Source of the DNA: Bacillota bacterium
GTDB lineage: Bacteria; Bacillota; DSM-12270; Thermacetogeniales; Thermacetogeniaceae
Direction of reading: 5' to 3'
Length of the DNA: 46,776 nucleotides
Assembly (NCBI GenBank): GCA_029907475.1
Contig: JARYLU010000021.1
Span: 1 to 46,776, forward strand
In this document: piece after piece, positions 1-46,776 of the stretch
Numbering within the stretch: the stretch's first letter is position 1
How the letters are laid out: every line of letters begins with the position of its first letter
Position numbers and translations under genes: made by a program
The notes under the pieces: model-generated
What the model was told of the DNA's origin: nothing
Databases searched by the model: none
What the model saw: only the letters and a program-made list of their open reading frames with translations

Positions 1-300
1 CTCCAGGGAGGAAACCGATCCCTCTAATTGGCCACTCATTATGAGCTATACAGGGTTAAATAATGTGGGAGGAAACACCTGGATTTTTTAAAGTAACGGG
101 AGCCTGCCTGGTTTCTCCCCCCTGTAGCCAGCGCGGCTGCATTGGCAAGGGGGGATGGGGAGAGTCAGCGCCGGTTACCCATATGTTTTCATTCTGTGTC
201 CACTCGGGAAATCATCCGGGGGCTGAGCGACCTGTATAGATAACAGGCCGGGCATTCCTCATTACGCCTTGTTTTATGGGAACGTGTTTCTTGTGTTTAC
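1..300. other. Upstream region without a gene; contains a strong hairpin
   Basis: I see no convincing coding region here. The clearest structure is a hairpin: six C residues at 117-122 pair with six G residues at 149-154, extended by GCCA (127-130) with TGGC (143-146) across a small internal loop. It is followed by purine-rich sequence. This looks like structured leader RNA, but I could not match it to a riboswitch class, and the next gene has its own promoter further downstream. Confidence 0.4.
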
Positions 301-329
301 TTGACTATGGCTGTGTTTGGTTATATAAT
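301..329 (+). promoter_or_regulatory. Sigma-A type promoter of the Uma2 gene
   Basis: TTGACT at 301-306 and a perfect TATAAT at 324-329 are separated by 17 bp. The expected transcription start (about 335-337) falls at the ribosome site, so the leader would be only about a dozen bases. This promoter lies inside the longer open frame that begins at 276 and argues for translation starting at 348. Confidence 0.75.
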
Positions 330-347
330 GGTAGAGGAGGTGATCTC

Positions 348-1106
348 GTGGAAAAGCTACTGACGGCTCAAGAACTGGCGGAGATTTTGAGCTTATCGGT
401 GGATACTATCTGGAGGTATACACGGCAAAAAAAGATACCGGTAGTAGAACTGGGAGAAAAACAATACCGGTATGAAAAAGAAGCAGTGTTGGCTGCTTTG
501 GCCATGAGAAACCTTTCTGTTAAGGAAGAGCATCCTGTATACTCAAAACAAGGCGGGTACACCTACGAGGATTACTTGAAGATTCCGGAAGAACCGGGCT
601 ACCGGTTTGAAATTTTAGAAGGAATTTTGGTAAAAGAACCGTCGCCTTCTGTGCATCACCAACGAGTTGCCTCGGCGCTATACCGGCAGTTGGCAAATTT
701 CTTTGATGGTTTTAATCCTGAGGGCGAACTCTTTTTTGCCCCTTTGGATGTTACTTTGACCAACCGCAATGTGCTGCAGCCGGACATATTGTTTGTGTCC
801 GGTGACCGAAAGGAAATTATGCGCCAGGAGCGCATTGACGGTCCTTGTGATTTGGTGGTGGAAATTATGTCACCAACAAATCGCCGCAAAGACCGCTTGC
901 AAAAGATGGAAATATATTGCAAGGCAGGGATTCCTCACTACTGGCTTGTAGATCCCGAGGAAAACACATTGGAAGCTTTTGTCCTCAGAAGTGGAAATTA
1001 TACCCTGGTGTTCGCGGGCGGCCCGGGCGACAAATTTATCCATCCTGAATTTCCGGGATTGGATCTGGATCTGGATAAGGTATTTCACCGGCCTGTATCT
1101 GAGTGA
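348..1106 (+). CDS. HTH (excisionase/MerR-like) domain fused to Uma2-family nuclease-like domain
   Basis: This 252-aa protein has an N-terminal DNA-binding domain of the excisionase/HTH_17 type (about residues 1-50, with LTAQELAEILSLSVDTIWRY). From about residue 70 follows a Uma2/DUF820 restriction-endonuclease-like fold, shown by PDILFV, VVEIMSPTNRRKDR and the strand IPHYWLVDPEE. Uma2 proteins keep a PD-(D/E)xK-type core, but their biological role is poorly known. I chose the GTG at 348 because GAGGAGGTG (334-342) sits just upstream and a consensus promoter overlaps the longer frame. The gene is monocistronic; a GAAA-loop hairpin follows it at 1195-1214. Family assignment is firm; DNA targeting by the HTH part is inferred. 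Confidence 0.85.
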   Translation: MEKLLTAQELAEILSLSVDTIWRYTRQKKIPVVELGEKQYRYEKEAVLAALAMRNLSVKEEHPVYSKQGGYTYEDYLKIPEEPGYRFEILEGILVKEPSPSVHHQRVASALYRQLANFFDGFNPEGELFFAPLDVTLTNRNVLQPDILFVSGDRKEIMRQERIDGPCDLVVEIMSPTNRRKDRLQKMEIYCKAGIPHYWLVDPEENTLEAFVLRSGNYTLVFAGGPGDKFIHPEFPGLDLDLDKVFHRPVSE

Positions 1107-1194
1107 ATTCTTAAATTAATATTTTATAATGCTAATCCCGGTGCGGTTATCATAAAAATCCTCTCTTTTAATGCTGAGCGCAAAACAATAGTAA

Positions 1195-1214
1195 AAGCCG
1201 CTGAAAAGCGGCTT
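1195..1214 (+). terminator. Hairpin, possible terminator after the Uma2 gene
   Basis: AAGCCGCT at 1195-1202 and AGCGGCTT at 1207-1214 form a perfect 8-bp stem closed by a GAAA tetraloop. The downstream T tract is poor, so termination is uncertain. Confidence 0.4.
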
Positions 1215-1226
1215 ATCGCTTTAAGG

Positions 1227-1544
1227 ATGTTCTCTTCAAATCTCCTTCACCTCTCCCTTCTTTCCAAACAGCCCGTATTTGAACAACTTGAACAGGGTGT
1301 GAAAGAGGGCGTCTTTGATACTATTTATCCAGAAGAAGTGGCGGAGCAGATGATTCAAATGCTCATTATTTTTAATTCCGTGCTTACAACACTTGCCTTT
1401 GGTGTGGAAGAGAGTCCTAATAACAACGAAATTATTAAGCGAAAAATTAATGCTTACCGGGATGCCATTGAAAGAATTCTGGGAGCCCCAAAAGGTTCAA
1501 TCAACTTTGAGGAAATCATCGGGGTATTTGATCGGTGCCTGTAG
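1227..1544 (+). pseudogene. TetR-family regulator, C-terminal remnant
   Basis: The roughly 100 residues resemble only the ligand-binding C-terminal half of a TetR regulator. It has the helical pattern EQLEQGVKEGVFDTIYPEEV and the ending KRKINAYRDAIERILGAPKG, as in clostridial TetR proteins placed before multidrug pumps. The N-terminal helix-turn-helix (about 90 residues) is missing, and no ribosome site precedes the ATG at 1227, so a functional repressor is unlikely. It lies directly upstream of two other broken genes in the same direction, suggesting that a regulator/resistance operon decayed as a unit. The TetR call is by pattern and is moderately sure. Confidence 0.6.
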
Positions 1545-1553
1545 AACAGGGGA

Positions 1554-2310
1554 ATGATGAAGGAGATGAAGAAAATGGAATTGGTGTATCATTTTAATTC
1601 CAATGAGAGTCCTGAGCTAGTACAGGTTGGAGGAAAGGGCATGTCCCTGATTCTCATGACCCAGCAGGGGCTGCCGGTACCCCCGGGGTTCGTACTATCG
1701 GTGGAATTCTTCAAACCCTGGTTTGAACAAATAAAAGGTACTCCTGAGTGGCAAAGGGTAATAAACTCTCCGTCAGGTGAACTCAAGGCACACTCAGCCG
1801 CTTTGAAAAAGCTGTGTATGACCCTTAAGCTGGATGAAGCTCGTCTGAAAGCTTTTACTGAGGCGCTGAATAACCTGGAAAAAGATCATCAGAACCCTCT
1901 GTTTGCAGTGCGGTCGTCTTCTCCGGAAGAGGATCTTGAAGGTGCTTCCTTTGCCGGAGGGTACGAGACTACGCTTGGAGTGAGAAAAGAAACAATGGAA
2001 GATGCCTTGCGCCCCTATCTCACCAGGAACCGTAAGGGGAAGAGTGAAGGTGCTCAAAAGTCCTGATGAAAAACCTGTGCTCCCGGGAGAGATCTTGGTG
2101 GCCAAGGCTACAGACCCGGGATGGACTCCCTTGTTTATCAATGCGGCAGGGGTAATCCTTGAGGTCGGTGGTATGCTCCAGCATGGAGCGCTTGTGGCAA
2201 GGGAGTATGGAAAGCCCTGTGTGTCCGGAATAGAAGATGCCGTCTCAGTTTTGCAGGACGGCCAGATGGTAGAAATGGATGGACTGAACGGTATTGTTAG
2301 ACTGCTGTGA
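1554..2310 (+). pseudogene. PEP-utilising enzyme (rifampin phosphotransferase / PEP synthase-like), internally deleted
   Basis: Residues 1-150 match the N-terminal ATP-grasp part of PEP synthase/rifampin phosphotransferase (VGGKGMSLILM, GLPVPPGFV, FAVRSSSPEEDLEGASFAGGYET). Near 2025 the homology jumps, in another frame (2002-2310), to the C-terminal phosphohistidine swivel domain, with catalytic His in GGMLQHGALVAREYGKP. Family members are about 800-900 residues, so roughly 500-600 residues are missing and the two ends are out of frame. Both ends being retained points to an internal deletion. The neighbouring TetR and MFS remnants favour an antibiotic-resistance enzyme over metabolic PEP synthase, which is an inference. 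Several ATGs near 1554-1566 could have been the start. Confidence 0.8.
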
Positions 2311-2350
2311 CATCCTGAATAGGAGAAAATAATATGGGGCAACCGATGTA

Positions 2351-3460
2351 TTGCAACAAAGAATCCAAACGACGAATCAAATTACGGGAAAGCGCAAATG
2401 GTGGGCACTGGTCACCGTTATGGTGACCATGTTTTTTGCTTCCATGGATCAAACCATTGTCTCCACCGCTATTCCCACCATCGTCGGGGATTTACAGGGG
2501 TTTTCCCTGTATGCGTGGGTATTTAGCGTTTACATGCTAACTTCACCGGTGACCATTCCCATTTATGGTAAGTTATCCGATGTATATGGACGGAAGCCTT
2601 TTTACATCTTTGGATTAGTGATGTTCGGGATTGGGTCTATGGTCAGCGGCCAGGCCAACACAATGCTGCAACTGGTACTGGCACGCGGGCTGCAGGGAAT
2701 CGGAGCCAGCGCGATGATGAGTATGCCGCGGGCGACCGTGGGGGACATTTTTAACCCGAAAGAGCGGGGGCGCTGGATGGGGGTCATGGGGGCAGTATAT
2801 GGCTTATCCAGTATTATCGGCCCTGCTATCGGGGGCTGGATTACCGCTACCTTCTCCTGGCACTGGGTCTTCTACATCAACTTGCCCTTTGCCTTGCTGG
2901 CTATTATCGGTGTGGCATACTCTTTGCCCAAAGTTAGGGCAGAAAAACAAGTCAAGGTGGACTGGTTCGGTTCTACTCTCCTTATCATTGGTCTGATTCC
3001 AATTCTATTGGGGTTCACCTGGGCCGGAACGAAGTACGCCTGGACGTCCCCGGTGGAGTTGGCTTTGTTCGGGGGCGGCGCAATTATGTTGGTGTTGTTT
3101 ATTTAGTTTGAGCGCAAGGTTTTCGACCCGATCATAACCAATTTTGTCGCGGATTCCAAGACAGCTTTAGCGCAACCCTGCCGGGTAAAATAAAGGAGCT
3201 AACAGGCGACATATCTCAGCTCGACCACCCTGCTGACGCAGCAAGCCCAACAGGCTATCGCCGACCAGTTCGCCCGGTTCGGAGCAGCCGGCCAGGAAAT
3301 GTATCACCAGCTGTTACACGCCGTGAAGGTTTCGCTTGCCACCGGTATCAGCAATTTATTTGCAATCGCTCTTGTGTTTGCCGTGCTCTGCTTCATCGGC
3401 ACGTTTTTCTTACCGGAACGCACCCTTCAGGGAGATGAGTACTACAGTGATAAACAGTAG
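2351..3460 (+). pseudogene. DHA2-type MFS drug transporter (EmrB/QacA-like), broken
   Basis: The first 251 codons encode a well-preserved N-terminal half of a 14-TM drug:proton antiporter, with motif A (GKLSDVYGRKP) and LARGLQGIGASAMM. A TAG at 3104-3106 interrupts it; the same frame continues with FERKVFDPII, typical of the family. After about 3170 the frame is lost, and a C-terminal piece resumes around 3215-3460, including a last membrane helix and FFLPERT. A central section is therefore missing. The start is also unclear: an ATG with a good ribosome site (AGGAGA, ATG at 2334) is in a different frame, leaving only TTG at 2351. At least three lesions make it a clear pseudogene. Confidence 0.85.
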
Positions 3461-3747
3461 CGATTAACAAGCGATTAACAGGGTCAGGCTTGCATTATTA
3501 ATTTTATCAAAACCGTTTTCATAACCACCCATTGCGTAATAAATTCTAAATCGGGCTTTACATTCAAATTGCCGGTGCGGTTAATTTAAGAAAAAACCCA
3601 TTATTGTGGATAAATCATTTGGCAGTTGTTGGAGCAAGAACCCCGTCTCCATGCTTCCCCCGTGCTTCCCCGAGCAAGAACCCCGTCCCCGTGCTTCCCC
3701 ATGCTTCATTGAAAATTTGCTCAAAGATACTATTGTTTGCAATGTGA
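3461..3747. other. Intergenic region without a gene
   Basis: Apart from the tandem 29-bp repeat described separately, I see no supported gene. The open frame at 3606-3818 lacks a ribosome site and runs across the repeat and the terminator. Confidence 0.5.
3632..3700. repeat. Two tandem 29-bp imperfect repeats
   Basis: GAGCAAGAACCCCGTCTCCA... (3632-3660) is repeated as GAGCAAGAACCCCGTCCCCG... (3672-3700), each ending in GCTTCCCC, with a 40-bp period and two mismatches. The C-rich AGAACCCCGTCCCC core resembles short interspersed repeats of clostridial genomes. No function is visible. Confidence 0.6.
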
Positions 3748-3785
3748 AAACCCCAGGACAAATACCTCAAGAAGTCCTGGGGTTT
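3748..3785 (-). terminator. Terminator of the minus-strand efflux operon
   Basis: AAACCCCAGGAC (3748-3759) and GTCCTGGGGTTT (3774-3785) form a perfect 12-bp stem with a 14-base loop, 18 bp past the stop of the permease gene. On the minus strand the stem ends in TTTT. It may act in both directions, since pseudogenes converge from the left. Confidence 0.75.
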
Positions 3786-3803
3786 GGCAACGCTCTCCGT
3801 TTT

Positions 3804-5018
3804 TTACTCAAAACGTAAACATTCGATAGGGTCGGCATTGGCGGCCTTCTGGGCGGGATAATAGCCAAAGAAAATTCCCACCAGTGTAGCAAAACCGATG
3901 GCCAGTAAAATAGATCCCGGCGCAACCACCGTAGGCCAGCCGGCTACCTGGGAAACAACCTTGCTCCCGACAACCCCTGTAATAATACCTATTAGGCCGC
4001 CGACCAGGCTTAAAACCAGGGCTTCGATTAAAAATTGCCCCAGGATGGCTCTGCCGGTAGCTCCAACTGCCATTCGGATACCGATTTCCTTGGTGCGTTC
4101 AGTTACCGAAACCAGCATGATGTTCATGATGCCAATGCCCCCCACCAGCAGGGAGACAGCCGCCACACTGGCCAGCATAATGGTCATGATCTTGGTTGTA
4201 TCAGCAACTGTTTCCATGACTGCCGTCATATTCTGAACAGTGAAGTCGTCCTCTTGCAGGCTGCTAAGGCGGTGCCTTTGTCTCAAGAGGTTGGTTACTG
4301 CATCCTGGACCGTCGCCAGGCTCATCTCGTCCTGGACCTGGATATTAATTACGCGGACGGATCTCTCACCTGTAAAACGCATCTGGGCGGTCGTAATGGG
4401 AATATAAACCGTATCATCCTGATCCATGCCGCCCATGCCACTACCCTGGGGAGCCAGGACGCCGATCACTGTAAACTCAAGGTTATTCAGGCGGACAGCA
4501 GCACCGACGGGATTTGCTCCAGAAGGAAAAAGGTTGGTTGCAACAGTCTGCCCGAGGACGGCCACCAGGGCTGCCCGGGCGACATCTTCGTTGGAGAAAA
4601 AGGCTCCTGATTCTACCCGCAAACTCCTGATTGCCTGGAAAGAGGTTGTTGTTCCAACAGCGTTCGTCGTCCAGGTGTTGCTGCCCGCAGCGGCGGTAAC
4701 GCTCTGGCTTGTTTCGGGTGCTACGTATTGTACAAGGGGCAGGCCGGCAATGGCCTCGGCATCATCGCTGGTAAGGCTGTTAACGGCCCCGCCAGCACCG
4801 CGGACGGGGCCAAAACCGGCCCCTGGCCTGACAACTAATAAGTTGGAGCCCATGCTGGCAATACGCTCTGTAACCTGTTTTGTAGCACCTTCGCCAACAC
4901 CGATCATAATAATCACAGCCGCCACGCCGATGATGATTCCCAGCATAGTCAACAATGAACGCATTTTATTGGCTACAAGGCCTCGCCAGGCGATTGCCAG
5001 AGCTGATCGAAAATTCAT
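3804..5018 (-). CDS. MacB/FtsX-type ABC transporter permease
   Basis: The 404-aa protein has the MacB layout: TM1 at about 20-42 (MLGIIIGVAAVIIMIGVG), a large extracytoplasmic MacB_PCD domain (about 50-270), then three TM helices, with GGIGIMNIMLVSVTERTKEIGIRMAVGA leading out of TM2 and a final PAQKAANADPIECLRFE. Such permeases do not move substrate through the membrane but transmit ATPase motion to the adaptor and outer component (mechanotransmission). The start overlaps the ATPase stop by four bases, so the two are translationally coupled. It is the last gene of the operon and is followed by a terminator. The MacB subfamily is clear; the substrate is unknown. Confidence 0.93.
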   Translation of the reverse strand: MNFRSALAIAWRGLVANKMRSLLTMLGIIIGVAAVIIMIGVGEGATKQVTERIASMGSNLLVVRPGAGFGPVRGAGGAVNSLTSDDAEAIAGLPLVQYVAPETSQSVTAAAGSNTWTTNAVGTTTSFQAIRSLRVESGAFFSNEDVARAALVAVLGQTVATNLFPSGANPVGAAVRLNNLEFTVIGVLAPQGSGMGGMDQDDTVYIPITTAQMRFTGERSVRVINIQVQDEMSLATVQDAVTNLLRQRHRLSSLQEDDFTVQNMTAVMETVADTTKIMTIMLASVAAVSLLVGGIGIMNIMLVSVTERTKEIGIRMAVGATGRAILGQFLIEALVLSLVGGLIGIITGVVGSKVVSQVAGWPTVVAPGSILLAIGFATLVGIFFGYYPAQKAANADPIECLRFE

Positions 5019-5764
5019 AAGCGGCCCTCCTCTTGAGATATGGCTGCCAGCTCTTTTTCCGGTTGCTGCACTTCCTTAATTACCCTGTCTTCGATGATTG
5101 TGCCGTCGCGCAGGCGTACCAGCCGCCGGCAGTAGTCAGCAATGTCGGGCTCGTGGGTGACGATGATAATCGTCAATCCCCGTTCCCGGTTCAGATGCTG
5201 CAGCAAGGCCATGATTTCTTTACTCGTTTGGGTATCCAGGGCCCCGGTAGGCTCATCGGCCAGGATTGTTTCCGGCTCGTTAATCAGCGCGCGGGCAATA
5301 GCCACCCGTTGCTGCTCGCCGCCGGAAAGCTGGGTGGGCAGATGCATCTCCCTTCCCTGCAACCCTACCTGTTGTAAAGCGGCCCAAGCCCTGGTCTTCA
5401 TTGCTTTACCGGGAACTCCGGCGTAAATCAAAGGTAGGCAGACATTTTCCCATGCCGTGGTATTACTTAAAAGGTTAAAGCTCTGAAACACGAAGCCGAA
5501 CTGACGATTCCGGATGTAGGCCAGGCTGTCCCGGTCCAGCATGGTCACATCTTGTCCCCTCAACAAGTACCGGCCACTCGTGGGGCGATCGAGGCACCCC
5601 AGGATATGCATCAGGGTGGATTTACCCGACCCCGACGCCCCCATAATGGCCGCCATTTCTCCCTTTTGAACGACTAAATCGATACCCTTTAATGCCTGTA
5701 CCAGAGTCTCCCCGGTAGCATAGACTTTGGTGACCTTGTCGACCTGTATTAAAGAATCGCCCAT
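5015..5764 (-). CDS. MacB/LolD-type ABC transporter ATP-binding protein
   Basis: This 249-aa ATPase has Walker A (GASGSGKST), Q-loop region (GFVFQSFNLLSNTTAWENV), signature LSGGEQQRVAIARAL, Walker B (TILADEPTGALD) and the switch His in IIIVTHEP. It belongs to the MacB/LolD/FtsE group that pairs with FtsX-like permeases, here encoded immediately downstream with a 4-base overlap. The last 25 residues are a charged tail beyond the usual domain. Only 9 bp separate it from the adaptor gene upstream, so the three form a tripartite-type export module. Confidence 0.95.
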   Translation of the reverse strand: MGDSLIQVDKVTKVYATGETLVQALKGIDLVVQKGEMAAIMGASGSGKSTLMHILGCLDRPTSGRYLLRGQDVTMLDRDSLAYIRNRQFGFVFQSFNLLSNTTAWENVCLPLIYAGVPGKAMKTRAWAALQQVGLQGREMHLPTQLSGGEQQRVAIARALINEPETILADEPTGALDTQTSKEIMALLQHLNRERGLTIIIVTHEPDIADYCRRLVRLRDGTIIEDRVIKEVQQPEKELAAISQEEGRL

Positions 5765-5773
5765 GATTTAATT

Positions 5774-7417
5774 TCACATCCCCCTCATCCTTATTGTCGG
5801 TTGCAGGGGAGGGTTAACCCCCCTCATTGATGAGGGTGAACTGCTGCTGCTGCTTTCCGCCGACTTACCGGGGGTGCTGGCGCCGATAATTACCTCTTCA
5901 CCTACCTTTAGCCCGCTTTTAACCTCAATGTTGCTTTCGTCGCTCAAGCCGGTGACAATATGCCTGACTACTGGCTGTCCTTTTTCCATGACCAGGACTA
6001 CAGCCCGATTCCCACTGCCTGCCGCTTGCCCCGGCTCATCTTTGAGCTGGAACTCCTCCGGCATGTTCTTCTTCATTTCTTCCTGAAACTGCTCACGGGT
6101 AATCTCGCCTCTCTCAAGCTTACCCCTAAGGTCTTCCAATTTTGCTTTCAACTCTTCGGAAAGCTCTCCTCTTCTGCCATCATCCGGCGATAGCATTTCT
6201 CTTCCCGCCTGACGGCTATCCGTTGTTTTTATTCCATTGGCATTACCACCGCTTGATGCTGTGCGGTCAGTTGCATTGTCAGTCCTTGTTGCCCGGTAAC
6301 TGGCTGCAAAATTTACCGCCGCCCGGGGCACGGTAATCACATTGTCCCTTTGAGAGACAATGATGTTGACGCTTGCCGACATCCCGGCTTTAAGGAGACT
6401 GCCGGGGTCGGTCAGGGAGACAACGACGTCGTATAGCTGGACGTTGGATACCGTTGTCGCCTCCGGAGAAATCCAGGCCACCTCGCCGTTAAAGGTCCGC
6501 TCCGGGAAAGCGTTGACGGTAAAGGTCGCCTTCTGGCCAACCTTGACCTGGCTGATATCCGCCTCATTAACCTGGGCACGCAACTGGAGGCCGGTTGTGA
6601 TCAGAGTGATGAGACCGGCGGTGCTGTCGGAACTTTCGCTGCCCCCGCCGCTCGTGCGCTGGCCGGTTTCACCTCTCACGGCAGCGATGACCCCGTCGAA
6701 GGGTGCCCGCAGCCGGGCGGAATCAAGATCGTTTTGGGCCAGTGTAAGCTGCGCCTGCGCGGTTTCGACCTGCGCCTCGGCGGCGGCTATATCTTCGGGG
6801 CGATTACCACTTTTTAGTGCTTCGAGGGCGGCTTGAGCCTGGCGTAACCTGGCGGCAGCCGTGTCGCGGTTAACAAGAGAATTGTTAAAATCGACCTGGG
6901 CCAGGGCTCCTATTTCAAAAAGGGCCTGATCGCGCTTTAAAGCCTCTTCGGCGCTGTCGTAGGCAACCTGGGCCTGGGCTACATTGGCTTCCGCCTGAGC
7001 AATGTCTGTTTCCAGCGCCCCTGCTTCCAAAAGGCGCAGCTTCGCCTCGGCAGCTTTAAGACTGGCTCTTGCCTGAACCACCTGGGCCTCCAGGTCGGCA
7101 GTATCAAGGCATGCCAGGAGCTGCCCTTTCTTAACCTGGTCGCCGGGTTTAACGTATATCTCTTTGATGAAACCGCTGGTTTTGAAATTCAGACCAACGC
7201 TTTTAACCGCCTCGATCGTTCCTGTTGCCCTGACCGTGTTGACTATGCTTCCTTGCCTGACAGGCATGGACATGTAGTTTACCTGGCCCTGGCGCCCCTG
7301 CCACCACCAGTACCCTGCACCGATAACCAGTACAGCTAAACAACCAAGCAATAAAAATAACCCTTTACGCCTCTGTTGAGGCTTTAAAACAGCTACTGCC
7401 TCGGTCGTCGTGGCCAC
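5774..7417 (-). CDS. HlyD/MacA-family efflux adaptor carrying an inserted SHOCT-like module
   Basis: The 547-aa adaptor has one N-terminal membrane anchor (about residues 18-38), a barrel-sandwich half-motif (AGYxxxV-like, VKPGDQVKKGQLLACLD), a long alpha-hairpin coiled coil rich in Ala/Gln (about 90-235), the second lipoyl half (RAPFDGVIAAVRGETGQ), a beta-barrel, and a membrane-proximal domain. Between the last two (about residues 375-460) is an unusual insertion containing ELSEELKAKLEDLRGKLE followed by GEITREQFQEEMKK, nearly identical to a repeat of the secreted protein at 10083-10709. The start is unsure: the GTG at 7417 touches its own AGGAGG, so initiation slightly downstream, even at ACG, is possible. 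Confidence 0.9.
   Translation of the reverse strand: MATTTEAVAVLKPQQRRKGLFLLLGCLAVLVIGAGYWWWQGRQGQVNYMSMPVRQGSIVNTVRATGTIEAVKSVGLNFKTSGFIKEIYVKPGDQVKKGQLLACLDTADLEAQVVQARASLKAAEAKLRLLEAGALETDIAQAEANVAQAQVAYDSAEEALKRDQALFEIGALAQVDFNNSLVNRDTAAARLRQAQAALEALKSGNRPEDIAAAEAQVETAQAQLTLAQNDLDSARLRAPFDGVIAAVRGETGQRTSGGGSESSDSTAGLITLITTGLQLRAQVNEADISQVKVGQKATFTVNAFPERTFNGEVAWISPEATTVSNVQLYDVVVSLTDPGSLLKAGMSASVNIIVSQRDNVITVPRAAVNFAASYRATRTDNATDRTASSGGNANGIKTTDSRQAGREMLSPDDGRRGELSEELKAKLEDLRGKLERGEITREQFQEEMKKNMPEEFQLKDEPGQAAGSGNRAVVLVMEKGQPVVRHIVTGLSDESNIEVKSGLKVGEEVIIGASTPGKSAESSSSSSPSSMRGVNPPLQPTIRMRGM
6070..6178 (-). repeat. SHOCT-like module within the adaptor, shared with the repeat protein
   Basis: This stretch encodes the adaptor's inserted module. 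Compared by eye with 10272-10380 on the plus strand, most bases agree over about 105 bp, including long runs of identical codons. This implies recent duplication or exchange between the two genes rather than convergent evolution. Confidence 0.8.
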
Positions 7418-7449
7418 CTCCTGAATTTTCCTTGAATTTCTTACTTTAA

Positions 7450-8544
7450 TTAGGCACCTCCGCCGGAAGCAGCCCAGGGTTTCTCAAAAGCCATTCTTAG
7501 ATAGGTGTGGTTTCGAACCGCTTCTTCTACAGCATCTTGGGCCTGAGTTACCTCCACTTCGGCAGCTACCAGTTCCGCCCTGGTGATCATGCCGATATCA
7601 AATTTCACCTGCGCGACACGCAGCTTTTGCTGAGCTGCTTTTAGCGCTTCCTGGGCCGTATTGTATTTTTCCTCAAGACTTTTAGCCTGGTAATACAGAC
7701 TGCGAGTAACATTGGCCAGAAGTTCTTTAGCGCCGGCTGCATCCAGCTCTGCCTGATCAAGTTCCGTTTGCCTTACCTCATATGGTGTGTAATCGCCACT
7801 AAAATATATCATGTCGGCAGCCCACTTCGCCAGGGTTACTTTCTGTTGGGCAAGCCAGGCGCTGGGGCTTTCTTCGATGACCCGCTGTACTTCATAGTCG
7901 AGGTTGGCCACTTCTAAAGGCTCGTAGGCGGGCTTATCTGTCAACCTCGGTCGCTCATTAGAGCCTAGCCCGACCAGCTGGTTGAAGGCGTTGTAGGCAT
8001 CCTCCAGGCTATGCCTGGCGGTAACCTCATTGCTTTGCGCCTGTTTCCATTGCAATTCAGCTTCGCTCAGGCTTGAAGGGGATGCTGCACCATACGTAAG
8101 CCGGTTACGGGTGTTTTGCAAGTTGATCAGAGCTTGTTGCGTCAATTTTTCCATGGTAGCCAGTTTCATTTCCGCCACCTGGACATCCCAGTAGCCTTTG
8201 CAAACTTTTAGCACCAGGGCGTCCGTAGTCGAAGTCAATGTTTTTTTGCTCATCTGCCAGTTGAGATCGGCTGAGAGCAGCCTGTTCCAGCTGACCTCGA
8301 TTTCCGGGTTATAGGTTTCTCCCTCGGCAGGAATAAAGCTCAGCGCTTCACTTGCTTTCTCCCGGAGTGCTTCTGTTCGCTTAACTTCATATTGGGCTTT
8401 TTTCAGGTCCTTGCTGTTGCTAAGAGCCAGATTTAAAGCATCTTCAAGAGTCAGAGCCCTGTTTTCCTGTTCTGCAAAAGCTTTAGGTAACGGGAGTCCC
8501 AGCACAAAGAATAAAATCAGGAACAAGGTAATGCCCTTCCGCAT
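7450..8544 (-). CDS. TolC-family protein (outer-membrane efflux protein fold)
   Basis: The 364-aa product has a Sec signal peptide (MRKGITLFLILFFVLGLPLPKAFA) and two OEP repeats: NRALTLEDALNLALSNSKDLKKA at the start, long coiled coils, and EALKAAQQKLRVAQVKFDIGMITRAELVAAE near the end. I set the start at the ATG ending at 8544 because an AGGAGG lies 6 bp upstream; the longer frame has no such site. At 364 aa it is shorter than proteobacterial TolC (about 470), mostly in the porin-like loops. A TolC fold in an otherwise monoderm-looking genome is notable: it could span a thick wall or be part of a diderm envelope. It sits 32 bp from the adaptor gene. Confidence 0.88.
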   Translation of the reverse strand: MRKGITLFLILFFVLGLPLPKAFAEQENRALTLEDALNLALSNSKDLKKAQYEVKRTEALREKASEALSFIPAEGETYNPEIEVSWNRLLSADLNWQMSKKTLTSTTDALVLKVCKGYWDVQVAEMKLATMEKLTQQALINLQNTRNRLTYGAASPSSLSEAELQWKQAQSNEVTARHSLEDAYNAFNQLVGLGSNERPRLTDKPAYEPLEVANLDYEVQRVIEESPSAWLAQQKVTLAKWAADMIYFSGDYTPYEVRQTELDQAELDAAGAKELLANVTRSLYYQAKSLEEKYNTAQEALKAAQQKLRVAQVKFDIGMITRAELVAAEVEVTQAQDAVEEAVRNHTYLRMAFEKPWAASGGGA

Positions 8545-8606
8545 TTCATCCCTCCTCGTTTTTCTTCCGGACACTGTGGAGTCGCCCGGTATCCGGCCTT
8601 TTCGTA

Positions 8607-9176
8607 CTAGTCCGGCCAGATCAACTGGATAAAAGTAACAGACTGCTCACCACTCGAAAGTTTTTCTCCAAACCACAACATTAATAAATCGCCTTCCTGA
8701 ATATCCCCGACTTCGAGCCGGGCTGTTTCCTGATTTTCGGAGTTCCTGTTAAAGTCTTGAATTTTAATGATTTGGGCATCTGCAGAAATTACCAGGTCGA
8801 ATGTTTTATCTGTAACCTGGAACATTTCTGCTCTGCGCTCGGCACGTTCTTCCGGACTTGGAGGCGGCTCCCCCTGCCTTTGTTGAATTTCGCTTCTTTC
8901 AGGAGGTCCACTTTCAGGAGGTCCAGAGGGCCTGCTTGGCGTCCTGACCTCGTAAACGGTTAACTTGTTACCGGCAATGGTTTTCACTTTTCCGATCATC
9001 TCGGGGGGCCTTCCGGGAGGCGCAGGCTGCTTTATGTTCTCGCCGGATGCTGTTACACTCGCAGAATCCTTCGCCCCGGTGTTACCTGCCGAGTCGGTCT
9101 TGGAGCTACATCCTGCTGCCACCAAGAACAAGAACAGGAAAACAGTTGCCGCTGCCAACAATTTCTTGCCCAACAT
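8607..9176 (-). CDS. Secreted lipoprotein of unknown function in the efflux operon
   Basis: The 189-aa protein begins with a lipoprotein signal (MLGKKLLAAATVFLFLFLVAAGCSS, lipobox VAAGC, lipidated Cys near residue 22). It continues with a Pro/Arg/Glu-rich linker (about 70-110) flanked by small beta-rich segments (MIGKVKTIAGNKLTVYEV and LEVGDIQEGDLLMLWFGE) that look like a split OB/beta-barrel. The ATG ending at 9176 was preferred to an upstream start because GAGGTGG lies just before it. I do not recognise a family. Its place between the sigma-like gene and tolC suggests an envelope accessory or a sensor of the exported compound. Confidence 0.75.
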   Translation of the reverse strand: MLGKKLLAAATVFLFLFLVAAGCSSKTDSAGNTGAKDSASVTASGENIKQPAPPGRPPEMIGKVKTIAGNKLTVYEVRTPSRPSGPPESGPPERSEIQQRQGEPPPSPEERAERRAEMFQVTDKTFDLVISADAQIIKIQDFNRNSENQETARLEVGDIQEGDLLMLWFGEKLSSGEQSVTFIQLIWPD

Positions 9177-9294
9177 AAAAATTCCACCTCTCCTCACTAC
9201 TTACCTGCTATTACATATTCTCCGACACAGTGAAAAATACAGAAAATATTAACACCAGACCGTACCTTCCATCACCTCCAGTTGCAAACCGGCT

Positions 9295-9816
9295 TTAGCC
9301 GCCCGGGCAGTGGGCGCCTTTTTCCTCAACTTTTATGGGATTTTCAGGGAGAAGGGCGGTTTCATTCAGCTCTTGCAGGAGGCACTCTCTTCCCCTTGCG
9401 TAGATCGCGGAAACCCTTGCTTTTGAGTTGCCAGTGTACAGGGATATTTCCTTGCAGTCCAGTCTGGCTGTTTCCCTTAACAGCAGGACCAACCTTTCTT
9501 CGGGGGGCAAGCGGAGGATGGCGTCCTGGAGTTTTGCTTCCAAGTCGGTGCGGTCAGTTTTACTTTTTGGATGGTTATTTGTTGCGCTGAACTCGTCAAG
9601 AAAGTAAGAGCAAAATGTTTTCCATATCGTTAAGTCGTCAAGACCCGAACCGGCTTCGGCGCAGAGATCAAAAGTCTGTTTTATCAGAGACTCTGCCGTC
9701 TCTTTGGAACCTGAAAGGTGGAGGCTTAAGTTGTACATTTGGTTTATTATTTCTGTTAACCAGGGTGTTTTCTTCTGAGAACCTCTCCGGAATGGCGTCC
9801 AAAATTTCCTTCTCAT
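9295..9816 (-). CDS. ECF sigma factor-like protein
   Basis: The 173-aa protein has an ECF layout: a degenerate region 2 (about 20-75, SKETAESLIKQTFDLCAEAG) and a clearer region 4 (about 95-150, LPPEERLVLLLRETARLDCKEI followed by an HTH ending ARVSAIYARGRECLLQEL). It is first in the minus-strand efflux operon, 118 bp before the lipoprotein gene, so it probably activates this operon or its own promoter. No anti-sigma gene is adjacent; the lipoprotein or the divergent two-component system may serve that role (inference). No good ribosome site precedes the ATG at 9816, so the start may differ. Confidence 0.65.
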   Translation of the reverse strand: MRRKFWTPFRRGSQKKTPWLTEIINQMYNLSLHLSGSKETAESLIKQTFDLCAEAGSGLDDLTIWKTFCSYFLDEFSATNNHPKSKTDRTDLEAKLQDAILRLPPEERLVLLLRETARLDCKEISLYTGNSKARVSAIYARGRECLLQELNETALLPENPIKVEEKGAHCPGG

Positions 9817-10082
9817 AGCTAAAATTTATAAATGAAAATTGTGGGAGAATTATCAAGAAATTATGGGAGATTATGAAAAAACTGCTTCCCCGAAAGCGGT
9901 AATGGTGCATACAATCCATGACCAATTAGAAACAAGGTAAATACTTCCTCTAGAGCAAGACTAATAAAGATCAATCAGCCGACACCCTCATGGTTGTTCG
10001 ATTTCACAATTTCCCATGAACTTTTGATAATTTTTCCGCACTTTTGCTTCATACTGATAACCGGGAGGTACTCAAAAACAAT
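9817..10082. other. Divergent intergenic region between the efflux operon and the repeat-protein gene
   Basis: This 266-bp AT-rich stretch must hold both divergent promoters. TTGATA at 10024-10029 with CATACT at 10050-10055 is a weak plus-strand candidate (20-bp spacer). The bases GGGAGG (about 10063-10068) precede an ATG directly followed by TGA (10081-10086), a minimal start-stop just ahead of the real gene. No other gene is supported. Confidence 0.4.
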
Positions 10083-10709
10083 GTGAAAGGAGTGGTTACC
10101 ATTAACTGGAAGAGAAGCGTAATTCCTGTTACTCTTGCCTTAACACTCCTAATACCAACAGCAGCGTTCGCAGCTAGAAACGTAAGCGCCGATGATAATA
10201 AGAAGGATTTTAGCAGGCTGCGTACGGCAATTACCGAGCAGGCACAATTTACAGGAGAATTACGCGGTAAAAGAGGAGAACTTCCCGAAGAGTTGAAAGC
10301 AAAACTGGAAGACCTCAAGGGCAAGCTTGAAAGCGGCGAGATTACCCGCGAGCAATTTCGGGAAGAAATGAAGAAGATCATGCCTGAGAAGTTTCCGTTA
10401 CAAGGAAGAGAGCTTTCCGAAGAGTTGAAGGCAAAAATAGCGGAGTTGAGAGACGAGCTTAAAAATGGCGAACTGACACCCGAACAGTTTCGGGAAGAGA
10501 TGAAGCAGCTTTTGCCGGAGGGGTTTCAGCCTAAAGAGGGAGAAAGGTGGCCCGGTAAAAGAGGAGAGCTTCCCGAAGAGTTGAAAGCAAAATTTGAGGA
10601 ACTCAAGGGCAAGCTTGAGGGCGGCGAGATTACCCGCGAGCAGTTTCGGGAAGAAATGAAGCAGTTGAGACAGGAACAATTTCAATACTTGAAAGCCCAG
10701 CAACAATAA
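10083..10709 (+). CDS. Secreted protein with three SHOCT-like repeats
   Basis: The roughly 208-aa product has a signal peptide (INWKRSVIPVTLALTLLIPTAAFA) and then three copies of a 40-45 residue unit. Its core reads LPEELKAKLEDLKGKL, then (E/N)GE(I/L)T(R/P)EQFREEMK. This two-helix pattern resembles the SHOCT/short C-terminal oligomerisation motif. Units 1 and 3 are closest to each other and to the module inserted in the divergently encoded efflux adaptor. The start is ambiguous: GTG at 10083 follows GGGAGG by about 14 bp, while GTG at 10092 overlaps AAAGGAG. The protein precedes the two-component genes and probably acts outside the membrane. Function is unknown; a chaperone or sensor docking to the adaptor is inferred. 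Confidence 0.8.
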   Translation: MKGVVTINWKRSVIPVTLALTLLIPTAAFAARNVSADDNKKDFSRLRTAITEQAQFTGELRGKRGELPEELKAKLEDLKGKLESGEITREQFREEMKKIMPEKFPLQGRELSEELKAKIAELRDELKNGELTPEQFREEMKQLLPEGFQPKEGERWPGKRGELPEELKAKFEELKGKLEGGEITREQFREEMKQLRQEQFQYLKAQQQ

Positions 10710-10749
10710 TAGTAAAACGAGTACCTCCCTGGATGTATTGAGCATGCTT

Positions 10750-10783
10750 AAAAGGACGTGTTGTAAAAAAATACGTCCTTTTT
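10750..10783 (+). terminator. Terminator after the repeat-protein gene
   Basis: AAAAGGACGT (10750-10759) and ACGTCCTTTT (10773-10782) form a 10-bp stem running into TTTTT. It separates the repeat-protein gene from the regulator genes. Confidence 0.8.
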
Positions 10784-10785
10784 GT

Positions 10786-10791
10786 TATAAT
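10786..10791 (+). promoter_or_regulatory. Likely -10 element for the response regulator
   Basis: A perfect TATAAT lies 10 bp before the GGAGGT ribosome site of the response-regulator gene and just past the terminator. No convincing -35 is seen at 16-18 bp, so activator dependence or autoregulation is possible. Confidence 0.5.
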
Positions 10792-10812
10792 TGAGTCAAG
10801 GGAGGTCAAGAT

Positions 10813-11490
10813 GTGTCTTTTCGAATTTATTTAGTTGAGGATGATCGCAACCTAAATTCCGTGCTGACCAGTTATTTACAAAAAGAAGGGTGGCAGGTCT
10901 CCTCTTTTTTTACCGGAGAAGCAGCGAGACAAGCCATCGACGGTTCTCCCCATTTATGGATATTGGACATTATGCTCCCTGACATCGACGGTTTCCAGCT
11001 TATCAAAGAGATTAAAGCCGCTTCACCTGATATCCCGGTAATTTTTATTTCTGCCCGGGATGCTGACATCGACCGGGTTGTTGGGCTGGAAATGGGCAGT
11101 GACGATTATCTGCCAAAACCTTTTCTGCCCCGCGAGTTAGTGATCCGGACTCGTAAACTGTTGGAGCGTGTATATATGAGCACTGCGCAACAGACCGAGA
11201 CATTGGCCCTGACGATTTCTCCCTATTATATCAATGAGGCAAGCAGAACAATCAGGTTAGGCGAAGGAGCCGTTGAGCTGACCTCCAAAGAATTCGACCT
11301 CTTGCTTTTCTTTGCCAAAAATCAAGGACAGGCATTATCCAGGGGACAGATACTCAATTATATCTGGGGTGAAGATTATTTCGGAACAGACCGGGTAGTT
11401 GACGATCTGGTCAGACGACTACGCAAAAAGATGCCGGAGTTGCGCATCGAAACGATATACGGGTATGGTTACCGGATGGTGAAGTCATGA
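10813..11490 (+). CDS. OmpR/PhoB-family response regulator
   Basis: This 225-aa protein has a receiver domain (acidic pair EDD near the N-terminus, phospho-acceptor Asp52 in WILDIMLPDIDGF, Lys in LPKPF) and a C-terminal winged helix (VELTSKEFDLLLFFAKN to IETIYGYGYRM). GTG at 10813 is the start: GGAGGT lies 6 bp upstream, and the ATG two bases earlier is out of frame. It overlaps the downstream kinase gene by four bases. Given the neighbours it probably controls the repeat protein and/or the divergent efflux operon, as envelope-stress systems do; this is inferred from position. Confidence 0.95.
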   Translation: MSFRIYLVEDDRNLNSVLTSYLQKEGWQVSSFFTGEAARQAIDGSPHLWILDIMLPDIDGFQLIKEIKAASPDIPVIFISARDADIDRVVGLEMGSDDYLPKPFLPRELVIRTRKLLERVYMSTAQQTETLALTISPYYINEASRTIRLGEGAVELTSKEFDLLLFFAKNQGQALSRGQILNYIWGEDYFGTDRVVDDLVRRLRKKMPELRIETIYGYGYRMVKS

Positions 11491-12866
11491 AAAATCTTCC
11501 GTTATCTCTGCAGATCTGGTTGGTTTTTACTGCCATTGCTTTAGGGATCTCAATCTCATTAACCGTTTTGTTCCCCTGGACTTTGCGAGATTTCTTTACC
11601 CGAGAAATTTATGCCACTATCGAAAGCGCTCAAAGTTTGCTCTTTAATCGACTTGCCAGCGAGTTGAATAGAGAGATGTGGGAACCGGGGGTTTTTGCTG
11701 ACCGAAGGCAACAACCGCAGGATATTCGCGCCGTTAATCATATTATAGTCTCATTCGAAAACGGTGAGTTCATTTCTTTCCCCCTCCCCCTCCTTTCTGA
11801 AGAATTCTGGTACAAGGTAAAAAATGAAGCAAAAGAACAAAAAGGTGACAGCCAGCGGTATAGTGGTCAGGTTGGGGGCAGAAAAATATTTTACGTAATA
11901 ACCAGAAGTAATGTACGGGGGCGTAACGTTTTTCTTGTCTCGTATATGTGGGATTCTTACCGCGAGGATCTGGTGCAAACCCTTTTTAAAAGATTAGTAT
12001 TAATAATGAGCTTTGTTTTTCTACTTAGTTGGGTGCCCTCTCTTGGTCTGGCAAGATATTTATCTAACCCGTTGGTAACTTTAGAGAAACGCGTTAAAAA
12101 GCTTGCTAACCGCGACTGGCATGAGCCCATCCAGTTACAACGCGAAGATGAAATAGGCAGGTTAGGCCAGTCCGTAGAGCAGCTGAGAACCCATCTGATT
12201 CGGCAGGATGAAGCTCAGCAGTCGTTTTTGCAGCATATATCCCATGAGCTAAAAACTCCTGTTATGGTAATCCGCAGTTATGTGCAGTCAATTCGCGACG
12301 GCATCTATCCGAAAGGAGACTTAACAAGCACGGTACAGGTAATCGAAGAAGAGGCCGAGCGACTGGAAAAACGTATTCGCAACCTGCTTTATCTGACTAA
12401 ACTCGACTATATGGCAACTCATAAACCTTTGCACGAAACTTTTGATATGACCCAATTAATCAGGGAAGTAATTGAGAGGTTGCGCTGGCGTCGCAGAGAT
12501 CTGGACTGGTCGTTAAAGCTCTCTCCCGTTAAAAGCAAAGGGGATATCGAACAATGGCGGGTAGCTTTAGAAAATTTATTCGATAATCAGATACGTTATG
12601 CCAGAGAACAGATTAAAATCTCTTTAGCTCCAGGGGGCAGCAGCAACGGAACTGCTCTGATGCACATCTGGAACGATGGGCCCGCGATCGAGCAAGAAAT
12701 CCTGGACAGGCTGTTTCAAAAGTTTAATAAAGGATACAAGGGAGAATTTGGGCTCGGCCTGGCTGTTGTCCAGCGTATTGCCTCTCTGCATGGTGCCAAA
12801 ATATGGGCTGTAAACGAAGAAAAAGGAGTTTCTTTTTACCTGGAAATTCATGTTGCTTCAACTTAA
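11487..12866 (+). CDS. Membrane sensor histidine kinase (HAMP-HisKA-HATPase)
   Basis: The 459-aa kinase has TM1 (about 8-30), an extracytoplasmic sensor of about 130 residues, TM2 (about 168-188), a HAMP domain (LARYLSNPLVTLEKRVKKLA), HisKA with His253 (LQHISHELKTPVMVIRSYVQS), and an ATPase domain with N box (ENLFDNQIRYA), G1 (NDGPAI) and G2 (GLGLAVVQRIASLHG). It is coupled to the response regulator by an ATGA overlap. The sensor region has no recognisable fold. All catalytic motifs look intact. An 8-bp inverted repeat (12885-12917) follows but lacks a T tract. Confidence 0.95.
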   Translation: MKNLPLSLQIWLVFTAIALGISISLTVLFPWTLRDFFTREIYATIESAQSLLFNRLASELNREMWEPGVFADRRQQPQDIRAVNHIIVSFENGEFISFPLPLLSEEFWYKVKNEAKEQKGDSQRYSGQVGGRKIFYVITRSNVRGRNVFLVSYMWDSYREDLVQTLFKRLVLIMSFVFLLSWVPSLGLARYLSNPLVTLEKRVKKLANRDWHEPIQLQREDEIGRLGQSVEQLRTHLIRQDEAQQSFLQHISHELKTPVMVIRSYVQSIRDGIYPKGDLTSTVQVIEEEAERLEKRIRNLLYLTKLDYMATHKPLHETFDMTQLIREVIERLRWRRRDLDWSLKLSPVKSKGDIEQWRVALENLFDNQIRYAREQIKISLAPGGSSNGTALMHIWNDGPAIEQEILDRLFQKFNKGYKGEFGLGLAVVQRIASLHGAKIWAVNEEKGVSFYLEIHVAST

Positions 12867-13059
12867 ACGGCAACTAAGCCTTTTCCCGGCAGCCGCTTAA
12901 CCAGGTCTTCTGCCGGGTGGGGGTTTGACCTTGGATAGTCTCAGGCAGAGCCGGTCAATCAAGCCCTCCAACTGGAGCGGGTAGCTTGTGTAAGCTGGCA
13001 GGTTATGTTAAACTATTCCAAAGTAAAATTTGACAAAGGAAGCGCAGGAGGGAGCCGGC

Positions 13060-13827
13060 GTGTTCAAAGCCCTGCTCTTTGATCTGGACGGTACCCTGGT
13101 ACCCATGAACATGGATCATTTTATGAGGGAATACTTTCGGGCCGTAACCCATAAGTTTGCCAACCTCGTCCAACCCGAGAAACTGGTCCGGGAAATTCTT
13201 AACGGGACAATGGCCATGATCAATAACACCGATCCTGAGAAAACCAATAAAGAGGTTTTCTGGTCGCACTTTCTTTCCCGCGTCAACCTTCCTGAAGAGG
13301 TTCTCGTGCCGATGTTCGATGAATTTTACGTCTCCGAGTTTGCGGATCTTAAGTGCTGCGCTCATCCCAACCCCTTGGCCCGCCCTTTAATGGACCTCCT
13401 GTTTGAAAAGGGTTTTCAGGTAGCGATCGCCACCAATCCCGTCTTCCCTGAAAGGGCAATCCGGGAGCGCATGAGCTGGGTTGAAATCGGCGACCTGCCG
13501 TATGCCCTCGTGACGACTTATGAAAACAGTCACTTCTGCAAGCCCAGGGTAGAGTATTATGAAGAGGTAATCGGCCACCTAGGCGTTAAGCCTCAAGAGT
13601 GTTTAATGATCGGGAACGATGTGGAGGAGGACCTCGTTGCCAGGAAACTGGGAGTCAGGACTTTTCTGGTGGAAGATTGGCTTTTAAACCCGCGGGATCT
13701 CCCCATCGAGACCGACTACAGGGGCTCTTTCAGGGATCTCGCCTCCTTTTTGAACGGTTTGCGTGTTGCTGTTACCCCCGCACCGGGTTGCGAGATAAGA
13801 GATACGGAGGTCTCTCAAATTGAATAA
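13060..13827 (+). CDS. HAD-superfamily hydrolase (phosphatase-like)
   Basis: The 255-aa product has HAD motif I (LLFDLDGTLVP), motif II region (VAIATNPVFP) and motifs III/IV (HFCKPRVEYYEEV; CLMIGNDVEEDLVARKLG). The cap is helical (C1 type), as in phosphoglycolate-phosphatase-like enzymes. I chose GTG at 13060 because AGGAGGG lies 7 bp upstream and motif I then starts at residue 6, as is usual; the frame extends to 13030 without a better site. Its last eight bases overlap the start of dnaE, so it is translationally coupled to the replicative polymerase. The substrate is unknown; a house-cleaning nucleotide phosphatase is one possibility. Confidence 0.88.
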   Translation: MFKALLFDLDGTLVPMNMDHFMREYFRAVTHKFANLVQPEKLVREILNGTMAMINNTDPEKTNKEVFWSHFLSRVNLPEEVLVPMFDEFYVSEFADLKCCAHPNPLARPLMDLLFEKGFQVAIATNPVFPERAIRERMSWVEIGDLPYALVTTYENSHFCKPRVEYYEEVIGHLGVKPQECLMIGNDVEEDLVARKLGVRTFLVEDWLLNPRDLPIETDYRGSFRDLASFLNGLRVAVTPAPGCEIRDTEVSQIE

Positions 13828-16800
13828 AACCACTTTTCCGGTACCGGACGAGTTTGTACACCTTCACGTCCACAGCGAATACAGCTTGCTGGACGGGGCG
13901 GCGCGGCTGAAAGATCTGGTTAAAACTGCGGCGGAGATGGGAATGCCGGCCCTTGCCCTCACGGACCACGGCGTTATGTACGGCGTGATTGACTTTTACC
14001 GGCTGGCGAAAGAATACGGCATTCATCCGGTTTTGGGGTGTGAAGTTTATGTAGCTACGAGAACGCGCTTCGACCGGGTACCCCACGTGGATGATTCTCA
14101 GCACCACCTGACCCTCCTGGCAGAAAACGAGACAGGTTATAAAAATTTGCTGGCTCTGGTATCTGCTGCTTATCTGGAAGGTTTTTACTACAAGCCCCGC
14201 GTTGACCGGGAACTGCTGGCCAGACACAGTAAAGGTTTAATTGCTTTGAGTGCCTGCCTGGCCGGAGAGGTGCCTTCTGCGCTCCTTGCCGGCGAGCGGG
14301 AAAAGGCGCTGGAAGCCGCCCATACGTACCGGGAGGTCTTCGGTCCTGCTAACTTTTTCCTGGAACTAATGGATCACAGGATGCCGGAACAGCAGCGGGT
14401 CAATGCCGGGTTGAGGGAACTGGCACGGACCGCGGGGATTCCGCTGGTTGTGACCAACGACGTCCACTACATCCGGAAAGAAGACGCCCAGGTGCACGAT
14501 GCCCTTCTGTGTATCCAGACGGGAAAAACGCTTCAAGACGAGAACCGCTTGCGTTTCGCCACACAGGAGTTTTATCTTAAATCGCCGGGGGAAATGGCGG
14601 CCCTTTTTCCCGAAGACAGAGAAGCGCTCAGGCGTACCAGGGAGATTGCCGAACGCTGCCAGGTATGCCTGGATTTCAACCAAATGCACCTTCCCGAATA
14701 TCGGGTTCCGGAAGAGTATGACTTAGATTCCTATTTACGAAAACTCTGCTGGGATGGTTTAAACCTGCGCTACCGGGAGGAGATTCCTCCGGGGGCGCGG
14801 GAGCGGTTGGAATACGAACTTGAAGTGCTTCGTAAAATGGGCTTTGCCGGGTATTTTTTAATTGTTCAGGATTTTGTCAACTGGGCGCGGCAAAAGGGGA
14901 TTATTGTGGGGCCGGGGCGGGGGTCAGCCGCGGGGTCCCTGGTGGCTTACGCCCTCGGCATCACCAGCATTGATCCCTTAAAGTACGGTCTCCTGTTCGA
15001 GCGCTTTCTCAACCCGGAACGGATCACCATGCCCGACATCGACATTGACTTCTGTTTTGAGCGGCGGGAAGAAGTTCTTGATTATGTAGTTCAGAAGTAT
15101 GGGTCTGATCACGTTGCGCAGATTATTACCTTTGGAACGATGATGGCGCGGGGCGCCATCCGGGACGTAGGCCGGGTGCTGAACCTCCCCCTCGCGGAAG
15201 TTGACCGGATTGCGAAACTCGTTCCCGAAGAACTGGGGGTTACACTGGAAAGGGCGCTCCAAACCTCTCCCGAACTCAGGGAACTTTACGACGAAGATCC
15301 GGAGGTCCGCAAACTGCTCGATCTTGCCCGGGCGATTGAAGGGATGCCGCGTCACGCATCGACTCATGCTGCCGGTATTGTCATTTCTAGAGAGCCCCTC
15401 ACCAACTACGTTCCTTTGCAGCGAACCGGCGATACGGTGACGACCCAGTTCCCAAAAGAAATCGTCGAACAGATCGGGCTCTTAAAAATGGATTTGCTCG
15501 GGCTCCGCACCCTTACGGTGATCGACAACACGCTGGAGATCATTGCGGAGACGCAAAAAATCCGGCTGGATCCGGATCAGTTCCCTTTGAACGACCGCTT
15601 AACCTACGAACTCTTAGGAGCAGGAGAAACGGTAGGGGTTTTTCAGTTAGAAAGTACCGGGATGCGGCACCTCCTCAAAAGTATGAAACCGGGGCGTTTT
15701 GAGGATCTAATCGCTCTCGTTGCTCTGTACCGCCCCGGCCCCCTGGGAAGCGGGATGGTTGAAGATTTTATCAACCGGAAAAACGGGCAAACCGGTTTTC
15801 AGTACCCCCACCCTGTCCTGGAACCGATTTTGAATGAAACATATGGAGTGATTCTTTACCAGGAGCAGGTCATGCAGATTGCCTGCGAACTTGCGGGATT
15901 TACTATGGCGCAGGCGGATTCTTTGAGACGGGCGATGGGGAAGAAAAAGCCGGAAGTCATCGCAGGCCTGCGGGAAGCGTTTATTTCCGGAGCGGCGGAG
16001 CGCCAGGTAGAGCCCGCGCTGGCCGGACAGATCTTTGATTTAATGGAGCATTTTGCGGGGTACGGTTTTAATAAAAGCCATTCTGCCGCGTATGCCCTGA
16101 TCGCTTACCAAACTGCCTTCTTGAAGGCTCACCACCCCGTGGCCTTGATGGCCGCTTTATTGACCAGTGTACGTGGGAACTCGGATAAGGTTTCGTATTA
16201 TATCCAGGAATGCCGCCGGCTGGGTATCGAGATCCTGCCCCCGGATGTAAACGAGAGCCTGGTGAACTTTACCGTTGTCGGGGAAAACCGGATTCGCTTC
16301 GGACTTGCGGCAGTTAAAAATGTCGGGGAAGGTGCCGTAGAAGTGATTATCAGGGCCCGCCAGGAGGGCGGCTCCTTTCTCTCACTGGATGACTTTTGTC
16401 AACGGGTAGATCTCCGGCAGGTGAATAAGCGGGTGATTGAAAGCCTGATCCTGTGCGGGGCTTTTGATTCTTTAAATGTTTACCGCTCCCAGTTACTGGC
16501 GGTTCTCGATGAATGCATGGAAACCGCCCATGCGAACCGCCGGGATCAAGAGGCTCAGGTGAGCGGCCAGGTTTCCCTTTTCGACCTCCTCGAAGAGCCG
16601 CAAGGAAGTAAAATCAACCGGAATTACCCCTCAATTCCCGAATTTACCCTGCGAGAGCTCCTGGCGCGGGAAAAGGAAGTATTAGGATTTTATGTGAGCG
16701 GCCATCCGCTGGGAGACTACCAGGACCTCCTGGCAGGGAAAACCTCGGCATATATTTCGGAACTGGCTCAATGCAAGGACGGGGAGCGGGTAACAGTGGG

Positions 16801-17296
16801 GGGAATCGTCACTTCCCTGCGCCGCGGTACCACGAGAAGGGGTGAAGGAATGCTTCATTTTACTTTAGAGGATTTGGGGGGGAGCGTCGAGGTCATTTTT
16901 TTCCCCCGCAATCACGTCAAGGAACTCCGTTTTCTTAAAGAAGATGCCGTTGTGGTTGTGGGGGGGCGGGTTAGTCTCCAAGAAGAATCCTCCCGGATTT
17001 TCGGGGAAGAAGTGAGGCCGCTTGAGCAGGTCCCCTCCCAGTACCTCTATGTACGGATTCATCCTCTTGCGGGGAGAGCGGAAGTGGTTGAAAGATTGCG
17101 CGTCCTTTTCATGCAGCGCCGCGGCCCAACTCCCGTCTTTCTTTATTTTGTTCAGCAAAAGAAGCTGATCAAGACCGACTCCTCTTTTTGGGTTGAAGTG
17201 ACGCCGGAACTCTGTTATCAAATTGAGGGGTTGTGCGGGCCCGGTTCATGCCTGGTCCTGGATGGGGAACCGAAATTTTTAATATCAACAGCCTGA
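13820..17296 (+). CDS. dnaE: DNA polymerase III alpha subunit (DnaE)
   Basis: This 1158-aa protein matches full-length DnaE1. The N-terminal PHP domain (HVHSEYSLLDGAARLKDLV, TDHGVMYGV) keeps its metal-binding His residues, so PHP proofreading activity is possible. The polymerase domain has GPGRGSAAGSLVAY and the catalytic aspartates in PDIDIDF (about residues 405-411), followed by helix-hairpin-helix, OB-fold (RVTVGGIVTSLRRG) and C-terminal domains. There is no DnaQ-type exonuclease insertion, so it is not PolC. The start is TTG at 13820, 9 bp after GGAGGT and inside the end of the HAD gene. Gene order with accD, accA, pfkA and pyk downstream is the classic Firmicute arrangement. Confidence 0.98.
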   Translation: MNKTTFPVPDEFVHLHVHSEYSLLDGAARLKDLVKTAAEMGMPALALTDHGVMYGVIDFYRLAKEYGIHPVLGCEVYVATRTRFDRVPHVDDSQHHLTLLAENETGYKNLLALVSAAYLEGFYYKPRVDRELLARHSKGLIALSACLAGEVPSALLAGEREKALEAAHTYREVFGPANFFLELMDHRMPEQQRVNAGLRELARTAGIPLVVTNDVHYIRKEDAQVHDALLCIQTGKTLQDENRLRFATQEFYLKSPGEMAALFPEDREALRRTREIAERCQVCLDFNQMHLPEYRVPEEYDLDSYLRKLCWDGLNLRYREEIPPGARERLEYELEVLRKMGFAGYFLIVQDFVNWARQKGIIVGPGRGSAAGSLVAYALGITSIDPLKYGLLFERFLNPERITMPDIDIDFCFERREEVLDYVVQKYGSDHVAQIITFGTMMARGAIRDVGRVLNLPLAEVDRIAKLVPEELGVTLERALQTSPELRELYDEDPEVRKLLDLARAIEGMPRHASTHAAGIVISREPLTNYVPLQRTGDTVTTQFPKEIVEQIGLLKMDLLGLRTLTVIDNTLEIIAETQKIRLDPDQFPLNDRLTYELLGAGETVGVFQLESTGMRHLLKSMKPGRFEDLIALVALYRPGPLGSGMVEDFINRKNGQTGFQYPHPVLEPILNETYGVILYQEQVMQIACELAGFTMAQADSLRRAMGKKKPEVIAGLREAFISGAAERQVEPALAGQIFDLMEHFAGYGFNKSHSAAYALIAYQTAFLKAHHPVALMAALLTSVRGNSDKVSYYIQECRRLGIEILPPDVNESLVNFTVVGENRIRFGLAAVKNVGEGAVEVIIRARQEGGSFLSLDDFCQRVDLRQVNKRVIESLILCGAFDSLNVYRSQLLAVLDECMETAHANRRDQEAQVSGQVSLFDLLEEPQGSKINRNYPSIPEFTLRELLAREKEVLGFYVSGHPLGDYQDLLAGKTSAYISELAQCKDGERVTVGGIVTSLRRGTTRRGEGMLHFTLEDLGGSVEVIFFPRNHVKELRFLKEDAVVVVGGRVSLQEESSRIFGEEVRPLEQVPSQYLYVRIHPLAGRAEVVERLRVLFMQRRGPTPVFLYFVQQKKLIKTDSSFWVEVTPELCYQIEGLCGPGSCLVLDGEPKFLISTA

Positions 17297-17301
17297 CAAC
17301 T

Positions 17302-17330
17302 TTGCAACACCAGTAAAAATATGGTATTAT
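17302..17330 (+). promoter_or_regulatory. Promoter of mtrB
   Basis: TTGCAA at 17302-17307 and TATTAT at 17325-17330 are separated by 17 bp, directly after the dnaE stop. It would allow mtrB, and perhaps the genes downstream, to be transcribed independently of dnaE. Confidence 0.55.
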
Positions 17331-17365
17331 TGAGGGGGATAAGGGGAAGGAAGGTGACGACATTA

Positions 17366-17590
17366 ATGGAGCAATTTGTTCAAGGAGATTATATTGCGGT
17401 TAAGGCTTTAGAAAACGGGGTTACTATCATTGGCCTTACCCGGGGAAGGGATACCAAGCTTCATCATACCGAGAAAATTGACAAGGGAGAAGTCATGATT
17501 GCTCAATTTACCGAACATACTTCAGCGATAAAAATTCGCGGCCGGGCGGTTATATATACAAAATTTGGAACCTTTGAAACTTCTACTTAA
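17366..17590 (+). CDS. mtrB: trp RNA-binding attenuation protein (TRAP)
   Basis: The 74-aa product is close to Bacillus TRAP along its whole length: VIKA-like first strand ([18 protein letters not shown]), [19 protein letters not shown] and [20 protein letters not shown]. The RNA-contacting Lys/Lys/Arg set (the KGE lysine and KIRG) and the Thr/His tryptophan-pocket residues (EHTSAI) are present. TRAP forms an 11-mer that binds (G/U)AG repeats in trp leader RNA when loaded with tryptophan. The start is ATG 17366, preceded by AAGGAAGGTG. In Bacillus the gene sits with folE; here it lies between dnaE and accD. No trp genes or obvious TRAP targets are in the window. Confidence 0.95.
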
Positions 17591-17683
17591 TTAAGCGATC
17601 ATTTTGACTCCAGAAGGAATCTGCAACTACCTGTCGAATGGTTTATCCACTAGAATTTTGGATGGGGAGGGGGCCAAAATTCG

Positions 17684-17884
17684 GTGTGGACAGTAGTTTA
17701 TATTGCGCCGAACCGGGCAATCGCTGAGATGCTCAAAGAAATTCTTACTTCTGAGGGACTTTTAGTAATGCTCCGGTCTACCGGTATCCCTCATTTTGGC
17801 GATGGGGGAGCGGTAGAAATTTTAGTGCCGGAGTCGGAGGCAGAAGAAGCCTACGAGATTTTAAGCACTGCTGTTCCTGTTTAA
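17684..17884 (+). CDS. Small DUF2007-like protein
   Basis: The 66-aa protein (WTVVYIAPNRAIAEMLKEIL ... IPHFGDGGAVEILVPESEAEEAYEIL) fits the DUF2007 'putative signal transducing' ferredoxin-like fold, where a beta strand, a helix carrying substitutions, and EILVPE recur. The GTG start at 17684 follows GGGGAGGGGG by about 10 bp. Such genes are often found just before accD in clostridia. Function is unknown; a small ligand-binding or PII-like role has been proposed for the fold. Confidence 0.75.
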   Translation: MWTVVYIAPNRAIAEMLKEILTSEGLLVMLRSTGIPHFGDGGAVEILVPESEAEEAYEILSTAVPV

Positions 17885-17920
17885 AGAGCAAGATTCCAAA
17901 CACCGCCTCATCCACCATTA

Positions 17921-17978
17921 CCCTGCAGGGCCCTGCGGCTCTGCAGGGGAGTCTAGCATCCCAACAGGTATCTGGGAT
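17921..17978 (+). promoter_or_regulatory. Two hairpins in the accD leader
   Basis: CCCTGCAG (17921-17928) pairs perfectly with CTGCAGGG (17941-17948), and ATCCCA (17958-17963) with TGGGAT (17973-17978). Neither is followed by a T tract, so these are more likely leader structures or processing sites than terminators. They lie 55-110 bp before the unusual accD start. Confidence 0.35.
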
Positions 17979-18033
17979 ACTGTCAAGATTGCATGCTGGA
18001 AGAGGCCCGGGGGCGAAGTAAGGAGGGAGTAGG

Positions 18034-18882
18034 CTGTTTAAGGATCTCTTCCGGAAACAGCAAAAATATATCACCGTTAAAGCGGATCTCGTTCCGCGGG
18101 AGAAGGAAGTCCTCTGGCTCAAATGTCCGCAGTGTGCAGAGCTTTTATATGTGCGTGAATTAGAGAAGAATTTAAAGGTCTGCCGAAAGTGCGCCTACCA
18201 CTTCCGGCTTACAGCACCGGAAAGACTTGCATTAATCCTGGACGAAGGGAGTTTTCAGGAGTTTGACGGCGATTTGATGCCTGTTGACCCTTTGGGCTTT
18301 CCCCATTATCCGGAAAAACTGTCCTGCGCTCAAAGGGAGACAGGGTTGCGAGAGGCTATTCTTACCGGCGCGGGTACAATCGAAGGTTGGCCGGTGCACG
18401 TCGGAGTTTTGGATCCCTACTTTATGATGGGGAGCATGGGAAGTATTGTAGGAGAAAAAATTGTCAGACTTGTAGAAAGGGCTCTGGAAAATAGACTGCC
18501 CGTTTTGCTTTTTTCGGCCTCCGGTGGGGCGCGGATGCAAGAGGGAATTTTTTCTTTAATGCAGATGGCAAAAACGAGCGCGGCCTTTGCGAAACTCAGT
18601 GCAGCCGGGCTTTTGTATATCTCGGTTCTTACCGATCCCACAACTGGTGGCGTCACAGCTAGTTTTGCTTCTTTAGGAGATATTATTATTGCAGAACCAG
18701 GTGCACTGGTAGGGTTTGCGGGGCGGCGCGTGACGGAACAAACAATCAGAGAAAAACTTCCCCCCGGTTTTCAAACCGCCGAGTTTTGTTTCAGCCATGG
18801 CCTCCTCGATCTCGTGGTCCCCAGGCCGGAAATGAAAAAAACTTTAGCGCAGATCCTCTCTCTTCACGGTGAAAGGAGTTAA
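18034..18882 (+). CDS. accD: Acetyl-CoA carboxylase carboxyltransferase beta subunit, apparent CTG start
   Basis: From 18034 the 282-aa protein aligns from end to end with AccD: FKDLFRKQQKYITVKADLV, the zinc ribbon Cys31/Cys34/Cys50/Cys53 (CPQC and CRKC), then the carboxyltransferase core (SASGGARMQEGIFSLMQMAK, TDPTTGGVTASFASLGDI). It transfers carboxyl from biotin to acetyl-CoA together with AccA, whose gene follows 5 bp downstream. No ATG, GTG or TTG exists between the in-frame stop at 18019 and GTG 18151, and starting there would delete half of the zinc ribbon. CTG at 18034 sits 7 bp after AAGGAGG, so initiation at CTG is the best explanation. Confidence 0.93.
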   Translation: MFKDLFRKQQKYITVKADLVPREKEVLWLKCPQCAELLYVRELEKNLKVCRKCAYHFRLTAPERLALILDEGSFQEFDGDLMPVDPLGFPHYPEKLSCAQRETGLREAILTGAGTIEGWPVHVGVLDPYFMMGSMGSIVGEKIVRLVERALENRLPVLLFSASGGARMQEGIFSLMQMAKTSAAFAKLSAAGLLYISVLTDPTTGGVTASFASLGDIIIAEPGALVGFAGRRVTEQTIREKLPPGFQTAEFCFSHGLLDLVVPRPEMKKTLAQILSLHGERS

Positions 18883-18887
18883 CGGGA

Positions 18888-19838
18888 TTGCCTAATATGC
18901 TTCTTGATTTCGAAAAACCTCTCGTTGAATTAGAAAGCCGGATCGCCGAACTCAAAAAATATGCCGGGGATAAGGGAATCGCGCTGAATGCCGAAATCGA
19001 ACTCTTAGAAAAAAGAGCCCTGGAACTAAAAAGAGAAATCTACCAAAACCTCACACCCTGGCAGCGTACCCAATTGGCGCGTCATCCCGAGCGCCCCAAC
19101 GCCCTTGATTACATCAAGTTTCTGTTTACCGACTTTCTTGCGCTCTTTGGAGACCGGTGCAGCGGTGACGACTCTGCTGTTATCGGCGGGATCGCTTGCT
19201 TTGAAGGTTACCCTGTTACGATCATCGGGCACGTCAAAGGTCACAATACAAGGGAAAACCTTGCCCGGAATTTTGGCATGCCCCATCCTGAAGGTTTTCG
19301 GAAAGCGCTCCGCCTGGTCCAGCAGGCAGAAAAATTTCACCGCCCGGTAATATCTTTTGTTGATACACCCGGCGCCTATTCCGGAATAGGCGCCGAAGAG
19401 CGCGGTCAGGCCTGGGCGATCGCCCGGAACTTGTACGCCTTTGCTCAAGTCAGGACACCCGTAATTGTTGTAGTTACGGGCGAAGGGGGGAGTGGGGGAG
19501 CGCTTGCTTTAGGAGTGGGGGATGTTCTTTTAATGTTCGAAAACGCGATCTTTTCTGTAATTTCTCCCGAAGGGTGTGCCGCGATCCTCTGGAAGGATGC
19601 CGGGCGCGCCCCGGAGGCGGCCGCTGCCCTCAAGCTTACGGCGCCCGAGTTGCTCGAACTGGGCGTAATTGACGGGATGGTTCCGGAACCCCTGGGAGGC
19701 GCCCACCGCGACCCTCCCGGAGCGGCTGAAAATTTACGGCAAGTGCTCAGAAAGGGACTGGATGAATTAAAGCAGGTGAATATCGATGCCATAGTTTTTA
19801 ACCGCTGGAATCGCCTCCGCAGCATAGGGAAGTTTTAA
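18888..19838 (+). CDS. accA: Acetyl-CoA carboxylase carboxyltransferase alpha subunit
   Basis: The 316-aa protein matches AccA: an N-terminal helical segment (LDFEKPLVELESRIAELKKY), LTPWQRTQLARHPERPNALDYI, the oxyanion-hole region GEGGSGGALALGVGD and SPEGCAAILWKD. With AccD it forms the carboxyltransferase of fatty-acid synthesis. TTG 18888 is preferred because AAAGGAG ends 9 bp upstream; the ATG at 18897 is 18 bp away. Five bases separate it from accD, implying one transcript and balanced expression. Confidence 0.97.
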   Translation: MPNMLLDFEKPLVELESRIAELKKYAGDKGIALNAEIELLEKRALELKREIYQNLTPWQRTQLARHPERPNALDYIKFLFTDFLALFGDRCSGDDSAVIGGIACFEGYPVTIIGHVKGHNTRENLARNFGMPHPEGFRKALRLVQQAEKFHRPVISFVDTPGAYSGIGAEERGQAWAIARNLYAFAQVRTPVIVVVTGEGGSGGALALGVGDVLLMFENAIFSVISPEGCAAILWKDAGRAPEAAAALKLTAPELLELGVIDGMVPEPLGGAHRDPPGAAENLRQVLRKGLDELKQVNIDAIVFNRWNRLRSIGKF

Positions 19839-20849
<1,011 letters not shown>

Positions 20850-20897
20850 CCCCAATCAGGTAAGCCTTAAAAGAACTCGAAAAAAAGGAGGGGTCCG

Positions 20898-22649
20898 ATG
20901 AGAAAAACGAAAATTGTCTGCACGATTGGCCCGGCCAGTGATTCCCTGGAAGTCATCATGGAGTTAATTAAAGCAGGGATGGATGTAGCGCGGTTAAATT
21001 TTTCCCACGGTACGCATGAAGAGCACGAAAGGCGCCTCAATAACTTGCGCCGGGCGGCAGCCGAGCTTGGGAGCAATCTGGCGCTCATGCTTGATACCAA
21101 GGGTCCCGAAATCCGTATCGGGCGTATCAAGGGGGACAAAGTAATCTTACACGAGGGTGCCCGGGTGACACTGACGACAGAAGAGGTTGAGGGCGACGAA
21201 AACCGGATTTCGGTTACCTATAAAGGGCTGCCGCGGTCCGTCAAGCCGGGGGATACGATCCTGCTCGATGACGGGATGATCGGCCTCAAGGTTCTTGAGG
21301 CAGAAGGTACCGAGGTACATTGTGAAGTGATTTTTGGAGGTGAATTAAAAAGCCGGAAGGGTGTCAATCTTCCGGGTGTTCCCCTCGATTTGCCTGCTGT
21401 AACAGAGCAAGATGTGGCTGATATTAATTTCGGAATTGACCACGAAGTCGATTTTATTGCGGCATCATTTGTGCGACGGGCTGCCGATGTTTTAGCGGTC
21501 AGGCGCTTGTTAGAGGCCCGTGAGGCTGATATTCAGATTATTGCGAAGATCGAAAATGAGGAAGGAGTAACAAACCTTGATGAAATTATTAAGGTAGCAG
21601 ATGGGGTGATGGTGGCGCGGGGGGATTTAGGGGTGGAGATCCCAACCGAGGAAGTTCCCCTGATTCAAAAAAAGATTATCGAAAAGTGCAACCGCACAGG
21701 CAAGCCTGTCGTTACTGCAACCCAAATGCTGGAATCAATGATCCGCAACCCGCGCCCCACGAGGGCCGAAGCAAGTGATGTCGCAAATGCCATTTTGGAT
21801 GGAACAGACGCGGTAATGCTTTCCGGAGAAACAGCAGCCGGAAGATACCCGGTCGAGGCTGTCCGGATGATGGCGCGGATCGCGGAACGCACTGAAAAGG
21901 CGCTGGATTACGGGCAATTGCTTAGAAAACGGGCGGCTTCTGCACCCCGGACGATAACCGATGCCATCAGTCACGCTACGTGCACAACAGCCGAGGATTT
22001 AGGTGCGGCTGCCATTATTACCGCGACAAAGTCAGGTTTTACGGCCCGGATGGTATCGAAATACAGACCGCGCGCACCGATCGTAGCAGTAAGTCCGAGT
22101 GAAAAGGTGCGCCGCAAGCTCTCCCTCGTATGGGGGGTTCAGGCGCTGGGAATTTCTCATACTGTAAACACCGATGAAATGATCCAGGACGCGGTGGATA
22201 CCGGTCTTGCGGAGGGCCTGATTAAATGCGGCGACCTGGTCGTGATTACCGCTGGTGTTCCGGTGGGCGTGCCGGGCACAACTAACCTGTTAAAAGTTCA
22301 CATCGTAGGAGAAGTGCTGGCGCGGGGGACAGGTATCGGGAACCGGGCGGTAATCGGCCAGGTTCGAATTTGTAAAAAACCCGAAGAAGCTCTTGCAAAG
22401 GTAAATCGTGGCGATATTTTAGTTGCGACAAGTACGGACCGGGATTTCATTCCCGGTATGCAGAAAGCGGGGGCGATCATCACCGAGGAAGGTGGCCTCA
22501 CTTCCCACGCTGCGATTGTTGGTTTAAATTTGGGAATTCCTGTTGTTGTAGGTGTGGAGGGTGTAACGGAAATCCTTAAAGATGGAGGTACAGTTACCGT
22601 TGACAGTATGCGCGGTCTGATTTACCGGGGCGCGACAACAGTTCTCTAA
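20898..22649 (+). CDS. pyk: Pyruvate kinase with C-terminal PEP-utiliser domain
   Basis: The 583-aa protein contains the pyruvate kinase barrel (MLDTKGPEIRIG, IAKIENEEGV, VARGDLGVEIP, TATQMLESMIRNPRPTRAE), the allosteric C domain, and an extra C-terminal domain of about 110 residues (GDILVATSTDRDFIPGMQKAG, TEEGGLTSHAAIVGLNLG). That extra domain is the same swivel fold as in PEP synthase and is typical of Bacillus/Geobacillus-type pyruvate kinases. Its SHAAI His equivalent is present, but no phosphotransfer role is established. It makes pyruvate and ATP from PEP. AAAGGAGGGG precedes the ATG. Confidence 0.97.
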   Translation: MRKTKIVCTIGPASDSLEVIMELIKAGMDVARLNFSHGTHEEHERRLNNLRRAAAELGSNLALMLDTKGPEIRIGRIKGDKVILHEGARVTLTTEEVEGDENRISVTYKGLPRSVKPGDTILLDDGMIGLKVLEAEGTEVHCEVIFGGELKSRKGVNLPGVPLDLPAVTEQDVADINFGIDHEVDFIAASFVRRAADVLAVRRLLEAREADIQIIAKIENEEGVTNLDEIIKVADGVMVARGDLGVEIPTEEVPLIQKKIIEKCNRTGKPVVTATQMLESMIRNPRPTRAEASDVANAILDGTDAVMLSGETAAGRYPVEAVRMMARIAERTEKALDYGQLLRKRAASAPRTITDAISHATCTTAEDLGAAAIITATKSGFTARMVSKYRPRAPIVAVSPSEKVRRKLSLVWGVQALGISHTVNTDEMIQDAVDTGLAEGLIKCGDLVVITAGVPVGVPGTTNLLKVHIVGEVLARGTGIGNRAVIGQVRICKKPEEALAKVNRGDILVATSTDRDFIPGMQKAGAIITEEGGLTSHAAIVGLNLGIPVVVGVEGVTEILKDGGTVTVDSMRGLIYRGATTVL

Positions 22650-22670
22650 TTTTCCGGAGGGGGGAGGACT

Positions 22671-23153
22671 GTGTATCAATTTTATCTCCTTGCACAGGCT
22701 GAAAAGGGCAATGCCGAGGCTTTCTGGATCTTGGCCGAACATTACCTTCCGGTGATTTTTAATGAGGTCTGGCTTCTCTCGGGAAGCACCGCTGAGACAA
22801 AAAGGATGATGGAACAGGGGCTCCTTGCCGCCTGGTCCAAAATTCGGACCATGGCAAATCGGGGAGCCTTTCAAAATTTTTTAAGCCGCACCATCGTCGA
22901 AACAGCTTTCTCGCGCCTTAGAAAACATAAGACGCCACTCATCCCCGGTCCCCAAGATGATGAGATCATCAAAGAAGCAAGCACGCCAGTGCAGGCAATC
23001 CTTCAATTAAACCGTTTAGAGCGCTGTCTCGTGATTTTGCGCTATTTAGAAAACTTAACACTTCAAGAAATCGCGGTCCTGCTCGGGAAGCGGGAGGAAC
23101 AGGTTTCGGAAGCCCTTGCAAGGATTTTATCTTCCCTCGAAATACCTGAATAG
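22671..23153 (+). CDS. ECF-type sigma factor-like protein
   Basis: The 160-aa protein has an ECF-like region 2 (GNAEAFWILAEHYLPVIFNEVW ... AAWSKI) and region 4 (LNRLERCLVILRYLENLTLQEIAVLLGKREEQVSEALARIL). Region 2.2 lacks the usual acidic core-binding signature (TAETKRMMEQGLLAAW), so it is divergent. GTG 22671 has GGGGGGAGG just upstream, 21 bp after pyk. Eight bases downstream begins a zinc-finger membrane protein that looks like its anti-sigma factor, making a regulatory pair. Targets are unknown. Confidence 0.8.
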   Translation: MYQFYLLAQAEKGNAEAFWILAEHYLPVIFNEVWLLSGSTAETKRMMEQGLLAAWSKIRTMANRGAFQNFLSRTIVETAFSRLRKHKTPLIPGPQDDEIIKEASTPVQAILQLNRLERCLVILRYLENLTLQEIAVLLGKREEQVSEALARILSSLEIPE

Positions 23154-23161
23154 GGGGCATT

Positions 23162-23665
23162 ATGATGACCTCCGAGTGCGAATCTGTTCGCAAGCGTTTA
23201 TCTGCTTATTTGGGTCATGACCTTGACTGGCGGGAAGGGGAGAGGATTAACCTGCACCTGCAACATTGTCCCTCCTGTCGCACTGTTTATCTCCAGTGTC
23301 GTGCCCGGGTGGAAGGGCTGCGCCGGAACTTGCGGGACTGGGCTTGTGAGAACCGTTTACCGGAGGGCTGGAACGAGGATTTCCGGGAAAGGCTTTTGAA
23401 GGCAGCCGGGCACGAGAAGAAGCGGGTTCCCCCGGATAAGAAAAATTTAATTTCCGGGAAGTACAGGGAGCCTGAACTGGGAGAAAGAATTAAGATTCCG
23501 CTAATCCTTGTTGGCGGATTACTTCTGGCGCTCCTTGTTTCTCCTTTTTTAAGCTGGTTAACCATGCGCCTTCCTTACTACGGCCCCCTGGTGAAAAAAA
23601 TTCTTTTCACCGATTCTCTGCAACTTAATTGGGAGAATGTATACTGTGAAAGGTTTTTGGGATGA
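23162..23665 (+). CDS. Zinc-finger (zf-HC2) transmembrane anti-sigma-like protein
   Basis: The 167-aa protein has an N-terminal ZAS/zf-HC2 motif (CESVRKRLSAYLG ... INLHLQHCPSC, giving His-x3-Cys-x2-Cys), a linker, and one TM helix (about 117-138, IPLILVGGLLLALLVSPFLSWL). About 29 residues follow outside. This is the layout of membrane anti-sigma factors that hold an ECF sigma until a redox or envelope signal. It follows the sigma-like gene by 8 bp. The short external tail leaves little room for a sensor domain, so the signal may act on the cytoplasmic zinc site (inference). Confidence 0.82.
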   Translation: MMTSECESVRKRLSAYLGHDLDWREGERINLHLQHCPSCRTVYLQCRARVEGLRRNLRDWACENRLPEGWNEDFRERLLKAAGHEKKRVPPDKKNLISGKYREPELGERIKIPLILVGGLLLALLVSPFLSWLTMRLPYYGPLVKKILFTDSLQLNWENVYCERFLG

Positions 23666-23666
23666 C

Positions 23667-23694
23667 TTGACGAATCCTTAAAATGAATTATACT
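23667..23694 (+). promoter_or_regulatory. Promoter of the sufC-sufB operon
   Basis: TTGACG (23667-23672) and TATACT (23689-23694) are separated by 16 bp, starting right after the stop of the anti-sigma-like gene. The predicted start of transcription is near 23701, 29 bp before the ATG. Confidence 0.65.
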
Positions 23695-23729
23695 CAAATC
23701 AGTCTGGATTTTAATCGAGGGTGGTTGAA

Positions 23730-24491
23730 ATGCTCAAAATAGAAGACCTTTACGTCGAAGTGGCAGGAAAAAAGATTTTACAGGGGGTTAATCTTCACAT
23801 TAAACCCGGGGAAACCCATGCCCTTTTTGGCCCCAATGGTTCCGGGAAGTCAACTCTGCTCGGGGCAATTGTCGGTTTTCGCAGGTACCGGATTACAGGG
23901 GGAAAAATCTTCTTTAAAGGGGAAGATGTAACAGGACTTTCTGTCCACGAGCGCGCCCAGCGAGGAATTGGAATTGCCTTTCAGCGCCCTCCGGTGCTGC
24001 GGGGTGTTTCCATGCGAGACCTTTTACGCATTTCCGGCCAGGGAAAAGTAGAAAACATTGAAGAACTGGCCAAACCGTTGAATTTTCTCTCTTTTTTGGA
24101 GCGGGATGTCAACGTTGGTTTCTCCGGAGGCGAAATCAAGCGTTCCGAATTACTGCAGCTTCTTACACAAGATCCGGATTTGGTGCTGCTTGACGAACCT
24201 GAGTCGGGAGTAGACCTGGAGAACATCGCATTGATCGGACAGGCAATCAACCAGTTGTTACAAAAAGACAGTTTTCACAGGCGGGAGCGTTCACGCCGGG
24301 AGATTAAAGAGGCCCGGCAGAAATCGGGACTCATTATTACCCACACCGGTTTTATTCTCGATTACGTGCCTGCTGATGTTGGACATGTTCTCTACGAGGG
24401 AAAACTTTCTTGCAGCGGGTTAAACCCGCGCGAGTTACTGGGCTGTATTCATGAGCTGGGGTATGGTGAGTGCACGCGTTGCCTGGCGTAA
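23730..24491 (+). CDS. sufC: SufC-type Fe-S cluster assembly ATPase (minimal SUF/SMS system)
   Basis: The 253-aa ATPase has Walker A (GPNGSGKST), signature FSGGEIKRSE, Walker B (LVLLDEPESGVD) and the switch His (IITHTGFIL), with SufC-like features such as the FSGGE signature. It carries an extra charged loop (FHRRERSRREIKEARQKSG) before the switch region. ATG 23730 follows GAGGGTGG. It partners with the SufB-like scaffold encoded 13 bp downstream. No sufD, sufS, sufU or sufT gene is adjacent, which matches the two-gene minimal system (SmsC/SmsB) seen in anaerobes and archaea. Sulfur delivery must come from elsewhere or from sulfide. Confidence 0.92.
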   Translation: MLKIEDLYVEVAGKKILQGVNLHIKPGETHALFGPNGSGKSTLLGAIVGFRRYRITGGKIFFKGEDVTGLSVHERAQRGIGIAFQRPPVLRGVSMRDLLRISGQGKVENIEELAKPLNFLSFLERDVNVGFSGGEIKRSELLQLLTQDPDLVLLDEPESGVDLENIALIGQAINQLLQKDSFHRRERSRREIKEARQKSGLIITHTGFILDYVPADVGHVLYEGKLSCSGLNPRELLGCIHELGYGECTRCLA

Positions 24492-24504
24492 AGGGGGAGA
24501 GCAG

Positions 24505-25722
24505 ATGCAAGAGGAAAAACGCCTGAGAACTCAAGAAGCGCTGGCGAAGCAAGCCGCTGAGGGAGATGAAATTGACTTCCGGCAGTACCTGGATGAAGGA
24601 GAACCGCACGACGTTTTGACCCGTTTGGGAGATCTCTCTCTTGAAGAGCAGAGAGATATGCTTAAGGCAGGGGTTGATGTTACAGAAAAAGGAAGAACGG
24701 GGACGTATATTCAAAAGGATCATTCGGTGATTCACACCGGTGTTTACCAGGAAGGGCTTGAAGTTTTAAGTATTACCGAGGCTTTAGAACGCTATCCCTG
24801 GTTGGATGATTATTACTGGCGGACGGTTGCGGCAGATGCCGATAAATATACGGCCCGCGCCGAGCTTCACCGGGAGCACGGTTACTTTATCCGGGCACTC
24901 CCGGGTGTGAAGGCAATCTACCCCGTTCAGGCCTGCCTCTATATCACGCAAGAAGGGCTAATTCAAGATGTTCATAATATCGTCATTGCCGAGGAAGGCT
25001 CCGAGCTCCATATTATTACAGGCTGCACAACAGGACACAATGTTTCGTCCGGGATGCACATCGGAGTTTCGGAGTTTTACATCAAGAAAAACGCGAAACT
25101 GAGCTTTACAATGGTACATAGCTGGGCCGAAAATGTCGCGGTACGCCCGCGGACGGGGACCATCGTCGAAGAGGGAGGAGTTTTTCTTTCCAATTATATT
25201 TGTATGCAGCCGGTGCGCTCCCTCCAGATGTACCCCACCACCTATCTATTGGGAGAGAGGAGCCTGGCGCGGTACCACTCAATTCTGGTGGGACAACCCG
25301 GGTCTCGCCTTGACGTGGGATCACGGGTCGTGCTGCAGGGCAAAAAAAGCCGGGCGGAAATTATTGCCCGCTCTATTACAAAAGGAGGATATATCATCAA
25401 CCGCGGCCACCTGGTAGGCGAAATTGCCGATGTTAAAGGGCATCTAGAATGCCGGGGTTTGATGCTCGCCCCTGAGGGAGTAATTTACGCAGTTCCGGAG
25501 CTGGAAGCCAGGGTAGATGGTGTGGAGCTTTCCCACGAAGCTGCAGTCGGTAAGATCGCGGAGGAAGAAATCGAGTACCTGATGGCACGCGGCCTCACGG
25601 AAGAAGAAGCGACTGCTACCATCGTCCGGGGCTTCTTAAACGTAAAGATCATGGGACTTCCCCCTGAGCTGGAAGAGGAGGTCCGGCGGGCGATTGAAGC
25701 AAGCGATCGATCCGAACTGTAA
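24505..25722 (+). CDS. sufB: SufB/SufD-family scaffold protein (SmsB-like)
   Basis: The 405-aa protein has the SufB/D beta-helix core (EEGSELHIITGCTTGHNVSSG, KLSFTMVHSWAEN, LDVGSRVVLQGKKSRAEIIARS) and the conserved C-terminal helical domain (ISREEAx-like EEIEYLMARGLTEEEATATIVRGFL) that binds SufC. The core motifs are SufB-like, but it is shorter than canonical SufB (about 465 aa) and stands alone, suggesting a homodimer in place of SufB-SufD. ATG 24505 with AAGGGGGAG upstream was chosen over a start overlapping sufC. It converges, with 9 bp between the stops, on the serine hydrolase gene. Confidence 0.92.
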   Translation: MQEEKRLRTQEALAKQAAEGDEIDFRQYLDEGEPHDVLTRLGDLSLEEQRDMLKAGVDVTEKGRTGTYIQKDHSVIHTGVYQEGLEVLSITEALERYPWLDDYYWRTVAADADKYTARAELHREHGYFIRALPGVKAIYPVQACLYITQEGLIQDVHNIVIAEEGSELHIITGCTTGHNVSSGMHIGVSEFYIKKNAKLSFTMVHSWAENVAVRPRTGTIVEEGGVFLSNYICMQPVRSLQMYPTTYLLGERSLARYHSILVGQPGSRLDVGSRVVLQGKKSRAEIIARSITKGGYIINRGHLVGEIADVKGHLECRGLMLAPEGVIYAVPELEARVDGVELSHEAAVGKIAEEEIEYLMARGLTEEEATATIVRGFLNVKIMGLPPELEEEVRRAIEASDRSEL

Positions 25723-25731
25723 GTGATTTTC

Positions 25732-26575
25732 TTAAAAGCCGGGATCGGGCTGAAGTTGATACTGGTAGTCAAAAACCAGTTTGGAGATTACGGAAATTTC
25801 CTGAAAGGCTGCAGGGACGTCCGGTTGGTTCTGAGAAAGTACGATAAGGATGTAGGGGCGGTCGGGAGCAAAAATGATGCCGGCATCATTGGCGACTCCT
25901 TCGAGATCGCCTTCTTTATGGGCCACCTTGGTTTCATCAGGGAGGAGGGCGGGGAGGCCGCAGTGCCAGACCGGATGTGCCAGGTCGTCGAGGAGCATTT
26001 CTCCTAATTCGGGCCGGCGCTTCGCAAAATCCAAGACGCCCGACAGGTAAAACCCCTGGTCCCGGGGGGTTGTGTAATTATCCCCATCAGGCCAGGGGTT
26101 TGTTCCTCCAAGGGCCTTCATAAATTGCACAACATTCGGGGGTCCTACCAAACGCTTGATCATTTTGTAAGCAATGTTATCGGAAAGGGTTATTGCCACC
26201 TTCGCAAGGGCGCGCAGCGTCAACCGGTCCCCTTCTTTAATTATATATTGCAGGTAGCCCGAGCCCGTACTGTAATCTGTATTTGGCTGGTAGGCGAGGC
26301 GCTGTTTCAGGCTGTAGCTGCCGGCGGCAATTTTTTCGTAAAGATAAAGGACGTAAGGGACCTTGACGCAGCTTGCCTGGAGAAATAACTCACTGTCATT
26401 AATTCCGAAGGTCTTTTCTGTCCTTAGATCCTTAAAATAAATGCCGAAAATCCCCTGTTTCGCTTCCAGGTGTTTTTTCAACTCTAAAGCCAGGGGAAGG
26501 TAAACCCGGTCCGCGGTGATTTTTACCCCGCTTTTGCGCTCTTTGTCTGGATGCTGATTAAAAAGGCTGTTCATT
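25732..26575 (-). CDS. Class A beta-lactamase-like serine hydrolase without signal peptide
   Basis: The 280-aa protein has the active-site triads of the penicillin-binding/class A fold: SxxK in LQASCVKVPYVLYL, SDN in LSDNIAYKMI and KxG in HKEGDLEGVANDAGII (Beta-lactamase2 type). The omega-loop Glu that deacylates penicillin in true class A enzymes is not evident (the region reads NPWPDGDNYTTPRDQG), so it may be a peptidase or esterase instead. No signal peptide or lipobox precedes the domain, and I see no upstream start that would add one; GGGGGA lies 5 bp before the ATG. A cytoplasmic location, odd for this fold, or a non-classical export route is implied. Confidence 0.82.
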
Positions 26576-26698
26576 TGAGATCCCCCAACCTTCAAAAAGC
26601 TTTTTTATACTTGGTATTCAGCACGCCCGCAGTTTAGACCGCGGCCTGTTCTTTTTTTGGGTCTTCGGTTTCGGGTTCTGCTACTTGACCTGACGAGT

Positions 26699-26727
26699 TT
26701 GCATATTTTGAGCGGCGGTGTTATAAT
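26699..26727 (+). promoter_or_regulatory. Promoter of rnpB
   Basis: A perfect TATAAT (26722-26727) lies 17 bp after TTGCAT (26699-26704), about 30 bp before the P1 helix of RNase P RNA. TTGACC at 26685 is too far from the -10 to be used. Confidence 0.6.
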
Positions 26728-26755
26728 TTTGGTGCTGATGAAAGGAAACAATCAG

Positions 26756-27200
26756 GCAAGCAGTCTGGGTGATCGCGCGTACAGAGGCCGAAAGGCGGTG
26801 CGTGAGGAAAGTCCGGGCTCCGTAGGGCAGGGTGCTGGGTAATACCCAGTGGGGGTGACCCTAAGGAAAGTGCCACAGAAATGGAGACCGCCCCGCACTC
26901 ACCGGACCGGAGAAGCATTGGAGATTTCAAATTTGACCTGTGACGGAAATTTGCTCAAGCGTCTTTGGTGCGGTGAGTGCGGGGCAAGGGTGCAACGGTG
27001 CGGTAAGAGCGCACCAGCGGTCAGGCAACTGGCCGGCTAGGTAAACCCCACCTGGAGCAAGACCGAATAGAGAGGCTAGGGAGTGGCCCGCTCCGCCTCC
27101 GGGTAGGTCGCTGGAGGCCCCAGGCAACTGGCGGCTCGAGAGAGATGATCATCGCCTTCGATTTTCGAAGGAACAGAACCCGGCTTACAGGACTGCTTGC
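26756..27200 (+). ncRNA. rnpB: RNase P RNA, class A
   Basis: The conserved landmarks appear in order: GAGGAAAGTCCGGGCTCC (26811 onward), ACAGAAA in the J3/4 region, GGTAAGAGCGCACC (about 27001), AGGTAAACCCCACC and AGACCGAATAGA (about 27040-27070), and AGAACCCGGCTTACAG near the 3' end. The 5' segment GCAAGCAGTC (26756-26765) is fully complementary to GACTGCTTGC (27191-27200), closing helix P1 and fixing both ends to within a few bases. The RNA is the catalytic part of RNase P, which trims tRNA 5' ends. A terminator follows. Confidence 0.96.
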
Positions 27201-27214
27201 TTAATTGAAAAAAA

Positions 27215-27256
27215 GGAAGCGCGGGAAGTCGAGGCCCCTCCTTCCCGCGCTTTTCC
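27215..27256 (+). terminator. Terminator of rnpB
   Basis: GCGCGGGAAG (27219-27228) pairs with CTTCCCGCGC (27241-27250), with outer A/T-rich pairs and a trailing TTTTCC. It starts 15-20 bp after the end of the RNase P RNA. Confidence 0.8.
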
Positions 27257-27359
27257 TTAATACGCTCCACGATTTCCATGCTGTTATTGTATCATTCTCT
27301 TAAAAAACAATTTGTCAAAAAGGGGAAGATCCTCATCATGATAGTTAGTTTCAGTGCTC

Positions 27360-28451
27360 TTAAGAAGGGATCAGGCGTTGAAGCCTGCGCAGGGCCTGCA
27401 GTTTCTCCTCGCGGCCCAATTTTGCTTCTTTAATGGCCTGTTCGAGAATGGTGATTGATCGGTCGTAGGTCCGCCGGTCTACAGGGTAGGGATAGCCGTC
27501 TTTCCCCCCGTGCGCGAAGCTGAACTTGGCCGGATCCTGGTAGCTGGGCCGGGCCCCGTAAGCCAATTCGGCGATCAGGGAGAGAGCGCGGATGGTTTTG
27601 GGGCCCACCCCGGGGATCGAGAGAACCGCTTCGAAGTTTTCAGGCTGCTGCTCGTAGGTTTTCAGGAGGACCCGCTCCAAACTGGACGGTTTGAGGTGTT
27701 CCAGGTATAACGAATGCCGGGAAGGCAGGGCCAGTTGGTTGTATTCTCGCGTAACCCGTTCCGGATTCAAACAGCCTAAAGCGGCAATTGTGCTGCGGGA
27801 TTCTTCACTCGCTCTGGCAACCAGGTTGAGGACATGTTTTTCTTTGTGATCGCAGCAGATTGCGTTGTGGGGCTCGCTAACGAAATCTGATACTTTCTTG
27901 CCCAGCCAGTGGTAGCGGCGGGCGCGCCGGAGGTCTGGATTCATCCCCTGCTGGATCACGGCCCATTCACCACGCGCCGTGAAAATAAAGGTGTGGTGGT
28001 AGAGCTGGTACCCGTCCTGCACGGCGGAGTTGTCCACTTTCGCGCTCATCCTGCTTGCGTAAACGAGTCTTTCCGCACTTCGTGAAAGGGCAAATTTCTC
28101 TGCGTACATAAGGATTTCCTGGGGTGTCTTCAGGGACGTCTTTCCCTTCCCGCCGGCAATGAATAAACCCAACTCCCTTTCGTTACCCCGCAGACCCTCT
28201 TTCAGTGCCCCGCAAACTGTCGTTGTCAGGCCCGAAGAGTGCCAGTCAAAACCAAGCAGACACCCCAGGGCCTGAAACCAGAAAGGGTCGGCCAGCTTGT
28301 CCAAAACTCCCGCCGGTCCTTCTTCGCGCACCAGCAGAATTAAAATTGACCTGGTCAATTTCGTCATCCGCTCGAAGAGCCACCGCGGGCACTGCCCGTT
28401 GTGCAGCGGAAGGTCGACGCTTCCGGTACGCACCTGCCTCGCCCCTTTCAT
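27360..28451 (-). CDS. DUF763-family protein
   Basis: The 363-aa protein shows DUF763 hallmarks: an N-terminus RTGSVDLPLHNGQCPRWLFERM, a central GYQLYHHTFIF and GMNPDLRRARRYHW, DFVSEPHNAICCD, and a helix-hairpin-helix motif LSIPGVGPKTIRALSLIAEL near residue 290. The HhH suggests binding to DNA or RNA; the biochemical role of the family is not established. I placed the start at the ATG ending at 28451, where family members normally begin; an in-frame TTG at 28517 would add 22 basic residues. The gene is alone, facing rnpB, and is common in archaea and thermophilic bacteria. Confidence 0.85.
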   Translation of the reverse strand: MKGARQVRTGSVDLPLHNGQCPRWLFERMTKLTRSILILLVREEGPAGVLDKLADPFWFQALGCLLGFDWHSSGLTTTVCGALKEGLRGNERELGLFIAGGKGKTSLKTPQEILMYAEKFALSRSAERLVYASRMSAKVDNSAVQDGYQLYHHTFIFTARGEWAVIQQGMNPDLRRARRYHWLGKKVSDFVSEPHNAICCDHKEKHVLNLVARASEESRSTIAALGCLNPERVTREYNQLALPSRHSLYLEHLKPSSLERVLLKTYEQQPENFEAVLSIPGVGPKTIRALSLIAELAYGARPSYQDPAKFSFAHGGKDGYPYPVDRRTYDRSITILEQAIKEAKLGREEKLQALRRLQRLIPS

Positions 28452-28681
28452 CCGCCTTATTTTAACCCTTCTTTTGACGTGAGACAAGTCCTTTCGAAAT
28501 TCTTCCCGTTTAAGCAAGTCCCCAAAGAGAACATTTAATTATAACAAATTTTCATAAGTAATATAAAGGATATTTGTAGATGATGACAAATATATTAGAC
28601 ATTGGAATTTAACCTATAACAAACAGTAAGAAGAATCAAGAGGAAGATTAAAAGCAATTTATATGGAAAGGGGTATCTGAA

Positions 28682-29749
28682 ATGGAGCGGAGAGATTGGC
28701 TGATCGTGGGAACCGGCTTAGTAATCGGGGTCTTAGCGGCACTCCTTGTTAAGTTTGGAAACCCGGGAAATATGGGTTTCTGCATTGCCTGCTTTATTCG
28801 GGATATTACAGGTGCGTTGGGACTGCACCGTGCGGCGGCGGTCCAGTATTTGCGGCCTGAAATTCCCGGCTTGCTTTTAGGTGCTTTTGTTGCGGCTGTA
28901 CTTGGCGGGGAATTTCGGGGCCGGGGCGGGTCCGGCAGTTTAATCCGGTTTTTGTTGGGGTTTTTTATGATGGTTGGCGCACTGGTATTTTTGGGCTGTC
29001 CCCTTCGTATGCTTCTCCGGTTAGGGGGCGGAGACCTCAACGCATTGCTGGGTTTAGCGGGCTTTATTGTTGGCGTTATCGGTGGAGTGGAATTTTTAAA
29101 ACGGGGCTATAACCTGGGGCGTGCCCAGCGGGGTTCAATCGTCGGGGGTCTTATCATACCTTTCGCTGCAGTTATTGTGCTGGCTCTGGCAGTTTACCGG
29201 CCGCTCTTTGATCCGGTGGCAGGGGGGCCGGTATTCGCAAGCGCCCAGGGCCCCGGGTCTCTTTTTGCGCCTCTTCTCGTAAGTTTGGGAGCGGGACTTC
29301 TCGTCGGGTTTCTTGCCCAGCGTGCCCGCTTGTGCCTCAGCGGAGGAATCCGGGATTTTGTGCTCACTAAAGATTCCTATCTTCTCAAAGGCTACGGAGC
29401 AATTTTGGGAGGAGTCTTGCTGGCAAACCTCTTCTTAGTTCAATTTCATTTAAGCTTTGCCAACCAACCCATTGCTCATACCGATGGCGCCTGGAACTTC
29501 CTGGGGATGGTTTTAGTGGGGTTGGCGGCGGTGCTTGCCGGGGGTTGTCCGCTTCGCCAGTTAGTTCTGAGTGGGGAAGGGGACACCGATGCCGGCATGT
29601 CGGTCCTGGGAATGGTGGCAGGTGCTGCTGCCGCGCACAACTTTCTTTTAGCAAGCAGTCCTGCAGGCCCAACTCTTAATGGAAAAATCGTCGTATTGTT
29701 AGGAATTGTAATTACCGTGTTTGTGGGATGGCTGTGCCGCGAAGCTTGA
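28682..29749 (+). CDS. yedE: YedE-family putative selenium/sulfur-compound transporter
   Basis: The 355-aa membrane protein has about ten TM helices arranged as an internal duplication; each half carries a GCPLR motif (GCPLRMLLRLGGGDLNALLGLAGF and GCPLRQLVLSGEGDTDAGMSVLG). The Cys in these motifs is typical of YeeE/YedE channels that pass thiosulfate or, in the selenium-linked branch, selenium species. A TusA-like protein and a DUF3343 protein follow, the context used to recognise the selenium branch. No selD or selA lies in the window. AAAGGGG precedes the ATG. The exact substrate is inferred. Confidence 0.88.
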   Translation: MERRDWLIVGTGLVIGVLAALLVKFGNPGNMGFCIACFIRDITGALGLHRAAAVQYLRPEIPGLLLGAFVAAVLGGEFRGRGGSGSLIRFLLGFFMMVGALVFLGCPLRMLLRLGGGDLNALLGLAGFIVGVIGGVEFLKRGYNLGRAQRGSIVGGLIIPFAAVIVLALAVYRPLFDPVAGGPVFASAQGPGSLFAPLLVSLGAGLLVGFLAQRARLCLSGGIRDFVLTKDSYLLKGYGAILGGVLLANLFLVQFHLSFANQPIAHTDGAWNFLGMVLVGLAAVLAGGCPLRQLVLSGEGDTDAGMSVLGMVAGAAAAHNFLLASSPAGPTLNGKIVVLLGIVITVFVGWLCREA

Positions 29750-29789
29750 AATTCTGTTTATAAATAACTTGAACAAGGAGGAAATCAAG

Positions 29790-30008
29790 ATGAAGAGAGA
29801 AATCGATGCCCGGGGTTTAAGCTGCCCGCTGCCTGTTTTGCGTACCAGAGCGGCCCTGGAAGAAGGGTGTGAAGAAGTAGAGGTGAGGGTTGACAGCGGG
29901 GTGGCACGGGAAAATGTAACTGTTTTTGCTCGAGGGAAGGGATATTCTGTGAAAGTAAACCCGGCCAGGGAAGGAGAATGGCTTCTCTACCTCCGGAAGG
30001 AGGGCTGA
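29790..30008 (+). CDS. TusA/YedF-family sulfur (selenium) carrier protein
   Basis: The 72-aa protein has the TusA motif DARGLSCPLPVLRTRAAL, with the active Cys in CPLP, and the two-strand/two-helix fold expected for YedF/SirA. ATG 29790 follows AAGGAGG. These proteins carry sulfur, or in this context probably selenium, as a persulfide or perselenide. It lies 40 bp after yedE, so transport and carrier are likely co-expressed. It is a single TusA domain, not the two-domain YedF that also carries DUF3343; that domain is encoded separately downstream. Confidence 0.92.
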   Translation: MKREIDARGLSCPLPVLRTRAALEEGCEEVEVRVDSGVARENVTVFARGKGYSVKVNPAREGEWLLYLRKEG

Positions 30009-30079
30009 GTGCTGTTCCCTCATTGGCAGCTTGGGTATAATTAATACAAGACCCTTGTTAAGGGAGGCCGCTTGAGGTC

Positions 30080-30370
30080 ATGAAGGAAAGGCCCGAGGGT
30101 GACCAGGTTACGGTTGCTGTATTTGTTTTTCCTTCTTCCCATTACGCTTTGCGAGCTGAAAAAATTTGTAAAGAAGCGGGACTCCCTGTTCTCTTAATTC
30201 CCCTTCCCCGGGAAATTACCTCGGACTGCGGGGTTGCCCTTATCCTCCCGCCGGAGCTGCAGGAAAAAGGTGAAACCCTGCTCAGCCAGGCAGGGGTCCC
30301 TTTAACCGGAAATCACCGCCTGATAAGAACCGGTAAGCAGGCGCGCTTGTGGCAGCGGTTTCTTACTTAA
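30080..30370 (+). CDS. DUF3343 (putative Se/S carrier-like) protein
   Basis: The 96-aa protein has the DUF3343 pattern: VFPSSHYALRAEKICKEAGLPVLLIPLPREITSDCGVALIL. The Cys in ITSDCGVAL is the conserved residue thought to carry sulfur or selenium, and the Ser/His-rich first loop is typical. It follows the TusA-like gene by 71 bp and completes a YedE/TusA/DUF3343 set often seen in selenium-using anaerobes. Confidence 0.85.
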   Translation: MKERPEGDQVTVAVFVFPSSHYALRAEKICKEAGLPVLLIPLPREITSDCGVALILPPELQEKGETLLSQAGVPLTGNHRLIRTGKQARLWQRFLT

Positions 30371-30431
30371 GAGTAGTTACATCGAACCATGATTCTTGGG
30401 GATGCCTCCCCCTCGACAGCCTCCCTTCTAA

Positions 30432-30592
30432 GGCTTAACCGGAAAGGTCGCAACATATTCCATGACAGCCGGGCAACCTGTTAGTTTTACTTGTTCTTTT
30501 CCTTCGGAGAGTGGCCGCACACTCTATTGGATATATGTCTCCGGGCCCGACTATGCGTATACAAGCCCGATTTACGTATCATCCGGCTCTTA
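30432..30592 (+). pseudogene. C-terminal remnant of a PHP-phosphoesterase-type protein
   Basis: Frame 30432-30592 has no ribosome site and is preceded by a stop at 30429, but reads as a clean protein C-terminus: GKVATYSMTAGQPVSF, then SGRTLYWIYVSG, and YAYTSPIYVSSGS before TAA. This is the all-beta ending typical of CehA/McbA-like PHP metallo-hydrolases. Exactly this ending is missing from the PHP gene at 34910-35971. It looks like the tail of a second PHP copy whose front half was deleted. Confidence 0.6.
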
Positions 30593-30611
30593 ATAACAAT
30601 AACATTAAAAA

Positions 30612-30649
30612 GGGGGTCCGATAGATTTTTGGATCCCCATTCGTTTTTT
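30612..30649 (+). terminator. Terminator after the PHP remnant
   Basis: GGGGGTCC (30612-30619) pairs with GGATCCCC (30631-30638), with one G-T wobble, and is followed by TTTTTT and a second T run. It may end transcripts of the selenium cluster or of the lost PHP gene. Confidence 0.75.
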
Positions 30650-30680
30650 AGTTTTTTTGAATCAGTTCCTTCTAGGAATA

Positions 30681-31155
30681 TCTGGAGAAGGTGATCTTGT
30701 CCTCAGCCTCTCCGGGATGGCCTCAGCCGTCACCGGCCACCCTGAGTTTGATCCCTGGGGAAGAAAACCGGATATTATATTCCGGAAACAAATTGCCACG
30801 GATGGCTTTTCGTTGCCGTTGCGGCATGGGAGCAGGCTTTACTTTGTCGGAAGTGCTTCTTCTGGCCCGAGATTGTTCTGCCTGGATATGGAGCGCGGAA
30901 AGCTGCTGTGGTTTCTTGAACTCGAGATTCCTCCCGGAGCAGATCGCAAAGAAGTAAGGTCTTACTCCCATGAAGCAATGCTTCAGCTTCGGCCGGGTAA
31001 TATCGTCAGGGTAGCCTACGAAATTAGCCGCGCCGGACCGGATAGAACGCTGGCAGGTTATGTTACTGCGGACGTAGACGTACGTCAAAGGCGAGTTTTA
31101 AGTTTGAAAGAGCACGAGGGGGAGCTCAACGTTCAGCAAACAACCTATGCGAAGG
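30681..31155 (+). pseudogene. Deleted copy of the membrane-protein gene at 35979-37067
   Basis: Bases 30695-31155 match 36395-36855 with about five substitutions. The 14 bases before (TCTGGAGAAGGTGA, 30681-30694) match the ribosome-site region of the intact copy at 35958-35971. The copy is therefore the intact locus minus 423 bp (start codon and first four TM helices) and minus the C-terminal 70 residues. It keeps only the TM5 end and most of the extracytoplasmic domain. Its open frame runs on into antisense sequence of the neighbouring toxin-type gene and is not meaningful there. Confidence 0.8.
30695..31155. repeat. 461-bp direct repeat, copy 1
   Basis: Nearly identical (about five mismatches) to 36395-36855 in the same orientation, 5.7 kb away. 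Recombination between the copies could delete or duplicate the toxin-antitoxin pair, the YtrA/ABC genes and the PHP gene lying between. Confidence 0.95.
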
Positions 31156-31170
31156 ACCAGTTGTTGCAGG

Positions 31171-31701
31171 TTATTCTGGAGGAACAGCTTGATCAGCATA
31201 ACTTTCTAGAATTAAATCTTTCATTTTTTTCAAAAAGCAGGTCAGGTCTCTTTTTAAATTCTTGTTAATTTCTGGCAGGTTCTCCAGGAGCGTTTCCACC
31301 TTATCAGGCAACAGGTTAAAACCGTACAGATGCCGTACCAGGTGCCTGAACCGCCGGTATTCATCAAGTTGCCTGAATGTATCTTTACTTAAAACAGGAG
31401 GCCTGATCCCGGAAATATTCAATTTCATCTGCACCAGCAGTTCTTTATGCCAATCCTGACCTTCAGGTACTTTGCCGTCAATTACCTTCGCCACTTCTTT
31501 AAAAATATTTTCTGCTACTGTGTAATAATCAAGCAGCACCGAGGCGACTGCCCGCAGCAGATAATCATCACGCAGAAGCGCTTTGCCCGCTTCTTTTAAA
31601 GGGAACAGCCCTCTTTGTTTCAGAGAATCAACAAGGAGCCTGACGTTTTCCATTTCCTCTTGGATGCGGGCCTCGACCAGTAAAAGATCTTTAAGCCACA
31701 T
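31171..31701 (-). CDS. HepT-like HEPN-domain protein (toxin of an MNT/HEPN pair)
   Basis: The 176-aa all-helical protein has the HepT-type motif DEYRRFRHLVRHLYGF, which contains Arg-x4-His (R-HLVR-H), the catalytic signature of HEPN ribonucleases. Earlier helices (YLLRAVASVLLDYYTVAENIFKEVA) match the HEPN bundle, with the conserved Tyr near the active site. Its ATG directly follows the TGA of the nucleotidyltransferase gene, with no gap, so the two are co-translated. In MntA/HepT systems the transferase AMPylates a Tyr in the HYxxY motif of HepT; here the related stretch reads RHLYGF, so the target site may differ. The gene ends 15 bp from the repeat junction. Confidence 0.8.
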   Translation of the reverse strand: MWLKDLLLVEARIQEEMENVRLLVDSLKQRGLFPLKEAGKALLRDDYLLRAVASVLLDYYTVAENIFKEVAKVIDGKVPEGQDWHKELLVQMKLNISGIRPPVLSKDTFRQLDEYRRFRHLVRHLYGFNLLPDKVETLLENLPEINKNLKRDLTCFLKKMKDLILESYADQAVPPE

Positions 31702-32175
31702 TCAGAGTTCCACTCCTTCCTGCAGCACCCGGTTCCTGAGGGGGGGCAGAGCATCTTCAAAACAGACGATGCTGACGGGGAAAGGAGAGGCTATTTCTTC
31801 TGCCTCCACCTGCATCCGCCAGAAATGATTGGAGCCCCGAAAGCCTACAATGAGCAGGTCGATGTCAGAGCCCTTCCCGAATTTTCCCCAGGCCAGGGAG
31901 CCGTAGAGGTAAACCTTTTCCACCCCGTACTGGCTTTTTAATAAAACGGCAACCTTCCTGGCCTTATCCAGGGCCCTTTTCCGCAATTGCTGCTTCGCGA
32001 GCTCTTCTTCCTTTTTTAAAAGATCCCGGACCTGCCTGAAATCCTGCCAGTCAACCCGTTCTTTTCTGCCGGCAATCCTTTTAACTTCCAAAGAAAAAAC
32101 ACCTTCTTTAACAGTTCTTTTCTTTCCACCAAACGATTCACAAGGAAACCGGCTTAGTTTGCGAGCTTTTCCCAC
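31702..32175 (-). CDS. MntA-like minimal nucleotidyltransferase (antitoxin)
   Basis: The 157-aa protein has the exact GS-x10-D-x-D motif of MntA-type transferases (YGSLAWGKFGKGSDIDLLIVG, about residues 91-111). In the studied systems this adds AMP to HepT and neutralises it. The C-terminal part (ISPFPV-like ASPFPVSIVCFEDALPPL) completes the fold. The first 60 residues are basic and low in conservation. The GTG start at 32175 has no good ribosome site, and a TTG inside (after AAGAAGGTG, near residue 29) is an alternative. It is immediately followed by the HEPN gene. Confidence 0.82.
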   Translation of the reverse strand: MGKARKLSRFPCESFGGKKRTVKEGVFSLEVKRIAGRKERVDWQDFRQVRDLLKKEEELAKQQLRKRALDKARKVAVLLKSQYGVEKVYLYGSLAWGKFGKGSDIDLLIVGFRGSNHFWRMQVEAEEIASPFPVSIVCFEDALPPLRNRVLQEGVEL

Positions 32176-32277
32176 CGCAATTTTTAATTTATTTTACACC
32201 TTGCAGCAGGGAAACACAATGAAAAACAGGCAACATATTTGCTGGAACTTCCCCTGAAAAATTTCCTTATTCAAAGG

Positions 32278-32306
32278 TTGACAAAAAAGGCACCGGGGAT
32301 TAAAAT
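32278..32306 (+). promoter_or_regulatory. Promoter of the YtrA/ABC operon
   Basis: A perfect TTGACA (32278-32283) and TAAAAT (32301-32306) are separated by 17 bp. This is one of the strongest promoters in the window and drives the regulator and transporter genes downstream. Confidence 0.8.
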
Positions 32307-32310
32307 AAGG

Positions 32311-32342
32311 GTGTATTAATTGTAATAGTCCACATAGTACAC
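32311..32342 (+). promoter_or_regulatory. Candidate operator for the YtrA-type regulator
   Basis: GTGTA (32311-32315) and TACAC (32338-32342) form an inverted repeat spaced 22 bp, lying at the expected start of transcription just past the -10. Autorepression by the GntR/YtrA protein encoded next is the natural reading, but the match is short. Confidence 0.4.
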
Positions 32343-32414
32343 AACCACCACTTCGCCAATACCCAAACGCATATCAGGAGAGTTAAAACAGGATGGATAA
32401 GAGGAGGGAGCAGG

Positions 32415-32828
32415 TTGTGGTTCGATGTTGACCAGAGATCGAATGTTCCCATCTACCAGCAGCTGGTGGAAGGTGTTAAGGAGGCGGTGGCGCGGGGGGT
32501 TCTCGCTGTTGGCGAGAAGCTGCCTTCAGTGAGGGAACTGGCCGCTCAGATTGCTATCAATCCCAACACGATCGCCAAGGCGTACCAGGAGTTGGAACGG
32601 GAGGGGGTTATCGAGACCCTCCGGGGGCGGGGTACTTTCGTGGCCGCCCGGAAAATTCAGGTCGGCGGGGGGAAGAAGAAAAGGGTGATCAGGGAGATGC
32701 TGCGCAGGGTGTTGGTCGAGGCGTATTACCTGGATCTTTCCCAGGAGGAATTGCTTTCCGTGCTGGAGGAGGCGGTACGGGAGTGGTATCGACAAAGGAG
32801 GGAAAGTGGATGCAAGGAGGGGCAATAG
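32415..32828 (+). CDS. GntR-family regulator, YtrA subfamily
   Basis: The 137-aa protein has the GntR winged helix (VPIYQQLVEGVKEAVARGVLAVGEKLPSVRELAAQIAINPNTIAKAYQELEREGVIETLRGRGTFVA, about residues 11-78) and only a short helical tail, which defines the YtrA subfamily. These repressors usually control an ABC transporter in their own operon, often answering cell-wall antibiotics. TTG 32415 follows GAGGAGGG by 6 bp. Its end overlaps the ATPase gene by 19 bp. Confidence 0.92.
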   Translation: MWFDVDQRSNVPIYQQLVEGVKEAVARGVLAVGEKLPSVRELAAQIAINPNTIAKAYQELEREGVIETLRGRGTFVAARKIQVGGGKKKRVIREMLRRVLVEAYYLDLSQEELLSVLEEAVREWYRQRRESGCKEGQ

Positions 32829-33727
32829 AAACACGTGCCCTGACCAAGTCGTTTGACGGAGAGCTGGCGGTGGATCACCTGGATCTGTTTGTTCCGGAGG
32901 GATCGGTTTTTGGTCTAATGGGCCCCAACGGTGCCGGTAAAACCACCCTGATCAGGATGCTGATGGGCATTCTCAGGCCCACCTCCGGGAGGGGGACTGT
33001 GCTGGGGAGAGAGATCGCCGACCCGTCGGGGGAAGCCAGGCAGCAGGTCGGTTACGTGGCGGATGTTCAGCACATGTACCCGTCCTTTAAGGTGGAGGAA
33101 ATTTTGAATTATTGCGCCAGGGTTTACCGCAACTGGGATTGGAAGCGGTGCCGGACCCTGCTGAAAACCTTCCAACTCCCAACGGGGAAACTGGTGCGGG
33201 CGCTCTCGAAGGGGATGAAGACCCAGCTGGCCCTGGTCATTGCCCTCGCGATCCGGCCGCGGCTTTTGATTCTGGATGAACCGGCCGGTGGTCTTGACCC
33301 CGTGGTCCGCCGCCACTTCATGCAGTTGATCGTGCAGGAGGCCGCTACAGGCAACACGACGGTCTTTTTTTCCACCCACAACCTGCACGACCTGGAGCGG
33401 ACGGCAGATCACGTCGCCGTCATTATGAAGGGGAAGCTCCTTTTCAGCAGGCCGCTGGACGAACTCAAAGCCGGATCGAGAAAGATCCAGGCGGTCTTTC
33501 CGGAGGGTTTGCCCGAAGAAATCGGGAATCTGCCGGGAATCGTCCGGGTGGAGGCTCAGGGAAAGGTATATTCCCTGATTGTGGGAGAAAACTTCGACGA
33601 AACCCTCGAGAGGGTTAAGTTTTTTCGTCCGGTGTTTCTCGAACTTCTCGATCTCGACCTGGAAGAGATCTTTATTCACACTATGGCCAAGGAGGGATAC
33701 AGCCGTGAAGCGCTTGTGCTTGAATAG
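32810..33727 (+). CDS. ABC transporter ATP-binding protein (YtrB-like)
   Basis: The 305-aa ATPase has Walker A (GPNGAGKTT), signature ALSKGMKTQLALVIALA (a variant of LSGGQ, as usual in this drug-export group), Walker B (LLILDEPAGGLDPVV) and the switch His (FFSTHNLHDLE). A C-terminal domain of about 80 residues follows. ATG 32810 has AAAGGAGGG 7 bp upstream; the frame also opens earlier, at 32783, without a site. The next gene overlaps its end, so regulator, ATPase and permease are one translationally coupled operon. Confidence 0.93.
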   Translation: MQGGAIETRALTKSFDGELAVDHLDLFVPEGSVFGLMGPNGAGKTTLIRMLMGILRPTSGRGTVLGREIADPSGEARQQVGYVADVQHMYPSFKVEEILNYCARVYRNWDWKRCRTLLKTFQLPTGKLVRALSKGMKTQLALVIALAIRPRLLILDEPAGGLDPVVRRHFMQLIVQEAATGNTTVFFSTHNLHDLERTADHVAVIMKGKLLFSRPLDELKAGSRKIQAVFPEGLPEEIGNLPGIVRVEAQGKVYSLIVGENFDETLERVKFFRPVFLELLDLDLEEIFIHTMAKEGYSREALVLE

Positions 33728-34751
33728 GAGCTTGGTCTGGAAGGAGTGGAAACAGAACTGGTGGAAGTTCTGGGCGGTTGGCGTGCTCATGAGCATGACA
33801 CCTGTATTGGGTACCATTTTCATCTTGATTATCAGAGCCGTTGAGCCCACCGCTTATTTCAACGGCACGACTTTTTCGCAGGACCCCACCATCTGGTCGT
33901 TTCCGATTGCCGAAATGGTTCACGGCACTTTCGACAGTTCATCCATGGGCACCCTTGCCGTTGTCCTGGCTCTGGGGCTGGGGGCGGTTCTGCTCGCCCA
34001 GGAGCGCCATCAGAACACCCTGGAGTTCCTGGTGGCCACACCGGTCAGCAGGCGGGAGATCGCCGCGACCAAGTTCCTGGTGGGTGCCGGGACGATCACG
34101 GGCATCATGCTCGTCAACCTGTTGTTTATTGTCGTCATGGCCTTGATCCTGCCGGCCCGGTACACCAATTCTGCTGCTCTTGTCTGGTTTGGTGCCACCA
34201 CCCCGGTACTGCTGGCGGCCTACGCCCTGGGTTTTCTGGTGGCGGCGGTGACCGGCAGCCTGCCCGCCTCTTTCGTGGGCGCCCTGGGCATTATGTACCT
34301 TCCTAAGATAGCACTCCCGCTTTTGGAAGAACTGCTTACTCTCTTTGGTGTCATCCCGTATGGCCCCAGCCGGGTGCCGGATATTCTGCACCGTATCGAA
34401 AGGTTTTTGTCACTGCCTGATTACATCCAGGGATACCACTACGGCCAGGTGAACGGCTGGCTGGTGCCCGGGATGCTCCTGGCGGCTGCCGCATTCTTTC
34501 TGCTTGCAGTGTATCTCTTCGAGCGCAACCCCCTGGAGCGCACAGGCCAGATCCTGATGTTCGGAAACACCAGGGCGATCTTCCGGGTAGGGATCTCCCT
34601 GTTTACCGCGGCTCTTGCTTCCATTATTACCCCTGGCATTTTAGGTAACCGGCCCGGGGCCGCGCTGATGCTGGGGGTGTTTCTGGGCACATACGCGCTC
34701 TGTTCTGCGTTGATCCTGATATTCTACAAGGTCCAGTGCAATCTGGGCTGA
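33705..34751 (+). CDS. ABC-2 type transporter permease
   Basis: The 348-aa protein has an N-terminal amphipathic stretch (LVWKEWKQNWWKFWAVGVL), TM1 near 25-50, an external loop, and at least five more helices, including ERHQNTLEFLVATPVSRREIAATKFLVGA, typical of ABC-2 permeases. GTG 33705 with AAGGAGGG upstream is the likely start; the open frame extends back to 33579 but there runs antiparallel to coding sense inside the ATPase gene. With the YtrA-like regulator and ATPase it probably forms an exporter or resistance pump for membrane-active compounds. Confidence 0.9.
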   Translation: MKRLCLNRSLVWKEWKQNWWKFWAVGVLMSMTPVLGTIFILIIRAVEPTAYFNGTTFSQDPTIWSFPIAEMVHGTFDSSSMGTLAVVLALGLGAVLLAQERHQNTLEFLVATPVSRREIAATKFLVGAGTITGIMLVNLLFIVVMALILPARYTNSAALVWFGATTPVLLAAYALGFLVAAVTGSLPASFVGALGIMYLPKIALPLLEELLTLFGVIPYGPSRVPDILHRIERFLSLPDYIQGYHYGQVNGWLVPGMLLAAAAFFLLAVYLFERNPLERTGQILMFGNTRAIFRVGISLFTAALASIITPGILGNRPGAALMLGVFLGTYALCSALILIFYKVQCNLG

Positions 34752-34759
34752 GGTAAGAC

Positions 34760-34875
34760 GGCCGTGTCTTTTTTCCTGTTGCAACACGACAGGAAGAAAT
34801 CTTACGGTTCAAAATAATTTCGACAAAAGATCTTAAAATCCACCCTTGCGTTCCCCCTCCCCCTTTTTTACACTA
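34760..34875. repeat. Direct repeat of about 110 bp, left copy
   Basis: Bases 34760-34875 (from GGCCGTGTCTTTTTTCC to TTTTTTACACTA) reappear at 37138-37246 with a few substitutions and a 7-bp deletion. Together they bracket the PHP/membrane gene pair. In this copy TTCCTGT and ACAGGAA form a short hairpin that is damaged in the right copy. Confidence 0.9.
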
Positions 34876-34909
34876 GCCGGTTAACCGTAGTCAAATTATT
34901 AGTAAAGGA

Positions 34910-35971
34910 ATGAATAACTTCGAAGTTCCCGTGTTTAACTCAGGACAATGGATTGATTCTTCCGAACTAAATTTGATTAAAAACGTTTATGAAAAACTAG
35001 GAAAGGGACTAGATATTGAGCAAGACGAATTACGGTTCTTTAAGCAAGCATTAAAACGTTTGAACAGAATGGCAGAACAGAATCGTGATAAACTAGGACC
35101 TGTGGAAATAGAACTATGCGGAGCAGTATCGGAATTAGGATTACAGTTAGGTGAAGAATATGAGGTTCAACTGAATTTTAAATGCATAAGTTCCGATGGA
35201 GGAGAAATTTCTCTCAACGCAAATACTACCGCAGCAATTCTTAGTTATCCTACCAGATCTGGTTGGTTTCATGGCGACCTCCATATGCATTCTAGTTTTT
35301 CAGACGGCACTTATTCAATATATACGCTAAAAGGCATGTTTTCCAATGACTACGAGTTTATCTATTTAACGGACCATAGCGATTTACTATGGGGATACTA
35401 TTCACAATACTCTGCAGAGTGCCAACGAAATTCGGATTCTACTATATCGTTTTTCCCGGGCGTTGAAATAACAGCGGCAAACGGTGCAGGAGACGCGTTA
35501 GCCCATGGGGTTAAGAATCTAACAAACTTAGAAAACAGAACATATTCATGCCAGCAACTTATTGATAATATTAATAATAATAATTCCGGGATTTCAACCT
35601 CATCAATTGCGCATCCATATGGGAAAACCGACTGGACCGACTGGAATGTATGTAGATATTATGGGTACGAACTAATGTCAGGGGGAACTCAAATCAATTT
35701 TGACTTCAATGCTATAGAAATTTCAAAATGGCGCAATGAACTGACGAGATGCATAAATGATACTTTTAACTATGGCTATCGGCCATCTGCCCGTGCGGGT
35801 ACAGACTTTCACTACGTAACCAGTTGGCTGTACCAAACATGGGTGTTTCTTCCCACCGATTGGAAAAGTAAAAGCTATACCGATAAAAAATCCTATTTGG
35901 ATCAAAGCCTAAAGGCAGGACGTACGTCTATCAGCAAAAAAGGGTCCTTGGCGGTTTTCTGGAGAAGGTGA
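34910..35971 (+). CDS. PHP-domain metal-dependent hydrolase (CehA-like), C-terminally truncated
   Basis: The 353-aa protein has a helical N-terminal part (1-120) and a PHP domain: GDLHMHSSFSDGTYSIYTL (metal-binding His-x-His), TDHSD, GVEITAANGAGDALAHG, SIAHPYGKTDW and AGTDFH. These are the metal ligands of CehA/McbA-type phosphoesterases. It ends abruptly with GRTSISKKGSLAVFWRR, just where family members enter a C-terminal beta-domain; a matching tail lies at 30432-30592. It is visibly richer in A/T and Asn/Ser codons than the GC-rich ABC genes beside it, a sign of foreign origin. The ribosome site (AAAGGA touching the ATG) is poor. Activity is uncertain because of the truncation. Confidence 0.75.
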   Translation: MNNFEVPVFNSGQWIDSSELNLIKNVYEKLGKGLDIEQDELRFFKQALKRLNRMAEQNRDKLGPVEIELCGAVSELGLQLGEEYEVQLNFKCISSDGGEISLNANTTAAILSYPTRSGWFHGDLHMHSSFSDGTYSIYTLKGMFSNDYEFIYLTDHSDLLWGYYSQYSAECQRNSDSTISFFPGVEITAANGAGDALAHGVKNLTNLENRTYSCQQLIDNINNNNSGISTSSIAHPYGKTDWTDWNVCRYYGYELMSGGTQINFDFNAIEISKWRNELTRCINDTFNYGYRPSARAGTDFHYVTSWLYQTWVFLPTDWKSKSYTDKKSYLDQSLKAGRTSISKKGSLAVFWRR

Positions 35972-35978
35972 CCTTCGG

Positions 35979-37067
35979 ATGGAAAAATCAAAATATACAA
36001 AATATAGAAAGAACCTGATTACTGCTGCTGTTGTTATGATCTGGATTGTCTTGTTAATCGCGGTGGGGAGCCAGTCAGTCCCGCGGGTGTACCCGTATTT
36101 TGCCCTTTCTTTTTCTATTTCGTTTATGTCACTGATTATCTGTCAGCATATTAGGGCCAGGGACAACTTTTTTCGGGGTCTTGCTGCCGGAGGCTTGAGC
36201 TCAATTATTGCCGCAATCCAGGCGTTTTTGATCGGCGTCGTTTTTCGGGCGGTTCCAGATCTGGGAGTGCACGACTATCAAACCGCGATGATTGTCATTC
36301 AAACGGTTTTTGTTGTCGGAGCAGTCGGATTTGCCCTTTTCTTTATTTATAACATCAAGCACCCTCCCGGCGAAGCAATTTTACTTGTAATTTTTCTTGT
36401 CCTCAGCCTTTCCGGGATGGCCTCAGCCGTCACCGGCCACCCTGAGTTTGATCCCTGGGGAAGAAAACCGGATATTATATTCCGGAAACAAGTTGCCACG
36501 GATGGCTTTTCGTTGCCGTTGCGGCATGGGAGCAGGCTTTACTTTGTCGGAAGTGCTTCTTCCGGCCCGAGATTGTTCTGCCTGGATATGGAGCGCGGAA
36601 AGCTGCTGTGGTTTCTTGAACTCGAGATTCCTCCCGGAGCAGATCGCAAAGAAGTAAGGTCTTACTCCCATGAAGCAATGCTTCAGCTTCGGCCGGGTAA
36701 TATCGTCAGGGTAGCCTACGAAATTAGCCGCGCCGGACCGGATAGAACGCTGGCAGGTTATGTTACTGCGGACGTAGACGTACGTCAAAGGCGAGTTTTA
36801 AGTTTGAAAGAGCACGAAGGGGAACTCAACGTTCAGCAAACAACCTATGCGAAGGGGTTCAAATTTCAGGACATCACCGTGCAATACGGTGAGTATGACG
36901 GTGTCCGAATAACGGGACCAAATATAAATGCCCTGGTGCTGAGCAAAGGTTATCCTTATTGGTTTTACTGTTACAAAAAGAATATTATCTATACCACATC
37001 GTTTGGGTACCTGTGTCTTGTTTCCGATAACCGGTTTGATTTCCCGCCTGGCAGTTATAAAAAATGA
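35979..37067 (+). CDS. Multi-spanning membrane protein with extracytoplasmic C-terminal domain, unknown function
   Basis: The 362-aa protein has five predicted TM helices (about 13-32, 38-57, 67-92, 102-124, 133-150) and then about 210 residues outside, rich in beta-strand patterns (RLYFVGSASSGPRLFCLDMERGKLLWFLELEI). GGAGAAGGTG lies 8 bp before the ATG, and the gene starts 7 bp after the PHP gene, so the two form an operon. Residues about 139-292 are encoded by the 461-bp duplicated segment. I do not recognise the family. The external domain hints at sensing or binding; co-expression with a PHP hydrolase is seen only from this locus. Confidence 0.75.
   Translation: MEKSKYTKYRKNLITAAVVMIWIVLLIAVGSQSVPRVYPYFALSFSISFMSLIICQHIRARDNFFRGLAAGGLSSIIAAIQAFLIGVVFRAVPDLGVHDYQTAMIVIQTVFVVGAVGFALFFIYNIKHPPGEAILLVIFLVLSLSGMASAVTGHPEFDPWGRKPDIIFRKQVATDGFSLPLRHGSRLYFVGSASSGPRLFCLDMERGKLLWFLELEIPPGADRKEVRSYSHEAMLQLRPGNIVRVAYEISRAGPDRTLAGYVTADVDVRQRRVLSLKEHEGELNVQQTTYAKGFKFQDITVQYGEYDGVRITGPNINALVLSKGYPYWFYCYKKNIIYTTSFGYLCLVSDNRFDFPPGSYKK
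36395..36855. repeat. 461-bp direct repeat, copy 2 (within the intact gene)
   Basis: The counterpart of 30695-31155 in the same orientation. Here the sequence continues in frame on both sides, so this is the parental copy. Confidence 0.95.
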
Positions 37068-37137
37068 ATATAGAGAAGTTTTTGTTCAATGGATCTTTGA
37101 CTTCTTCCCAATATCAACAGCCAATCTTTCTCACCCT

Positions 37138-37246
37138 GGCCGTGTCTTTTTTCCTAATTGCAACACGACAGGAAGAAATCTTACGGTTCAAAATAATTTC
37201 GACAAAAGATCCACCCTTGCGTTCCTCCTTCCCCTTTTTTACACTA
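37138..37246. repeat. Direct repeat of about 110 bp, right copy
   Basis: Counterpart of 34760-34875, located 70 bp after the membrane-protein gene. The unit 34876-37137 between the repeats (2.26 kb) would be lost cleanly by recombination between them. Confidence 0.9.
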
Positions 37247-37382
37247 ATGGTGGCAACTGATCCAGTAATTTGAAAAAAATGGGGGTGGTAAGGTGAGGGA
37301 TAGGAAATAGACGTAAGAAGAGCAGCAAGCCAACCAGGTTCCCCTTGTTTTCTAATTTTACTTTTGCTAGGAGGTTTTGTTT

Positions 37383-37595
37383 ATGTTTGACGGATTTGGT
37401 AATGTGCGTTATAAAAGGTACCTGCGTGGTCCTACTATAGGATGTTACCTTGAAGCCGGACATACGTATGCTTTCCGCTTCGGTATTTCAGGTGCTGTTA
37501 GCCAGTACGGGGCTCAATATACTTTGACCGATTTTTGGAATGACGGGCCTGGCGCAAGGGGTCTTGATGTAAGTCACGTAGTAGTTGAGTTTTAG
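37383..37595 (+). CDS. Small hypothetical protein, possibly a gene fragment
   Basis: The 70-aa frame has a good ribosome site (AGGAGG at 37369-37374, 8 bp before ATG). It encodes a beta-rich sequence (YLEAGHTYAFRFGISGAVSQY, then YTLTDFWNDG) without signal peptide or membrane helix. The pattern resembles the last strands of a secreted Ig-like or carbohydrate-binding domain, so it may be the tail of a lost larger protein that still has an intact start. It lies 136 bp after the right direct repeat and 22 bp before the next small gene. Confidence 0.5.
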   Translation: MFDGFGNVRYKRYLRGPTIGCYLEAGHTYAFRFGISGAVSQYGAQYTLTDFWNDGPGARGLDVSHVVVEF

Positions 37596-37617
37596 TTGAA
37601 TTTTTGGAGGGATACTT

Positions 37618-37806
37618 GTGGAATACTTCTGGGCTGTTGTGAACGCGATCATTATACTCGGATTTTATGCATTGGTTGTCATCGGGATCATCTGGTTGAT
37701 CAAATTGAACAGGCGAATGGCCAAAGTAGAAGCCTTGCTTCTGGAGTTGCAGAAAAACAAGAGATGTTCCGCTCTAGAACAGGATAACAGGGGAAAGGGC
37801 CCCTGA
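37618..37806 (+). CDS. Small single-span membrane protein
   Basis: The 62-aa product has one TM helix (about 7-29, VVNAIIILGFYALVVIGIIWLI) followed by a basic, helical cytoplasmic tail (KLNRRMAKVEALLLELQKNK). Its GTG start follows TTGGAGGG by 7 bp. Phage-holin-like and YtzI-type small proteins have this layout, but I cannot assign a family. Confidence 0.6.
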   Translation: MEYFWAVVNAIIILGFYALVVIGIIWLIKLNRRMAKVEALLLELQKNKRCSALEQDNRGKGP

Positions 37807-37948
37807 TTGACAGTTTGAAGTTTGATTAGAGCGGATTGAGCCCGGTGCTGCGGGGAGTTCCCATGGCAGCTGCCGGGCTTTTTTCTGCCGGGTCTGCCAG
37901 GCAGCGCGCATGGGATCCTGTTCGCAATCCAAGAGGGCCTGCCTTGCT

Positions 37949-38929
37949 CTATCTGGCTTCGGAGGCCGCCAGGGAGCCCCCGCATCCCCTGCAGTGTGGG
38001 AGGTACCGGTTTGTTTCTTCGCCGCACTGCGGGCATTTTACAAGCTGAGCGGCGCCGCACCAGGTGCAGAAAGCGCCTGGTTCGGGGAAGCCGCAGGCGG
38101 GGCAGAGCCCTTTCCAGAGCCGGCGGCGGCTGACTGCTTCACCGGAAAAGAATTTGTTCTTCAAGTAAACGAGGGCTGCAATGCAGATGAGCGAACCTCC
38201 CAGGGAGATGACCCACTCGACGGGAATGACGTTGTGCAGGAAAGGATAGACTATTTTAAAGAATATAACCAGGGTTTGCAGCGCCCCGAAACCCAAAAAG
38301 CTCGTCCCGATGACCGCGTAGCGGGCAAGCCTGGGATTTGTACGGAACAGGTTGAAGATCCAGAAGGTCAGTGCGAAGGCGAGCAGGGCGTACGCCAGGG
38401 AAAAGCCTCCGGACTTCAAATCGCGCGCCCTGTTCAACCGCTCCAGTTTTGCCTGGAACCCCCTCTCTGCCTGAACATAGGCTTTCTGCTTGGGCTCGAG
38501 AATTTTCGCCTTGAAGTTGTTGAGTGCTGCCTCCGCTTCTTCTCTCCGGTCGCGGGCCTCGTCATATGCTGTTCTTGCCTTTTCCCACACCTCTCTCTTC
38601 TGCGGGTCGTCGATCCCCCGGTCCAGGAGGGTGCGGTACTCCTCGCGGGCGGTTTCGTAATCGAGGCGGGCTTTAATTTCCGCCTCACGGCTCATTTGGA
38701 CTGCGCCTGCGAGTTCGCCTTCTTTCTGGCGTAGCAGGGACAACTCCTGGTCGGTGGATTCCGGAAGGAACTCCTGCCGGATTTCCGTGTAATCGGGGTG
38801 AGGAAACATCCGGTCAATCGCAATTGCAATCCTCACTCCCCCGATCAGCAGAAAGATGGCTAAGGCGAAGGCCAGGATCTTTTCCGCCCTGGTCGCCTCC
38901 CGCTCTCCATGATTCTCCTCTCCACTCAT
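37949..38929 (-). CDS. Membrane protein with coiled coil and C-terminal double zinc ribbon
   Basis: The 326-aa protein has TM1 at about 18-38, a long charged coiled coil (about 60-170, QKEGELAGAVQMSREAEIKARL onward), three TM helices (about 175-260), and a C-terminal tail with four CxxC knuckles (CPACG, CTWCG, CPQCG, CRGCG), forming two zinc ribbons. The coiled coil is predicted outside and the zinc ribbons inside. GGGAGGG precedes the ATG. Zinc-ribbon membrane proteins of this sort often bind partner proteins or act in envelope stress, but no function can be named. It stands alone. Confidence 0.75.
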   Translation of the reverse strand: MSGEENHGEREATRAEKILAFALAIFLLIGGVRIAIAIDRMFPHPDYTEIRQEFLPESTDQELSLLRQKEGELAGAVQMSREAEIKARLDYETAREEYRTLLDRGIDDPQKREVWEKARTAYDEARDRREEAEAALNNFKAKILEPKQKAYVQAERGFQAKLERLNRARDLKSGGFSLAYALLAFALTFWIFNLFRTNPRLARYAVIGTSFLGFGALQTLVIFFKIVYPFLHNVIPVEWVISLGGSLICIAALVYLKNKFFSGEAVSRRRLWKGLCPACGFPEPGAFCTWCGAAQLVKCPQCGEETNRYLPHCRGCGGSLAASEAR

Positions 38930-39443
38930 GCGGTTTCCCTCCCCAGTTGTTTTAATTTACTTCATGCTTGCTTCTTTCAAGCACCGTTGTCGGATATAAT
39001 TTTCCAGGATGAGATTTTTCATTTAGCGGCAAAAGCTATTCAGGCCTTTCCAGGGACTCATTTATTCCCGGCAAGGTCTTGAGAAGACTTTCCACCTACC
39101 TGGAGAAGAAGCTGATCGTTAATGCGCATCTTCGAAGAACGGAAAAAACTGGGCTATGACGGCTCCCTGATGACTCTCTACCGCTGCCTTAGGACGCTTA
39201 AAGAAGAGCCAGGGAACAGAGCCAGCCTGAGATTTGCTCAGAGGTGATTTTCGGGTTCATCCGTTTTCACCTCCTTTTTGGCCCGCCGGCACAGTTCGAT
39301 TATCATCTGGGCGCAAAGTACCAGCGTTCTCTCCTGGATCTTTGGCGGTAATTGGCTCCAGATTCCTTCCTCCCCGAATAGAAACACCTATTGGTATACG
39401 GTTTCTTTGTTTTCATGACCCTCTCCTTCAACCATTGATTTTG
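38930..39443. other. Intergenic region with a transposase remnant
   Basis: Apart from the IS21-like fragment at 39082-39247 I find no gene in this stretch. A TATAAT at 38995-39000 on the plus strand lacks a matching -35. Confidence 0.4.
39082..39247 (+). pseudogene. IS21-type (IstA-like) transposase remnant, frameshifted
   Basis: Two frames together read RRLSTYLEKKLIVN and, shifted by one, RIFEERKKLGYDGSLMTLYRCLRTL before a stop at 39245-39247. This resembles the IstA segment in which YLEKR is followed by a 'EIKALGYxGSYxTVxRYxR' stretch. Only about 50 codons survive and no terminal repeats are seen, so it is an old relic. Confidence 0.45.
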
Positions 39444-40499
39444 TCATTGGTTTTTTGGAAAGGGTACGAGAAAAACTGTTATTTTCCTGCCCAGGGTACA
39501 ACATTGTCCCATAAGGCTGTGAGGGAACTCAAGGAAACAACACTCGGCCGTTACTTTTAAAAGCATGTTCGCATCGTCGGGTTTGTCGATGTATTGCCGC
39601 AGTTCCCGATTCCAGAAGTCTATTTTTTCTTCGACCCTGCGAACCTGTTCGGGAGTAAGCTTTCCCCGGTTTTCTTCCAGAAACTTGATGCGCCCTTGCT
39701 GTACAGGCCACTGTTCCGGCTCTTTATAGGCTGGAACGTGCGTCACTGTAGTGCTGAGCAGCGCCTCCACCCCGGAAGCGGCTACGCTGTGAGAAAGGCG
39801 GGAGACTTCGGTTTTCAGCAAGCGGTAGTGCTTCCCGTACATCTCGGTAAGAAATTTCGTCACCTGTTCCTGCAGGTGCTCCAGCGCATCGTCCCGCATT
39901 ATTTGGGCTACAAACCAGTGCCGCTCGTACTGCTTAACGGTCACCCTGGCTGTGTACGAGCCCGCGGGGCCGGTGGAAGCCATCATTTCGAATCTGACCT
40001 CGCACTCCCAGGCGCCATCCTTGCTCTTGGTCTCCCGGGTTATCTCATAGCGCTCGACCCAGGGGCTGGACACTCCTGTCACCCAGCCGCACTCCTCGTA
40101 CTCCGAGCGCTTTTGCTCCTTCAACTCCGGGGAAAGAACGGCGTACTGGAGCGCGCCGTTGCGCGTTTTCACGCCTGTCGCCCATTTTTCTACTGCTTCC
40201 CGCGGCGATGTCGGGGCCAACGCGTTATGCAGAAGAGTAATCTGGCGCTCGAGCGATTCAAGCTTCGGGACGTCGACGCGCACGGTCCTGGTGGTCTCTT
40301 CCCAAGTCACATCCGCGCCGAGGGCCGCGGCGACCCACCTCACGGGTGCCACCACCCGCCCGTTTATCAGCTGGGGCGGGACGTCCAGCTCGATTTCCCG
40401 GCCGTTAACGAGCAGCCTGACGGGACTGCCGGCCGAGACCGCGCTGGCAAAAAGACCAACCAGAGCCAGAGTAGCAAAGACAACCAGCAACCTTTTCAA
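39444..40499 (-). CDS. Secreted protein with copper-amine-oxidase-N-like (stalk) domain
   Basis: The 351-aa protein has a signal peptide (MKRLLVVFATLALVGLFASAVSA) and one stalk domain (about 25-76: VRLLVNGREIELDVPPQLINGRVVAPVRWVAAALGADVTWEETTRTVRV). The next 200 residues look like a NTF2/'DUF4829'-type segment (AVEKWATGVKTRNGALQYAVLSPEL), common after such stalks in clostridia. The last 35 residues (CCFLEFPHSLMGQCC...) are unlike the rest and may be run-on sequence past a frameshift. It is likely a cell-surface protein; function unknown. AAGGAGGGTTCC precedes the start. Confidence 0.8.
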   Translation of the reverse strand: MKRLLVVFATLALVGLFASAVSAGSPVRLLVNGREIELDVPPQLINGRVVAPVRWVAAALGADVTWEETTRTVRVDVPKLESLERQITLLHNALAPTSPREAVEKWATGVKTRNGALQYAVLSPELKEQKRSEYEECGWVTGVSSPWVERYEITRETKSKDGAWECEVRFEMMASTGPAGSYTARVTVKQYERHWFVAQIMRDDALEHLQEQVTKFLTEMYGKHYRLLKTEVSRLSHSVAASGVEALLSTTVTHVPAYKEPEQWPVQQGRIKFLEENRGKLTPEQVRRVEEKIDFWNRELRQYIDKPDDANMLLKVTAECCFLEFPHSLMGQCCTLGRKITVFLVPFPKNQ

Positions 40500-40637
40500 C
40501 GCAGGAACCCTCCTTAACTTTCAAATTTTCCAACACTGCGGCGCCGCAGCAGCTGCAGGTAAAGCTGTAGGTAAATCCTTCCGGCCGGGCTTCGCGTTGG
40601 TCCCGATGCGAAGAGAAGAGCAGTCTGCAGTCTCTCC

Positions 40638-41048
40638 CTAACGGAAACGGCGCACGGTGCCGCTGTCCTGTCTTCCCATGCGGTTACCTTTTATGAAGAA
40701 ACTCACGGCGGTGATCTTCTTTTTCAGAGAGCTTGTATCGTTGATCCCGTAGTCTGACACTTCGTTTGAGTTGACGGGATCGACACCACCCCCTTCGCCG
40801 GTTCCCAAGTGATCCCTACTTTTACCTACGCCCTGCCGCCCGGAAATCTTACTCTGGTGTTTTAAAAAACAAAAAGCTCCTTTCCGCGGAGGCAACGAGG
40901 CCGAGATGGTCATTTTTTTAAGACTCACGGCGAGACACCGGCGCCGAATTTCATCCTGGCTCAAAAATTCTACAGGAGCCCCGAGGGCGTCTCCAACTGC
41001 GACTCCGAAAAGACCGCCCCGGATCCGGTCTCGCAGCTTGGTATCCAT
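40638..41048 (-). pseudogene. ADP-ribosylglycohydrolase N-terminal remnant joined to unrelated sequence
   Basis: The first 35 residues (DRIRGGLFGVAVGDALGAPVEF) are the unmistakable start of an ADP-ribosylglycohydrolase, with its own AAGGATGG ribosome site. From about residue 40 the sequence no longer matches and the family's Asp-rich metal site is missing. The last 60 residues (VNSNEVSDYGINDTSSLKKKITAVSFFIKG) look like the C-terminus of a different, perhaps pilin-like, protein. The frame is a fusion of leftovers from at least one deletion; 96% of the original hydrolase length is gone or altered. Probably non-functional. Confidence 0.65.
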
Positions 41049-41274
41049 TCGAATCCATCCTTTTTTAATTTTTCATATTTTATCAGCATTTTGTCAACCA
41101 AAAACCTGCACCTGATCAAAAAGTTGGATTCTAAAGTTCTTGCCTTAAAATAGGGATCCTGCTATGCTTTGGAATAGGTGCAGGAAATATTAATCTTTCT
41201 TAAAAAAGATCCGATTTGGGTAGGCTCTAAACAGGGATTAATGGTGGAGTTACCTGGCCAGAGGAGTTGGATTG

Positions 41275-42642
41275 ATGAAACTATCCCTTCCGGAGGAAGT
41301 TAGACAGGCTTGCAATCTCCTGGCGGAGCACCGGTATCAGGCCTTTGTGGTAGGAGGCGGGGTCAGGGATCTGCTTTTGGGAATCACACCGCAGGACTGG
41401 GATCTTGCCACCGACGCCCGGCCGCAAGAGGTGGAGCGGCTCTTTAAGCATGCCGGTTTTAAAGTGCTCCCCACGGGTCTCCGCTTTGGTACACTGACGG
41501 TTTTAAACCGGGATTATCCGCTGGAAATTACGACCTTTCGGGTCGAAGGGGACTATTATGACTTCCGGCGCCCGGACCAGGTTTGTTTTGTTGGAGAGAT
41601 CGAAGCGGATCTGGCACGGCGCGATTTTACCATTAATGCAATGGCGTTCGATCCCGTCCATTCTCTTTTGTGCGATCCTTTTGGAGGCCTCAGAGATCTT
41701 GGTAAAGGAACAATCAAGGCAGTTGGAGATCCGGAGGCCCGGATCTCCGAGGACCCCCTGAGGATGATGCGGGGAATCCGTCTTGCCGCGGAATTCGGGT
41801 TCCGGGTCGAAGAGAAAACAGAGCATGCAATTATCAGGAATGCCGAGTTGATTCGCAAGGTTTCTGCGGAGCGCATCAGAGATGAACTAAACCGGATTTT
41901 AATGGCCCTTCACTTTATGCAGGGTTTGGAGCTTTTGCAAAAATTAGGCCTCCTTTTTTTGATTATTCCGGAAATTAAGGAGAGTTGGCTTTTTACACAG
42001 TATCACCCTTCTCACCAGTTCCCGGTTTTAGCCCATACCTTTGAGGCTCTGCGGTATACCCCGGCTTTCCTGGAGGTGCGCCTCGCGGTTTTGTTGCATG
42101 ATGTTGCAAAGCCAAGATGTTTCAGCCGGGGCAAAGATGGGCGGGGTCATTTTTACGGGCACGAGCAGTTAGGGGCGGAAATGGCAGAGCGAATTTTGAG
42201 GAGGTTGCGCTACAGCACTCAGACGATCCGCCGTATTACGATCTTGATCAGGGAACATATGCTGGATGTGGGAATGACCCCCGCCGGAATGCGGAGGCTC
42301 ATTGCACGAGTGGGCCAGGGCTTGATTCCGGAATTGTTGATTGTTCGAAAAGCGGATTTTCTCGCTCACAGTACCGAATTAATTCTCACTTCCCTGGATG
42401 ATTTCGATCAGTTCCGGGAGCACTTGCAGAAGATCCTGGAAGAAGAGGATGTTTTGGAAATGAGGGATCTGGCTGTGAGCGGGGCGGACGTTCTGGAAAT
42501 TCTGGGCTGCCGCCCGGGGCCTGTTGTGGGGAGGGTTCTCCGGGCCCTCTGGCACGAGGTTTTAACCGACCCCGGCAAGAACAACAGAACCTACCTCCTG
42601 GCGCGAACCCGCGAAATTGCCGGGGAACTGGGGGATGCCTAG
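41275..42642 (+). CDS. CCA-adding enzyme / polyA polymerase family tRNA nucleotidyltransferase with HD domain
   Basis: The 455-aa protein has the class II nucleotidyltransferase head (VVGGGVRDLLLGITPQDWDLATDA), neck motifs (RDFTINAMAFDP, EDPLRMMRGIRLAAEFGFRVE) and a C-terminal HD phosphohydrolase domain (LLHDVAKPRCFS, GHEQLGAEMAERILRRL). It adds or repairs the 3' CCA of tRNAs; the HD domain is as in bacterial CCA enzymes with phosphatase activity. GAGGAG lies 8 bp before ATG 41275; a TTG three bases upstream is also possible. Firmicutes may split CC- and A-adding activities, so the exact specificity is not readable here. Confidence 0.9.
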   Translation: MKLSLPEEVRQACNLLAEHRYQAFVVGGGVRDLLLGITPQDWDLATDARPQEVERLFKHAGFKVLPTGLRFGTLTVLNRDYPLEITTFRVEGDYYDFRRPDQVCFVGEIEADLARRDFTINAMAFDPVHSLLCDPFGGLRDLGKGTIKAVGDPEARISEDPLRMMRGIRLAAEFGFRVEEKTEHAIIRNAELIRKVSAERIRDELNRILMALHFMQGLELLQKLGLLFLIIPEIKESWLFTQYHPSHQFPVLAHTFEALRYTPAFLEVRLAVLLHDVAKPRCFSRGKDGRGHFYGHEQLGAEMAERILRRLRYSTQTIRRITILIREHMLDVGMTPAGMRRLIARVGQGLIPELLIVRKADFLAHSTELILTSLDDFDQFREHLQKILEEEDVLEMRDLAVSGADVLEILGCRPGPVVGRVLRALWHEVLTDPGKNNRTYLLARTREIAGELGDA

Positions 42643-42714
42643 AGTTTTTCAAGCCTTACCTCTTCTCCTTCCTGGACCCCAGCGAAAACGCCGGGATCGC
42701 CCAGGATCCGCCCG

Positions 42715-43518
42715 ATGATGTTTTTTCTTCAAAATTACTCAGTGAGGCGAAAAAGATTGCGTCAGCGGGTTAGTTTCTCAAATTCCGAAAAGGAGCGGCT
42801 TGTTGGTGACCTCGAATTGCCTTCTGAAAGCAAGCCGGAATGGATCATCGTCATTTGTCACGGCTTCCTCGGGACGCGGCAGGGTGGAGGACGGGCCGTA
42901 GTTCTCGGGGAGCGGTTGGCAGGTGCCGGTTACGGAGTGTTGCGCTTTGATTTTGCCGGTTCTGGAGATAGTGAAGGGGATTTTTCTTCCGCGACTTTGA
43001 CAAAAAACGTGGGAGATCTTTGTTCCGCACTGGATTTTCTGGAGAGTCAGGGATTCCGGAAATTTCTTGTTTTCGGCCGGAGCTTCGGGGGGAATGCCGC
43101 CCTCGCGGGAGCGGTTCGTGACCCGCGCCTGCACGGGGTATGTCTTTGGAGTACACCCGTTGAGATGCTTCCTATTTTGCACAGGATTGTCGGCGAAGAC
43201 TTGTACCAGGCCCTCCTCCGGGGAGAAAGGGTCAGTTGGTCCGACGGATTGCGGACCTTCTCAAAAAAAGGTGATTTTATCCGGGATCTCCAAAAATATC
43301 AGATGCGGGTTCTGGTAGCCGAAATCGCCCCCCGTCCTCTTCTAATCGTCCACGGTGAAGCGGATGAACTGGTCCCGGTGTCGGAAGCGGAAGAGCTTTT
43401 TCAGGCAGCCGGGGAGCCAAGCGAACTGTTTCTTATCCCGGGTGGCGATCATCATTTATCTCAGCACCAGGAGCAGGCAACGCGGGCAACTTTAACCTGG
43501 CTGCGGCGTTTTTTCTAG
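42715..43518 (+). CDS. Alpha/beta hydrolase
   Basis: The 267-aa protein has a serine-hydrolase triad: oxyanion HGF, nucleophile in FGRSFGGNAAL (G-x-S-x-G), Asp in HGEADELVP and His in GGDHHLSQH. It matches the YqkD/dipeptidyl-peptidase-like 'Hydrolase_4' group that cleaves lipid or acyl esters. No clear ribosome site precedes the first ATGs at 42715/42718, so an internal GTG (VRRKRLRQRV) is an option. Its TAG stop shares the CTAG palindrome with the stop of the convergent gene. Confidence 0.85.
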   Translation: MMFFLQNYSVRRKRLRQRVSFSNSEKERLVGDLELPSESKPEWIIVICHGFLGTRQGGGRAVVLGERLAGAGYGVLRFDFAGSGDSEGDFSSATLTKNVGDLCSALDFLESQGFRKFLVFGRSFGGNAALAGAVRDPRLHGVCLWSTPVEMLPILHRIVGEDLYQALLRGERVSWSDGLRTFSKKGDFIRDLQKYQMRVLVAEIAPRPLLIVHGEADELVPVSEAEELFQAAGEPSELFLIPGGDHHLSQHQEQATRATLTWLRRFF

Positions 43519-44252
43519 TAACCCAGACTCAACCGTTCGGCAAGCATTTGGGGAAGTCCTGCGGCAACTACTTTTTGCTGGGTGAGATTGAGGTTGTAGG
43601 TAACGTGGCGGAACTCTATTTCGGTGCGCTCCGCGTCGTAAATAAGATAAGAGGCGCCCGGTTTTCCGTCCCGGGCCTGTCCAATACTGCCCGGATTGAT
43701 CAGGTACCGCCCCGTCTTACCGAGGCGGTATTTATTTTCCCCTTCGGTTTTGTGGATCGATCCCTCGTCAGTATAGTAAAGAGCTCTTTGGTGGGTATGA
43801 CCAAAAAAACAAAGGTTAACCTGGGAATAATGGGATTTAAGTGTTAGAAAAGCGCGTGAGGCGCTTCCTGCAGAAAAGATATAAGCGTACGGGTCCCATG
43901 GTGAGCCGTGTACCGCCAGAAAATGATCATCAAGAAACTGCTCCGGCAATTGAAGTAGCCATTTTTTATTAACTTCTTTAAGGTTGCGGGCGGTCCAGCG
44001 GAGAGCCGCTTGAGCGATCGGGTTAAAATCTTCAATTCCGCAGTTTCCGACTGCAGCATCATCGTGGTTCCCCCGGAGGCATGTGAAACCACGTGCCCGG
44101 CAGAGTTCGGTACACTCGTTGGGATTTGGGTAATAGCCGACAATATCGCCGAGGCAGATGATCTGCTGAACATCCTGGTTTTCGAGATCTGTAATCGTTG
44201 CCTGGAGAGCCTCCAGGTTGGCGTGAATATCGCTGATTATTGCGTAACGCAC
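43515..44252 (-). CDS. Calcineurin-like metallophosphoesterase (YfcE/DNA-repair-like)
   Basis: The 245-aa enzyme has the five phosphoesterase motifs: ISDIHANLEAL, CLGDIVGYYPN, LRGNHDDAAV, VHGSPWDP and FFGHTHQRA, binding two metals. This is the PP2A-like/diadenosine tetraphosphatase group, with a conserved Asn/His pair in GNHDD. Its substrate is not known; cyclic dinucleotide or phosphodiester cleavage is possible. The stop overlaps that of the alpha/beta hydrolase, so the two genes converge with a shared CTAG. Confidence 0.88.
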   Translation of the reverse strand: MRYAIISDIHANLEALQATITDLENQDVQQIICLGDIVGYYPNPNECTELCRARGFTCLRGNHDDAAVGNCGIEDFNPIAQAALRWTARNLKEVNKKWLLQLPEQFLDDHFLAVHGSPWDPYAYIFSAGSASRAFLTLKSHYSQVNLCFFGHTHQRALYYTDEGSIHKTEGENKYRLGKTGRYLINPGSIGQARDGKPGASYLIYDAERTEIEFRHVTYNLNLTQQKVVAAGLPQMLAERLSLGY

Positions 44253-44324
44253 CGGGATATTACTCCCTTCTACCCCTGTTTGCGGGACCGCCCTTCTTTA
44301 TTTTCAAAAACCTGGTTAGTTTTG

Positions 44325-45356
44325 TCAACAAAAAGTTGTTTTTAAATCACCGGATAAATGTGGCCAGTGCAGGAGAGTGATCCCCCAGGTGAGACCGGCT
44401 CCAAACCCTCCCAGGGCCACTAGATTGCCGGGCTTCAGATTTCCGCTTTCTGCTGCTTCTGCAAGCGCAATGGGGATCGAGGCCGCTGAAGTATTGGCAT
44501 ACCTGTCCACGTTAAGATGAACTTTTTCCCAGGGGAGACCGAGCTTTTTTGCTGCAGCTTCAATGAGGCGGCGGTTGGCCTGGTGGGGGATAAAATAATC
44601 AAGCTCAGCCAGACTAAATCCGTGTCGTTCGAGGCATTTTAAGGTGGCTTCAGTTAGCGTTCGGACGGCAAATTTGAACACCTCAGGGCCGTCCATTTTT
44701 AAATAGTGGAGATTCCCGGCAAGGGTTGCTTGAGACGCGGGATACCTGCTTCCCCCTCCCGGCAGGTAAAGGAGATCGGCTCCAGTTCCGTCAGCACCCA
44801 GGTAGTGGCCAATGATGCCCTCTCCCTGCCCGGACGTTCGAGTAAGAACCACCGCCCCGGCACCATCTCCAAAAAGGATGCAGGTGGTCCGGTCTTTCCA
44901 GTTCAGAATCCGGGAAAAAATGTCGGCACCGATGACCAGAGCGCAGGAAAACAACCCTGTTCGCAGGGCCTGGTCGGCAACGGCGAGGGCGTAGACGAAC
45001 CCGGAACAAGCGGCCGACAGGTCAAAGGCTGCGGCACGGGAAGCCCCCAGTTTCGCCTGGACGAGGGCGGCTGTTGAGGGAAAGTGATAATCAGGGGTAA
45101 CTGTTGCCACAATAATTAAGTCTAAGTTTTGAGGAGAGAGGGAGGCTTTTTGAAGGGCGAGCCGTCCAGCTTTAACGGCGAGATCCGACGTGCTCTCGTT
45201 GGGTGCGGCAAGCCGGCGGGCGAGGATCCCGGTACGGGCATGGATCCACTCGTCCTGGGTCTCAACAAGCTGTTCCAGTTCCCGGTTTGTGACCGTTTTT
45301 TCGGGGAGATAACTTCCCCAGCCAGTAATAGTTGTAATTGTTGGGTTTAATTTCAC
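44325..45356 (-). CDS. fabH: 3-oxoacyl-ACP synthase III (FabH)
   Basis: The 343-aa protein has the full FabH triad: Cys117 (LSAACSGFVYAL), His258 (IPHQANRRL) and Asn288 (NTSAASIPIAL). It also has TGWGSYLPEKTVTNRELEQ at the start and RTGILARR. It condenses acetyl- or branched acyl-CoA with malonyl-ACP to begin fatty-acid synthesis. GTG at 45356 follows AGGGGG by 7 bp. It is not beside other fab genes, but accA/accD are in the same window. A distinct minus-strand promoter lies about 125 bp upstream. Confidence 0.96.
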   Translation of the reverse strand: MKLNPTITTITGWGSYLPEKTVTNRELEQLVETQDEWIHARTGILARRLAAPNESTSDLAVKAGRLALQKASLSPQNLDLIIVATVTPDYHFPSTAALVQAKLGASRAAAFDLSAACSGFVYALAVADQALRTGLFSCALVIGADIFSRILNWKDRTTCILFGDGAGAVVLTRTSGQGEGIIGHYLGADGTGADLLYLPGGGSRYPASQATLAGNLHYLKMDGPEVFKFAVRTLTEATLKCLERHGFSLAELDYFIPHQANRRLIEAAAKKLGLPWEKVHLNVDRYANTSAASIPIALAEAAESGNLKPGNLVALGGFGAGLTWGITLLHWPHLSGDLKTTFC

Positions 45357-45480
45357 CTGGTAGCCCCCTTTTATTCTTTTGATCCGATGCTTTATGCCAG
45401 GGGTGAAACGGGCGGATCACCGTCAAAAGACGCGGCACAAGCGGCCCGGTTAAGACTGTTCTCCCACCTGAGATGTGCAT

Positions 45481-45509
45481 ATTATACCCGAAAAACCGAA
45501 AATAACCAA
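45481..45509 (-). promoter_or_regulatory. Promoter of fabH
   Basis: On the minus strand TTGGTT (45509-45504) and a perfect TATAAT (45486-45481) are separated by 17 bp, giving a leader of about 120 bases before the fabH GTG. No FapR-like palindrome was recognised in it. Confidence 0.5.
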
Positions 45510-46553
45510 ACAGGGTACTCAACCGCCCAGGGCTGACGCATGCCCTTTTTAAAACGCCCCGTCTTTCTTTATAAGCCCTGCAGGTAAGAAAAACGCCCGG
45601 TAAAACGTCTCTAAAAACGCACATCCTGAAACCCTTGCTTCATCCGTCTTCTGGCTTTCTGTTTAATTATAGATAGACTGTCGAACTTTGGTGAACTATG
45701 CCCGGGGCAAATTCGATCCGCATCTACATTTAACGTCATATATTTCCAAATTATACTCTTGACTGGGATTTGGTATGTGCTACTTTTAAATGGAAAATTA
45801 CTCCTGCAACCTCTATCTTCCCTTTCCCCGGGCAAGAAGCTAACCTGTTAAACTAATAGCTAACCAATGGCTCTCCAATTGTTCACCTCTCCGGCTCTAG
45901 CGGCGGGAGCTGGAGTAGAAAAAAGTTTTTGAGCTGTAAAAGGGGTGAACCCGGTACCCAGGTGATACCCTGACGTATTCCGGGGGCAAACTAACCACCA
46001 ATTTTGAAGTGGGGGCTTCCTGGCCCTTGTCGGGCCTTGCCTGAAGCTAGAGTGGACGGCTCCTATGCAGGTTTTTCGAGGGTCTCCTTATCTCCGCCTG
46101 CTCAACCTTGACGACTGGGGACGAACACCTTTTACGAGATATGATGAGCCGGACAAGGGCTAAGCAGCGACCACTCTACTATCAACGAGATTCCGGTCGA
46201 GTACCGGCACCAGGTGCTGGGTAATCCCACCCCCGGGACTGATGGAATCCCTGACCGGTCGAGAGAAGTCCGATCCTTAAGACCCTTTTCGTTCTTTCTT
46301 CCTCAGCGATGCCTGAAGATGCCGGCATCGTGAGATGGTGGTCATTTCCAGCCGGGATGAACAGTCAATTCAGCCGGGATTCGCTGGTCACTTGGACCGG
46401 ACGGCAGCAGGCCTTTCTGCCGGAATGGGTGTATCAGACCTAAATGCTGGGGTACCTGGAAGTTTTCCGTTCTTTGACAACTGCAGGAATTATGTTCGTG
46501 TTTGCCGAATCTTGGTAGCGTAATTGCAGCATAAACTCAAGGAGGTCAGAGCC
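45510..46553. other. Long region without a convincing gene
   Basis: About 1 kb holds no supported gene. A stem (CTCCGGCTC 45889-45897 with GAGCTGGAG 45907-45915) is the main structure. Near 46065-46163 a 32-codon frame reads MQVFRGSPYLRLLNLDDWG and TPFTRYDEPDKG before a stop, looking like a protein scrap, but it has no ribosome site. The open frames at 45611-45835 (minus) and 46335-46523 (plus) also lack support. The mix suggests a decayed element upstream of the last gene. Confidence 0.4.
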
Positions 46554-46776
46554 ATGGGCCGGCCCAAGTTTTTCCGCCAGCGCGCTCTTACCCAGGCTGC
46601 CTCCCTGGAGGCCAAGGGCCTTTTCAACTACCTGGTGAGCGAGATCAAGGCCCGCCGTGAGGTCTCCCTGGAAGAAGCCATCCTCATCGCCCGGGACGTG
46701 GAACACTACCTGGCACAAAACCTCTTGACCAATTTCCCTTCTGGAGCCTTGCGACCCGCTCCCCCACAAGGATCCG
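46554..46776 (+). CDS. Partial hypothetical protein cut by the window edge (possibly DUF1670-like)
   Basis: Beginning at ATG 46554 after AAGGAGG (46539-46545), 74 codons stay open to the end of the window: MGRPKFFRQRALTQAASLEAKG, then VSEIKARREVSLEEAILIARDVEHYL. The sequence is helical and basic. It loosely recalls DUF1670 proteins found in clostridial mobile regions, but I am not sure. The strong ribosome site and clean frame make it a real gene; the C-terminus lies outside. The antisense frame 46440-46769 is its shadow. Confidence 0.6.
   Translation, partial: MGRPKFFRQRALTQAASLEAKGLFNYLVSEIKARREVSLEEAILIARDVEHYLAQNLLTNFPSGALRPAPPQGS

Follow-up and report, generated by a model that had tools for sequence, protein, structure and literature searches.

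A candidate CssRS-type envelope-stress circuit with a MacAB-TolC-like efflux pump and a secreted SHOCT-repeat protein as outputs in a Thermacetogeniaceae bacterium

The locus lies within a contig of a Bacillota bacterium of the Thermacetogeniaceae, of which the whole stretch of 46,776 nucleotides was analyzed (hereafter, the window), and its genes are arranged on two divergent sides (Table 1). One transcription unit contains the gene of a secreted SHOCT-repeat protein followed by a regulator-kinase pair; on the other side there is an operon with the order lipoprotein-TolC-adaptor-ATPase-permease. All the parts of a tripartite pump are found in this single gene cluster, as in MacAB-TolC: a permease with MacB_PCD and FtsX domains, an ABC ATPase, a membrane fusion adaptor and a TolC-family factor. 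Unlike MacAB-TolC, ATPase and permease are encoded here by separate genes, the adaptor possesses a long disordered loop with an inserted hairpin, and equivalog-level identity is not reached for MacA (145 bits vs. a cut-off of 342) or MacB (293 vs. 966).

Table 1. Positions of the genes, repeat units and predicted regulatory elements in the window.
Feature	Position	Strand	Remarks
MacB-type permease	3804..5018	-	MacB_PCD + FtsX
MacB-type ATPase	5015..5764	-	
Efflux adaptor, membrane fusion protein	5774..7417	-	RND_mfp/MacA-like; GTG start
Fourth copy of the repeat unit, in the membrane-proximal loop of the adaptor	6050..6178	-	43-residue insertion vs. sister species; predicted hairpin 420-434/440-450
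TolC-family outer-membrane-type factor	7450..8574	-	
Lipoprotein	8607..9197	-	First gene of the pump operon, conserved as such in relatives
CssR-type tandem operator, pump side	9840..9879	-	Predicted
CssR-type tandem operator, secreted-gene side	10001..10040	+	Predicted
Secreted SHOCT-like repeat protein, 208 aa	10083..10709	+	Signal peptide ending ...AFA; 3 units
Repeat unit 1	10266..10397	+	Closest to the adaptor copy
Repeat unit 2	10402..10532	+	More diverged (about 73% DNA)
Repeat unit 3	10554..10688	+	
Terminator-like hairpin between secreted gene and regulator	10750..10782	+	
CssR-clade response regulator	10813..11490	+	
Cognate histidine kinase	11487..12866	+	CssS position

The secreted protein exceeds the Pfam gathering cut-off for SHOCT (PF09851; 31.9 bits vs. 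27, in three stretches), and its signal peptide is of the Sec type by inspection. SHOCT is a two-helix hairpin of about 30 residues, usually single, short and C-terminal, whereas here three tandem extracytoplasmic units are found together with an internal one in the adaptor. It had been described as an oligomerization-type module in the first-pass annotation of this DNA, a doubtful label since a direct test in the paper describing the domain did not support oligomerization (PMC3581485). Both Cys and His are absent from the mature protein, and metal sensing through these residues was therefore rejected. No LTXXQ profile appeared among the Pfam matches listed for the protein (the best 25 of 40), its structural model, itself poor (mean pLDDT 55), gave no Foldseek match at E ≤ 0.001, and no relative of convincing score was retrieved among solved structures. 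Homology with Spy or CpxP was thus rejected, as neither a profile nor a fold match (the latter with a low-confidence model) was obtained. Homologues of the secreted protein adjoin a two-component system at 13 of 14 loci, and the gene also occurs without a neighboring pump in two genomes (G274 and G025). The sister species, the nearest relative, has the same locus with the secreted gene deleted, the terminator hairpin being retained as a scar.

The response regulator groups in the tree with HtrA-linked CssR proteins (support 100/100, paralogues outside), with which it shares 63–67% identity. Elsewhere, the slot adjoining the regulator is occupied by HtrA (3 loci) or by a PrsA-type foldase (1 locus). 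The known CssR box is TTTTCACA (PMC6749698), and near matches of this octamer (ATTTCACA and TTTTCATA) are found in the window. A matrix made from three Bacillus-type htr operators, whose seed sites were chosen after the resemblance had been seen, the second HtrA sites being then found blind, ranks the two sites as the top two of the window (37.9 and 31.8 bits), with the next window site at 7.3 bits and the best of 60 shuffles at 17.6; a matrix built from nine other genomes likewise ranks them first and second. When the 39-base pattern was searched genome-wide allowing up to three mismatches, exactly two sites were found in this genome (G000), one before the secreted gene and one before the divergent pump operon, and htrA/htrB were not recovered as targets, as this operator search returned no site elsewhere in it. 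Seven further genomes also have one secreted-gene and one pump-side site each (G005, G006, G101, G166, G216, G350, and UBA9916, where the latter site precedes a tolC-type gene). Two Bacillus-type genomes (G155 and G323) have two sites each, every one of them before HtrA genes, and the reversed pattern used as a control gave zero sites in all 27 genomes. The regulator is thus a member of the CssR clade, and the predicted 40-bp tandem operator precedes exactly two transcription units here. It is very improbable that the conserved 40-mer is just a good sigma-70 promoter from which co-regulation could not be deduced: a promoter-like TTCACA-17-GATAAT is indeed embedded in both operators, but ordinary promoters would recur throughout a genome and the 39-base pattern is confined to these and htrA/htrB-type genes, the sites contain a near match of the published CssR octamer, and most aligned sites have a second −10-like hexamer downstream at near-constant spacing, as read by eye.

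Judging from these sequence data, the locus is probably a CssRS-type envelope (secretion-stress) circuit, with the lipoprotein, the MacAB-TolC-like pump and the secreted SHOCT-repeat protein as its outputs. The kinase would detect envelope or secretion stress, and the phosphorylated regulator would turn on both operator sides; the pump may then clear the offending compounds, and the secreted protein, a chain of charged helical hairpins, could bind clients or exert feedback on the outer side of the membrane, in a role likened to that of Spy and CpxP in the Cpx system. In Cpx, too, the genes of an envelope-stress two-component system adjoin one for a small helical protein that is exported, and the comparison is suggested by position and regulation; in contrast to Cpx, the protein described here consists of SHOCT-like hairpin repeats with no detectable sequence or fold match to those proteins, and a pump belongs to the predicted regulon. 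With Bacillus CssRS and its htrA/htrB targets (class V), the locus shares the regulator clade, the TTTTCACA-type tandem operator and an extracytoplasmic effector gene adjoining the regulator, although HtrA proteases are replaced here as effectors by the SHOCT-repeat protein and by the lipoprotein with the pump. Outside Bacillus, the targets of CssRS are an open question, as stated for the C. difficile cssR/cssS homologues CD1013/CD1014, whose class V regulon is given as unknown (PMC3408451); at the present locus, on the other hand, a candidate regulon can be delimited from the operator sequence. A CssRS-type system beyond the Bacillus htrA/htrB model is thereby given a candidate regulon of two promoters, defined by sequence, which would link secretion stress to an efflux pump and places an extracytoplasmic SHOCT-repeat family of no known function in a concrete context. 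In the open-access papers searched, no system of this design was found that joins CssRS with efflux or SHOCT with a two-component system.

This regulatory finding is stronger than that of the module shared by the adaptor and the secreted protein. The limits of both genes and the three units of the latter are as proposed in the first-pass annotation, which also correctly aligned positions 6070–6178 with 10272–10380; the match runs about 20 bp further. Residues ~419–461 of the adaptor constitute a fourth copy of the 43–45-residue unit, with 89% DNA identity to unit 1 over 123 bp (genome-wide DNA search, E 5e-40), a divergence of 11% that argues against an assembly duplicate; the DNA alignment of unit 3 with the adaptor spans about 110 bp. 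In a search of the whole genome (3.01 Mb), the secreted gene accounted for three good copies and the adaptor for the fourth (protein E-values from 3e-22 to 2e-10, the next match at 0.29), and there was no fifth one; a module widespread among secreted proteins of the same genome, the observation that had been named as adverse to a specific partnership, was thereby rejected. The adaptor copy alone scores 14.3 bits against PF09851, below the cut-off of 27, whereas the secreted protein passes it, and “SHOCT-like” is therefore a fair label. The module is a SHOCT-like hairpin within the long, disordered and hypervariable loop of the membrane-proximal domain; in a single-sequence prediction of mostly low confidence (mean pLDDT 50), it is modeled as a helical hairpin with pLDDT of about 71–77 at its core.

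The module is absent from all 27 other adaptors of this type examined, and the adaptor of the sister species lacks it; nor was it present in the second-type adaptors of six other loci with the secreted gene (G006, G101, G166, G216, G350 and G392), and no other module-bearing adaptor was found in a sample of 398 genomes from the phylum. The proposed search for further genomes with the module in both partners consequently ended with one genome only, and a module shared by design between partners across many genomes was rejected. In this lineage, a disordered loop that tolerates insertions would have taken up one repeat unit, which remains in the reading frame as an unbroken hairpin flanked by flexible linkers. 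There is an even chance that this copy is a neutral hitchhiker, recombined into a loop that tolerates everything and devoid of any role, the partnership idea being an accident of it. The loop is hypervariable and otherwise mostly G/S/T-rich in the 27 relatives, the module is found in a single genome, and the 5 non-synonymous vs. 3 synonymous changes of the adaptor branch do not display clear constraint, all of which fit neutrality. On the other side, the comparison with unit 1 (8 synonymous and 6 non-synonymous differences) gives a dN/dS of 0.13, with P of 0.001–0.03 according to the share of sites taken as synonymous, the reading frame is intact, and the core residues of the hairpin are conserved. 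Furthermore, the synonymous divergence of the copy, about 0.5, is similar to, if not above, the value for the complete adaptor against the sister species (0.37), indicating that the copy has persisted; very recent copying is not supported. At some sites the copy agrees with UBA9916, a relative, and not with unit 1, and the adaptor flank GRxGE resembles the first residues of the unit itself, GKRGE.

The link between secreted protein and pump put forward in the first-pass annotation was sustained in part: the two belong to one unit, share a common operator in eight genomes and are neighbors across the phylum, but the shared module fails as its basis, given its absence from the adaptors of the 27 relatives and of the second type. 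The docking, competition or sensing proposed there would be forms that such a link may take. By a Rosetta-stone argument, the secreted protein would work physically on the pump, docking, competing or delivering clients, and the fused unit would tether the function of the partner. We regard this as rather unlikely: the co-regulation of the secreted gene and the pump side speaks in its favor, as does the fact that this genome has both module and secreted gene and the sister species neither, but adaptors of other secreted-gene systems lack the module, the secreted gene also occurs without an adjoining pump, the case is restricted to one genome and a single pair of species, and the SHOCT oligomerization test was negative (PMC3581485). 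An elaborate variant, in which SHOCT-repeat proteins serve as extracytoplasmic sensors that bind envelope-stress clients and pass them to a MacAB-type pump under CssR control, the adaptor of this lineage having internalized one sensor hairpin and short-circuited the free protein, is a long shot. Export of peptides and of material from the periplasm is known for MacB-type permeases and adaptors. This and the common regulon would suit a secreted protein acting as substrate or decoy of the pump rather than as its partner, although the protein itself carries a signal peptide of the Sec type and dispenses with an adjoining pump in some genomes, and such a role seems improbable. The hairpin spliced into the adaptor makes the pump-partner idea testable as a natural tethering experiment, without proving binding between both proteins. 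Finally, the same slot is filled by pumps of two non-orthologous types, which indicates that the identity of the pump is loosely constrained.

Motif and genome comparisons establish a two-promoter candidate regulon of a CssR-type regulator, comprising the secreted SHOCT-like repeat gene and the divergent pump operon, and this conserved regulon is a more important finding than the capture of a repeat unit by the pump's adaptor. An ungapped 40-bp motif (about TTTCAYAATTTCCCAYAANTTTTTGATAATTNTTCCGCA) is situated 5' of secreted genes and of pump operons, whether divergent or separate; it consists of two half-sites about 21 bp apart, is followed 3' by a -10-like hexamer at near-constant distance (spacing read by eye), and matches the published CssR box TTTTCACA (PMC6749698). 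A matrix built from three Bacillus-type htr promoters alone ranked the two window sites first and second (37.9 and 31.8 bits), with 7.3 bits for the third window site and 17.6 for the best of 60 shuffles; the same two sites came first and second with a matrix leaving out the window's genus. The Bacillus seed sites were picked by eye, and the weight rests on blind second sites and per-genome uniqueness.

Genome-wide, the pattern was searched in 27 genomes with up to 3 mismatches, and its reversed control gave zero matches in all 27. The window's genome matched at the two window sites only, and the same-genus sister species (G001) at the pump-side site only. Six other genomes (G005, G006, G101, G166, G216, G350) carry two sites, the first ahead of the secreted gene and the second ahead of the lipoprotein gene that opens the pump operon; UBA9916, a further relative, likewise has a secreted-gene site, and its second site precedes a tolC-type gene. 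The second site of G323 and G155, found blind, precedes another HtrA gene, and in this way an htrA/htrB-like pair is picked up by the pattern. The genome-wide search found no site in G392 and G025, which possess another regulator type. CssR-clade genomes such as G128, G024 and G307 gave no match at up to 3 mismatches, which indicates that the clade's motif is not uniform.

The response regulator is matched at E <= 1e-55 in 44 of the 398 sampled genomes. In the tree, it falls into one clade (100/100) with the HtrA-adjoining regulators of G155, G279 and G323, and with that of G024, adjoined by a PrsA-type foldase; MacB-type pumps directly adjoin several other clade regulators, and paralogues lie outside. 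The Bacillus cssRS-htrB locus has the same layout, with the regulator beside an HtrA-type gene, and we class the window system as a CssRS variant. Other exported-looking proteins (about 470 and 800 residues) are found beside CssR-clade regulators at L156 (G307) and L175-L179 (G136, G102, G371, G241).

Relatives of the secreted gene with 1-4 units occur in 14 genomes, the window's included. A two-component system adjoins the gene in 13 (the contig ends there in the 14th), and pump genes (lipoprotein, MacB-type ATPase, adaptor, permease, TolC-type) are nearby in 10, a count including G005 and UBA9916, each showing part of the pump only. The inspected loci of G025 and G274 contain no nearby pump genes; contig ends leave G056 and G192 undecidable. 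The regulator paired with a similar secreted protein in G025 and G392 is of a different type by the tree; the secreted protein seems paired with two regulator types. These short repeat proteins (L021 and L097, respectively) adjoin a non-CssR two-component system and have no CssR-type operator; next to come in G392 is the same lipoprotein-pump operon. G001 has lost the secreted gene: the terminator-like hairpin found downstream of it in the window is kept there in front of the regulator. At L144 (G162) and L148 (G318), secreted proteins devoid of SHOCT units precede CssR-type regulators and have in common with the longer repeat proteins their flanking helices (YTPES..W..A, LLPKIL-type segments). 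At L100 (G263), the operator lies between secreted gene and kinase, with no intact response regulator ORF listed; the regulator is present in G286, of the same genus.

The first-pass annotation had placed both ORFs correctly, and the module it described as common to adaptor and secreted gene was confirmed by a 123 bp DNA alignment (89% identity with unit 1). Identities of the 114-base core of the adaptor copy are 88% with unit 1, 81% with unit 3 and 72% with unit 2. Spread through other secreted proteins was not observed: across all 3.01 Mb of the genome (114 contigs) there are only four copies, one belonging to the adaptor and the other three to the secreted gene. The secreted protein, which carries a signal peptide and has neither Cys nor His in its mature part, is SHOCT by Pfam (31.9 bits vs. 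a cut-off of 27); the adaptor copy taken alone falls under that cut-off. Self-association of SHOCT tested negative in the paper describing the domain (PMC3581485).

Module capture by the adaptor is a real, single-genome event. The G001 locus is wholly syntenic, and its adaptor (85% identical) runs GRKGE|PGQ against GRRGE-[43 residues]-PGQ in the window. The insertion site falls in the membrane-proximal domain, within a loop, G/S/T-rich for the most part, that joins two beta strands. The equivalent segment measures 47-117 residues in 27 related adaptors, all without the module; recurrence in both partners elsewhere was not found, with no other module-bearing adaptor among the 398 genomes sampled from the phylum. 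In a single-sequence AlphaFold2 model the inserted residues are predicted to form a hairpin of 420-434 and 440-450 (core pLDDT about 71-77) with low-confidence flanks. Adaptor copy and unit 1 differ by 8 synonymous and 6 non-synonymous changes (dN/dS 0.13, dS 0.53); adaptor dS between G000 (the window's genome) and G001, whose split the insert may predate or postdate, is 0.37. Outgroups polarise 5 non-synonymous and 3 synonymous changes to the adaptor branch, counts that do not demonstrate constraint on that copy itself; some of its sites agree with UBA9916 and not with unit 1.

The sequence contains a CssR-type regulator, a secreted hairpin-repeat protein and pump components. Envelope stress would be sensed by the kinase, the regulator would then activate both secreted gene and pump, the pump may clear harmful compounds, and the repeat protein might bind clients or damp the kinase in a Spy/CpxP-like manner; neither profile nor fold places it in the Spy/CpxP family. 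Docking of the secreted protein on the pump, as initially proposed, is conjectural; it is compatible with co-regulation.

Features in and around the pump locus
Feature	Coordinates	Strand	Remark
PEP synthase / rifamycin phosphotransferase-like fragments, two	1554-2310	+	N-terminal ATP-binding part and C-terminal mobile domain; middle missing
MFS transporter, apparently truncated	2351-3106		adjoins the preceding fragments
Adaptor	5774-7417	-	
TolC-family factor	7450-8574		
Sigma-70 region 4-only ORF, ECF-sigma-like	9295-9816	-	between pump-side operator and lipoprotein
Operator, pump side	9840-9879	-	
Operator, secreted-gene side	10001-10040	+	
Secreted repeat protein	10083-10709	+	

The PEP synthase-like fragments are, by their domain content, a decayed gene. 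The lineages whose pump operons encode TolC-family factors, in the window and at related loci, are possibly monoderm. The ECF-sigma-like ORF, which may be the vestige of an ECF sigma factor, is found in G000 and has been degraded by deletions in G001 (L052). Near the related pump of G004 (L053) lies a pair of genes, one ECF-sigma-like and the other anti-sigma-like.
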